Source: an uncultured Thermogutta sp.
GTDB lineage: Bacteria; Planctomycetota; Planctomycetia; Pirellulales; Thermoguttaceae
Reading direction: 5' to 3'
NCBI GenBank assembly: GCA_937128505.1
Contig: CAKZMM010000047.1
Location: forward strand, 1-47,631
Length of the DNA stretch: 47,631 bases
Within the stretch, counting starts at the first letter, position 1. Every line of letters starts with the position of its first letter. Both the position numbers and the translations under genes were made by a program. Below are positions 1 to 47,631 of this stretch, piece by piece. The notes under the pieces were generated by a model. It had not been told where the DNA came from. It made no database searches and saw only the letters and a list, made by a program, of their open reading frames with translations.

Positions 1-86
1 CTTAATCTCCTATTACAAGCTTCCTATTACAAGTTCAAGTTAAAGAAAGCTAGACGATTGATCGCTCGAGAGAGGGGTGAACTCCG

Positions 87-965
87 TTGAGGATATCCGT
101 TAGGCATAAAAGCATGGCCGCGTTTTTGGAGGGCCACTTTCTGCGGGGAAAAGGCCGGGTTGTCTTCGGGAGATGGGATAAGGTCGCGCGGAATAGGGCT
201 ACTCGTGCCGCGATTTTGGCGCTGTGCGTTTTCACTTTTTTTTCCAATCCGGCCGATTGCCAATGGCAAGAAATCCGCTCGATCGGCCTGTTTGAGATTT
301 GGGCACAGTTTCCCCTGGCGGAGGTTGAGTCGGAGCTTGCACCCCTTCTGCGCTTGCCGGAGGATTTGCGGCGGGCTCTTTGGATCGAGACCCCTCCAGT
401 CTCGGTGGTTGTGCAAATCTTCAAAAGTCGTGCCGAGTACCGACAGCATTTAGAGAGTTTTTACCCGGATGTACCGTTTCGGCGAGCATTGTATGTACAG
501 CGGCAAGGTCGAGCGGTAGTCCTGGCTTATCGCAGTGGCGAGCTGCTTACCGACCTGTTGCATGAAGGCACGCATGCGCTTCTCCACCAATGGCTGCCCG
601 TGGTTCCACTTTGGCTCGATGAGGGGCTGGCAGAATACTTCGAGATGCCGCCAGGGCGTCGGGCATTCGACCACCCGCATCTGGAAACTGTGAGGCGCGA
701 GTTGCGGTGGCGTATGTTGGTAGATTTGGAGCGTCTAGAGAATCTGCGAGATATGAGCCAAATGGGAGGGAAAGAATATCGTGGTTCCTGGGCGTGGGTT
801 CACTTCTTCTTAAATGGTCCGCCGGAGGTGGCGGAGGAGTTTCGAGCTTATCTGCGAAATATTCAGCATGGCTACCCTAATGGTCGTCTTTCTGAAAGAC
901 TTGCTGCCCGATTTCCGGAATTAGAGCGAATGGTGAAAAGCCATTTCAGGTCTTGGCAACCGTGA
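87..965 (+). CDS. Secreted or membrane-anchored gluzincin-type metallopeptidase-like protein
   Basis: The protein is 292 residues long and of unknown specific function. It carries a zinc-peptidase signature: HEGTH at residues 159-163 (HExxH) followed by a DEGLAEYF stretch in which E179 lies 16 residues after the second histidine, as expected for the third zinc ligand of gluzincins such as peptidase MA and DUF1570 proteins. A hydrophobic run at about residues 40-53 looks like a signal peptide or anchor behind an unusually long basic N-terminus. The TTG at 87 has a GAGGGG-like site just upstream; an in-frame ATG at 114 has no obvious ribosome site but would shorten the N-terminus. The protein probably acts outside the cytoplasm as a peptidase. 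Its substrate is unknown. The family call is firm at motif level only. Confidence 0.7.
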   Translation: MRISVRHKSMAAFLEGHFLRGKGRVVFGRWDKVARNRATRAAILALCVFTFFSNPADCQWQEIRSIGLFEIWAQFPLAEVESELAPLLRLPEDLRRALWIETPPVSVVVQIFKSRAEYRQHLESFYPDVPFRRALYVQRQGRAVVLAYRSGELLTDLLHEGTHALLHQWLPVVPLWLDEGLAEYFEMPPGRRAFDHPHLETVRRELRWRMLVDLERLENLRDMSQMGGKEYRGSWAWVHFFLNGPPEVAEEFRAYLRNIQHGYPNGRLSERLAARFPELERMVKSHFRSWQP

Positions 966-1667
966 ATCTGGTAAAGCTTCGTAGATTGTAGGGAGAAATG
1001 TGCGCCGGGCATCGGCACGATTTCCGTCGCCTCCTTATGTCATTTTGCTTTTTCCTACATTCCCCTTTTTTCCTCCAGTCCCAACTTCTCAGAAAGGCTA
1101 CAGCGCGTTTACCCCGTGAGTTTGTCGAAGGCAGGGGGCCCAACGGGTAAAAAACCCGTTTTCTCTTCCCACTTTCTCCTTTAGAAATGACTTCCGTACG
1201 TTTTGCCGGGAAGCCGTGCCCTTCGAATACTCCGCGCATGTTTAGACAATACACACCCGCGTAAATGCGGTTCTCTTTCGCGACGCTTGCGCGACGGCTG
1301 CACTTCTTGGTTGTGCGTTAATACGCGGGTGACCTCATAATCGATGAAATGTGCAGGCACACCGCGGCGAATCTGTTGAAAATGAATAGCCTGCGGTGAA
1401 TAGACGGGATCGGAAAGTGCTTGTCTTATTTTTTTTAATCTTCCTAGTCGACACAAACTCCTCATCCTAACAGTTGGCTCGATATACCGAATTTCCCTGT
1501 GGAGATGCGATAGCCACGAAAGCAGGGAGGTTCTGGGAAAACGCAGGCTAGTTGCACTCAAGTTATTGGGGAGTGGGTGCCGATACCTTTGACGAATACG
1601 TGATTGCAGCACCTTGCCTGGGTCCAAGGTGCGTTTTGGCTTTGGTTCTTTAAGGAGAAGTAGTCCC
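966..1667. other. Gene-free spacer with weak hairpins
   Basis: No credible gene was seen; the long reading frame on the minus strand here is the antisense shadow of the next gene. It holds a short hairpin at 1142-1160 and a 10-nt perfect inverted repeat, CACCCGCGTA at 1254-1263 and its complement at 1322-1331, separated by 58 nt. Confidence 0.6.
1142..1166 (+). terminator. Possible weak Rho-independent terminator
   Basis: A seven-pair stem (AACGGGT / ACCCGTT) around an A5 loop is followed by TTCTCTT. It lies about 180 nt after the metallopeptidase gene. The U-tract is imperfect, so the call is tentative. Confidence 0.3.
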
Positions 1668-2207
1668 ATGACACGGATGCACCATTCTAAGTGGCTGATC
1701 ATTGGAATGCTCATAAGTTGTTTTATTTTTCCACGCGCCGTGATGGCCACGGGGGTGCCTGAGCCAGCAACCAATCCGAGTAGTATCCGGGACGTGGCCC
1801 TGAAGGATGGTGGCATTCTGATCGGCCGGGTTGTCGACACGAATAACGTGCCTCAGGCTAAGGTGCCGGTAAGTTTGATTGCTGGCGACCGTCAGCTCGC
1901 CGTAGGAATGACCGATGAACAGGGTTACTTCGCGTTTCGTGGGTTGAAAGGTGGGGTATACCACTTGGTGTCGGCGAAAGGGTTGGCGGCTTATCGCGTT
2001 TGGGCTCCGGAGGTTGCTCCACCTAATGCGCAGCCTGGAGCGTTGGTCGTGGCCGGCCAAGACTTAGTACGGGGTCAGTTCGGCGGCCGGCTGGGCATGA
2101 TCTTGACGCATCCGCTCGTAATCGCGGGAGCGGTGGCGACGGCAGTTGCGGTCCCGATCGCAATCGCGGCGGCGGATGACGACGAGGAGCCTCCCGCCAC
2201 CCCGTAG
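1668..2207 (+). CDS. Secreted carboxypeptidase-regulatory-like protein with C-terminal membrane helix
   Basis: The protein has 179 residues starting at the ATG at 1668, which is preceded by AAGGAGAAG at a good distance; longer in-frame starts lack such a site. It has a basic N-terminus and hydrophobic signal (residues 8-27). Its central part, with the pattern GRVVDTNNVPQAKVPVSL followed by TDEQGYFAFRGLKGGVYHL, is typical of the carboxypeptidase regulatory-like (transthyretin-type beta-sandwich) fold. Near the C-terminus lies an Ala/Val-rich hydrophobic helix and then the acidic tail ADDDEEPP. This arrangement is common in planctomycete cell-envelope proteins. It is probably a structural or binding protein outside the cytoplasm; no enzymatic motif is visible. 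Confidence 0.75.
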   Translation: MTRMHHSKWLIIGMLISCFIFPRAVMATGVPEPATNPSSIRDVALKDGGILIGRVVDTNNVPQAKVPVSLIAGDRQLAVGMTDEQGYFAFRGLKGGVYHLVSAKGLAAYRVWAPEVAPPNAQPGALVVAGQDLVRGQFGGRLGMILTHPLVIAGAVATAVAVPIAIAAADDDEEPPATP

Positions 2208-2487
2208 GCTCGCCTTCAGAATGTGTTGCCAACGGATATAAACGGATGGATCGGCACAGATCCAAAGGCTAGAGCTAGCGAGAGTTGCGGCAGGCAAATA
2301 AACCCCTCAAAACTGAGTGAAAAGTTAATCGTTTGGAGAAGCGAAGCTAACGATAACCTAGACGTTATTTAGGAGAGACGAAACCAGCACTCGAACAAGC
2401 TAAGGTACGATAGTTCTCCCGCAAGTTTTCGGTGAGTAAAGGGGGCAAGCGGGTTATAAATCCGGTTGCTTCCTCCCCTACGGTGCC

Positions 2488-2571
2488 CCCTCCGTGCGCC
2501 ATGCGTGTAAGCAGTCAGGTAGGCCACATCGTACCCGCGTAACCTACACCCTCCGGGCGCCCTGCGTGTAA
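2488..2571. repeat. Two 23-nt near-identical direct repeats, 61-nt period
   Basis: Copies at 2488-2510 and 2549-2571 share 21 of 23 positions and both end in TGCGTGTAA. The 61-nt period is the same as that of the decayed CRISPR-like array near 9 kb and matches a repeat plus spacer of type I-E size, but only two copies are clear here. Confidence 0.5.
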
Positions 2572-2639
2572 ACCCCGCCTTTGAAAATCCGTTGAGTTTG
2601 ATCCGCCGTAAGTGTGCCAGGATGTTCCTGAGGTTAGAG

Positions 2640-2961
2640 CCCTCTTGGCATAAGCGGTGATTGGCGGTGGCAACGGGCATCAATCGGCGACCAGGGAGTA
2701 CCCCGGGACCGCTGGTAAGGAGGTGGTTTGCAGGCGGGGACTAATTACGGGAAATTGCGGGGAAGAACTGCGGGGGATTTTTGTCTCCGCGGTTTGCCTT
2801 CGGTCCGTAAAACGTAGGGGGTCGCAGAACCCTCGGCACGACGGGGTAGCTGTTTAAGCTAAGTTAAGCGGTTTGAGCTATATTGAGTGACTGAACCGAA
2901 AAACTAAGTGAAACCGAAGCCTATGAAGGCTTTAGAGCCCCGGTACCCCCGGGGTTTTTTT
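2640..2961 (+). ncRNA. Possible non-coding RNA or leader ending in a terminator
   Basis: This GC-rich, non-coding stretch contains several self-complementary segments, including AAGCCT-ATGA-AGGCTT near 2916-2932, and runs directly into a clean Rho-independent terminator. There is no protein gene immediately upstream to own that terminator. I looked for landmark sequences of RNase P RNA, tmRNA and SRP RNA and did not find them, so the class is unknown. It could instead be a long untranslated region or a remnant. Confidence 0.25.
2938..2961 (+). terminator. Strong Rho-independent terminator
   Basis: The stem CCCCGG / CCGGGG around the loop TACCC is followed by seven consecutive T residues. A second small hairpin (AAGCCT/AGGCTT) sits just before it. 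It reads on the plus strand and lies 730 nt downstream of the nearest protein gene, which hints at a separate short transcript ending here. Confidence 0.75.
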
Positions 2962-3092
2962 GTTGGTGTAGTGGGGTTTTGGCATCGATGCCGAGTGCTC
3001 TAGCTCTTGTGTTGAGGCGGTCTGTCATTACGCCGCGGGCGATGAAGCGTACTAAGCCAAATTATTAAGCTTGACCCGAGTAGTATGCTTTT

Positions 3093-3109
3093 CGAAAGTC
3101 GTACTTTCG
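3093..3109. promoter_or_regulatory. Perfect inverted repeat upstream of mdh
   Basis: CGAAAGT-CGT-ACTTTCG is a seven-pair perfect inverted repeat with a 3-nt centre, about 250 nt upstream of the malate dehydrogenase start. It has no T-run and may be an operator or a 5'-leader hairpin. Confidence 0.3.
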
Positions 3110-3327
3110 TCGAATCGAAAACAGGGTGGAATCCAAAGTTGTATTGTCGTCGAAGAGCGTGTGAATTTGCGCCGCGTGTTGGATCGGTTTCTCTTTTTTG
3201 TAGACCGGTTACAATCTTTTCAGAATCTTTGGATCCAATTTGGTGCTTACCGGCTCGAGGGGCTTTGATCTTCGACCGGCAGGGGCTATCTTGAGAAGCT
3301 CTTTTGGTGGGATACTTCGAAACGTAG

Positions 3328-4307
<980 letters not shown>

Positions 4308-4308
<1 letters not shown>

Positions 4309-4336
4309 GCCGCGCGAACCCTGTCGCGGCTTTGGT
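4308..4336 (+). terminator. Possible terminator overlapping the mdh stop
   Basis: AGCCGCG (4308-4314) pairs with CGCGGCT (4325-4331) immediately after the mdh stop codon. The following TTGGTGGCCTTTTG is only a weak U-tract. Confidence 0.4.
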
Positions 4337-5202
4337 GGCCTTTTGTGGACCTTGGCCATCGAGCACTAATCGATGTGGCCGGTTGCCTTGGGGGATCGGA
4401 GACGATCGTTTTGAAAAAAGTGGTGGGTCGATTAAAGACGTGGTTTTGAGGGGGGTGGTTGGGTTCCCAAGGCCGCCTCCGCCAAAGCGTCAATCTAGTT
4501 AAGCGCGCGGAAAGTTCGATAACCGTGGAGAAGAACTCTCGAAGGAAAAGTGCTTTTGGTCCTTCGGGCCGGCGTGATTTTGAGTTTTAAGGCGGCAACG
4601 TTATGAACGGGTGTTTCGGATATTAGGTTGAAAATCGCATTTGGCTTGCAGTTTGCGTATATCTTGTTTCGGATATTTTGTTTCGGATATCTTGTTTCGG
4701 AGACGGGGGAAGCTCAGATCACCGGGGGAGATATTAGCTCTTCTAGCGTCGCATCGATCGGAACAATGGTCTTATTGAGCGACTTTTCGGCAAACAGCTA
4801 TTTTCTTTTTTCGAGTCCTTTTTCCGCGGTTGATCGCACTCAGGGATGGCGGCAGAATTTGTGCTGGCGCAAGCAGATTGTGTACGGAAGCCTGCCGGCG
4901 ATCAAATCCTCCTTCTAAAGGCGAATACGCTTTTTCGATTGGCCGGAGTTGACACAGGAGGCTTCCCAAGTTTAAAGTTTTGCCCGTCGCAAATTCCGAT
5001 GCGCGTTGGGTAGCATTTCAGGATCGTCTTCTGGGCAAAATCTCCTTCTGGAGAGCCTGGTCGAATGATGGGTGGAAACACCTGTCGGTAAGGGCCGTAA
5101 TGCGCTCACTCGGTTTTGAGGAACTTCCGCATTCAGGGTTTTGTGTTCAGACGCAAGAGGCGAGCGATTAATTGGATCAAAAGGCAAGTGGGGTGGCCTA
5201 TC
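4309..5202. other. Gene-free spacer between mdh and the hydrolase-like gene
   Basis: No convincing gene is visible. A 96-residue open frame at 4628-4918 starts within a 14-bp tandem repeat and resembles nothing I recognise. The repeat is the only distinct element. Confidence 0.55.
4659..4700. repeat. 14-bp tandem repeat, three copies
   Basis: The unit ATATCTTGTTTCGG occurs at 4659-4672 and 4687-4700, with a one-base variant (ATATTTTGTTTCGG) at 4673-4686. A partial copy, TGTTTCGGATATT, lies about 45 nt upstream. Confidence 0.9.
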
Positions 5203-6000
5203 ATGGAGCCTTCCAAGTCTGCTTCAAATAGATCGTCCTCCAAAAAACGCTTTCGAAGTTCGTCAATAGAGGGCGGGGTCTTTCGCCATTCGCTTTGCGA
5301 ATCATCCTATGTCCTATTCGCGCCGCAGCATTATGAGCCCAATTATGCATACCCATTGTTAGTGTGGTTGCATAGTCCGGGTTGCGACGAGACACAACTG
5401 CTGCGAATCATGCCTTTTGTGAGCTTGCGCAATTATGTAGCGGTAGCTCCCCAGGGATTGCTCCGGGAAAATTGCGAGGAATCTCGTCAGGAGGGCGTGG
5501 AGGCCACGGGGGAAAAAGGCTACGATTGGCCTGAGACTGCTGAAGATGTTGATTTAGTGTGGACCCGAGTGCTGGATGCCTTGCAGGCTGCGCAAGGACG
5601 TTATCATATTTCGCCGCAGCGGGTTTTTATTGCAGGTTGTGATCGCGGCGGGACGATGGCCTTGCGGATTGCCCTGGAGTGGCCGGGGTATTTTGCGGGG
5701 GCTGCATCGGTCTGCGGGGCGTTTCCGCAGGGATTTGCCCCGTTGAGCCGGCTTCGGCAGGCGCGGCATCTATCGTTGCTATTGACCGTGGCTCAGTTCA
5801 GCCAGACCTATGGCCCGCAGCAGGCGGCCCGGGATCTGCGATTACTCCACGCAGCGGGCTTCAACTTGCTTTTGCGTCAATATTCTTGTCCGCATCAGCT
5901 CCATGAAGTGATGTTGGCTGATCTGAACCGGTGGATCATGAGCGAGATCACCGGCACGGATCATTTCTCCAGCGGTAGCCGGCGTGTTGCTTGGGGATAG
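5203..6000 (+). CDS. Alpha/beta-hydrolase (phospholipase/carboxylesterase-like) with abnormal active site
   Basis: The protein has 265 residues from the ATG at 5203; a longer TTG-start version is less likely. The fold is that of small carboxylesterases/phospholipases: a strand and oxyanion segment PLLVWLHSPG (51-60), a middle region ending YDWPE, then the nucleophile elbow IAGCDRGGTMAL. The elbow normally reads GxSxG; here it is G-C-D-R-G, so the nucleophile position is Asp147. The usual HGxxDxxVP acid motif is also absent, replaced near residues 191-204 by LLLTVAQFSQTYG. Histidines H231 and H234 lie near the expected catalytic-His position. It is either a pseudoenzyme or uses an Asp nucleophile as dehalogenases do. 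No signal peptide is evident. Substrate unknown. Confidence 0.7.
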   Translation: MEPSKSASNRSSSKKRFRSSSIEGGVFRHSLCESSYVLFAPQHYEPNYAYPLLVWLHSPGCDETQLLRIMPFVSLRNYVAVAPQGLLRENCEESRQEGVEATGEKGYDWPETAEDVDLVWTRVLDALQAAQGRYHISPQRVFIAGCDRGGTMALRIALEWPGYFAGAASVCGAFPQGFAPLSRLRQARHLSLLLTVAQFSQTYGPQQAARDLRLLHAAGFNLLLRQYSCPHQLHEVMLADLNRWIMSEITGTDHFSSGSRRVAWG

Positions 6001-6246
6001 TAGCTCGAGGATAAGCGGCTTCTGAGAGCGGGCAGACGGTTTTGTCGATTTTGTCGATGGTTAAATCTCCTTTGCAATTAAGCAAGGCATAGCGGCGGGC
6101 CTTGGCGGTTTGGAAAGAATGATGGCGTAGGTCAATGCAGCGGCGGCAGAGTGTTGGTCGATTGAGAGAACTCGACTAAGAGAAGTTGCCCGCTACTCAG
6201 GCGGCGCAGGGTTTCGATAATGCCGGAGGTCACGGAGGACCTTTCG

Positions 6247-6561
6247 ATGAAACGATTGTGCTTTCGATGGATCGGCGTTTTTTTCCTGCTTATCATCTTT
6301 TGCTTGCCGGCATCCACTCTTGCGCAAGGGCAGAAAACGAGACTGGATGCCGCCACAATTAAAGCGGGTTTGAGGACGGAAACCCCGGAAGAAAACGGCT
6401 ACATCGAGCAGGTGCTCGAAATGGTTCGTCGGGGGCAATTGCCTCGGAAGCTTGTCGAGGCAACGTTCTTTTGGGCACGGCGCAAGCCGGACCATCAATT
6501 CCAGTATTTTCAGCGGGCTTTGCGGCTTCAAGCTACGCGGCTTGGCTTCGATGCACCGTAA
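6247..6561 (+). CDS. Small secreted conserved hypothetical protein
   Basis: The protein has 104 residues from the ATG at 6247, which has GGAGG eight bases upstream. A clear signal peptide (MKRLCFRW followed by a hydrophobic core and ASTLAQG) is followed by a short basic helical domain, with EENGYIEQVLEMVRRG then WARRKPDHQFQYFQRAL. I believe similar proteins occur in other Pirellulales, but their function is unknown. The mature part has no cysteines or catalytic motif. Confidence 0.7.
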   Translation: MKRLCFRWIGVFFLLIIFCLPASTLAQGQKTRLDAATIKAGLRTETPEENGYIEQVLEMVRRGQLPRKLVEATFFWARRKPDHQFQYFQRALRLQATRLGFDAP

Positions 6562-6602
6562 GTAAGAAGGCTCGCCGATTTTCCGGGGGGTTCTTATCTT
6601 TC

Positions 6603-6648
6603 AATTTTCGCGGCCTTGATCCTCTAATTTTCGCGGCCTTGATCCTCT
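6603..6648. repeat. Exact 23-bp tandem duplication
   Basis: The unit beginning AATTTTCGCGGCCTTG and ending GATCCTCT occurs at 6603-6625 and is repeated without change at 6626-6648. Confidence 0.95.
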
Positions 6649-6767
6649 TTTGCCCGGCGGATCTCTTGCGCCAAGGGAAGCTCGAAAGATCGTTTTTCGA
6701 GCCGTATTTGCGTTTTCGCAACGAAGAGCCGATGAATCGGCTTGAAGCCCTGGCGACCTGGGGGATG

Positions 6768-6787
6768 CGCCGGCCTCGAGGCCGGCG
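6768..6787. promoter_or_regulatory. Perfect 20-bp palindrome
   Basis: CGCCGGCCTCGAGGCCGGCG is perfectly self-complementary with no loop and has no T-run after it, so it is not a normal terminator. It may be a protein-binding site. Confidence 0.4.
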
Positions 6788-7229
6788 GCTTCTATCCGGC
6801 GGCTTGATTCAAATCACCTCATGAGACATCTGACGGAGCCCCAATCGTCTTGATGTGCCCCCCTTTGAACTGATTTGCCTGCCTACGCATCGTGCCGGAT
6901 CGAAGTCGCCGTATTGGCGCCTTCAACTGAATTGACGGCAGAGGTCCGGCTCTGATCGAATGACAAAGCAGGAGCTTAACCGGTCGGAGGTGCAGCCGAT
7001 TGTGGAGGGCAAGAAATCGGCTCATTTCGTCCCAAAGTCTGTCAAACCGGCGAGGTTTTCGCAAGGATGGATCTGGGCCGCGCGCTTATGACAAAAGCCC
7101 GCCAAGGCTGGGTAAGGCTTAGTGCAGTGGCATCTTGCCCCCGTAGTTTTCCCCGAATATCCTCGAAGATGGCTTTTGCGGGGGGATTAGTGAATCGGCA
7201 CCCAGGCTCAAACCCGGGGAGGAAAACCC

Positions 7230-8840
7230 ATGGCTTCCTGTCGTGAAAAGATGGTTGTTAAGAGGAGGTCAGAGGCGGGCCAAACGGTCGGCTGCAAGCT
7301 GTGCATGAGCCGGCGGCGATTTCTTGCCGCCGGATGCGTGGGCGGTTCTTTGCTGGCCACCGGCGCTGTTTGCCCGGCAAGGTGGTGTAGCGGTCATGAG
7401 ACGGAAAAGCCGCGGCCGAAAATACGGCTAGTCTTCGCATGCTGGAGTTTGGTTCAAGATCGGCCGACTTGGCCCCATTTGGGGTTCGACATGCGGCCGG
7501 AGATCCAGCGAGTTCAGGAACAATTGCCGAAGCTTTGCCCGGAGTTGGAGTTTCTGCCGGTTGTCGTTCATACGCCGGAGGATGCCAGCAAGTTACTAAC
7601 GGCCGACGAGCGAGATGGGATCACCGGTTACATTGTGTATCAGATGAATAATTGGATTCAGGTGATGCAGCCGATTGTGGCCGCGGGTCGGCCCACGATC
7701 GTGGCTCAATTTATTTACGGGGGAAGCGGCGGGTTTTTGGTCTACACGGCTGGGTTGCGGAAAAAGTATGAAAATATCGCGGTCATCAGTTCTTCCAAGA
7801 TCGAAGATTTGGCTGCCGCTGCGCGATGCTTCCGGCTCATTGCCCAAGGGGCCAGCCCAAGTGAATTTGTGGAAGCTTGCGAACGGGTTCGGCGGGAAAG
7901 CACGCCGGCGGCTTCGCGATTGGCCGGTGTGGCCGATTCGTTGCAATTGACTTCGCCCCGCGAGGTATTGGAAGCTTTGGCAGGGAGCAAAATTCTTGCC
8001 GTGGGGCGGTATCAGACAGCGGTGGCAGGCTCTTTAGAGGAAACGATGAAAATCAGCGTAGTCCGCGTGGACTTCCCGGAGTTTTCCGCGGCTTATGAGG
8101 CTACGGATGTGGAGGAAGCTCGGGAAATTGCGGCGCGGTGGCGGAACCAGGCCCGAAAGATCGATATTCCCGAGCCGGAAGAGACGCTGGAAAAGTCCGC
8201 GCGGGTCTATCTGGCGCAACAACTCCTGCTGGAAAAACACCAAGCGACGGCTATTACGATCAATTGTCTAGGGGGGTTTTATGGGGGACATCTGGCAGGC
8301 TATCCGTGCTTGGGGTTCGTGGAGCTGAACAACGCGGGTCAGATTGGGGCGTGCGAAGCGGACCTCATTTCCACGGCAACGATGATGGCCGGATGGCATC
8401 TCGCCAATCGCCCCGGTTACATCTCGGATCCGGTGCTCGATAGTTCGAAACGCCAAATTATCTATGCCCATTGCGTGGCACCCACGAAGGTTTTGGGACC
8501 TCAGGGGCCGAAATGCGAGTTTGAAATTTTGACCCATAATGAGGATCGCAAAGGGGCGTCCGTCAGATCCCTTTTGCCGCTCGGTTACATGACGACAACC
8601 TGCGAGATCCACCCGGTGCGGAAAGAGATTTTGTGCCACCGTGGTGTTGCCGTAGAAAACGTCGATGAGGACCGAGGATGCCGCACCAAGCTGGCCGTCG
8701 AACCGTTAGGGGATTACGAGAAGCTCTACACGTACTGGGATCTTTACGGTTGGCACCGCGTGACCTTCTATGGGGATCTTTGGGAACCGTTGCAGGAACT
8801 GGCCAAGGCGTTGGGATTTGCGTTTGTGGCGGAGACATGA
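7230..8840 (+). CDS. Twin-arginine-exported L-fucose/arabinose isomerase-like protein
   Basis: The protein has 536 residues; the ATG at 7230 follows a GGGGAGG site. A twin-arginine signal is present (SRRRFLAAG at residues 27-35, then a hydrophobic stretch to about 48), preceded by an unusual N-terminal extension with a CKLC pair. The rest resembles the fucose/arabinose-isomerase superfamily: an N-terminal alpha/beta part with a VYQMNNW segment, and a C-terminal part with NCLGGFYGG, CLGFVELNN and CEADLISTATMM. Such isomerases are normally cytosolic, so export is remarkable. Whether it isomerises sugars is not established; it may bind or modify another substrate outside the cytoplasm. The fold assignment is from memory of motifs, not alignment. 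Confidence 0.6.
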   Translation: MASCREKMVVKRRSEAGQTVGCKLCMSRRRFLAAGCVGGSLLATGAVCPARWCSGHETEKPRPKIRLVFACWSLVQDRPTWPHLGFDMRPEIQRVQEQLPKLCPELEFLPVVVHTPEDASKLLTADERDGITGYIVYQMNNWIQVMQPIVAAGRPTIVAQFIYGGSGGFLVYTAGLRKKYENIAVISSSKIEDLAAAARCFRLIAQGASPSEFVEACERVRRESTPAASRLAGVADSLQLTSPREVLEALAGSKILAVGRYQTAVAGSLEETMKISVVRVDFPEFSAAYEATDVEEAREIAARWRNQARKIDIPEPEETLEKSARVYLAQQLLLEKHQATAITINCLGGFYGGHLAGYPCLGFVELNNAGQIGACEADLISTATMMAGWHLANRPGYISDPVLDSSKRQIIYAHCVAPTKVLGPQGPKCEFEILTHNEDRKGASVRSLLPLGYMTTTCEIHPVRKEILCHRGVAVENVDEDRGCRTKLAVEPLGDYEKLYTYWDLYGWHRVTFYGDLWEPLQELAKALGFAFVAET

Positions 8841-9328
8841 TGCGGAAGTGCCGCGTGTGCGCTGCCGGCTTTTGCAGCCGTTCAGGGGGTTCTTTACGGA
8901 GTGCCTTAGGCTAGGTTGCCGGCAGTAGTTCTTTGTGGGGAGAGGCGACCGGTTGTGGGCAAAGCCGAAGTCTCCCGCATACGCGGGGGGAAGTCCCAAG
9001 CACCGGACGCGCGTGCAGCATTTCGTGCAAGCCTTCCGCACACACAGGGGGAAATCGGAAGAAGTGCTTTTGCTTGTGCAGGTACGGATCAATTCGCCCC
9101 GGGGGTGGGGTAGGTCTGATTTACGCGGGATGGATGACCCAAGATGATCGCTCCCGCCCTCAAGCGGGGGAAGATGTCGCATCTCTGGCACCGATCGCTG
9201 CGGCATGAATGAGTCCCGCGCTTAAGCGGGGAAGATGCTGCCTGCCGGTGCCGACGGTTGTGGTACAGCACTGCCCCCAAACGTGAAGAACGGTGGAATG
9301 AACGGGCCCTCGCGGCCGGAGGGGCGTA
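8841..9328. other. Gene-free spacer containing the decayed CRISPR-like array
   Basis: No protein gene is seen between the isomerase-like gene and the convergent radical SAM gene. The main element is the degenerate repeat array at 8969-9298. No cas gene lies in the window. Confidence 0.6.
8969..9298. CRISPR. Decayed CRISPR-like array, about six degenerate repeats
   Basis: Degenerate palindromic units recur at steps of about 61, 60, 58, 62 and 59 nt: near 8970, 9031, 9091, 9149, 9211 and 9270. The best copies read TCTCCCGCATACGCGGGGGG, GCTCCCGCCCTCAAGCGGGG and GAGTCCCGCGCTTAAGCGGG, each followed by AAG. The CCCGC...GCGGG hairpin with a GAAG-type tail and the 61-nt period fit a type I-E-like repeat of 28-29 nt with 32-33-nt spacers. 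The third and sixth units are badly eroded and no two copies are identical, so the array is almost certainly non-functional. A family of hairpin repeats unrelated to CRISPR is the alternative. Confidence 0.45.
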
Positions 9329-10258
9329 TCAATCTTTGTCGAATCGCCACAGCCCCTCTTCGCGGGCAATGGCGACCGCTTGCCTATACTCTTCCCAGGT
9401 AATTGGTCGGGCAATCTGCGGGTATCGGGCTGCGTTGCCGGCCGGGCGGTATTGGGCCATGATGTTCACGTAAGTGTTAAGGGAGATTTCGCGGGCCAAA
9501 AACCGCATCAGTTCCCGGGTTCCCGCTAAGTTGTTCGGCATGACGAGATGCCGCACCAAAAGGCCGCGTTGCGCGATCCCTTTCGAATCGAGAACAAGGT
9601 CCCCCACCTGCCGATGCATCTCTTTCAGTGCGGCGCGGACCACCGCAGGATAGTCCGCCGCATGAGCGAGCTCGCCTGCCACCGCGGGATCGTCGAATTT
9701 GATGTCCGGCATGTAGATGTCGATGACGTCCTCAAGCAGGCGGAGGGTTTCCACTCGATCATAACCACCGGTATTGTACACCAGGGGGAGCCGTAGCCCT
9801 TGGCTAGCGGCAATTTCGACGGCTTCGAGAATCTGCGGCACGACGTGGGAAGGAGTCACGAAATTTATATTGTGACAACCCCGGCGCTGAAGCTGAAGCA
9901 TCATCCGCGCAAGCTGCGATGCCGAAATCGGCTCGCCGTCTCCCAAATGGCTAATTTCGTAATTCTGACAGAAGACGCAGCGGAGGTTGCATTCGCAGAA
10001 AAAGATCGTGCCCGATCCTCCGTAGCCACGCAAACATCGTTCTTCGCCGAAATGGGCGAAAAAGCTGCTGACAAGCGCTTCGTAGCCGGTACGGCAAAAA
10101 CCGGTTCCTTTCTCCGCAGTACGATCGGCGTGACAATCCCGCGGGCAGAGTGTGCATTCCTTCAGCATGGCCCGAGCAGTCTCGACCCGACGCCGCAGTT
10201 CGCCCGATTCCCACAGGGCAAGATAGCTCGGCACTTGCACAGAGTGCGGTTGGTTCAT
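9329..10258 (-). CDS. Radical SAM protein, PflX/pyruvate-formate-lyase-activase-like
   Basis: The protein has 309 residues when started at the ATG at 10258, which has GGAG upstream; an upstream TTG at 10321 lacks one. The radical SAM cluster motif is C90-x3-C94-x2-C97 in ECNLRCVFCQNYE. Ahead of it is a cysteine set C35, C38, C42 and C55 (CTLCPRDC ... FCRTG) typical of the PflX/COG1313 family. The glycine-rich NTGGYD and MPDIKFDD segments follow. These proteins bind a 4Fe-4S cluster, cleave S-adenosylmethionine and probably generate a glycyl radical or modify an unknown partner. No glycyl-radical enzyme lies nearby. Confidence 0.85.
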   Translation of the reverse strand: MNQPHSVQVPSYLALWESGELRRRVETARAMLKECTLCPRDCHADRTAEKGTGFCRTGYEALVSSFFAHFGEERCLRGYGGSGTIFFCECNLRCVFCQNYEISHLGDGEPISASQLARMMLQLQRRGCHNINFVTPSHVVPQILEAVEIAASQGLRLPLVYNTGGYDRVETLRLLEDVIDIYMPDIKFDDPAVAGELAHAADYPAVVRAALKEMHRQVGDLVLDSKGIAQRGLLVRHLVMPNNLAGTRELMRFLAREISLNTYVNIMAQYRPAGNAARYPQIARPITWEEYRQAVAIAREEGLWRFDKD

Positions 10259-11259
10259 GGAATGGCTCCGGATACGAAAGCTGAGGTCCTTTTCCAACTT
10301 GCTGAGCTGTCTACGTCCCAAAAACGATAGTTAGTTCCTGTGATGATTCGCTTATCCATTCGCCCCGGGTAAACGTTCAGGAAGTGCCGTAGCAAAGCTT
10401 CCTTGAAAGCAGTTTACCAGAGTATTTTTTCTGCGTATGCCGCTGGCAGTGGGCTAGTTTGGCTTCCGGCATTTTGAGCGGGCGAATCTCGTGCCAGAAT
10501 GGCTCCGGCTTGTTGCGTAGGTTCTTTGCGTAATGGAGCCGCAAACGTTTGTGGTTACCGCCAAGGGCGGAATACCGGCTACTCGGTCATGGCTTCATCT
10601 TCGCTTCGTTTGCGATTTTACTCGTTTAGGGCGAAGTTTTATGAATCTTATTCCGGGGCTTTTAAAAAAGTGAATGCCGCCCGTGCAAGCCGCAGTGGGG
10701 AGTTGCTCCATAATGCAAGGTGCAAATCACCCGTAGAGAATCGGGGCGGACGCAGGGGTTTAGGCGTTGGTTATGCGCCGATGCATTTTGATCGGCTTAC
10801 CCAGGCAAGGCCCGTGGCGAGAAAAGTTAAAGCGGTGGAAAAGAGCACGAGGGGTAACTGCGGCATGGTAGGTTGCCGGGGGCCAAGGAGGCTGCTGGTG
10901 GAGCATGCTTTAGGAGTTCGACCCCACCCCGTGGTTACATTCTGAAGATGTGCCACCTCCCCCTGCCCTTTGCGGTTTGAAGTTTGTAAGCACCCAGAAT
11001 AAGGCGTACTGAGCGGCCTCCGGCGCACATTGGGGTATTGGTCGCGCATCAGCCGGAGCCGCTACCGGTGATCGAGCTTCCCCTGGTAGTTTGGGGTTTG
11101 CCGCAAGTATTCGGAGCGGAGAACTAAAAGTAAAAGGGCTCATCTGTGGCCGAAGGATTGACGTTGGCCCCCGCGAGAGGTTACATTTCTTGCAACCGCT
11201 TGAAGCAGTTTCTGCAGACTGTCGGATGAGCAAGCACCATCTTGTCGGAGAGCCGGGCC
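10259..11259. other. 1-kb gene-free spacer between divergent genes
   Basis: It separates the minus-strand radical SAM gene from the plus-strand permease. Open frames here (for example 10499-10945) have no ribosome site or recognisable content. A 31-residue hydrophobic frame ending near 10771 on the minus strand also lacks a ribosome site. Confidence 0.5.
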
Positions 11260-12270
11260 ATGTTCGTACTGGAAAGCTACCCGTTGGCGATCGCCTTTTG
11301 CGTGATCACGATGCTGTGCTGGGGATCGTGGGCAAACACTCAGAAGCTCGCCGGGCGTAATTGGCGATTCGAGCTCTATTATTGGGACTACGTGTTCGGG
11401 ATGCTGCTGATGGCCATCATTTTCGCCTTCACCATGGGAAGCTTCGGTCAGGGAGGTCGCCCATTCCTGGAGGATTTGGGCCAAGCGTTGCCGGAAAACA
11501 TCGCCTCGGCAGTGATCGGGGGAGCCGTGTTTAACATCGCTAACATCTTGTTGGTCGCTGCGATCGCTGTAGCGGGTATGGCAGTGGCTTTTCCGGTGGG
11601 GATTGGGACGGCACTGGTCTTGGGGGTCTTGGTGAATTATTGGTATGAGCCAAAGGGTAATCCGTGGATCCTATTTCCGGGGGTCGGATTGGTGACCGCA
11701 GCGATCATTCTCAATGCCGCGGCTTACTGGCGGCTTCCAGGGCAAACCCGAAGCGGCATTCTGCGGGGTTTGATCCTGGCAATCCTGTGCGGTTTATTGA
11801 TGTCCTTCTTCTATCGCTTTGTAGCGGCATCGATGCCTCAGCCAGATCCGAAGGAATTCCTCGCTCTCCCGCCGGGTAAACTGAGTCCCTATACGGCGAT
11901 GGTCTGTTTTTCCTTAGGAGTGCTGGCGAGTCAGTTGGCGTTCAACGTATCGAAGATTATCAGTTGGGCCACAAGCGAGCCGCTTCCTCCGGCGGAGTAC
12001 TTTCGGGGAACGACGCGAGATCATCTTTGGGGGATTGTTGGCGGCATGATTTGGGCCGTGGGGATGACCTTTAGCATCATTGCCCTGGGAGTGGTGGGGG
12101 CGGCAATCTCGTACGGATTAGGACAAGGTGCTACGATGGTGGCGGCATTTTGGGGCGTTTTCATCTGGAAGGAATTTCGCGGTGCCCCTGCCGGGACAAC
12201 CCCGTTGATTGCTGCCATGTTTGTCACTTACATCGTGGGCCTAGCCTTGGTGGCCAGCGCGACCGGCTAA
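11260..12270 (+). CDS. GRP/RhaT-type sugar or metabolite permease (DMT superfamily)
   Basis: The protein has 336 residues and about ten hydrophobic helices. I chose the ATG at 11260 because GGAG lies nine bases upstream; the TTG at 11242 would overlap that site. The N-terminal motif TMLCWGSWANTQKLA followed by WRFELYYWDYVFG, and the later AFPVGIGTALVLG, are hallmarks of a bacterial family in the drug/metabolite-transporter superfamily related to the glucose/ribose-uptake (GRP) and rhamnose (RhaT) permeases. It probably imports a sugar or small metabolite across the cytoplasmic membrane. The substrate cannot be read from the sequence, but the many exported sugar-active proteins nearby make a sugar or oxidised sugar plausible. 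Confidence 0.8.
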   Translation: MFVLESYPLAIAFCVITMLCWGSWANTQKLAGRNWRFELYYWDYVFGMLLMAIIFAFTMGSFGQGGRPFLEDLGQALPENIASAVIGGAVFNIANILLVAAIAVAGMAVAFPVGIGTALVLGVLVNYWYEPKGNPWILFPGVGLVTAAIILNAAAYWRLPGQTRSGILRGLILAILCGLLMSFFYRFVAASMPQPDPKEFLALPPGKLSPYTAMVCFSLGVLASQLAFNVSKIISWATSEPLPPAEYFRGTTRDHLWGIVGGMIWAVGMTFSIIALGVVGAAISYGLGQGATMVAAFWGVFIWKEFRGAPAGTTPLIAAMFVTYIVGLALVASATG

Positions 12271-12942
12271 GCTGAAGACCGTGGGTAGAATCGCGAAGGC
12301 GGATACATTGATCCTGGTGGCCCAACCGAGAAATCTCACTGGGTTCTAACCGCGAATTCCAGGGCGATTGATAAGATCTCGACTGTCGAGATACATACGG
12401 CCGTGCGTGAATTTGCTTGCTTTTTACTGGGGAAAAGATCGGCTGCTTGGTGGGGAAAAGATCGCCTTTTCCCGCGGTCCCCGGCGAGGGAGGCCCTAGC
12501 CCCCAAGGTTTGAAAACTCGCAGGCAGGAGTAGCCGTTAAATCGCACCTTGTTGGGGCGGGAAGTCATCCCATGGCAATCCGCTAGGCCCCCTGCTTTGG
12601 TCCGGGCAAAAAAAGCGGACACACCCTTTCTTTCGGACGATTCGCGACACCGACAGGGGCTGGGTTACCGAAAGCAGGCGGGTTCAAAGATCCGCCGGCT
12701 TTCCTGGCGGCCAATCTAAGAACAATAGGATAACAATAGGACGCGGAGTACCGGCAGCGGAAGGAATTCCCAGTTTCCGCGCTAAAGCAGCTTTGCTATT
12801 GCCATAAAGTAGTAACGCGGCTTGCAGGGATCGTGTTTGCCGGAAGAGTATGCCCTTTTGGCCATCACGTTGCTTGTGCCCTAGGGTAGGAAAAACACTT
12901 GCAGTTGTCGCGGGCCAAGGTGGGGCTGCGCGGTGGATGCGC
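12271..12942. other. Gene-free spacer with short tandem duplications
   Basis: No gene seen. TGGGGAAAAGATCG occurs at 12428-12441 and 12451-12464 (23-nt period), and AACAATAGGA is duplicated around 12720-12741. A GGCGG...CCGCC hairpin near 12670 resembles a tRNA T-arm but lacks the rest of a tRNA. Confidence 0.6.
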
Positions 12943-13494
12943 TCAGTTCAGCGTCGGATCGGAGGGGAGACCTTTGAGCTTTACGGCCGACATCAAAATT
13001 TGTCGACCCACTTGGGTAGTAAGGCGGTGCCACATCTCGGATTCATCGCCGAAGACATCTTCGACGCTTGCCGGCAAAGTAAACCAAGCTCCTTGGCGGA
13101 GTTCTCGTTCCAACTGACCCTTCCCCCAGCCGGAGTGGCCAATGAAAAGCCGCAGGGGTTGCTTTTCACTTTCGACAAGTTTCTCTAAGTGGTCCCGTTG
13201 AGCGGAAAAGTAAAGGCCCGGCAAGATTTCGATTTCCGCGATGTCCGGGTGGGTGTGGATGGCCATGAGGGGGCCGCTCACCGGACCGCCGATATTCACG
13301 AGCTGTTCCAGCTTGCAAGTTCTCTTGGTTATGTGTTCCCACAATTCGCGGATCGAGCTACTGGCAATCCGGTTAACAACGACGCCGAACGCCCCCTCCT
13401 CGCTGTGGTGGATCATTAGGACCACCGTGCGGATAAAATTCGGATCGGTCAGGTAAGGGGATGCCACGAGAAAATGACCTTTCAGCGAATCCAT
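12943..13494 (-). CDS. yqgE: YqgE/AlgH family protein (UPF0301)
   Basis: The protein has 183 residues from the ATG at 13494, which has a strong AAGGAGG site eight bases upstream; a TTG at 13518 lies upstream of that site and is rejected. The family signature is clear: an N-terminal GHFLVASPYLTDPNF, HHSEEGAFGVVVNR, the NIGGPV segment and the highly conserved RLFIGHSGWGKGQLE. The length matches the family. The biochemical role of YqgE/AlgH is not well defined; in some bacteria it has been linked to alginate regulation. It is cytosolic with no export signal. Its gene converges on the permease gene, with a 670-nt spacer. Confidence 0.92.
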   Translation of the reverse strand: MDSLKGHFLVASPYLTDPNFIRTVVLMIHHSEEGAFGVVVNRIASSSIRELWEHITKRTCKLEQLVNIGGPVSGPLMAIHTHPDIAEIEILPGLYFSAQRDHLEKLVESEKQPLRLFIGHSGWGKGQLERELRQGAWFTLPASVEDVFGDESEMWHRLTTQVGRQILMSAVKLKGLPSDPTLN

Positions 13495-13989
13495 GGGGGC
13501 ATCCTCCTTAGTGGGCAACTTGAGCCTAGATGTTCCGCCCCAAAAGGGGCTAAGTGGATTCGACGTAGTGTCCTTTTGGGTTGGTTCGGCCGCCGGGTCG
13601 AAGGATCCACAGGGAACTTCCCTGGGCTTACGCGAAAATACATTTTTCTATCAGCCTTGCCCCGTGGCCAGTAGATTGATTGCTATTTTTCTCCGATGTA
13701 TTATACGTGAAAGCCGCAACAGTTGCCGTACTTTCACCCGCAGAAAATTTCCCGCCTGATTCTCTGACCACAGGGAGAAAACAGCAATCTTTCCCGAAGG
13801 TAGATGCTAAAGGACGACTAACCCCCCAATGCCACTTTCACAAATCAGCTTTTTCGCGGGGGGCCCGTGGAGCACCGCTGATTTGGGTCGCGTCGCTCAC
13901 GGTCGGCTTACCTCGTGGCTGATGTGCCGGTGCAAAATTGTGATGGTCGCTAATCTGGGAAGATGAAAGGGGACGTGGAAGGCGTTAAT

Positions 13990-14014
13990 GAGCTCGTGAT
14001 ACTGAGACGAGCTC
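13990..14014. promoter_or_regulatory. Inverted repeat GAGCTCGT...ACGAGCTC
   Basis: The perfect 8-nt arms at 13990-13997 and 14007-14014 are separated by 9 nt. They lie about 230 nt upstream of the ceramidase-like gene and are a candidate operator. No T-run follows. Confidence 0.35.
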
Positions 14015-14057
14015 CAAATTCTGAGCTCGAGATTCGTGGAAACCCGGAGCCATTACC

Positions 14058-14073
14058 CCGAGATTGATCTCGG
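14058..14073. promoter_or_regulatory. Short palindrome CCGAGAT-TG-ATCTCGG
   Basis: It has perfect 7-nt arms with a 2-nt centre and lies about 165 nt upstream of the ceramidase-like gene. It may be a binding site. Confidence 0.35.
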
Positions 14074-14154
14074 TATACCCGGAATGTGAGCCTCGGATTT
14101 TTAAATTGGTTTTTTGGTTATGTCGGGGCAAGGTTTCTGAAAAGCGTTACCGCT

Positions 14155-14216
14155 TTGATCTTCGTGAGCGTTTTCGGATTGATCTTCGTGAAAGTTATCG
14201 GATGATTCTTCGTTGA
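14155..14216. repeat. 24-bp tandem repeat upstream of the ceramidase-like gene
   Basis: TTGATCTTCGTGAGCGTTTTCGGA-type units occur at 14155-14178 and 14179-14202 (three mismatches), with a partial third copy starting at 14203. The array ends about 22 nt before the GTG start. Confidence 0.85.
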
Positions 14217-14237
14217 AGCATACAGGAGCGAAAAACG

Positions 14238-15677
14238 GTGAACACGATGAGGCGTTTTTTCCCCCAACAAGCTGCGGGCGGAGCCTGGTTTTTTACCGCA
14301 GTTTGTTTGGCATTGATCCTAACTTCGTGGCCTTGTTGGGCGGAAAGCTGGAAAGCGGGCGTGGCCCGGGCCAAGATCACGCCGGAGCCGGGCATGTGGA
14401 TGGCCGGCTATGCGCTTCGCGATCATCCGGCAGAGGGGACCCTTCAGGATTTGTGGATCAAGGCTCTGGGGGTCGAGGATGGCCGCGGTTGTCGGGCGGT
14501 GGTCGTCACGTGTGATTTCTTGGGGTTTACGAGGGCATTGAGCGAGGAAATTGCCGCCCAGATCGAGAAACGCTTCGCGGTCCCCCGCGCCAATTTGATG
14601 TTTACGGCAAGCCATACGCATTGCGGGCCGGTGATCGAAGGGGCTTTGTACGATATTTATCCGCTAGACGAAACCCAGCGAAGGCTCATCACTGAATACA
14701 CGCGGCAATTATCTCGAACGGCGATCGATGTGATCGCGGCTGCGTTGGGCTCGATGGAGGAAGTAGAACTTTGGGCGGGAGAGGGCCGGGCCGAGTTTGC
14801 TGTCAATCGCCGAAATAATCGAGAGGTGGACGTGCCCGCTATGCGAGAAGCGGGTCGGCCACTGGTGGGTCCCAGTGATTTTCGGGTACCCGTCCTGTGC
14901 GTTCGGAGCAGAGATGGCCGTGCGAAGGCGCTCGTTTTCGGTTATGCCTGTCATGCGACGGTTCTCAGTTTTTATCAGTGGTGTGGCGACTATCCGGGGT
15001 TTGCGCAAGAAAATTTGGAGTCGCGGCTGCCGGGGGTAACCGCGATGTTCTACACCGGCTGCGGGGCGGATCAAAACGCCCTGCCCCGTCGCACCGTGGA
15101 ATTGGCTCAAGTATATGGTCGGCAATTGGCCGACGCGGTGGCGGCGGTGTTGGAGCGGCCAATGCGTCCAGTAAGCCCGCGATTGAGTACGAGTTTTGAG
15201 CGAATCCGGCTGGATTACGAGGTGGTGGACCGCGAGTATTTGGAAAAGTCAAGAGCCCAAGGCGGATATATTGGGCGATGGGCCGAGCGATTGCTTGGTC
15301 AATTGGCGGCCGGTGCGGTGTTTGCAAATTCGTATGAATATCCGGTGCAAGTTTGGCTCCTCGGAGAAGATCAGTGGTGGATCGCTTTGGGCGGGGAGGT
15401 TGTCGTCGATTATTCGCTGCGGTTAGTCGAAAAGTACGGACCGAGCACGTGGGTTGCCGGCTATTCGAATGATGTCATGGCGTATATCCCGTCTCGGCGC
15501 GTTTGGGAAGAGGGTGGATATGAATCCGGCGCTTTTACGGTTTATGGACTGCCGGCGAAGCGGTGGACTAACGACATTGAAGAGCGCATTTACGCGGCCA
15601 TTGCGGCGGGTATGGAGCAATGTCGACAACTGACCGCTTGTTCGGCGACGGTCGGAAGCGCGGGCCAAGCTCGGTGA
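14238..15677 (+). CDS. Secreted neutral/alkaline ceramidase-like hydrolase
   Basis: The protein has 479 residues from the GTG at 14238, with AGGAG ten bases upstream. It has an N-terminal signal peptide (hydrophobic 15-32, cut near CWA-ES). The body matches the neutral/alkaline non-lysosomal ceramidase N-terminal domain: VARAKITPE at 42-50, the zinc-ligand loop ASHTHCGP (H126, H128), the GYACHATVLS histidine segment and GCGADQN. Family members cleave amide bonds in ceramides, but the short planctomycete versions lack the C-terminal domain of true ceramidases and their substrate is unknown. It is followed after 60 nt by a Gfo/Idh/MocA gene on the same strand, probably one transcript. Confidence 0.85.
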   Translation: MNTMRRFFPQQAAGGAWFFTAVCLALILTSWPCWAESWKAGVARAKITPEPGMWMAGYALRDHPAEGTLQDLWIKALGVEDGRGCRAVVVTCDFLGFTRALSEEIAAQIEKRFAVPRANLMFTASHTHCGPVIEGALYDIYPLDETQRRLITEYTRQLSRTAIDVIAAALGSMEEVELWAGEGRAEFAVNRRNNREVDVPAMREAGRPLVGPSDFRVPVLCVRSRDGRAKALVFGYACHATVLSFYQWCGDYPGFAQENLESRLPGVTAMFYTGCGADQNALPRRTVELAQVYGRQLADAVAAVLERPMRPVSPRLSTSFERIRLDYEVVDREYLEKSRAQGGYIGRWAERLLGQLAAGAVFANSYEYPVQVWLLGEDQWWIALGGEVVVDYSLRLVEKYGPSTWVAGYSNDVMAYIPSRRVWEEGGYESGAFTVYGLPAKRWTNDIEERIYAAIAAGMEQCRQLTACSATVGSAGQAR

Positions 15678-15737
15678 GTCGCGCAGGGTCATACAGGCGG
15701 ATGAGCATCAAGACGGCCTAATACAAGGAGCGAGGCG

Positions 15738-17069
15738 ATGAATCGGCGAATTTCGCGGCGGGTTTGCCTAAAGGGAATCGTCGTCGCAGGGGTGGTGATC
15801 GCACCGTCGGGAAGTGCCCGGAGTTACTCGGCGAATGAGAAGGTCAATATCGGGATCATCGGGGCCGGTGGGCGTGGGTCGGCCAATACCCAGGGAGTGG
15901 CCCGTGAAAACATCGTGACTTTGTGCGATGTGGATCGGGGGCATTTGGCGGCCGCAGCCCGCCGATTCCCATCTGCCAAAACATACACCGATTTCCGCAA
16001 GCTCCTCGATGAGGAAAAGTCGTTGGATGCGGTGGTGGTGAGCACCCCGGACCACACGCACGCGGTTGCCAGCATTCGGGCGATGCGTCGGGGGCTGCAC
16101 TGCTTTTGCGAAAAACCCTTAACCCACAATGTCCGCGAGGCTCGGTTGATGGCCGAGGTTGCTGTGGAGAAAAAGCTTTCCACGCACATGGGGACCGGCT
16201 CGCGTGGGGATGAAAGCACGGTTCGCACGGTGGAAATTATCCGCGCGGGTGAACTGGGAGAGGTCACCGAGGCCCACTTCTGGACCAATCGGCCGATTTG
16301 GCCACAGGGTTTCGATCGGCCGCCTGGCGAGGATCCCGTTCCGGAGAATTTGGATTGGGAAGGATTTATCGGGCCGGCAGCGATGCGTCCTTTTAAGGGG
16401 CGGTGGCCGCAGGGGCATCCGGTTTATCAATTACCTCCCCCCCAGCGTCATGCGAATGTTTATCATCCGTTTGTTTGGCGCGGCTGGTGGGATTTTGGGA
16501 CCGGGGCACTCGGGGATATCGCACCCCACATGTGGTCGTCGATTTATTGGGGGCTAGATCTAAAGGCTCCGCGCTCGGTGGAAATTGTGGACGTTTCGGG
16601 CCCAGTGACGGAGATGTTTCCTGCTTGGAGCATCCTCAAATTCAATTTTCCCGTGCCCGGGACCGACCGCATGGTTGCCGTGTATTGGTATGACGGCGGC
16701 AAAACACCCTCGCCCGACCTGGTGAGGATGCAGAATGTACCAGACGGTGGGTGGATCATCGTCGGCACAAAAGGAATTCTGGGTATGGGGAATAAGTCGC
16801 CCAATGCCTTTCCGAACATTCCGCGGACGTTGCGTCGTTACGGCGACATGTACGAAGAATGGCTGGCCGGCATCAAATCCTCCGACCCGGAGCGGCCGAG
16901 CTGCCCATTTAGCTACGCCGGTCCTCTGACCGAAGCCTATTTGTTGGGAAATATCGCGCTTAAGGTCGGTCAAACGATCGAGTGGGATGCGGAGGCGTTC
17001 CGCATCACGAATTGCCCAGAAGCCAACCAATATCTGACCCGTGAGTATCGCAAAGGCTGGGAGCTCTAA
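15738..17069 (+). CDS. Exported Gfo/Idh/MocA family oxidoreductase
   Basis: The protein has 443 residues; the ATG at 15738 has AAGGAG eight bases upstream. A twin-arginine-type leader (ISRRVCLKG then a hydrophobic run) precedes the NAD(P)-binding motif GAGGRG at 42-47. The family signature EKP is intact at 125-127 (CFCEKPLTHN). The C-terminal beta-sheet domain contains the Trp-rich WRGWWDFGTGALGD and HMWSSIYWGLDL stretches seen in many planctomycete and Bacteroidetes homologues. Such enzymes oxidise or epimerise sugars with a tightly bound nicotinamide cofactor. Export by the Tat route suits a protein that folds around its cofactor first. Its probable operon partner is the ceramidase-like gene upstream. 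It does not share the identical DNA block of the two paralogues near 30-33 kb. Confidence 0.9.
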   Translation: MNRRISRRVCLKGIVVAGVVIAPSGSARSYSANEKVNIGIIGAGGRGSANTQGVARENIVTLCDVDRGHLAAAARRFPSAKTYTDFRKLLDEEKSLDAVVVSTPDHTHAVASIRAMRRGLHCFCEKPLTHNVREARLMAEVAVEKKLSTHMGTGSRGDESTVRTVEIIRAGELGEVTEAHFWTNRPIWPQGFDRPPGEDPVPENLDWEGFIGPAAMRPFKGRWPQGHPVYQLPPPQRHANVYHPFVWRGWWDFGTGALGDIAPHMWSSIYWGLDLKAPRSVEIVDVSGPVTEMFPAWSILKFNFPVPGTDRMVAVYWYDGGKTPSPDLVRMQNVPDGGWIIVGTKGILGMGNKSPNAFPNIPRTLRRYGDMYEEWLAGIKSSDPERPSCPFSYAGPLTEAYLLGNIALKVGQTIEWDAEAFRITNCPEANQYLTREYRKGWEL

Positions 17070-17948
17070 GCGGGATTCTGGTCCGGGTCTGTGGTTGAAT
17101 TCTCCGGGGGTTTATTCTGAGGAAGAAGTCTTTGTGAATCTTTGAAACTTTAAAGAGGTTTAACGGGAAAAGCTTTGCCGGTTGTCTCCGGTGATTACCC
17201 TGCCGTAAAGCGCACGCGTTTTTGGGGTCTTGCCCAGAGAGGTCCGGGGTACTACTCGCCACGGATTGTTGCATCTGCTCGAAATTCAAAACCGCACGGC
17301 AACCCGCTGCTGCGGCGCAGCATATGCCGCTTCCTGAATGGGATCGGGTCTTTTGATCCGAATGGAAGGTTCAACCTGCTCAGTTAGGCACGAGTAAGGG
17401 TGTCTGGGAACTCAGAGCACGTTGAGGATCGAGCCGAGTGACCGTTTCGTTTCTCTTGAGGACGGCGATCGGCCAATCAGGGATTTGCGGCTTCGTTTTC
17501 GGCCCGGTACCGGAAATTGGGCGTTCGGCTTGTTGGAAGATCAATCTTCGCTTACGTTTCCTTGATTCGGACCGTTGTTGCGGCACACTTTTGTGTTTAC
17601 GTACGAAACATAAGCCAACATCAATATTTCACTTAGGTCAATTCAATTCAACTCTGGGATAGGCTGAGGGATGAGTGGGTAAATCCTGTTGCTCAAATTT
17701 GCGTAGCAGAATCCTCCTTGCCAAACGCAAGCGTAAAAGCTTGACGGAAAAAGTCGAAAAAACCTTGCTTAACCGGGCATAAATGTGTCAACGGGATTGG
17801 ATAAAGCCGGCGAGCTGAGTGTTCGAATTGGCTTGGTTAGATAGGCAAAGATTTGTGGCCAGGGAAAAGCAAGAAGCGAACGACCGTATGCGAACGGGTT
17901 GAGATTCCCGGAATGAATCGCGATTGGAAAGATCTAGAGGAACGAAGC
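17070..17948. other. Gene-free spacer
   Basis: About 880 nt contain no credible gene, RNA or terminator. Only short open frames without ribosome sites are seen. Confidence 0.55.
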
Positions 17949-18590
17949 ATGACAACCTTTGGGCACAAGATTTTGGGAACCGCGGGCTTTGTCTTTCTGG
18001 TTAACTGGGTCATGGGGATCTCGTTATTTTTCCCCAATTGGACCTGGGTCCTCGCTGAAGAATCGCTGCCTCCGTTAGAGGCGGGTTTCGTCCGGCTGGA
18101 TAATGGCCGTGATTTGGAGGGATGGTATCCGGTGCGGTTCTGGGGTATTCCAAGCGACGACTACTCCGGCTGGAGTGTTGTGGATGGGGCCATCCACCTG
18201 GAGTGCGCGCAAGCCAGATTCAATTTGTTCAGTAAACACAAGTTCAGTAGGAATTGCATCATTCGGCTCCAGTATCGGGCAAGTCGAGGAGCGGATTCCG
18301 GTGTGTTTATCCACGGCAATCAGTTTCAGGTGCGGGATTATCCCCATTCCTACCCCGATACCCAGCGATATGCCCCGTATGCAAAACCCCATGACCAGTG
18401 GAATGAGTTGGAGTTCGATATCACCGAGGGTATAGCGGTGGTGCGCCTGAATGGGCACGTGATTGAGAAGAAATGGCGGATCGGTGATCGCCCCGATTTA
18501 GGCCTGGGTTTACAGCGGGAAGTTGGTAACTTCGACTTCCGCTTCATCCGCGTGGCGGAAAAAGAGGAGCTCAAAAAGCTTGGACAATAA
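17949..18590 (+). CDS. Secreted DUF1080 protein (3-keto-glycoside hydrolase family)
   Basis: The protein has 213 residues from the ATG at 17949, with GAGG eight bases upstream; the longer version has a charged, non-signal N-terminus. A signal peptide spans about residues 1-37 (ending VLAEE). The rest is a single concanavalin-like beta-sandwich of the DUF1080 family: GFVRLDNGRDLEGW, WSVVDGAIHL, DSGVFIHGNQFQVRDY, DQWNELEFDITEGIAVVRLNG and a closing FDFRFIRVAE. Some DUF1080 proteins have been shown to cleave 3-keto-glycosides made by Gfo/Idh/MocA oxidoreductases, which fits the neighbouring exported oxidoreductase. The exact substrate is unknown. Confidence 0.85.
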   Translation: MTTFGHKILGTAGFVFLVNWVMGISLFFPNWTWVLAEESLPPLEAGFVRLDNGRDLEGWYPVRFWGIPSDDYSGWSVVDGAIHLECAQARFNLFSKHKFSRNCIIRLQYRASRGADSGVFIHGNQFQVRDYPHSYPDTQRYAPYAKPHDQWNELEFDITEGIAVVRLNGHVIEKKWRIGDRPDLGLGLQREVGNFDFRFIRVAEKEELKKLGQ

Positions 18591-18742
18591 AGAATGTGAG
18601 GCTGTCCCCCTCTGAGAGCGGCTTTCCCCCTGAAGAGCCGAGTATCTTTTCAAGTTCAAACGGCGAGTAAAGACCCTCAACAGAACATTTGTGGGTCATA
18701 TGTTTGTGGAGTGTATTTGTGCGGTATAGGTTTAAGGGGCTT

Positions 18743-18826
18743 GGCAATTGCCGAGTAACATATGGGTTTTGGCAACTGCCGACTAACAAATCGGACTCGA
18801 CAATTGCCGAGCAAGCTATTGGGAAG
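18743..18826. repeat. 28-bp tandem repeat, three copies, upstream of the sulfatase gene
   Basis: Units start at 18743, 18771 and 18799. Each begins with a GGCAATTGCCGA-like palindromic core (GGCAATTGCC, GGCAACTGCC, GACAATTGCC) followed by a more variable tail. The array ends about 20-50 nt before the possible sulfatase starts, a natural place for an operator. Confidence 0.85.
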
Positions 18827-18847
18827 ATTGTGCGGAAGCTTTGAGCT

Positions 18848-20191
18848 ATGGATCGAACCGGAGATTGCACCCTCATGTCTGGAGTGGCAATTATCTTGCT
18901 TGCGCTATTCTGGGGGTTTTTCGGCGGGATTACCCTATGTTTGAGTGCGGACACGGCAGCTTCGTCACCGGGAACTGAGCTGCCCAATGTGCTGCTGATT
19001 ATCGGGGACGATCAAGGGTGGACGGACTTCGGCTTCATGGGACATCCCATTGTTCAGACGCCTCATCTTGATCGCCTCGCCTCAGAAGGGCTGCTTTTCA
19101 CCCGCGGGTATGTGCCGTCGAGCTTGTGCCGGCCGAGCTTGGCGACGATTGTGACGGGCTTATTTCCCCATCAGCATAAGTTAACGACGAATGACCCCCC
19201 GGATGGTTTGCCCCGGGCGGAGACCTTAAGGCTTCGCGAAGCGCAGATTCGTTACATCGAGCAAGTGCCCACGTTGCCGCGTCTTCTGGCACGAAAGGGA
19301 TACCTCAGCTTACAAACCGGCAAATGGTGGGAAGGACACTACCGACGGGGTGGTTTTACCCACGGGATGACCCACGGAGATCCCAGCCGTGGTGGTCGTC
19401 ACGGGGATGAAGGGCTGAAGATTGGCCGCGAGGGTCTACGGCCGATTTTCGAGTTCATCGAGCAAGCCGGCGGCAAGCCGTGGTTTATTTGGTATGCGCC
19501 TTTCTTGCCTCATACCCCGCATAATCCGCCGGCTGATTTGCTGGGAAAGTACCGTCAAAAGACCGATTCTCTTTTCGTGGCTCGATACTGGGCCATGTGC
19601 GAGTGGTTTGACCACACCTGTGGCGAACTGATTGAATATTTGGAGCGAAAGGGGTTATCGCGGAATACGCTTGTGGTTTTCTGCGTCGATAACGGCTGGA
19701 TTCAGGACCCGGCATCAAACAATTTTGCTCCGAAGTCCAAGAGGTCGCAGTACGACGGCGGCATTCGGACCCCAATCATTCTGCGTTGGCCCGGGGTAAT
19801 TCCCCCGGCTCGGGACGAGAGTACCCCGGTTTCTTCCGTTGATTTGGCACCGACCATTCTCCGTGTTTGTAGCGGTGAGCCCACGGCGGATATGCCGGGG
19901 ATCAATCTGTTTGACCCCGCAGCTCGGGCGGAAAGAAGCGCGGTTTTTGGGGAGGTATTCCTGCACAGCGCTTTGGATATTCACGACCCGGTCAAGAACC
20001 TCATGTACCGGTGGTGTGTGGACGGCTGGTGGAAACTCATCGTACCGCATGCCCCGAATGTGCCCGCAGGAAAAATTGAACTTTACGACTTGAAAAATGA
20101 CCCGCATGAGACGGTTAATCTTGCCGTGGAAAAGCCGCAGATTATGGAGCAGCTGCGGGTTCGGTTGGAAAAGTGGTGGGCAGTGCCGTAA
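18848..20191 (+). CDS. Secreted type I sulfatase
   Basis: The protein has 447 residues. It hydrolyses sulfate esters, probably on glycans, outside the cytoplasm. Metal ligands appear as GDDQG (D54, D55). The catalytic cysteine, which must be oxidised to formylglycine, is C94 in LCRPSLATIVTG. The classical maturation motif is CxPSR; here the fifth position is Leu, a variant I recall from other planctomycete sulfatases. Downstream are TGKWWEG, PFLPHTPHNPP, the DNGW ligand segment and a late KSKRSQYDGG segment with candidate substrate-binding lysines. The hydrophobic signal lies at about 11-33. An ATG at 18875 with GGAG upstream would give a shorter 438-residue form with a more normal signal peptide. 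No formylglycine-generating enzyme gene lies in the window. Confidence 0.9.
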   Translation: MDRTGDCTLMSGVAIILLALFWGFFGGITLCLSADTAASSPGTELPNVLLIIGDDQGWTDFGFMGHPIVQTPHLDRLASEGLLFTRGYVPSSLCRPSLATIVTGLFPHQHKLTTNDPPDGLPRAETLRLREAQIRYIEQVPTLPRLLARKGYLSLQTGKWWEGHYRRGGFTHGMTHGDPSRGGRHGDEGLKIGREGLRPIFEFIEQAGGKPWFIWYAPFLPHTPHNPPADLLGKYRQKTDSLFVARYWAMCEWFDHTCGELIEYLERKGLSRNTLVVFCVDNGWIQDPASNNFAPKSKRSQYDGGIRTPIILRWPGVIPPARDESTPVSSVDLAPTILRVCSGEPTADMPGINLFDPAARAERSAVFGEVFLHSALDIHDPVKNLMYRWCVDGWWKLIVPHAPNVPAGKIELYDLKNDPHETVNLAVEKPQIMEQLRVRLEKWWAVP

Positions 20192-20627
20192 AGTGCGGCC
20201 GTGACCGGAAATTTGCCTTAATGTGAACCCAAACGTGTGCCCTCAAAGTTCGAGATCGTATTCGACGCAGTCATCCATTTTTGCCTTTGGCTTGATGTGA
20301 ACCCAAAGGTCTGCACTGGAGGAGTGTCTTACTGGGCACTGAAGGCGCGGCTTGCGAGCACGAGATGCGCAGCGGAGAAAGAATCGCTTATCTCCGAGTG
20401 TGTTCTGCGGGTTGACTTCGCCGATTGATTCCGAGGAAATTCTGCGGGTTTCTGCGGGTCGGTACCAGCTCGCTAAGACGCGGACAAATTGCACACGTCT
20501 TAACTACGGCTTTTTGCACCCGTCTCAACTACAGCTATTCCGGCAGCACGACGGTTTGCAATAGATCCAAAATGAGCAGTGGGTACTTGCCGCGAACTAC
20601 AATCCGCGTTGGCACCGGTTACCGGAC
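20192..20627. other. Gene-free spacer with several short duplications
   Basis: ATGTGAACCCAAA recurs at about 20221 and 20295 within larger similar stretches. A 25-nt period pair starts at 20489 and 20514 (TTGCACACGTCTTAACTACG and a variant). TTCTGCGGGT occurs three times near 20405-20460. No gene seen. Confidence 0.65.
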
Positions 20628-21506
20628 TTAAGGCAAAAATACGGCGATGGGCACCCGCGTGTTTTGTTCCACTGTTTGTGCGATCCACTGGATTTCAGGT
20701 GCATCCAGAGGGGTGACGAAGCTTTCTGCCGGCCTACGTGCCACGGTATAAATCTGAACAAGCTTGATCTTGCCCCCGGCAGAAAGAATCTCGTTTAAAC
20801 GGTCGCAATAGGCCTGGAGTTCGCCCGCCGAGGGAGGTTGCCCGTGGATTCGCATGAAAAGGGACTGAATCACAACGGGGCGTTCTCGGGCGGCCTGCGT
20901 GATGTTTTCCAAGATGAGTGAAAACTTGATATTCGCGCGAGCCACAAGCCGGTAATACTCCTCGGTGCCTGCGTCGAGTTTGGCCCAGATTTCCCCGTTG
21001 TTGGCATCGAGAATCCGCAGGCCTTTCCGCACGTTCTCCCGATGAAATAGACTTGCGTTAGTGATCAGGACTAGCTTCAGTTCGGTCAACCCGCGGTTTG
21101 CCCGAGCGTTGGCCGCCAGTTGTACGGCTTCGACAAATTGCGGGCAACTGGTGGGCTCGCCATCGCCGCTGAAAGCGATGTCGCGTGCCGCGCGTAAGGT
21201 CGCAGGTACCTCCCGGAAATTTGGGTGTTGAAATAACTGGCCCGAAAGGACCGATTCGAGCATGTCGTCCAGTTCTGCTTTTAGCCGCGGCAAGACCACA
21301 GCGCGACGGGAGGGGGAGCCGCGGCGGTCAACCTGACAGTAGATGCAATCGAAGTTGCAGATCCGATCCGGATTGAGATTCACCCCAATGGAAACTCCCC
21401 CCGCTCGACGGCTTACCACGGGGTAAACGTACCAGTTCTCCTCGAAATTGCGAGGATGAAGCAAAAAGTAGCGCCGAAGGGCTGATTTTTCAGCCGATCT
21501 ATCCAT
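20628..21506 (-). CDS. Radical SAM protein of unknown substrate
   Basis: The protein has 292 residues starting at the ATG at 21506. The radical SAM cluster motif is C50-x3-C54-x2-C57 (ICNFDCIYCQ). The glycine-rich SAM-binding segment FSGDGEPTSCP is at about 114-124, and LVLITNASLF and EIWAKLDAG follow. The family resembles COG0731-type Fe-S oxidoreductases, which include wyosine-synthesis homologues, but this protein is bacterial and its true substrate is unknown. It is cytosolic. The neighbouring small gene and ilvC are on the same strand but separated by several hundred bases. Confidence 0.85.
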   Translation of the reverse strand: MDRSAEKSALRRYFLLHPRNFEENWYVYPVVSRRAGGVSIGVNLNPDRICNFDCIYCQVDRRGSPSRRAVVLPRLKAELDDMLESVLSGQLFQHPNFREVPATLRAARDIAFSGDGEPTSCPQFVEAVQLAANARANRGLTELKLVLITNASLFHRENVRKGLRILDANNGEIWAKLDAGTEEYYRLVARANIKFSLILENITQAARERPVVIQSLFMRIHGQPPSAGELQAYCDRLNEILSAGGKIKLVQIYTVARRPAESFVTPLDAPEIQWIAQTVEQNTRVPIAVFLP

Positions 21507-21916
21507 CGGAGAACCTGAAACTTTTCCGGATCCTGGAGTCTGCGAAAATTGATCTTTCGGCCAAACGACTAACTCCGCACTTATAACGACTAATTTCGCA
21601 ATGAAATTCTACGCTTTCTTTCGGTAGATTTCCCGCAACCACGTTTCAAGTGAGATCGAATCCTCGCTCAAATGATTGACATGATCGCGAGGCCGGCAAG
21701 CCTGCGGGGTGCTTGGAAGTTTGAACCCCGCAAAATACCAATTTGCCAAGAGGTGAGAAAAACATCCCCGCAAGACGCGCTTGAGAGAAAAGCAGAGAAA
21801 GATTCAGAGTTATTTCCCGCCTGCGGGTAAGCAGCGAACTTTACGGAAGCTGATTGCCCATCAGCTTCGCTAACCAGATTAGACCCCTCCCCCTGGCAAT
21901 CGTATGCTCCCGCCCC
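21507..21916. other. Gene-free spacer
   Basis: About 410 nt between two minus-strand genes. I see no gene, RNA or strong terminator. Confidence 0.55.
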
Positions 21917-22189
21917 TTAAGCCCGACGCAGGACCGTGAATTCGTCCAAGGTGATTACTGTCAATTCCCCGTCCGGCAGTTCGAGTAGAATGACGTCGCT
22001 AAAGACCTCATCGTCCTCTGCCCGAGCGAAATGCAGTCCGTGGCGCTGTCGTTCCGTTCTTACGACGGTTCCAACCGTTTTCACTTTCCAACTTTTTGTG
22101 CCGACCGTTACCAGATGTTCCACCTCGATGCGATCCCCCGGCTTAAGTTCCTCGAATCGCGTCTCCAACGAAGCGTTGTCTGCTGCCAT
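21917..22189 (-). CDS. Small conserved planctomycete protein of unknown function
   Basis: The protein has 90 residues from an ATG with GAGGAGG seven bases upstream. The sequence is rich in beta-strand residues: ELKPGDRIEVEHLVTVG, TVGTVVRTERQRHGLHF, then SDVILLELPDGELTVITLDEF and a basic end. This suggests a small beta-barrel, perhaps nucleic-acid or protein binding. I recall close homologues throughout the Pirellulales, which supports the organism assignment, but no function is known to me. There are no cysteines, signal peptide or catalytic motif. Confidence 0.75.
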   Translation of the reverse strand: MAADNASLETRFEELKPGDRIEVEHLVTVGTKSWKVKTVGTVVRTERQRHGLHFARAEDDEVFSDVILLELPDGELTVITLDEFTVLRRA

Positions 22190-22792
22190 GCTTGTGCCTC
22201 CTCGGTGAGGGTTCCTGATTCCAATTTTAGCGAAATCCCCCGGAGTTTTAATGTCAAAAACGCTTCGAGCTGTCGAAACTGGGTTGCCGAGTCAATCCGC
22301 CCCCGGGGTGCCCAGTCTAAGCTAAGCACGAGGAGATTTTCCAAAGCAGCTTAAAGCGATAGCACGATGGAAAGTGGAGGAAAACAGCCGCTAAAAGCTC
22401 GTCAGGCTGCCGACGGCTTGCGGCGCAATTGCCGCCTCTCGCGATGGATCCGACCGACTTCGAAAGCGTGACCAAACCGCCGAGGCTGACTGGCCCAAAA
22501 ATATTGCAATTTGTCACATTTTATGCGCGATCAGCGGGGAGCTTGGGCGCCCGTAGTTTAAACCGCTTTGCCCCTCATTTTGTGGGGCGTGCGGAGATTT
22601 TTGGGGGCTATACGGAACCATTTTAGGGGGTTTAAGGAGGCATGATCATGGACTGGGGACAAAAGATCTTCCTTTCGCATACCGCGGCACCACCCGTGAG
22701 TTGCTCCAAAGCTGCCGGGGGTTTTCGGTGAGGACCGATGATCTGCCGATCGATCTCCCGACGGCGCTGATTTGTCAGCGATGATTGTTTGG
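22190..22792. other. Gene-free spacer downstream of ilvC
   Basis: About 600 nt between ilvC and the small conserved gene. No gene or clear terminator is visible. Confidence 0.5.
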
Positions 22793-23797
22793 TCACACTT
22801 CCTTCGCGTCGATCCACGACATCATCTTTCGCAGTTTTCGGCCTACCTGCTCAATCGGATGTTCTCGTTCCCGCCGACGCATTGCCTTAAAGGCCGGGGC
22901 ATTGGCTTTATTTTCGAGAATCCACTCTTTGGCGAATTGCCCACTGCGAATTTCTTCCAGGATTCGCCACATTTCCTCTTTTGTTTTGTCGTTAATGATA
23001 CGTGGGCCACGGGTGTAGTCGCCGTATTCTGCGGTATTCGAGACGCTATACCGCATATAACTCAGCCCACCCTGATAAAAAAGGTCTACAATCAGCTTCA
23101 GTTCATGGAGGCATTCGAAATAAGCCATTTCCGGTTGGTAACCGGCTTCTACCAAGACCTCGAAGGCGGTCTTGACCAAGGCACTTACTCCGCCGCAGAG
23201 AACCACCTGTTCGCCGAACAAATCGGTTTCGGTCTCTTCCGCGAAAGTCGTTTCGATGACGCCGGCTCGGGTGCCGCCGATTCCCTTGGCATATGCCAAG
23301 ACAAGCTTGAGGGTTTCCTCCGTGGCATTCTCACCCAGTGCGACCAAACACGGCACACCGGCTCCGCGAACGAACTCCGATCGCAGGAGGTGTCCGGGCC
23401 CTTTCGGGGCAACGAGGGCCACGGCCACCCCGGGTGGGATATCAAACTGCCCATAGTGTACGTTAAAACCATGTGAACAAATGATCAATTTACCGGGAGC
23501 AAGATTCGGGCGGATCTGCGTACGGAACACATCTGCCTGAAGTTCGTCCGGGATTAAGATCGTAATGATATCCGCCTGCCGAACGACCTCTTCGGTGGCT
23601 TCCGGCTGAAACCCGTGCTGAACAGCGAGTTGGTAGTTTGCCGTTCCCGGGAGCTCTGCAACCAGGACACGAATGCCGCTATCGCGGAGGTTCTGGGCAT
23701 GAGCATGTCCTTGGGAGCCGTAACCCAGAATTCCCACTGTTTTGCCCGACAAAAGCCCCAGATCCGCATCGTGATCGTAATAGATCTTAGCCGGCAT
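22793..23797 (-). CDS. ilvC: Ketol-acid reductoisomerase, class I
   Basis: The protein has 334 residues from the ATG at 23797, preceded by AAGGAGC. It converts acetolactate or acetohydroxybutyrate to the dihydroxy acid in valine, leucine and isoleucine synthesis, needing Mg2+ and a nicotinamide cofactor. [12 protein letters not shown] (26-37) is the dinucleotide-binding motif; CSHGFN, APKGPGH and [15 protein letters not shown] are the conserved active-site and metal segments. The length fits class I. The loop that normally holds Arg and Ser contacts to the NADPH 2'-phosphate (RPGS-like) reads E48-L-P-G-T52, so NADH may be preferred. ilvN lies upstream on the same strand after a 1.1-kb gap. 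Confidence 0.96.
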
Positions 23798-24336
23798 TGT
23801 AGAAAGCTCCTTTCCGTTGACAGCTTGAAGACCCACTGATCCTGCGACTGATGATCCGTTTAATCTTTGAACCGTGTGTTTTTTGACGATGTAGGCCGAT
23901 GGTTTCCGGCCACTAACTTTTTCTTGTTTCTCGCGATAGTGGCACCAACCTGGAAGTGCGAAGTTAAGTCGCCGACCTTGCGATCACTTTTTCCCGGCCT
24001 CCGACCTCAGAATCGTCGAAACGATACTCAGCTCTATGTCAGCCTAGTCCTCCCGAAAACTGCTCAAGTGAGAGAGCATTATGGTAGCCTAAGGCGGAAA
24101 GCGGGTAAACCCATTCGAGAGGGCGGTTCGGTCGGCCGGAGGTACACGCGCTTGGTCGGCTTCTCCTTGCGGGGCACAAGGGTCATTTCCGCGGTGACTC
24201 AAGCCGATCTAATTTCTCAAGTGCGAGGGTGGCGGTAATTCATGCTGGGCAGCCCGTAGCGCTAATTTCTGATCTCTTCAGGTGGGGGGTGCTGGCCTGG
24301 GAATAGGATGTGGGGGTTAAGGAAGTCAGCACGTTT

Positions 24337-24470
24337 TTGGAGACAAGTTGCATGGAAAATGGGACTAAAACGCTAGGAAACAATGCATCAGGAAAGAAGG
24401 CGTTAGCAAATAGGACCTTTAGAGATAAGGCGTTCGGAAATAAGGAGTTTGGAGACAAGGCTGATTTTCG
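24337..24470. repeat. 15-bp imperfect tandem repeat
   Basis: Units such as GGAAAGAAGGCGTTA, AGAGATAAGGCGTTC, GGAAATAAGGAGTTT and GGAGACAAGGCTGAT follow one another with a 15-nt period. TTTGGAGACAAG occurs both at the start and near the end of the run. Because 15 is a multiple of three, the repeat reads as five-residue units on either strand. Confidence 0.8.
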
Positions 24471-24480
24471 GAAAGCGTAA
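24352..24480 (+). CDS. Possible 42-residue pentad-repeat peptide
   Basis: An ATG at 24352, with GGAG about nine bases upstream, opens a 42-residue frame across the 15-bp repeat. The peptide has recurring five-residue units such as KAFGN, KEFGD and KADFR, reminiscent of but not matching the pentapeptide-repeat consensus. It is basic and very short. It may simply be repeat DNA that is open by chance. Confidence 0.2.
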   Translation: MENGTKTLGNNASGKKALANRTFRDKAFGNKEFGDKADFRKA

Positions 24481-24922
24481 GCGGCTGGCCAAGCCAGGAT
24501 TTGACTCGTGGGCAAGGCGGGCGAAAATCCTCCGGTTCCGTGGAAAAAAAGAACGCAAAAAGAAAAGGATTTGTAGGAAGCTAACCCGGGCGGGCCCGAT
24601 GGATATTGCCGGGGCAAATTCATTTTGGATGTGCGGGGAACAACTTGGGCACTGGGACCGTTGCCAGTGGTTTAAGCTCCTTTTTTATTTTCGTTTAAGC
24701 TGCTTTATCTCCGATAGTTCTGATTCGGATCTCCGATAGTTCAGGCTCGGCTCGGCCGGACGGATGAACACGGCATACGCAAGCCGATGAACGCAGCGTA
24801 CGTAAACCACTCGGCGAACAGGCAGAGGGCTTTGCGTTGTTTAACTGCAAATGACCGCGGGTAAAAGTTGAAAAAGGGGTAACCCAATTAGAGAGATTGC
24901 CCGGTTTGGTCTACCGCCTAGC

Positions 24923-25450
24923 TCAACTCCCAGCCGGTTCCAAATCCTGACCATTGGGCGGGCCGACCTGACTTCCCGGACCCCGGATCAATGCAATTCG
25001 CCCAGTTCGGGCCAACTCGACGATCCCAAAGGGCCGCATCAATTCGATGAAAGCCTCGATCTTCTTTTCCGGTCCCGCGATTTCGATGATGACCGTCTCC
25101 GACGACACATCCACGATACGGCCCCTGAAGATGTCGGTCAGCTCGCGAATTTCGCTGCGTTTTCCGGCGGGTGCCTTTACTTTGATGAGCATGAGGTCGC
25201 GTTCGACGCAGTCCCGGGAGCTGATATCGTCTACCCGCACCACGGTCACGATCTTTTCCAGTTGCTTGCGAACTTGCTCTAAGACGGCATCGTCCCCCAT
25301 CACCACGAAAGTCATCCGAGAAAGACGTGGGTCTTCTGTCTCCCCGACCGCTAAGCTGTCGATGTTGTACCCCCGCGAGGCCAACATCCCCGAGATATGT
25401 GAAAGAACACCGGGGACATTGTGAACTAGAGCTGACAAAATATGCCGCAT
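24923..25450 (-). CDS. ilvN: Acetolactate synthase small (regulatory) subunit
   Basis: The protein has 175 residues from the ATG at 25450, which has GAGG eight bases upstream; the longer frame adds a non-conserved N-terminus. The N-terminal ACT domain is clear: HILSALVHNVPGVLSHISGM and RGYNIDSLAVGETEDP, with the glycine and asparagine positions that bind the feedback inhibitor valine. The second half contains DLMLIKVKAP and IVDVSSETVIIEIAG, typical of the IlvN/IlvH C-terminal domain. It activates and regulates the catalytic subunit IlvB, whose gene is not in the window. ilvC follows on the same strand after 1.1 kb. Confidence 0.95.
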   Translation of the reverse strand: MRHILSALVHNVPGVLSHISGMLASRGYNIDSLAVGETEDPRLSRMTFVVMGDDAVLEQVRKQLEKIVTVVRVDDISSRDCVERDLMLIKVKAPAGKRSEIRELTDIFRGRIVDVSSETVIIEIAGPEKKIEAFIELMRPFGIVELARTGRIALIRGPGSQVGPPNGQDLEPAGS

Positions 25451-25513
25451 CGCTATACCTCGTTTTGAAATCGTTGCGTCGATTGTGGAGCCTTCGGAAA
25501 GGGGGTTAAATCT

Positions 25514-25538
25514 ATTGTCTCGTACAGTATAAGACAAT
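25514..25538. promoter_or_regulatory. Inverted repeat ATTGTCT...AGACAAT upstream of ilvN
   Basis: Perfect 7-nt arms separated by 11 nt lie 64 nt upstream of the ilvN start. A position this close to the gene suits a regulator-binding site or a leader hairpin. No regulator can be named. Confidence 0.35.
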
Positions 25539-25875
25539 CCCAGGTGCGGTACGGTTCGGTTTTTCGGAGGATGGATCGGCGTGAGGTATTAGAAAGGCGG
25601 AAACTCAGATCGTTCGAGATCTCAACCAACTACTCTCAGCGATTAACCTTTTTGAGAGGCTTGCGCCGGCTTGGCTCGCCGTTTTCCGGGCATGTGCAAT
25701 CAATCTTAAGACGGGCCGACCGAGTATTTGGGTTCGCGGATGGAATTTGTCGAAGCAAACTCGGTCGGCTAACCCTTGTGCCTATTGCCGACAAAGTACG
25801 GGGTAACTCGGCCAACGATTGCAAGAGTTCCTCTCCAAGGCGTAGACGCTGGTCTCCCATTACTTAATGTTATCT

Positions 25876-25928
25876 TTCATAGTCAATGTAAGTAATACCA
25901 GGTAATTCATAGTCGATGTAAGCAATAG
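25876..25928. repeat. 30-nt period imperfect duplication
   Basis: TTCATAGTCAATGTAAGTAA at about 25877 recurs as TTCATAGTCGATGTAAGCAA at about 25907, with two mismatches. It is followed by further TAATACCGGATAATA-type similarity. Confidence 0.85.
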
Positions 25929-26091
25929 TAGATAATACCGGATAATATCCGGCGAACTGTGTGACCCACTTTATGGCCAAAAAACAATAAGCTTAGAAAT
26001 TTTTTCCTTCGTTTCGATTGCTGTTGGTGTTTCGGTGCTTTTAATTCGCCTTTTCAATTCGCAAAAAAGGGCGGGGAAATCCGCAGAAAAG

Positions 26092-26168
26092 GCACGCATG
26101 GATGAAAAATTTGGTATGGCTCGAAATTAAAGCACGCAGGGATGAAAAATTTGGTATGCCTCAAAATT
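26092..26168. repeat. 37-bp near-identical duplication, 40-nt period
   Basis: Copies at 26092-26128 and 26132-26168 start GCACGCA, contain GATGAAAAATTTGGTATG and differ at three positions. They do not lie in a gene. Confidence 0.9.
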
Positions 26169-26340
26169 CTTACGATGCGCCGGGATGGCGGCATAATGGA
26201 CTCAACCGCGAGGATGTTCAACACGCGGATTATCGCCCTCAACCAAAACCATAAACGGGTTTAGAAAACCGCGAGGAACCGGGCTCACAAAATCACAATC
26301 CATATGAGTTATTTACTGATCTTTGTGCCCAACTTGGGGT

Positions 26341-26360
26341 TTGAGATTCTTTGAGATTCT
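26341..26360. repeat. Exact 10-bp tandem duplication
   Basis: TTGAGATTCT is repeated twice in a row without change. Confidence 0.9.
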
Positions 26361-26692
26361 TATGGAAAAACTCGTAGAAAAAAACTTGCCGGCAGCTCGG
26401 TTTTAGGGTTAACGTGATAAGAATTATAAGCTTTATGATAACTATAAGAGTATTTCGGTCGCCCCCCTCTCTTTCTCTTCTTTTGGCGCTCCGTTCACCT
26501 ATGCAAGTCGACTTCTTTGAGCAATTCGGATCTTTTCGTTTCGCAGAAAGATCAGAAAAAGGGGTGTCTTTCAAATCCCTGCAAGCGTAGTGCGCCGGCT
26601 CGCTTTGTCCATTCATGTTTCGTTTCCAAATCGGATGCGAATATCCGCATGCGTGGTACACCGGCACAGCGGGGTTTAAATTCAGCAGTTTC

Positions 26693-27688
26693 TCACGGGA
26701 CATCTTCGCCCCAAATGGGCACACCAATGCCGCGGATCGGAAATCCGAGGCGTTTATCGGTCACTAAATTGATCAATGGTTGCCCGGTAAGCCAGCGCCG
26801 CAAATTGTGACAAAATAGCTCCGTTATATCGTCCGCTCGTCGGGCACTTTGGCCGCCCACGTGTGGCGTGATGATCACGTTCTCAAACTCCCAAAGCGGG
26901 CTTTCCGGGGGTAAAGGTTCAGGATCGGTCACGTCCATGACGGCGCCGGCAATCCATCGTTCTCGAAGGGCACGAACCAGCGCATCATGGACGACAAGCC
27001 CGCCGCGAGCCACATTAGCCAGAAGGCCTGTGGGTTTCATTCGTTGAAATCGCTCCTCGTTGAAAAGTCCCTGCGTACTCGGGTTGAGAGGAAGTGCGAG
27101 GATGACGATGTCGGACTCACGCAGGAGTTCGTCCAGGCAGTCTGCCGGCCAAAGGTGTTCCACCCAAGGGGGCTTATTCACGGGGAAAAGATCGGTAGCA
27201 AGGATCCGGGTCTTGAAGACGGAGAGCAACTGGGCCACTCGCCGCCCCACCCCGCCAAAACCGACAATCCCTACCGTTGAGTGGGTCAAATCGCGGGTGG
27301 GACGACGGACAAATTCCCGCTTCTGCTGGGCCCGGAAAAATACGGGTAAACTGCGGCACCAGGCCGTCAGGAGGGCGATCGTGTGCTCGGCCACTTGGTC
27401 GGCGAGCACGCCGGATGCGCTTGTGACAACAACGGGCGATTCAATCACGGAGGGGACAAGCACGTGGTCTAACCCGGCTGCGGAAGACTGCACCCATTTT
27501 AAACGGCCTTTAGCGACCACAGAGTCCCAGTCGATGGGGACCTTCGCATGGCCGAAGAAGATGTCGGCCGTGAAGATTTCCTCGGCGATTCGCTCCTGAC
27601 CGGCATCGATAATCTTAGCCTCCGGAGCGATCTGCGAGATTTGCTGCTCGTGACGCGGTTCATGCGGATAGCATAGGACGATTCGCAC
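26693..27688 (-). CDS. D-2-hydroxyacid dehydrogenase (NAD-dependent)
   Basis: The protein has 331 residues when started at the GTG at 27688, which has GAGG six bases upstream; a TTG at 27709 overlaps the region before that site. It is a D-isomer-specific 2-hydroxyacid dehydrogenase of the phosphoglycerate/glyoxylate-reductase type. The NAD motif is GFGGVG at 143-148. The catalytic triad is R228 (NVARGG), E257 (DPEPLP) and H276 (TPHVGG). It reduces a 2-keto acid to a D-2-hydroxy acid in the cytosol; the substrate cannot be decided. It lacks the C-terminal ACT domain of many SerA enzymes. Confidence 0.92.
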   Translation of the reverse strand: MRIVLCYPHEPRHEQQISQIAPEAKIIDAGQERIAEEIFTADIFFGHAKVPIDWDSVVAKGRLKWVQSSAAGLDHVLVPSVIESPVVVTSASGVLADQVAEHTIALLTAWCRSLPVFFRAQQKREFVRRPTRDLTHSTVGIVGFGGVGRRVAQLLSVFKTRILATDLFPVNKPPWVEHLWPADCLDELLRESDIVILALPLNPSTQGLFNEERFQRMKPTGLLANVARGGLVVHDALVRALRERWIAGAVMDVTDPEPLPPESPLWEFENVIITPHVGGQSARRADDITELFCHNLRRWLTGQPLINLVTDKRLGFPIRGIGVPIWGEDVP

Positions 27689-28610
27689 GGTTAACCTCAA
27701 ACTAATCAAAGCTGGCAGCTAAAACAAATTTCGCAAGTTGTAGGTGAGGCAACCCAAACTGTGCACGATCGGGCATGCCCTCAGGTTTCGAGGGCTCACG
27801 ATGACGGTGAGTTCGTTTCGCCGATGCGCGTGAATGACCCGCGGGCTGCCTGGCTGAGGAGCGTTAAAGCATCCTCAACACCCTACCCCGTTACTACGAT
27901 AACTGAGACGCAAAAAAGTTTCACGGGGCTAGGCTTGGCATTTGGCAAGCCGGGTCGGTGAATTCTGCGAGGTCCGCTACGGCGGTATGCCCTCGTGCGG
28001 CGGAGTGCCTACACACTTTCGAAAGCAAAACAAATAAATAAGGGTAAGCCTAGCAGGATTCAAATACCAGGTGCGCGGACGAATTCGAGGAGTGTTGCGG
28101 TTTGTCTTCCGGAATATTCGTATTCAAGCAGCTCTCCTCAGAATATGGTGTGGTTGCGGACTTGGCCAGCACAGGCGCCACATAAGAAGATCGCGAGGAA
28201 GAGCTAAGCCCGCCCGGGTGCGGGATGATCGCGGGCTACCCGGATTGGCTGGATTTAGGGTGAATAAGTGCTCGTGGATCAGTTTTCGGAGCGTAGAATA
28301 CGCGGCTTTGTGGGCGAATCGTTGCGTGGGCAAGGGTTTGCGGGCATTCTGGTCCTGAGGATCCGGGTGCTAGATTGCAGGACTACCAACGATTAGAATA
28401 TGTTGAGGAGTAAGATGTTGTGGCGAGCCCTACCCTGAGCGGTCGCCCCTCGAATGGTCGAGCCGCTGCCCGCCAGTTTTTTTCCCAGTTGGAGATTCGG
28501 TGCTCGCCTGCCGCCCGAGGTCCGTTTCAGCGGGCAGGCCGAGTCCAGGGTGCTAAGTCGGGTGAGTGTGTGGGAAAGGTTGAAGGTTTTTGGATTTGAA
28601 GGAGTCGTCC
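27689..28610. other. Gene-free divergent spacer
   Basis: About 920 nt between the dehydrogenase (minus) and the DoxX-like gene (plus). No gene or strong structural element is seen. Confidence 0.5.
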
Positions 28611-29663
28611 TTGAACGGCTTTGCTGCGCGAATCGGCCTAACTTCTGTTGTTCTGCTGGTATTACTGCGGATAAGCATCGGCTGGCACTTTCTTTATGAG
28701 GGTGTTTGGAAGCTGGTGCAGCCGGATTTCTCCGCGGAATCCTACCTGCTGGTGGCCAAGGGTCCGCTAGCGCCGATGTTTTATGCCATGGTTCCGGATT
28801 TGTACGGGCGTCAACGGCTGCAATCAATGTCAGCAAAGGGGACCGGCGATTCTGAGATTTCCGCGGAATGTTACCTAACGGCTTGGCGGTCTTTCAAGGA
28901 CGAAGCCGTGAAATTTTACGCGATGGATGAAACTCAGCAGAAGGCCGCCGATGCATTGCTGAGTCAATACGAAACATCACTGAAGGAATACCTCCGGGAT
29001 CATGGGTCGGCAATCCGCGGTTATTTCACCAGCTTGGAGCTTTTCGAGGCCCGCGAACGCGCTGGAACCAACGGCGCGATCCATGAGCAAGAGCGTTTGT
29101 GGCAGGAGCAGCGAAAACTTTGGGCCGAGGTGCGACAGTGGCTCGATGAGCTCGACGGCATGGGACGTGATTTTCAGGCGGGGATTTGGGCCCTACTGAA
29201 CGAAGATCAGCAACAAAAAGGCTTACTGCGGCGGCCTGTGCATACGGCAGGGTTGCTGCCGATTCGTCTGCCTTTCGCTCAAACGTGGATGGAGTTGATC
29301 AATTTTTCGGTCAGTTGGGGGCTGACGGCTATTGGCATCTGTTTGATTGCCGGGCTATTCACGCGATTGGCGGCTTTGGGCGGGGCGGCGTTCTTGACTT
29401 TCATCATCATGACTCAGCCCCATTTGCCGAATATCTACCCATTGCCGCCCGAGGTGGTGGGCCACTTCTTGTTTGTGGATAAGAACTTCGTTGAGCTCGT
29501 GGCCCTGTTGGTGTTGGCAAGCACGGCCGTGGGGCAGTGGGGAGGCCTGGATTTCTTCGTGTACTGGTGGGTAGGCCGCCCGATTTTGCGTTGGATCGGT
29601 TGGGTTTCGGACGAGGCCCCAGTTCACCTGCACGCGGCGGATGCTGCTGCCCGAGTAAAATGA
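28611..29663 (+). CDS. DoxX-like integral membrane protein with large soluble insert
   Basis: The protein has 350 residues from a TTG at 28611 with GAAGGAG six bases upstream; the TTG at 28590 lies before that site. The first helix, VVLLVLLRISIGWHFLYEGVWKL, is the typical DoxX start. A soluble, charged, probably helical and coiled-coil insert of about 180 residues follows (to about 220). Three more hydrophobic helices come near the C-terminus, including AIGICLIAGLFTRLAALGGAAFL and the conserved LPPEVVGHFLFVDKNFVEL. DoxX proteins are small quinone-linked or redox-associated membrane proteins; the long insert is a planctomycete-type elaboration and its role is unknown. Two exported oxidoreductase genes follow on the same strand. 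Confidence 0.8.
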   Translation: MNGFAARIGLTSVVLLVLLRISIGWHFLYEGVWKLVQPDFSAESYLLVAKGPLAPMFYAMVPDLYGRQRLQSMSAKGTGDSEISAECYLTAWRSFKDEAVKFYAMDETQQKAADALLSQYETSLKEYLRDHGSAIRGYFTSLELFEARERAGTNGAIHEQERLWQEQRKLWAEVRQWLDELDGMGRDFQAGIWALLNEDQQQKGLLRRPVHTAGLLPIRLPFAQTWMELINFSVSWGLTAIGICLIAGLFTRLAALGGAAFLTFIIMTQPHLPNIYPLPPEVVGHFLFVDKNFVELVALLVLASTAVGQWGGLDFFVYWWVGRPILRWIGWVSDEAPVHLHAADAAARVK

Positions 29664-29972
29664 TGTAGCTACCTGCAATCACACCCAATTGGTGCAGTGT
29701 GCGAGACTTGGCGCGAACCTACAAAATCAGCATCGTGAAAGCGGGGTGATTTTTATCCACAGCGGGCTTTGAAGTGAATAGATCGGTGTAATGGGCGTAC
29801 AAATGCTTACCGCTGAGGTTGGGGAATCACGCTTCCGGGATAGATGCGATCAACTGGGTCGCGTGGTTAGGGTGTGGTTAAGGTGTGGCAAAATTAGCGA
29901 TCATTTAGTTGCGAAAGATTCACCAAGGAACCTCGCGTAACAGGTTCACGAAGGTCGCTTTAGGAGTTTGAT
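29664..29972. other. Short gene-free spacer
   Basis: About 310 nt with a small GTGTGGTTAAG-type duplication near 29865-29890. Nothing else is recognised. Confidence 0.5.
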
Positions 29973-31667
29973 ATGATGCACGAAGTTTGGGAGCCGCGAA
30001 ACGATTTCTCCCGACGCGATTTCATTAAAGGTGGGCTGACCGCGGCTTTGGTCTCGGGCGGAAGCTTGGGGGCTTTCTATTTTGGATACGAGGCCACGTT
30101 GAGCCGCCCGGTACGGGTGGGGGTATTGGGAACGGGGGATGAGGGATCGGTTTTGATTGGGTCGATCAATCCGGAATATATTGAGGTGCAGGCGATAGCG
30201 GATGTGCGGCCATACAACATACATCGGGCCTTTCATGGGGATTGGTACAGCGAGGCGGCATGGAAGGCTCGTCCGGGGTTGCTAGCGAAGTATGGGTGGA
30301 AGACGGAGTCGGAAGCCCGGCGTCATGTGCGGGTGTATGGGGATTATCGGGAGTTACTGGAGGGGGAGCGAGGACGGATCGAGGGGGTGATTATAGCGTT
30401 GCCGTTATTTTTGCATGCTCCGGCGGCGATTGCGGCGATGAAGGCGGGGTTGCATGTATTGACGGAGAAGCTGATGGGGCACACGGTGGCCCAGTGTAAA
30501 GAGATGGCACGGGCGGCAAAGCTGGCGGGTAAGCACTTGGCCACAGGGCATCAGCGTCACTACAACATCCTGTATGCCGAAGCGGTGGACACGATCCGCC
30601 GCGGTTTGCTCGGGGACATTCATTTCATCCGTGGTCAGTGGCATCGGGGGAATTTGCCGGGCAACGATAGCTGGCAACCACCCATGCCAAAGGGGATCAA
30701 GCCTCAAGATCCTTTGGCCGATTCGCTGCAGCGGCAACTGCGGAGCTGGCGGGAAAAGCTTAAAGCAGCAAGGGGGCGGGAAATCGAGCTTTGGCGAAAG
30801 CGGGTGGCCCAGCTTGAGGCTCAAATCCGCGACGAAGTGCTGAAGGATTCCGCCGAAAAATTCGGTTACGAGTCGAAAGTTTACAAGGATGCCCAGGGGA
30901 ATGCTCTCTGGGAAAGACCGGCTGCTGAGGAGCTGATCCGGTGGCGGCTTTGGGATCGCACTGGGGCTGGCTTGATGGCGGAGCTGGGAAGCCATCAGCT
31001 CGATGCTGCCAGCATCTTTATCGCGGCAACTCACGGGGGAGAAAAGCAGTATCCCTTGCAGGTGGTGGCCGCGGCTAATCGACCCATTTTCGGTGCGGAT
31101 CGCGATGTGGAAAGCCATGTGGCTTGCGTGATCGATTTTCCGGCGCCGGGGTACGACCCTCGCGATCCGATTGCGGAACTTAAGCGAATTTCGGTCCAAT
31201 ACGCCTCGATTAACGGCAATGGCTTCGGCGGTTACGGCGAGATCGTTTTCGGAACAAAAGGGACGTTGATCCTCGAGCGGGAGCAGGTGAAACGGCTTTA
31301 TTTGGACTCAGGCGGCACAACGGTAACCGCTACCGCCGGAGGGGGCCCTGCCCTAGATACCCTTGCCACCGCTCCGCAACAGGCGGCTGCCGGCGGGATG
31401 ATGGGGCAAATGGCCGAAGTCAGCCGGGGCTATCGTGAAGAGTTGGAGCATTGGGCCTGGTGTATTCGCCGAAACCCGGATCTAGCCGATCCGGAGATCC
31501 AGCCGAAATGTCACCCGAAGGTGGCTTTGGCCGATGCGGTCATCGCTTTAGTCACCAACATGGCAGCTAGGCAAGGCACGAGTATTAAGTTCAAGAAAGA
31601 GTGGTTCGATCCCAATCGGGATGAAACACCGGAGGGTACGGTACCCGACATTTCACGATACGCGTAG
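29973..31667 (+). CDS. Exported Gfo/Idh/MocA oxidoreductase, paralogue 1
   Basis: The protein has 564 residues. A twin-arginine signal FSRRDFIKGG (12-21) leads a hydrophobic segment to about residue 38. The NAD-binding motif is GTGDEG at 53-58. The family EKP motif is replaced by EKL (165-167). After GHQRHYNILY comes WHRGNLPGNDSWQPP. Then a highly charged, probably coiled-coil insertion (about 250-293) precedes the C-terminal domain with EELIRWRLWDRTGAGLM and GSHQLDAAS. It is probably a periplasmic sugar oxidoreductase; substrate unknown. Residues 46-192 are encoded by a 440-bp block identical in DNA to the next gene, with a distinct codon style (11 of 15 Gly codons are GGG, none GGC). Confidence 0.9.
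   Translation: MMHEVWEPRNDFSRRDFIKGGLTAALVSGGSLGAFYFGYEATLSRPVRVGVLGTGDEGSVLIGSINPEYIEVQAIADVRPYNIHRAFHGDWYSEAAWKARPGLLAKYGWKTESEARRHVRVYGDYRELLEGERGRIEGVIIALPLFLHAPAAIAAMKAGLHVLTEKLMGHTVAQCKEMARAAKLAGKHLATGHQRHYNILYAEAVDTIRRGLLGDIHFIRGQWHRGNLPGNDSWQPPMPKGIKPQDPLADSLQRQLRSWREKLKAARGREIELWRKRVAQLEAQIRDEVLKDSAEKFGYESKVYKDAQGNALWERPAAEELIRWRLWDRTGAGLMAELGSHQLDAASIFIAATHGGEKQYPLQVVAAANRPIFGADRDVESHVACVIDFPAPGYDPRDPIAELKRISVQYASINGNGFGGYGEIVFGTKGTLILEREQVKRLYLDSGGTTVTATAGGGPALDTLATAPQQAAAGGMMGQMAEVSRGYREELEHWAWCIRRNPDLADPEIQPKCHPKVALADAVIALVTNMAARQGTSIKFKKEWFDPNRDETPEGTVPDISRYA
30108..30547 (+). repeat. 440-bp block identical to 32575-33014
   Basis: Base-by-base comparison shows no difference from the block in the next paralogue, at a constant offset of 2467 nt. 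Identity stops abruptly at both ends. A second identical 48-bp block follows at 30636-30683 (partner 33103-33150) in the same register. It covers the Rossmann NAD-binding domain. Confidence 0.97.
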
Positions 31668-32406
31668 TCTTTCCGGATATCCCTTCGTTTTTCTGATATT
31701 CGTTTCAAATACTCGGCGAGAGGACGGAAAGTGATTCTTGAGAATCTCGTGATTCTTGAGAATCTCGGAGGATAAAGAAAAGCGACTCTTAAGAATTTTT
31801 AGGGATAAAGATTTTTAGGGATAAAGAAGGAAGAATTTTTTGGGGACAGAGAAATAAGAATTTTTGGAGGGTAAAGAAATAAGAATTTTCGGAGCATAAA
31901 AAGATAAGAATTTTCGAATGAGAATTCTCGGAGGATCAAGCAAGAACGAAGACAACGAAAAGAAGTGACCGGTCGCGGAGGCTAAGAAAAAGGAAATGGG
32001 CTGGAGCACAGACCGACCAGTTTGGATGGGCGCCCAAATCTCGCGCGATGAGTGCAATCTCTCCATCGATCAATTCAATCGAACAATTAATGGATGCATA
32101 TTGCGACGCGAAAAGTTGGTTGCTCAATCGATTCAACCTACGGGATACTGAAGGTGGAATAATCGTAGCTTACGGCGTAGGGATCGTAGTTTATCCCCGA
32201 GTGGGGCCGGACTCTCAGAGCGACCCATAGAGTAGCTCCCTACGTCGAGTAGTTCCTTAGCGCGGAAATTAGGGAGATATGAAAGGGCAGAGGACTGCCA
32301 AATAGGGGACAAATAAGGAAATAGATAGACTAAGCGGAAAAGCACAGTGGAGCAAAGCTCACTGGCGAACGACAAGTGAAAAGTTCCTTTGCGGGGGTTG
32401 CTGGTG
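31668..32406. other. Gene-free spacer dominated by tandem repeats
   Basis: About 740 nt between the two paralogues. The first 270 nt are almost all short tandem repeats; the remainder shows no gene. Confidence 0.6.
31731..31935. repeat. Purine-rich compound tandem-repeat array
   Basis: Three repeat systems follow one another. GTGATTCTTGAGAATCTC is exactly duplicated (31731-31766). ATTTTTAGGGATAAAG is exactly duplicated (31795-31826). A 25-nt unit beginning AAGAATTTT and carrying GGAG(G)-rich and AAAGAAAT segments recurs at 31831, 31856, 31881 and 31906. All share a related A/G-rich theme, suggesting stepwise expansion from one ancestral unit. Confidence 0.9.
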
Positions 32407-34140
32407 ATGGATTTGACGTCTGAACATAGGACGATCGGTAAGCAGAATTTTGCCGCGGCGGTTGCTAGCCCGCTCGTTCGGCGTGATTTCTTGTTGGGGG
32501 CGGTGCGGCAAGGGCTGAGTTCCGGGCGCGGTTTGGGGGTTTATTACTTCGGCTATGAACCCAACATCGAAAAGCCGGTACGGGTGGGGGTATTGGGAAC
32601 GGGGGATGAGGGATCGGTTTTGATTGGGTCGATCAATCCGGAATATATTGAGGTGCAGGCGATAGCGGATGTGCGGCCATACAACATACATCGGGCCTTT
32701 CATGGGGATTGGTACAGCGAGGCGGCATGGAAGGCTCGTCCGGGGTTGCTAGCGAAGTATGGGTGGAAGACGGAGTCGGAAGCCCGGCGTCATGTGCGGG
32801 TGTATGGGGATTATCGGGAGTTACTGGAGGGGGAGCGAGGACGGATCGAGGGGGTGATTATAGCGTTGCCGTTATTTTTGCATGCTCCGGCGGCGATTGC
32901 GGCGATGAAGGCGGGGTTGCATGTATTGACGGAGAAGCTGATGGGGCACACGGTGGCCCAGTGTAAAGAGATGGCACGGGCGGCAAAGCTGGCGGGTAAG
33001 CACTTGGCCACAGGTCATCAACGTCACTATAGCATCCTGTATGACAACGCCCTGGAATTAGTCCGCAGAGGGCTGATTGGGTCTTTGCACTATATTCGGG
33101 CGCAGTGGCATCGGGGGAATTTGCCGGGCAACGATAGCTGGCAACCACCCTTACCGCGGGGGGCTAAACCGGACGATGCTTTGGCGGGCACCCTGGAGCG
33201 GGAATTGGCGGCGTGGGAAAAAAGGCTGGCTGAGCTCAGGAATAATCCAAAATCATCTCCGACCGAAATAGAGCTTTGGGAAAAACGGGTTGCTCAGAAA
33301 CGGGCACAGCTGGACGACGAGTTGGTCGCCGAATCGGTCAAGAATTGGGGCTACGAGGATGCGGTGATTGCCGGGCAGTATCGTCGCCCGGCTATCGAGG
33401 AACTCATCCGGTGGCGGTTATGGCAGCGGACCGGTGGGGGATTAATGGCTGAGTTGGGGAGCCATCAATTAGATGCTGCCAGCCTGTTTATCGCTGCGGC
33501 TCATGGCGGTGTGAAGCAAAAGCCTTTGAGTGTGGCTGCTTTGGCCAATCGGCCGCTTTTCCCGCCCGATCGGGAAGTGGAAGATCATATCTACTGCATT
33601 TTTGAGTTCCCGGCACCCGGGTACGACGAAAACTCGGAGGTCGACCGTCTGAAACGAATTACCGTGGCCTATTCTTCAATCAACGGCAACGGTTGGGGAG
33701 GATACGGCGAAACGGTCTTCGGGACGGAAGGCACTTTGATTCTCGAACGCGAGAGCGAGGCTTCGCTGTATCGGACGCACGAAGTGGGCAGTTATGTTGA
33801 GATCCGAGGGACACCGGAAAAACCAAAGTTGGAAATCGTGGACATGCCGGATGAACCTTCGGTGGTTATCGGCCAACACGCCTTGCTGGAGGTGACCCGC
33901 GGCTATACGGAACAGCTCGAGCATTGGGCTTGGTGCATTCGGCGGAATCCGACGGCTTCGGACCCGGATGTTCGCCCGCGGTGTCATCCGGAGGTTGCCT
34001 TGGGGGATGCGGTCATCGCGCTAACGGCCAACTTGGCGGCTCGGCGGGGAGAGAGGATCGATTTCGATCCGGCTTGGTTCGAGCCGGATCTAGATCGAAC
34101 TCCGGAGGGAATTGCTCCCGATTTAGCGCGTTACGCATGA
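32407..34140 (+). CDS. Exported Gfo/Idh/MocA oxidoreductase, paralogue 2
   Basis: The protein has 577 residues from the ATG at 32407; a TTG at 32389 is possible. It is a close paralogue of the gene before it, with the same domain order: twin-arginine region, NAD-binding domain encoded by the shared 440-bp block, EKL in place of EKP, a charged coiled-coil-like insert (about 260-312) and the C-terminal GSHQLDAAS domain. Its leader VRRDFLLGAVRQGLSSGRG aligns with paralogue 1 but has Arg and Gln within what should be the hydrophobic core, so export may be weakened or lost. Outside the identical block the two genes differ at many synonymous sites. It is probably a sugar oxidoreductase of unknown substrate. 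Confidence 0.9.
   Translation: MDLTSEHRTIGKQNFAAAVASPLVRRDFLLGAVRQGLSSGRGLGVYYFGYEPNIEKPVRVGVLGTGDEGSVLIGSINPEYIEVQAIADVRPYNIHRAFHGDWYSEAAWKARPGLLAKYGWKTESEARRHVRVYGDYRELLEGERGRIEGVIIALPLFLHAPAAIAAMKAGLHVLTEKLMGHTVAQCKEMARAAKLAGKHLATGHQRHYSILYDNALELVRRGLIGSLHYIRAQWHRGNLPGNDSWQPPLPRGAKPDDALAGTLERELAAWEKRLAELRNNPKSSPTEIELWEKRVAQKRAQLDDELVAESVKNWGYEDAVIAGQYRRPAIEELIRWRLWQRTGGGLMAELGSHQLDAASLFIAAAHGGVKQKPLSVAALANRPLFPPDREVEDHIYCIFEFPAPGYDENSEVDRLKRITVAYSSINGNGWGGYGETVFGTEGTLILERESEASLYRTHEVGSYVEIRGTPEKPKLEIVDMPDEPSVVIGQHALLEVTRGYTEQLEHWAWCIRRNPTASDPDVRPRCHPEVALGDAVIALTANLAARRGERIDFDPAWFEPDLDRTPEGIAPDLARYA
32575..33014 (+). repeat. 440-bp block identical to 30108-30547
   Basis: This is the partner copy of the conversion tract in paralogue 1. 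See that entry for the boundaries and the second 48-bp identical block (33103-33150 here). Confidence 0.97.
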
Positions 34141-34536
34141 GCTCTTTCGGTGTCTGCGATCACAATCCGGGAGCCGAATGCGTTTTTTCCCTCGGTATTG
34201 ACGTTTTTTGGTATTGGGAGGCGTCGGCGTCACCGCAGCAATCTCGTTGGGAATGATGTCGTTGGGTACCGCTTGGTAAGCGGCTATGGTGGGAGGATTT
34301 CTTCGTTTCGGGACGTCCGTCATGGGTTGAAGCTTTTGCCCCGGGTAAGCGGTCTGCGGTCCGGGGAACGCTGAGCCGGCAGCACCGTGGGATTATCGAC
34401 CTTTGAGACGTTGCTCCGATTGGCTCAAGGTTGCCGAAAACAATCGGCTTCGTCAAACGAGAAGTTCTTGCAGGCGTTACGTGCATAGTGTGGAAGCGGC
34501 CGAGAATTTGAACGCCAAAAACGGAGGACTGTTGGG
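34141..34536. other. Gene-free spacer before the ThuA-like gene
   Basis: About 400 nt with no recognised gene or structure. Confidence 0.5.
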
Positions 34537-35409
34537 ATGAAACGCCGAGAGTTTGTATGGGCTGGTGCGGCGGCATTCGGGGCTTCGTTTTTCCCCATCG
34601 GTTGGAAGGCGGCGCTTGCCGGGTGGAATCCAGGTCGTAAAAAGGTCCTTTATTTCACGCGAAGTGCGGGATTTGAGCACTCGGTGGTACGTCGTGAAGG
34701 GGACCAACTGAGTCACTCCGAGGTAATTCTCACCGAACTGGGTCAGCGGGCCGGCTTCGATGTGACATGCACCAAAGACGGTCGGGTCTTCGACGAAGAT
34801 CTGGGTCAGTTTGATCTCATTGCGTTTTACACCTCGGGGGATTTAACACGACCCGACAAGCTGGGCACTCCGCCGATGACCGCGGATGGCAAAAAACGAC
34901 TTCTCGATGCCGTGGCGAATGGGAAGGGATTTATCGGTTTCCACGCTGCAACGGATACGTTCCATTCGCGCGGCAGCGAGATCGATCCGTTCATAGCGAT
35001 GATTGGCGGCGAATTCATCGTTCACGGTAGGCAGCAGGAGGCCACTTTGCGGAACACGTCACCGCGCTTCCCGGGTATGGGGAATGTCGGTGAGACTTTG
35101 CGACTTATGGAGGAGTGGTACGCGCTCAAGAATTTTGCCAAGGACCTCCATGTCATTTTCGTCCAAGAGACGGAGGGCATGGTCGACGATTGCTATCAGC
35201 GGCCACCCTTCCCGGCGACCTGGGCCCGGATGCACGGAAAAGGGCGGGTGTGGTACAGCTCGTTGGGGCACCGCGAGGACATCTGGACCAACCCTTTGGT
35301 GCAGGAGATCTTTTTGGGAGCGATCGCTTGGGCCTTGGGAAACGTGGACGCCGACGTTTCGCCCAATATCGATCAGGTTACCCCATTGGCTCATCAATTA
35401 AAGCGGTAA
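34537..35409 (+). CDS. ThuA-like domain protein, exported
   Basis: The protein has 290 residues; the ATG at 34537 follows GGAGG by nine bases. The leader MKRREFVWAGAAAFGASFF is of twin-arginine type. The body is the glutamine-amidotransferase-like ThuA (trehalose-utilisation) fold: KKVLYFTRSAGFEHSVV, FDLIAFYTSGDLT, GKGFIGFHAATDTFHS, then GGEFIVHGRQQEA and GRVWYSSLGHREDIW. In Sinorhizobium ThuA works with the Gfo/Idh/MocA enzyme ThuB on 3-keto-trehalose. The position directly after two exported Gfo/Idh/MocA genes suggests a similar partnership here, outside the cytoplasm. Substrate unproven. Confidence 0.88.
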   Translation: MKRREFVWAGAAAFGASFFPIGWKAALAGWNPGRKKVLYFTRSAGFEHSVVRREGDQLSHSEVILTELGQRAGFDVTCTKDGRVFDEDLGQFDLIAFYTSGDLTRPDKLGTPPMTADGKKRLLDAVANGKGFIGFHAATDTFHSRGSEIDPFIAMIGGEFIVHGRQQEATLRNTSPRFPGMGNVGETLRLMEEWYALKNFAKDLHVIFVQETEGMVDDCYQRPPFPATWARMHGKGRVWYSSLGHREDIWTNPLVQEIFLGAIAWALGNVDADVSPNIDQVTPLAHQLKR

Positions 35410-36069
35410 TCTGGGACTGAGGGCTTGCTCGCATTCGGCCTGTTGCCCGGCGGCCGAAGGGTCCCCGGTTTGCCAACATTGATCATGGGGTATATGGGTG
35501 ATTACGGGGCGGATGCAATCGGGCATGTGTAGTAAGAAGCGGACCTGCATGTGCAGGGAAAGTGGGGGATCGGGTCGCGCCGGTTGCGGAAACCGAGGTA
35601 TCCGCATACCGCAGTGAGGCATGCCCCGATAATAGCCGTAAAAACGTGGGATCTAACGCAAGGGAGACGCAAAGCGATCCTGTTTCCTCTCTGCGAAGGG
35701 GGCAATCCCGGTTGCAGGGGAAGACGTGCGGCAACGCTTTGGTCTCGGCGGTACCGGGGCTCATCAGCTTGGGATACGGGAAGGGCTGGTATCGTCTCGC
35801 TTGGCGTAAGAAGTACGTACGTTTTTTCGACATAAAGAGGGGTTTCCCCAATCTAAAAGCACAAATGGTTGAGCTTTCGTTATTTCGGGGCAAAGACGCG
35901 GGTGCGAATTTGCTTTCGTGGGCGATTGAACCCGATCTGGTGAGAAGGCAGCTCAGGCTTTCATTTCCATGGCTTTGATTTGCATTTGGCCTTAAGTATT
36001 CGCATTGAATCATAGGGCGATTATTTGGATGTGGCCTGATGGGGATCTTGATCTACTAGAGGTAAAGAC
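35410..36069. other. Gene-free spacer
   Basis: About 660 nt. Open frames occur on both strands (for example 35483-36013 minus), but they overlap each other, lack ribosome sites and are low-complexity Arg/Pro/Ser-rich, as expected for chance frames. Confidence 0.5.
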
Positions 36070-37044
36070 ATGAGTGCGCATCTCCGGCGGCTAGTTCAAC
36101 GAATTCATGGCCTCGTGTTTATTTTGGGGGTCATGCAGCTGATCGCGGGGCATGGCCCGAGCGCTTCGGCAGAGCTGCTCTTGGAAGAACAGGAATTCGA
36201 AGAGCTTGTGGCCTCCGGCGCGCAGGCGCAGGTACTCGGTTCCGGATACGGATTTTCCGAAGGACCGGCGGCCGATGCGGAAGGCAATGTGTACTTTTCG
36301 GATGGGCGAAATGACTCCATCTACGTTTGGCGGCCAGATCGGGGGGTAGAACTTTTTGTTGCAGATAGCACTGATGCCAACGGCATGATGTTCAACCACG
36401 CAGGCGAATTACTTGTTTGCGAGGGGGCGGCCTACCGGATAGTCGCCTTCGATATTGAGAGCAAGCAGAAACGCATCTTGGTCGGAGCCGGAGCGCGGCA
36501 ATTCAATGAACCCAACGATTTGGTGATCGACGAGGTCGGTGGAATCTACTTCTCGGATCCCAATTATCGGCATCGCGGTCAGGAAACCATCAAAAAGGAG
36601 ATGGTGTATTACGTGGCCCCGAATGGAAGCGTGACGGTGGTTTCGGAAGTATGCCGGCGCCCCAATGGTGTGCTGCTTTCTGCGGATTCAAAAACCCTAT
36701 GGGTCGCCGACAATGCGGAGCGAGTGATCTACCGGCATCGGGTCTTGGCTCCCGGCAAGCTGGCTGAGGCGGAGCGTTGGCTCGAGCTTGAGGCGCATCC
36801 GGATGGGATGACTCTCGATAGCCTCGGCAACTTGTATATCGCGTGTGGTCGGGCAGGTGTACTGATTTATAGTCCGGGCGGGAAAAAACTGGGGATGATC
36901 GATCAGCGGTTCGGCGTGCCGTATGCCTCGAACTGTTGTTTTGGTGGACCCGAGTTCCGAACCCTTTGTATTACTTCTCGCGATAAGTTCCTCGGCGTGC
37001 CTATGCGGGTAAAGGGTCATCTGCCTTGGCCAGCACGTAAGTAG
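36070..37044 (+). CDS. Secreted SMP-30/gluconolactonase-type lactonase
   Basis: The protein has 324 residues; the ATG at 36070 has AGAGG seven bases upstream. A signal peptide spans about residues 1-34 (ending SASA-E). The six-bladed propeller shows the expected divalent-metal ligands: E64 (FSEGPA), N149 (NEPNDL), N199 (RRPNGV) and D245 (HPDGM). Family members hydrolyse sugar lactones such as gluconolactone. A secreted lactonase fits oxidation of sugars to lactones by the exported dehydrogenases encoded upstream. Specificity is not readable from the sequence. Confidence 0.9.
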   Translation: MSAHLRRLVQRIHGLVFILGVMQLIAGHGPSASAELLLEEQEFEELVASGAQAQVLGSGYGFSEGPAADAEGNVYFSDGRNDSIYVWRPDRGVELFVADSTDANGMMFNHAGELLVCEGAAYRIVAFDIESKQKRILVGAGARQFNEPNDLVIDEVGGIYFSDPNYRHRGQETIKKEMVYYVAPNGSVTVVSEVCRRPNGVLLSADSKTLWVADNAERVIYRHRVLAPGKLAEAERWLELEAHPDGMTLDSLGNLYIACGRAGVLIYSPGGKKLGMIDQRFGVPYASNCCFGGPEFRTLCITSRDKFLGVPMRVKGHLPWPARK

Positions 37045-37205
37045 TTCAAAAGACCCCGGCAAAATTTGCTGCGCGGCTGCGGCTTGCCTGGAATTCTGCC
37101 AATGGGCACCGCGCGGCGGAGTGTGGAACTCACTGCGGCGCTCCCTGGTTGCGATTCGCCTGAAGTTCTACCGATCGAGGAGCGGGCTGGGGGGTCGGCG
37201 CACGG

Positions 37206-38747
37206 CTACTCCCACCGCTTGCCGAGCAAGCGCGCAAGCTCTTTTTGGGTAAAAAGCAAGTAGCAAATCATCCCGAGGCCGACCTGCACCAAAAGCTCCC
37301 CCCACGCGGCAAGATTGATCTTTTCGAGAATGGTCACCCGCACGATCAGCACGATAAACGCCATGGCAAGCGCACTGCGTGCCGGGGGCCATAAGGTCTT
37401 TAGGAGGGCAATCCAGGAAATTTCGGCAATTCTTAGGACCATCGCCATATAAGGGGGCAGAATCACAAGACCGAGCGTACCGGTGTATGCCCACGCTAGC
37501 CCCCAAAGCGGTTCCTCCCAAAGGCTCCCCAGCGCAAGCCCTAAAACCATCATCGAACAAAGTAGGATTGCCATGGCGACGGCGGCCCGGGACAGAAGAT
37601 CGGCTCGGCCAATCGCAGCCAATACCGTGCCCAACGATTGAACAAACCCTTGGCTGAGGATGGTGGTCGCCAGAATGGCCAGAATCGGGCCCGCCGCACG
37701 CCACTGCGATCCTCCCAGGACTTCGATGGCTTCCGGGGCTACGATCGCCAGACCCAGGCCCATCGGGAACATCGTCAGGCCGATAAAGTGGAAGAAGCCC
37801 AGGAGAAGCTCAGCGAATTTCTGTGGGTCGGCTTTCGAGCGCGAAAGTGCCGGCATCATGAAGGCACTTACCTGAGTCAGCACAAGTTGCACAGGTTTCG
37901 AAGCCAGGTTGAATGCCTGACTGAAGAGGGCCACGGCCGTAGTTCCCAGAATATGCCCGACGAGAATCTTATCGAAATGAGTAATCAGAAAAAACATGAG
38001 ATTTCCCACCGTGCAATGTCCGCCGAAGGCGATCATTTGACGGGCTCCAACACCTCGCAGGCGTAGCCGGGGTCGCCACGGCTCATAAACCCAAGCCAAA
38101 GCGGCCAAGATCAAGAGTTCCAAGTAAAGTTGCAACACGAGGGCCCAAACCCCCCAACCGGCTAGCGCAACCCAAACGGCCGATGCTGCCGCGATGACCA
38201 GGGCAATAAGGCGGATAAGTGCCAAAGTAGGAAGCGAAAGTTGGCGGCGGAGCAAGGCGGTATGTTGCATTCCTACAGTCATGGTTAGCGGCAGGCCGGC
38301 TAGCGCCACGGTGACCGGTGTTAAGGTGGCCACTCCATAAAACCAGGCTACCCAGGGGGCTAGGACCACAAACACGAGGCCCATCATTAGGGCTAAAACC
38401 TGATGAATCCAGAAAAGGGCCGACACCTGATCCGCACTCAGTTCCTGCTGCTGAACCGTGGCCACATCAAGGCCCGAGCTGATCAAAATTCGAGCCAAGG
38501 CCAGCAAGGGGGCCACCATCGCGATCAATCCATAAGGTTCCAAACCTAGCAAACGATATAAAATCGCGAGGAATACGAGGTTGATCACCTGGGCTATGGT
38601 CTCGATGATGGCCACGATCCAGCCGCCTCGGCGGACCAGCGTGGGCACTTCTTCCGGCAGCGGGCCATTTAAATAGAGGCTTGCCGGTTGATCGATGGGC
38701 CATTGAGGGGCGGGTGCTTTCCAAGGAGATTGGTCTTGTTGGCTCAC
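37206..38747 (-). CDS. Oligosaccharide flippase, Wzx/PST family
   Basis: The protein has 513 residues from the GTG at 38747, with AAGGA seven bases upstream; the frame to 38822 adds a non-membrane N-terminus. About 12-14 hydrophobic helices are present. Typical features are an early VRRGGWIVAIIETIAQVINLVFLAILYRLLG segment and the middle FDKILVGHILGTTAVALFSQAFNLASKP, matching lipid-linked oligosaccharide exporters of the MOP superfamily. It probably flips a polyprenyl-linked glycan across the cytoplasmic membrane for surface polysaccharide synthesis. No glycosyltransferase or polymerase gene is adjacent in the window. Confidence 0.88.
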   Translation of the reverse strand: MSQQDQSPWKAPAPQWPIDQPASLYLNGPLPEEVPTLVRRGGWIVAIIETIAQVINLVFLAILYRLLGLEPYGLIAMVAPLLALARILISSGLDVATVQQQELSADQVSALFWIHQVLALMMGLVFVVLAPWVAWFYGVATLTPVTVALAGLPLTMTVGMQHTALLRRQLSLPTLALIRLIALVIAAASAVWVALAGWGVWALVLQLYLELLILAALAWVYEPWRPRLRLRGVGARQMIAFGGHCTVGNLMFFLITHFDKILVGHILGTTAVALFSQAFNLASKPVQLVLTQVSAFMMPALSRSKADPQKFAELLLGFFHFIGLTMFPMGLGLAIVAPEAIEVLGGSQWRAAGPILAILATTILSQGFVQSLGTVLAAIGRADLLSRAAVAMAILLCSMMVLGLALGSLWEEPLWGLAWAYTGTLGLVILPPYMAMVLRIAEISWIALLKTLWPPARSALAMAFIVLIVRVTILEKINLAAWGELLVQVGLGMICYLLFTQKELARLLGKRWE

Positions 38748-39426
38748 GGATCGGTCCTTTCGGCCCCCAAAGGCAACCACTTGTTTGCACCGCAGCCCGA
38801 ATGTTTTACCGATACTTCCCATTTCGGCGAGTTTGAAACCATCCTCTCCATTTCCGCGTGTCGAAGAACATCATGGCTGGAACAAAGTAAGGCTAACGGT
38901 GGCCCTTATGAAAACCAGACTTACCTTCCAGTTGAAATTAGGGTGGCCTTTCTCCCAAAAAAACCTTTCTCCCAAAAAAATTGAATCCCTCAATAATACG
39001 ATAGTATGCGAATCGGTTAAGAAAATACGCTACCGCAAAGGGCTTTGCCGTCCGCAAGACCGTGTGAACCATCCGCGGAATGCTTTCTGATGAGAGATTT
39101 CCCCGGACCGTTTAAGGCGCTGCCAAGAACTTCGGGAGGCGGCCGCCCCCGGGTGGCCCGATGCAGCAAATTGGTCGGCAAACCCCGCACGGCTTTTGCA
39201 GAGCTGGCCTTGCAGAGCGGCTCCCTGCTTCGGGGGGAGATCGTCTCCGAGATAGGATCGCAATCCTTTTACAAGTTGCTCGGCGCGACCAGGCGTGGGC
39301 AAGAAATTAAGCCAAAACCTAATAAGGCTTTCTTCTCCGCATCGACAGCCTGCTTTGGAAGCACTTAGGGGGATTGGACTCAAGGGAAGTTTGATCGGCT
39401 CTGGATGCCAACCGGTGCCCGAGGGT
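38748..39426. other. Gene-free spacer with exact 17-bp duplication
   Basis: About 680 nt between two minus-strand genes. The only distinct element is the duplication at 38947-38980. Confidence 0.55.
38947..38980. repeat. Exact 17-bp tandem duplication
   Basis: CCTTTCTCCCAAAAAAA is repeated twice in a row with no change. Confidence 0.95.
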
Positions 39427-40341
39427 TCATTGGACCTGAATGATCTCGATATGTAACTGGATGACACCGGGTTGACCTTCAGCAGGTTGCGGCACAACGT
39501 AGGATTCAGGCTGAGCGGGATCCTGGGAAAATTTCTCAGGGGGAGTAAGCTGAAGCACTTCGTCCGCCGGGCAAAGGAGCTCATTTTCCAACGGTAACGG
39601 CTCGGCATGATCTAACCGTGCTGCGGTCGTGCCTTGTTGTGGGCTTTCGCCGCCCGGCAAAGGGGCAACCGTGGGCCGATTGTCTGCGGGAATCTCGGGG
39701 GCCTTTGCTGCGGGCCTATGTGAAAGAACCGTCCGGGGTGGCCCGACTTCACAATTTTCCGCAACCGCGCTTGCCGACTCTTGAATTTTGAGCGGCGGGG
39801 CCACTCGGGGGGTGATCTCGGAACTTGAACCCCGCCGTTGCAGCGGCTTTATTTGCAGAGGGGTTAACGGAGCGGTTTCCTCCGATAAAGGATGGGCCGA
39901 CTGACTTCGGACAACATTCTGGCCCGATTGCCCCTGATTGCAAAAAGGGCTTTCACCCACTTCCTGACCCGGAAGGTGTGACGGGTTCGCAGGATAGTCG
40001 CCCCAGAAAACCACCAAGATCCGCGGCGAGAGGAAGCTTCGGATGGCTTCCTCGGCAACAAGGCACCAATATTGGGATTGTGCGCGACACCAGTCAAAAG
40101 GGGTGGCCGATGAAGCGCTAAGCGGATCAAAAATTCGAGGCAGCGAACAGATTTCGGGGAAGCTATCGATGGGGCGATGGCTTGTGAAGGTATTGATCCG
40201 CAAGACGTGGTCGGGCAGTGCGTAAGGGCCGGCGTAAACTCCAGGGGATATTTGAACCTGTGCAAAAAAGCATACCAACAAGCAGGTTAGGGAAGCCCGC
40301 GTGGCCTGCCTAACGAAAATCGGGCCGAAAACCAATCGCAT
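39427..40341 (-). CDS. Secreted Pro/Ser-rich hypothetical protein
   Basis: The protein has 304 residues; the ATG at 40341 has AAGGGG close upstream. A signal peptide (basic MRLVFGPIFVRQATR then a hydrophobic core ending near GVYA-GP) is visible. A first part contains several cysteines and tryptophans (FDWCRAQSQYWCLVAEEA). The rest is low-complexity, rich in Pro, Glu, Gln and Ser, and ends in a strand-like GVIQLHIEIIQVQ. I do not recognise a family. It may be an envelope or matrix protein. Reality is supported by the signal peptide, start site and unbroken length, but not by any motif. Confidence 0.55.
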   Translation of the reverse strand: MRLVFGPIFVRQATRASLTCLLVCFFAQVQISPGVYAGPYALPDHVLRINTFTSHRPIDSFPEICSLPRIFDPLSASSATPFDWCRAQSQYWCLVAEEAIRSFLSPRILVVFWGDYPANPSHLPGQEVGESPFCNQGQSGQNVVRSQSAHPLSEETAPLTPLQIKPLQRRGSSSEITPRVAPPLKIQESASAVAENCEVGPPRTVLSHRPAAKAPEIPADNRPTVAPLPGGESPQQGTTAARLDHAEPLPLENELLCPADEVLQLTPPEKFSQDPAQPESYVVPQPAEGQPGVIQLHIEIIQVQ

Positions 40342-40399
40342 GTTTTCCCCTTGTTCTTCCTACGCCGAGGATGAAGCAGCCTTGCTCCTGGACCCTGAT

Positions 40400-40429
40400 T
40401 AGAGCGGGGCGATCAAGAGCGGGGCAATC
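40400..40429. repeat. 15-bp tandem duplication
   Basis: AGAGCGGGGCGATCA and AGAGCGGGGCAATCA follow each other with one mismatch. A separate 24-nt A-rich pair (ACGAAAAACATTCGCC-type) lies at 40471-40519. Confidence 0.9.
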
Positions 40430-40594
40430 AATAGATTGGGGCCATTCTAATTGGGTGGCTCGAATTCTCAACGAAAAACATTCGCCAAAAAAGAACGAAA
40501 AAACATCCGCGAAAAAAGCCCGTCCGCTGGTCGTACTCGGTATGTCTTTCGCTCCGAACCGACGTTATGCTGCTTCGCCTTGTGTTTCGGCCCC

Positions 40595-40632
40595 TAAAAA
40601 AGCCGAGCCAGCCGTCGAGGCTGACTCGGCTT
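40595..40632 (-). terminator. Strong Rho-independent terminator of the sigma-factor gene
   Basis: A 13-pair stem with one mismatch (AGCCGAGCCAGCC at 40601-40613 with GGCTGACTCGGCT at 40619-40631) and a 5-nt loop is followed, reading on the minus strand, by six T residues. It lies about 75 nt after the sigma-factor stop codon. Confidence 0.9.
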
Positions 40633-40705
40633 AACGTATCACCCAGAGGGACGGTCGTTCGCAAGGCCGTGCGAGGTGGAGAGGAAACCCTCTCGCCACC
40701 GGAGG

Positions 40706-42283
40706 CTAATCCAAGAAGCCCGCCAGTTCTTGGCTGCGCGAAGGCTGCTGAAGTTTACGCACGGCTTTGGCCTCGATTTGCCGGATTCGCTCCCGCGTGA
40801 CGCGGAAGATCTGCCCTACTTCCTCCAGGGTATAGCAGTATCCGTCGCCCAAGCCGTAACGTAACTTGATGATTTCCCTCTCTCGATAACTGAGCGTTTT
40901 GAGAACTTTGTTGATCTTGGCACGCAACATTTCGTGGCCGGCTTCTTGGGCGGGGTTCTCGGCATTGCGGTCGGGCAAAAGGTCGCCGAAGTGGCTATCG
41001 TCGGTGTTACCCACCGGACGATCGAGGCTAATGGGATAGCGATTCATAGCCAAGACCCGCCGGGCCTCCTCGATGTTTGTGCCGCTAGCCATGGCGGTTT
41101 CCTCAAGGGTCGGCTCGCGGCCTAACTCCTGCTGAAGCTGTCGCGCCACGGTGCGGACGCGCGACATGGTTTCCACCATGTGCACCGGAACACGGATCGT
41201 TCGGCTTTGATCGGCCACCGCACGGGTAATTGCCTGACGGATCCACCACGTTGCATAGGTGCAGAATTTAAAACCCCGCCGGTACTCGAATTTATCCACT
41301 GCCCGCATCAACCCCGCATTTCCTTCCTGGATGAGGTCGAGGAAGCTCAGGCCGCGGTTGCGGTACTTTTTGGCAATCGAAACCACAAGCCGGAGATTTC
41401 CCTCGGACAATCCTCGTTTCGCCTCCTGATACTGTTTGTACACCTCTTTGACGTACGCGACCCGGCTACGGAGACTTGTCGGTGTTTCTTGAGTCGCTTT
41501 GAGGATGTTGCGATACTCGATGATCCACGGCTGGCGTTCCTTGAACGGCCCACCGGCCCGCTGATGAACCTGAATGCGAGCTTTCAATTCGTCAACGCGG
41601 CGACTGAATTCCTCCAGAGTTTGGATCATCGGCTCCAGACGCTGGTTTCGCAGGCCCAATTCCTCCATCAACCGAACAGCACGCCGACGGCTCCGGTCCA
41701 ACCTCCGCCATGCGGCCATCCGCTCGGGCCAGGGTCGGCTTTTACTCAACGCGATGCGATAATCTTGCCGATTCCGCTTTAGCAAAGCCTCCAGAGTTCG
41801 CAAATTGTGCGGTAGACGTCCGAGAATCTGCTTTTTCTCCAGGCGATCGGTCACCGACACCTGAACGGTGCGGTCGAACGGCAGATCGCCCTCGTGAACC
41901 CGCCGCAACGCCCGGACCGCTTGCTGCATCACGTAATCGCATTCCAGAAGCTTACGGCGAAATTGAGCACGCGTTTTTTCGATCTGCTTGGCGAGGGCGA
42001 TCTCCTGCTGACGGGTCAGCAACGGGATTTCGCCCATCTGAGTTAAATACATCCGGACGGGATCGTCTGACCAGGTCTCCTCCTCACCCTCGGCCAGAAG
42101 ATCGGTACTGAGGTCCAAATCGCCGGTCAGATCGACCTCCGGATCGGTGACCTCGGCCTCGAAATCCTCCAACAAAAAGTCTTCTTCGTCCGTTTCCTCA
42201 AGATCTAATTCCTCGAGGACCTCGGCGGTTTCGTCTTCGAATTCCAAAAGTGCGTCCGGATCGTACAAAGGCGACCTCCTCAT
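40706..42283 (-). CDS. rpoD: RNA polymerase primary-type sigma factor (sigma-70)
   Basis: The protein has 525 residues. A very acidic N-terminus (about 1-70) replaces the usual sigma region 1.1. Region 1.2 is [18 protein letters not shown] at about 73-90. A spacer domain follows, then region 2 with [29 protein letters not shown] and the melting/-10 helix [18 protein letters not shown]. Region 3 follows, and the region 4 helix-turn-helix starts near residue 484 ([21 protein letters not shown]). It directs core polymerase to housekeeping promoters. The ATG at 42283 has no ribosome site, whereas AGGAGG, formed by codons 2-3, sits six bases before a TTG at 42268, so the true protein may start five residues later. 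Confidence 0.93.
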
Positions 42284-44005
42284 GGTTCGTTACCCGAACT
42301 GCTCCTAAGTTCTTGCGTATCCAAAGTTCCTCAGATCTCCCAATCCTCTTGCCGGAAGATCCCTCCACGACCTGCCAATACCAGTTGCCAATACGACTTT
42401 AGGTGTTGACTTCAACAACCTGCTGATGCGGCCAAACATCAAAATCTTGTTCGGAACCGTTTCCAATAGGGCCAAACTGATTAACAGTTCCCCCAAAATC
42501 AAACGTAAGCACGTCTCTAAATCAACGAGGTTTGTTAGTCCTCCACATCTTTCGCTCAAACGGCTTTTCCCTAAGCTAACCCCCCTTTTTTCGCGGCATC
42601 TTGAGCTTTGTCGCGCCAAGGTCGGAATCGCTTCGGCCCAATCAAACATCATCCGGCGCCGAAGGCCCTGACCGCAAACCAACCGCTAAATGCGGTCAGC
42701 GGCAGGAAAAGTGCGGAAACGTCGAAAAGGCATGCGAGCGATGGCCTCAGACAGAACTCGACCCCCCGCGGCAAGGACCACAAGCCAAACGGCCACAAGA
42801 CCGCGTGGGTCTTACCCGAGCGAGAGATTGTCTCATTGCCCGACGAATACCTGTACCTTCCCTGCCTCGGCGATGGCGAGCTACTGGACCCCACCCCCAG
42901 GCGATGCGCTGGCCCGGCTACCCGATCTTAATCGTCATTGTTACAACGATTCACCTCCTGAACGCTGCCAAAAACCCGAACTTCTAGACCGGTTTCGCTA
43001 CCGTTCCCCACGCGCTTAACACCCCCAGATTAAACCACGCTTTGGACCGCTTCGTCTTCCCCAAGACCGTCGAGGCTGCCGCAGTGATCAGGGACCATTT
43101 TTTTGCGATGAGGGCCGCGATTGGCTCACGTGCCCTCCAACAGTGTGACTGCTGCACCGACGATGTCCCACCGATCTGTTGCGGCTAGCCCTCCGAACCG
43201 TTCGAAACACAAAAACCAAGCTTCAAAAAACAAAAACACCTCTTAATTCTTCAATCAATCAAATCTCTCCCGCGAAATCCGGTTTGGTGGAAGGTTGGTA
43301 CATCGGCCCAAGCGCTCTCGGCTTGTCCAAACCACGCAGATACCACTTTGAAGGAGCGATTCCCCCTGATTAGGCAATGTTGGGGAGAGCGAAGTTGATT
43401 CTCCCCCACGGCCTCATCGCCGAGGCTGGTGTGGGTCAAGGGGATTAACCCATTAATTATACCCACCGCAAATTCTGTTTCTAGCAGGGGCAACAGAATT
43501 CTGCGAAAAAATGGCTTCTCTGGAGGTTGCAACCCAAGCACGCTTGAATTCAGTTTCCCAGATCGCCCAATCTCCCGAAATAGTAACAGGCCATCGCTGT
43601 TAATATGGATAATCTGCGATATATAGAAAAACTCTCAGAGATAGTTGCGGCCGTGGGTATCCCACCTATAAAATCGCGGCAGAAGATCGTGAAAACTGCG
43701 GCGAAGAGTCACGACCTATTTGGCACAGGTTCACGACTTAGGCGGAGTGATATCCGGGTCAAATACGATTCAGTAATTTTCACGGGTAATCCGCCTTTGC
43801 CCCTCGATTTGAATTCCTTGCCTATTTGGCTGTAGCGGAGAAAGTTCTTCCTTTTTTCTCAAGGGAAAAACGGGTAATCAAAGGGGCGAAGCAACGTTTG
43901 GAGCCGAAAGTGCCCCGGGCAAATCAAAGGAAGCCCCCTCAGGATCGAGCGAGAGCTTTGAAGGAAAATTCGGCTATCGGTTTCCTTAAGCCAGGAGCCA
44001 TCGTC
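42284..44005. other. 1.7-kb gene-free divergent region
   Basis: This is the longest spacer in the window, between the sigma-factor gene (minus) and pdxJ (plus). Open frames are short, overlapping and without ribosome sites. I found no tRNA, tmRNA, RNase P or SRP RNA landmarks. It must hold the promoters of both genes, but none could be placed with confidence. Confidence 0.5.
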
Positions 44006-44755
44006 ATGCCACTGCTGGGCGTAAATATCGATCACGTGGCCACCCTTCGGCAGGCACGGCGGACCTATGAGCCAGACCCGGTTTGGGCGGCAGCTTTGGC
44101 CGAGTTGGGTGGAGCGGATGGTATAACCATCCATTTGCGCGAGGACCGTCGCCACATTCAGGATCGGGATCTCCGGCTCCTCCGGGAGACCGTGACCGTG
44201 AAGCTCAACCTCGAAATGGCCTGCGCCGATGAGATCGTGGATATAGCCTCCCGGGTTCAACCGGATCAAGCCACGTTGGTTCCCGAACGCCGCGAAGAAG
44301 TCACCACCGAGGGGGGGTTAGACGTCGTTAATCATCGCCAGAAGGTGGCCGAGGTTATCGCGCGATTGAAGGACGCAGGTATTTCGGTCAGTCTTTTCCT
44401 GGATCCGGTTGCGCCTCAAATCGACGCAGCGGCAGAGTTAGGAGCTGATGCTGTGGAATTGCACACCGGGCAATACGCTTTGGCCCGCAAATCCGGGGAA
44501 AAGGCCCGCCAATTACAGCTCCTCTACGAAGCCGGGCGGCGGGTGCGCGAGCGCGGGCTTGTGCTCCATGCAGGACACGGGTTGAATTACCAAAATGTCA
44601 TTCCCATTGCTCAAATGGAAGGAATGCATGAGCTTAATATCGGGCACAGCATTGTATCGCGAGCCGTTTTCGTGGGATTAGAACGTGCGGTCCGCGAGAT
44701 GAAGCGTTTGGTTAGCGGACCGTGGCCGAATAACCATCAGTTTGTTGAGGATTGA
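44006..44755 (+). CDS. pdxJ: Pyridoxine 5'-phosphate synthase
   Basis: The protein has 249 residues from the ATG at 44006, which has AGGAG eight bases upstream; the longer frame adds a Lys-rich non-conserved stretch. The enzyme condenses 1-deoxyxylulose 5-phosphate with 3-amino-2-oxopropyl phosphate to make pyridoxine 5'-phosphate in the DXP-dependent vitamin B6 route. Conserved segments are [48 protein letters not shown] and [12 protein letters not shown], with [15 protein letters not shown] near the end. The length matches the family. It is cytosolic. dapA follows 320 nt downstream on the same strand. Confidence 0.96.
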
Positions 44756-45075
44756 GTGCTCATTTCCCGCGGCTGATTTTTGGTTAAGTACCCGCGCGGT
44801 TGGTTCCCCGGGTAGCAACGAAAGATCCCCGTTAAGCAAGCGATGATCTCTGTCAAGCAACCAAAGATTTAAAAAGACGTAACTTTCGTTTTTCTGGGCA
44901 TCGTTGATGCGCCCGGCGTGGTGGGCTCCAGGGAAAAATCAAGCCAATCGGTTTAGGGCGACCCCATGCGATGGTCGGCTCGGGCAGGTGGCTGGGGCGC
45001 AGAGCGGAGGAGTGGCAGAATCAGCGGCAAGATCCGTGGGAAAATACAAAAGTTTTAGCGAGGAGTAGCATCGAC
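44756..45075. other. Spacer between pdxJ and dapA
   Basis: About 320 nt with no recognised gene or terminator. It may contain the dapA promoter, though none is obvious. Confidence 0.5.
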
Positions 45076-45969
45076 ATGCCAACACGTGCCGAGGCGTTTG
45101 CCGGACTATCGGTGGCCATGGTCACGCCGTTTCGCAACGGCGAAGTGGATTACGATACCCTCCGCAATCACGTGGAATTCCTCATTTCAGCCGGCGTGAC
45201 GTGTTTGTGTCCGGTGGGAACCACGGGCGAATCTCCCACGCTTTCCCACGAGGAACACGAAGCGGTAATCGCCGCGGTAATCGAGGCGGCTGCCGGGCGC
45301 GTGAAAGTGATGCCCGGTACCGGTTCCAATAGCACGGCAGAAGCCCTGCGACTTACCCGGTTTGCCGCGCGTCATGGAGCCGATGCCGCGCTGGTGGTCG
45401 CCCCGTATTACAACCGCCCCACTCAGGAGGGGCTATATCAGCATTTCCGGACTTTGGCCGAGGCAGTAGACATCCCGATCTGTGTGTACAACATCCCCGG
45501 TCGAACCGGCCGAAATGTCGAACCGGAAACCATCATTCGGTTGGCCGAAATTTCCAATATCGCCATGGTCAAGGAGGCCAGCGGTTCCATGGACCAGGCC
45601 TCACAGATCATCGCATCCACGGACCTTACGATCCTCAGTGGGGACGATACTCTGACCTTACCGCTGATGGCGATCGGTGGCCGCGGCGTCATCTCGGTTG
45701 TCGGGAATCTTGTGCCCCGGGATATGAAGGCGATGATCGACGCTTTTGACTCGGGAAATCTGGCCGAAGCGCAGCACTGGCACCGGAAACTTTTCCCCCT
45801 CTGTCGCGACCTGCTTGGCTTGGCTTCCAATCCCATCCCGGTGAAAGCGGCCATGAAAATTTTGGGTCGGGACGCTGGTGAGCTGCGGATGCCACTGACA
45901 CCCTTGGGGGAGGAAGGACTGATCAAACTGCGTCGGACCATGGCCGCCTATGGGTTGATCGAGGCCTGA
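45076..45969 (+). CDS. dapA: 4-hydroxy-tetrahydrodipicolinate synthase
   Basis: The protein has 297 residues from the ATG at 45076, with AGGAG ten bases upstream. It condenses pyruvate and aspartate semialdehyde in lysine/diaminopimelate synthesis. The TIM-barrel signatures are complete: VGTTGES with the catalytic T50, the [12 protein letters not shown] segment, Y138 in VYNIPGRTG and the Schiff-base lysine K166 in MVKEASG. The length equals that of typical DapA. It is cytosolic. The family also contains sialic acid and keto-acid aldolases, but the motif set fits DapA well. Confidence 0.95.
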
Positions 45970-46344
45970 GCTTTTACTTGCCTTTGTTGGCGAATCAGTG
46001 ACCGGAGACGCCAAGGCCTCTTGATGGGATGGCCCGAAATTTGAAAAAAGCCCCGTATTCCGAGCCTGCATCCGGATTGGGCAGGTCTGCGAGGAAAAGT
46101 TTTGCGGACACTCTCGCGATACAAAGTAAGTATCTGTATCTGCGGCGTATCTCTATCTGCGTTAGTGGCCGGCCAACTGGGCCGAAATCTTGGTACCGAC
46201 AAAATAGTTCATCGGCTCTCCAGTTCATAAACTCTTAGCTTTCCGAAATCGGCCTAGAGCTTGATCCGTACGAAACGGCTGCCAGGGAAAGCCCGCAACC
46301 CTTGCACCGGTATTTGACCCAGGAAAGATCAAGGAGAGGAGATC
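45970..46344. other. Spacer upstream of the last gene
   Basis: About 375 nt. No gene or repeat is recognised. The segment GTATCTGTATCTGCGGCGTA near 46130 contains small direct repeats only. Confidence 0.5.
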
Positions 46345-47568
46345 ATGCACCGCAGCTTCTGCGAACCCGAACGACTTTTGGCGGCCATGCGGTTGAGCCT
46401 CTTGCACGGGGGGGCCTTTTTGGAAAGCCGACTGGCTCCTCGCGGGCCGATCATGCGCGAGCGCAATCTCAGCTACATTCACAAAGCCTGCTGGGGCTTG
46501 CATGCGGCCGGCTGGGATTCGGCGGTGATCGCGCGGCTATTGGACTGGGCTCGGAAGGAAGCTCTTCAACCCAATGGCGACTTCTATTTCCCGGATGAGC
46601 CCCCGGAATACAAAGATATGCAGCGGGTTTATCGGCCGCTGACTTTTCTCCGCGTCGCCGCCTGGATGGGACATCCTTTGGTAAGCGAGCCGGTGGTGAT
46701 CGATCGCATTATGCAGTACCAGCATCCGGTGAGTGGCGGGGTGTTTCATTGGATCGGAGAGGATCCGGATCGGCCGGCTTATCCCCCGACGATCGGCGTG
46801 CTCAATACGACCTTTTTCGGGCAGTTGATGATCGCGCTGGGACGCTGGGAACCGGCCATTGCCGCCGGTAATTGGGTGGTACGTTGGATCCAAGCGAACG
46901 CCGAGCATATGCCGCGGGGACTCATCTATACGCAGATGACTCCCGAGGGCCAATTGGTCACTGAAGTATCCCGCAGTGACCGCATCGGCAAACTGGTAGA
47001 CACGCACAACTACAAGCAAGAATTTTGGCAGGTCGGCACGGCGATCGCATTTCTCGCAGCCTTGTACCATGCCCTGCGGAGCCGCTGCGGGCAATCTCAT
47101 ACCCAAGCCCAAATTTTTCTGGATAGTGCTTTGAAGCTCCTGGAATTCGAGAGCACCATGCCCCTGGAGACCTATCTATGGCCCTCGAAATGCAAAGTGG
47201 GCTGGGGGGCCGGCGAATTGCTGCGAGTTTTGGTCCGCTACCAACTGGCCGATGAACCCACCGTGATCCTGACGTATCGGATCGCGGAGCGCGTGGCCAT
47301 TTTCACCTTCATGGATGCCCAATTGGCCGACGGGGGTTGGCCGTGCATGCATTATCCGTTGGCGGCCGATATCCCGGAGATCGCTTTTAACTATCGGCCT
47401 GTCAAAGGACTCCTCTATGTGCCTGACCGCCGGATTGCAGAGTCGAAGACCATTTTCCTGCCTCGGGAGGAAATCACGGGCGAATTCCTCGGCGAGATGA
47501 GGGCGATCGAGCTCGGCGTTGCGGAGTGGTTGGCCGCTGGCCGGAAACCTGAGTCTGTGGCTCGCTGA
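46345..47568 (+). CDS. Alpha-toroid-like protein of unknown function
   Basis: The protein has 407 residues; the ATG at 46345 follows AAGGAGAGGAG. No signal peptide or membrane segment is seen. It is mostly helical and tryptophan-rich. Segments such as QYQHPVSGGVFHW, LNTTFFGQLMIALG and FMDAQLADGGWPCMHYP resemble the QW-like repeats of the alpha/alpha-toroid terpene-cyclase and prenyltransferase-type superfamily, but the catalytic DxDD motif of squalene-hopene cyclases is absent. It may be a structural or glycan-processing relative. I do not know its substrate. It is complete and ends 63 nt before the window edge. Confidence 0.7.
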   Translation: MHRSFCEPERLLAAMRLSLLHGGAFLESRLAPRGPIMRERNLSYIHKACWGLHAAGWDSAVIARLLDWARKEALQPNGDFYFPDEPPEYKDMQRVYRPLTFLRVAAWMGHPLVSEPVVIDRIMQYQHPVSGGVFHWIGEDPDRPAYPPTIGVLNTTFFGQLMIALGRWEPAIAAGNWVVRWIQANAEHMPRGLIYTQMTPEGQLVTEVSRSDRIGKLVDTHNYKQEFWQVGTAIAFLAALYHALRSRCGQSHTQAQIFLDSALKLLEFESTMPLETYLWPSKCKVGWGAGELLRVLVRYQLADEPTVILTYRIAERVAIFTFMDAQLADGGWPCMHYPLAADIPEIAFNYRPVKGLLYVPDRRIAESKTIFLPREEITGEFLGEMRAIELGVAEWLAAGRKPESVAR

Positions 47569-47631
47569 ATTCACCAGGTGTTTTGGCAAGCGAGTTCCGC
47601 AGGGTATGCCCTCCGCACATGGAGAGGGTTC

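Follow-up and report, generated by a model that had tools for sequence, protein, structure and literature searches.

A probable recent gene conversion of the NAD-binding domain between two old tandem oxidoreductase-like genes of Thermogutta

The stretch of DNA analyzed here, referred to as the window, comprises 47,631 nt of contig CAKZMM010000047.1 from an uncultured Thermogutta sp. (assembly GCA_937128505.1) and carries two tandem, directly repeated genes on its + strand. Paralogue 1 (29973..31667) encodes a protein of 564 aa and paralogue 2 (32407..34140) one of about 577 aa. The reading frame of paralogue 2 is open from a TTG at position 32389, and the N-terminus of its homologues (consensus of a 40-sequence alignment) favors the ATG at 32407 as the probable start. 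Upstream of the pair lies a gene for a DoxX-like membrane protein (28590..29663, + strand; PF07681). This is a conserved neighbor, since a DoxX homologue is found at 70 of 80 non-window loci examined, some of which are the same record twice. No Rfam family was detected in the window.

Both paralogues match the NAD-binding Rossmann domain PF01408 (48.4 and 48.1 bits, cut-off 24) and the C-terminal alpha/beta domain PF22725 (27.1 and 38.6 bits, cut-off 27, paralogue 1 being only just above it), and paralogue 2 also matches PF02894 (25.8 bits, cut-off 22.9). Residues G53, G55, G58, E165, and K166 are invariant across 40 sequences and correspond to the GxGxxG and E-K motifs, which we take to be the marks of the Gfo/Idh/MocA family. 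Judged by these matches, the pair is Gfo/Idh/MocA-like oxidoreductases; neither paralogue reaches any NCBIfam equivalog cut-off. The RR motif at the N-terminus of paralogue 1 reads as Tat-like. The nearest solved structure is that of the Tat-exported glucose-fructose oxidoreductase of Zymomonas mobilis, which is the best match both by fold (1h6d) and by sequence profile (1evj and others). It likewise combines a Rossmann NAD(P) domain with an alpha/beta domain, but identity to 1h6d is about 17%, and the window proteins have 564 and about 577 aa compared to 382 in the best target of the model. Their extras relative to the Zymomonas enzyme are a helical insert at about residues 250–300 and a low-confidence loop at residues 433–483 of the predicted model.

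Direct comparison within the window showed that positions 30108..30547 of paralogue 1 and 32575..33014 of paralogue 2 (both + strand) are identical at 440 of 440 nt, at an offset of 2467 nt. A second exact run of 48 nt follows in register (+ strand, 30636..30683, codons 222–237 within the conserved WHRGNLPGNDSW segment of paralogue 1, and 33103..33150 in paralogue 2). Both blocks and their constant offset had been described in a first-pass annotation and were re-found exactly; they are the only runs of at least 12 nt at this offset in the window. The edges of the 440-bp identity are sharp, with an identity between the copies of 0.43 and 0.52 in the two 60-nt windows on the 5′ side and of 0.57 at 30580–30639 on the 3′ side. 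The block corresponds to codons 46–191 of paralogue 1 plus two bases of codon 192, which differs between the copies (GGG vs. GGT). The proposed match to the Rossmann NAD-binding domain also holds, as the PF01408 match ends at residue 193 and the first and last Rossmann strands of the predicted model lie at residues 47–52 and 189–191; on this model the block begins shortly ahead of the first strand and stops where the last one ends.

Codon choice sets the block apart from its surroundings. At residues 46–192 the two paralogues use the same codon at 140 of 141 same-residue sites, the odd one fitting codon 192, compared to 42/87 at residues 238–400, 8/17 at residues 193–221, and 4/17 at residues 1–45, so that the flanks are indeed diverged at synonymous sites, as the first reading of the sequence had claimed, and their divergence is far from zero. 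Among 53 pairs, the 440 nt of the window pair are the longest exact run, followed by one of 56 nt. The 48-nt run, with the same codon at 14 of 14 same-residue sites (6/13 and 4/13 in two congeners), is weaker evidence than the 440-bp block, since longer exact runs occur in two of 52 other pairs (56 and 55 nt) and a third pair also reaches 48 nt; it is possibly a short second tract.

The block is present in two copies in its own assembly, both within intact ORFs, and a scan of a 0.55-Mb genome sample including the window, restricted to exact words, returned, besides the 440-bp block and the 48-bp run, no repeat longer than 77 nt. A recent partial duplication or insertion was rejected, because both genes are full-length and carry the block at homologous codons, and the flanking sequences are themselves homologous and old. 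The assembly is a draft (198 contigs, 98% complete), and short reads resolve an exact 440-bp repeat poorly, so that a single consensus could have been produced, by collapse or gap-filling, from NAD segments that were similar but not equal. Exact 77-nt overlaps at several sampled contig ends suggest a graph assembler for short reads, a kind of program that may merge copies when they are nearly identical, and nearly all related records found are titled MAGs. However, both copies lie mid-contig, the block edges coincide with the domain, and the flanks differ up to both edges in both genes, so that no long shared words lead into the block. Moreover, a collapse would need copies that were already nearly alike and would thus itself imply recent conversion. 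We therefore regard an assembly artefact as improbable.

Trees were used to place the pair among its homologues. The set was extended by 11 new pairs and 9 single copies, and 9 pairs from L-loci were removed as duplicates of G-genomes. G008, whose b copy is aberrant, was dropped from pair counts and trees, and G048 lacks NAD columns in one copy, so that NAD counts refer to 51 other pairs. The careful NAD tree, the 48+48-row trees, and both AU analyses exclude loci of other families as well as G021, which is a single copy from the same family that falls outside both classes in a further tree; the 48+48-row trees and the AU test on donor class also omit G019, G023, G048, G070, and G071, the donor test additionally G000b, and the AU test of class monophyly also G019, G023, and the window genome. 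In the tree of the sequence outside the NAD domain (48+48 rows), upstream and downstream copies split perfectly with a single label change, paralogue 1 belonging to the upstream class a and paralogue 2 to class b. The two genes are thus an old tandem duplication that is retained throughout the family.

In the tree of the NAD domain (48+48 rows), the a and b labels are intermixed, with 13 changes. In a careful NAD tree label a changes 14 times, a single change occurs in none of 200 bootstrap trees, and the NAD data without the window genome reject the b class as one clade (AU test, p=0.015). NAD trees comprise 148 columns only, and the quick trees are not optimal, as better ones were found when groups were held together. 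For three groups that were chosen after a tree had been seen, the NAD domain joins both copies with a support of 75 (the congeners G001/G002), 43 (G009), and 92 (G020) when the window genome is excluded, and AU tests on the data outside the NAD domain, again without the window genome, reject the joining of both copies (p=0.019, p=0.035, and p=0.0018, respectively). Taking one genome per genus and excluding the window genome, the own paralogue is nearer than the mean same-class orthologue in the NAD domain of 22 of 25 genera, and such an excess is seen in 0/25 genera at residues 1–45 and in 0/25 at residues 426–483. It also appears outside the NAD domain at residues 351–425 (15/25 genera) and 484–564 (15/23), so that “domain-limited” holds strictly for the recent tract only. 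Many genomes keep the class signal in their NAD domain. Repeated sharing of the NAD domain between the paralogues of this family appears to have taken place, and the block is not the creation of domain-swapped enzymes that the first-pass annotation had suggested, since the pair is ancient and the swap would not be new.

Could strong purifying selection alone keep the NAD domains alike, with an intermixed tree arising from few informative sites? In every pair with both measured, the copies resemble each other more in the NAD domain than in the rest of the gene, and the small number of columns would fit such a view. However, selection on the protein cannot equalize about 140 codon choices, and the two copies of the congeners G001 and G002 share the codon at only 33% and 40% of the same-residue sites in the NAD domain, their NAD domains being 68% and 71% alike in DNA. 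Across the 51 other pairs, this DNA identity is 57–81%, with a mean of 73%. Together with the rejection of class monophyly by the NAD data, this makes an account without any conversion very hard to credit, and for the 440-bp block itself it can be considered already refuted by the sequence.

The block also carries an unusual codon style. The counts that had first drawn attention to it, 11 GGG, 3 GGA, 1 GGT, and no GGC among its glycine codons and three ATA codons, proved exact on recount, and its codon usage differs from both flanks together (permutation p=0.0005), from each flank alone (0.0025 and 0.0145), and from the other ORFs of the window (p=0.002; one of 48 yardstick windows at p<=0.01). 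At its 76 4-fold sites, G accounts for 0.70 and C for 0.05, and neither value is reached by any of 3670 windows from 0.55 Mb, about one tenth of the genome. No other 440-nt stretch in the window has as strong a GC skew as the two copies (0.405); G+C is barely changed (0.59 vs. 0.58). A general skew of NAD domains was rejected as the cause, because the mean difference in NAD-domain skew is only 0.028 in 142 homologues compared to 0.57 and 0.40 in the window pair, and so was an overlapping gene, as no other frame is open across the block. The G-ending codon style thus is real and extreme, and simple conversion does not explain it.

One reading of this style is that a NAD tract with G-ending codons was first imported into one paralogue from an unsampled congener and then copied into the other. 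Since the codon style is real, such an import keeps some probability, and it would account for a composition unlike that of the flanks and of the sampled genome; in line with this, no significant difference in codon usage between NAD domain and flanks is seen in G001 and G002 (p 0.15–0.60). On the other hand, the known congeners have a 4-fold G of 0.25–0.42 in these genes, and the NAD domains of 142 other homologues all stay below 0.70, with 0.58 as the highest value. A search for the block, which the first-pass annotation had suggested, revealed no third copy in its own assembly (98% complete), no match above 73% identity over most of its length among 119 genomes of the family and 396 of the order (counts that include overlaps and the genome itself), and no match in plasmids or phages; short pieces match other genomes at up to 93% over 28 nt and were given no weight. 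Moreover, the block protein groups with two other species of its genus (support 100/96 and 97). A third copy or a donor from these sources was therefore rejected, and from the initial idea of a recent conversion, possibly from a donor elsewhere, the conversion is upheld by the identity and the diverged flanks, and the foreign donor is not. We consider an import before copying unlikely, though not negligible.

The direction of copying is less clear. Class-diagnostic residues in the block are a-like at ten sites, b-like at seven, and neither at two, and AU tests did not separate the options for the donor class (p 0.84 and 0.87). The 17 informative residues alternate between a-like and b-like in 13 runs compared to about nine expected (worked by hand), and thus do not point to a mosaic of several short tracts with different donors. 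A residue change just 3′ of the tract was rejected as private to paralogue 2, since HYSIL is found in 16 of 145 rows.

Seven nucleotides inside the left end of the tract, the coding strand carries a G-quadruplex motif (30115..30138, + strand), repeated in the second copy (32582..32605, + strand); both are sequence motifs only. G-rich non-template DNA at an R-loop or G-quadruplex hotspot might promote repeated exchange, with repair that favors G over C, in which case the block would be a cause of conversion as well as its product. Such motifs occur only once per 26 kb in a sample of the genome, the 4-fold G/C skew of the block is unmatched in the sampled 0.55 Mb, and there is a precedent in G-quadruplex-started conversion at gonococcal pilE (PMC3547852). 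However, the motif is absent from the NAD domain of 84 of the 87 other homologues checked, the GxGxxG motif by itself makes G-runs likely, and excess NAD likeness is uncorrelated with skew in the 51 other pairs (rho −0.04, p 0.76). A strand-asymmetric bias or hotspot of this kind is therefore doubtful. A bolder version, in which the segment is a self-reinforcing hotspot whose edge G-quadruplex provokes exchange and whose strand-asymmetric repair drives third positions to G, is a shade more doubtful still. If true, conversion would have left a compositional scar on a metabolic gene pair, one unlike that of ordinary GC-biased conversion, as G is up, C is down, and G+C is nearly unchanged.

We thus favor, with a probability of roughly 0.8, a very recent gene conversion without reciprocal exchange as the origin of the block, the two paralogues being direct tandem repeats at a distance of 2.5 kb; most likely, one gene recently overwrote the NAD-domain part of the other. 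The event would have started with RecA-dependent strand invasion where the pair is most alike, in the NAD-domain segments, after which one copy would have been written over the other. The signal segment (residues 1–45) and the variable loop (426–483) would keep their class identity, either for want of the similarity needed for pairing or through selection against converted forms. Earlier events appear to be on record in the NAD domain for the ancestor of the genus, the G009 lineage, and the G020/G053 lineage, and our best reading is that the present event is the latest of several. With such a record, the NAD domain would evolve partly in concert, whereas the rest of the gene keeps its class identity, and trees of the cofactor domain of such genes can mislead.

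Repeated conversion between paralogues over long times is known from tuf, amoCAB, psbA, and others, whose long-lasting concerted evolution is described as making copies alike across nearly the full gene length (PMC6053082). Tables 1 and 2 of that account include no Gfo/Idh/MocA gene, and a word search of its main text returns no planctomycete. Gonococcal pilE shares with the window pair segmental conversion with a G-quadruplex motif near the tract, here a motif only, but is a programmed system with silent copies and a G-quadruplex-associated sRNA (PMC3547852), whereas the window has two intact genes and no silent donor copies. What the window offers is a domain-sized conversion between old bacterial tandem duplicates caught almost as it happened, with controls at hand in two congeners without the recent tract and about 50 further pairs. 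Its G-over-C codon scar has no match in the rest of the genome sample (about one tenth) and could open strand-biased conversion or cryptic import to testing.

The closest published parallel is the mtrA-1/mtrA-2 pair of methanogens, likewise ancient tandem duplicates with one domain homogenized by recurrent conversion and another part kept apart (PMC4632066). The shared mtrA domain averages 92.4% and 99.7% identity within species of two orders, and paralogues cluster by species in it (PMC4632066); in our family they do so in part only, and the mtrA-type identity above 90% in most species is not seen, with a mean of 73% in the 51 other pairs and one very recent event. MtrA is an archaeal methyltransferase subunit with a distinct membrane domain (PMC4632066), whereas here a bacterial Rossmann domain is affected in oxidoreductase-like proteins with an RR signal motif. 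The Thermogutta genes provide a bacterial counterpart to mtrA, in which it can be asked why concerted evolution reaches only certain parts of a gene pair.

Comparison of two neighboring genes on the forward strand, paralogue 1 (29973-31667; PF01408 and PF22725) and paralogue 2 (32407-34140; PF01408, PF22725 and PF02894), both encoding Gfo/Idh/MocA-like oxidoreductases, confirmed the claim of the first-pass annotation that 30108-30547 and 32575-33014 match exactly over 440 nt and that a second identical run of 48 nt follows downstream in register. A genome search for the block, as that annotation had proposed, returned only two sites in the assembly (198 contigs, 98%-complete, the window being the entire contig C47), namely the two paralogues. 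At the N-terminus of both, an RR motif looks like a putative Tat signal.

The spacer between the paralogues (31668-32406) measures ~740 bp, compared with roughly 230-300 bp in two congeners and a few tens of bp in several other genera, all judged from ORF limits. It contains three tandem-repeat rows, in one of which a 25-mer occurs about four times. Short tandem duplications abound in the spacers of the window: its 47.6 kb hold 16 such rows (31731-31914 plus 13 further rows; units of 14-40 bp, usually two to three copies each), none of them within the listed ORFs of at least 250 aa.

The identity of the block exceeds what chance or selection would give. Within residues 46-192 (numbering of paralogue 1), the paralogues use the same codon at 140 of the 141 positions that share a residue, and the single discordant codon fits codon 192 (GGG vs GGT) at the end of the tract; the 48-nt run agrees at 14/14 such positions. 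Agreement in the other segments is 4/17, 8/17, 42/87, and 36/84. The two congeners' own copies are 68% and 71% identical at the DNA level in the NAD-binding domain, with the same codon at 35/105 and 45/113 same-residue positions. Of the 53 tandem pairs compared, none but the window pair, with its 440 nt, has an exact run above 56 nt.

Alternatively, near-identical copies could have been collapsed during assembly, so that the "100%" figure may overstate the identity by a few per cent. Exact stretches of 73-77 nt are common to the ends or near-ends of sampled contigs of this genome (L133, L142, L152, L154, L168, and others); the 77-nt end overlaps suggest a short-read graph assembly and likely reflect the assembler's word length. 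A 440-nt repeat has to be resolved by an assembler of this type, with a risk that near-identical copies are merged. However, the flanks differ up to both block edges in both genes, so that a false join would be needed twice, at the same codon, and merging presupposes copies that were already near-identical. An exact-word scan of a 0.55-Mb sample of the genome revealed no other exact repeats longer than 77 nt. Elsewhere in this genome (L140:9475-14130, reverse strand), a 1552-residue open frame joins matches to PF18582 (hydrazine synthase alpha middle-domain) and PF03781 (FGE-sulfatase domain).

An AlphaFold2 model built from 40 sequences of the window and its relatives (mean pLDDT 79.7, pTM 0.82; low-confidence segments 1-30 and 433-483) predicts the first Rossmann strand at residues 47-52 and the final one at 189-191. 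The tract spans codons 46-191 and, on this model, is the Rossmann domain. Zymomonas glucose-fructose oxidoreductase is both the closest solved fold and the top profile match.

The same tandem pair is present in relatives, mostly preceded by a DoxX-like gene (70/80 non-window loci, some being one record counted twice). The named loci are from Thermoguttaceae, Pirellulales, and other planctomycete groups, with nearly every record titled as a MAG. In the tree built without the NAD-binding domain, the copies fall into an upstream (a) and a downstream (b) class with a single label change (48 rows each), indicating that the duplication is older than most of the family's radiation; label-change counts are approximate, since the quick trees were not optimal and better ones were found later. 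A genome of another family (G026) has two copies too, outside both classes. The second copy of G008 is strongly diverged and looks as if freed from constraint: identity is 49% in the NAD-binding domain, 28-45% in later segments and 20-22% at the N-terminus.

In the tree of the NAD-binding domain only, a and b are intermixed with 13 label changes; a more careful tree requires 14 for label a, and 0/200 bootstrap trees gave a single change. All six copies from the window's genus cluster together (support 100/96 in the careful tree, 97 in the other), and the same holds for the two copies of G009 (99/93; 96) and for those of G020 (99/94; 95 together with G053). A quick tree without the window genome gave lower support (75 for the congeners G001/G002, 43 for G009, 92 for G020). 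With that genome left out, an AU test on the NAD data rejected b as one clade (p=0.015), and on the data outside this domain joining both copies was rejected for G001/G002 (p=0.019), G009 (p=0.035), and G020 (p=0.0018), groups chosen after a tree was seen. Taking one genome per genus, again without the window's, the own paralogue is nearer than the mean same-class orthologue in 22/25 genera for the NAD-binding domain and in 0/25 for both residues 1-45 and 426-483. The excess extends to residues 351-425 (15/25) and 484-564 (15/23) and, to a smaller extent, to 193-260 (13/25) and 261-350 (9/25); thus, earlier exchanges were probably not confined to the NAD-binding domain.

The identity, its location, the age of the pair and the lack of a third copy within the assembly are established; RecA-type pairing between the two most alike segments, followed by one-way copying of one over the other, is the probable mechanism. 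No exchange is seen in the most divergent segments, the signal and the variable loop, which would have been spared through lacking homology or through selection. The donor class was not separated by the AU test (a or b), and the block's diagnostic residues are 10 a-like, 7 b-like, and 2 neither. Such a mixture is expected if the genus ancestor's copies already shared their NAD-binding domain and the congeners' copies diverged later, and we infer this history of sharing followed by drift.

The odd codon style claimed for the block held up in permutations (p 0.0005 vs flanks, 0.002 vs other ORFs). Its 76 4-fold sites have 0.70 G and 0.05 C, while the maximum 4-fold G in 177 windows of the window's other ORFs is 0.56; none of 3670 overlapping windows (247 ORFs, 0.55 Mb of genome, window included) reaches either G 0.70 or C 0.053. 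The two copies top the 4-fold G ranking of 144 homologue rows, followed by 0.58, and are the window's most GC-skewed 440-nt stretches. By an averaged typicality score the block is unremarkable (51st percentile). Import from an unsampled congener is one candidate source of this style. Conversion-linked bias is another: a predicted G-quadruplex motif lies 7 nt inside the block's left edge (the window's five motifs, all on the forward strand, are at 14773, 15852, 16489, 30115, and 32582), but skew and conversion are uncorrelated across 51 other pairs. At 4-fold sites, G exceeds C in most forward genes of the window, and in most reverse genes C exceeds G or neither prevails, as if the forward strand were the leading strand.

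Literature searches on Thermoguttaceae and gene conversion found no report, and this pair was absent among the matches listed for Planctomycetes and gene conversion and for concerted evolution of bacterial tandem duplicates; concerted evolution of dehydrogenase NAD-binding domains led to primate ADH. The tandem duplicates of mtrA are reported to undergo recurrent conversion restricted to one domain (PMC4632066), and 26 prokaryote genes are reported to have evolved in concert over long times (PMC6053082), in a survey whose tables do not include the Gfo/Idh/MocA family. Thus, the kind of event is already known, with the compositional feature of the block as an addition.
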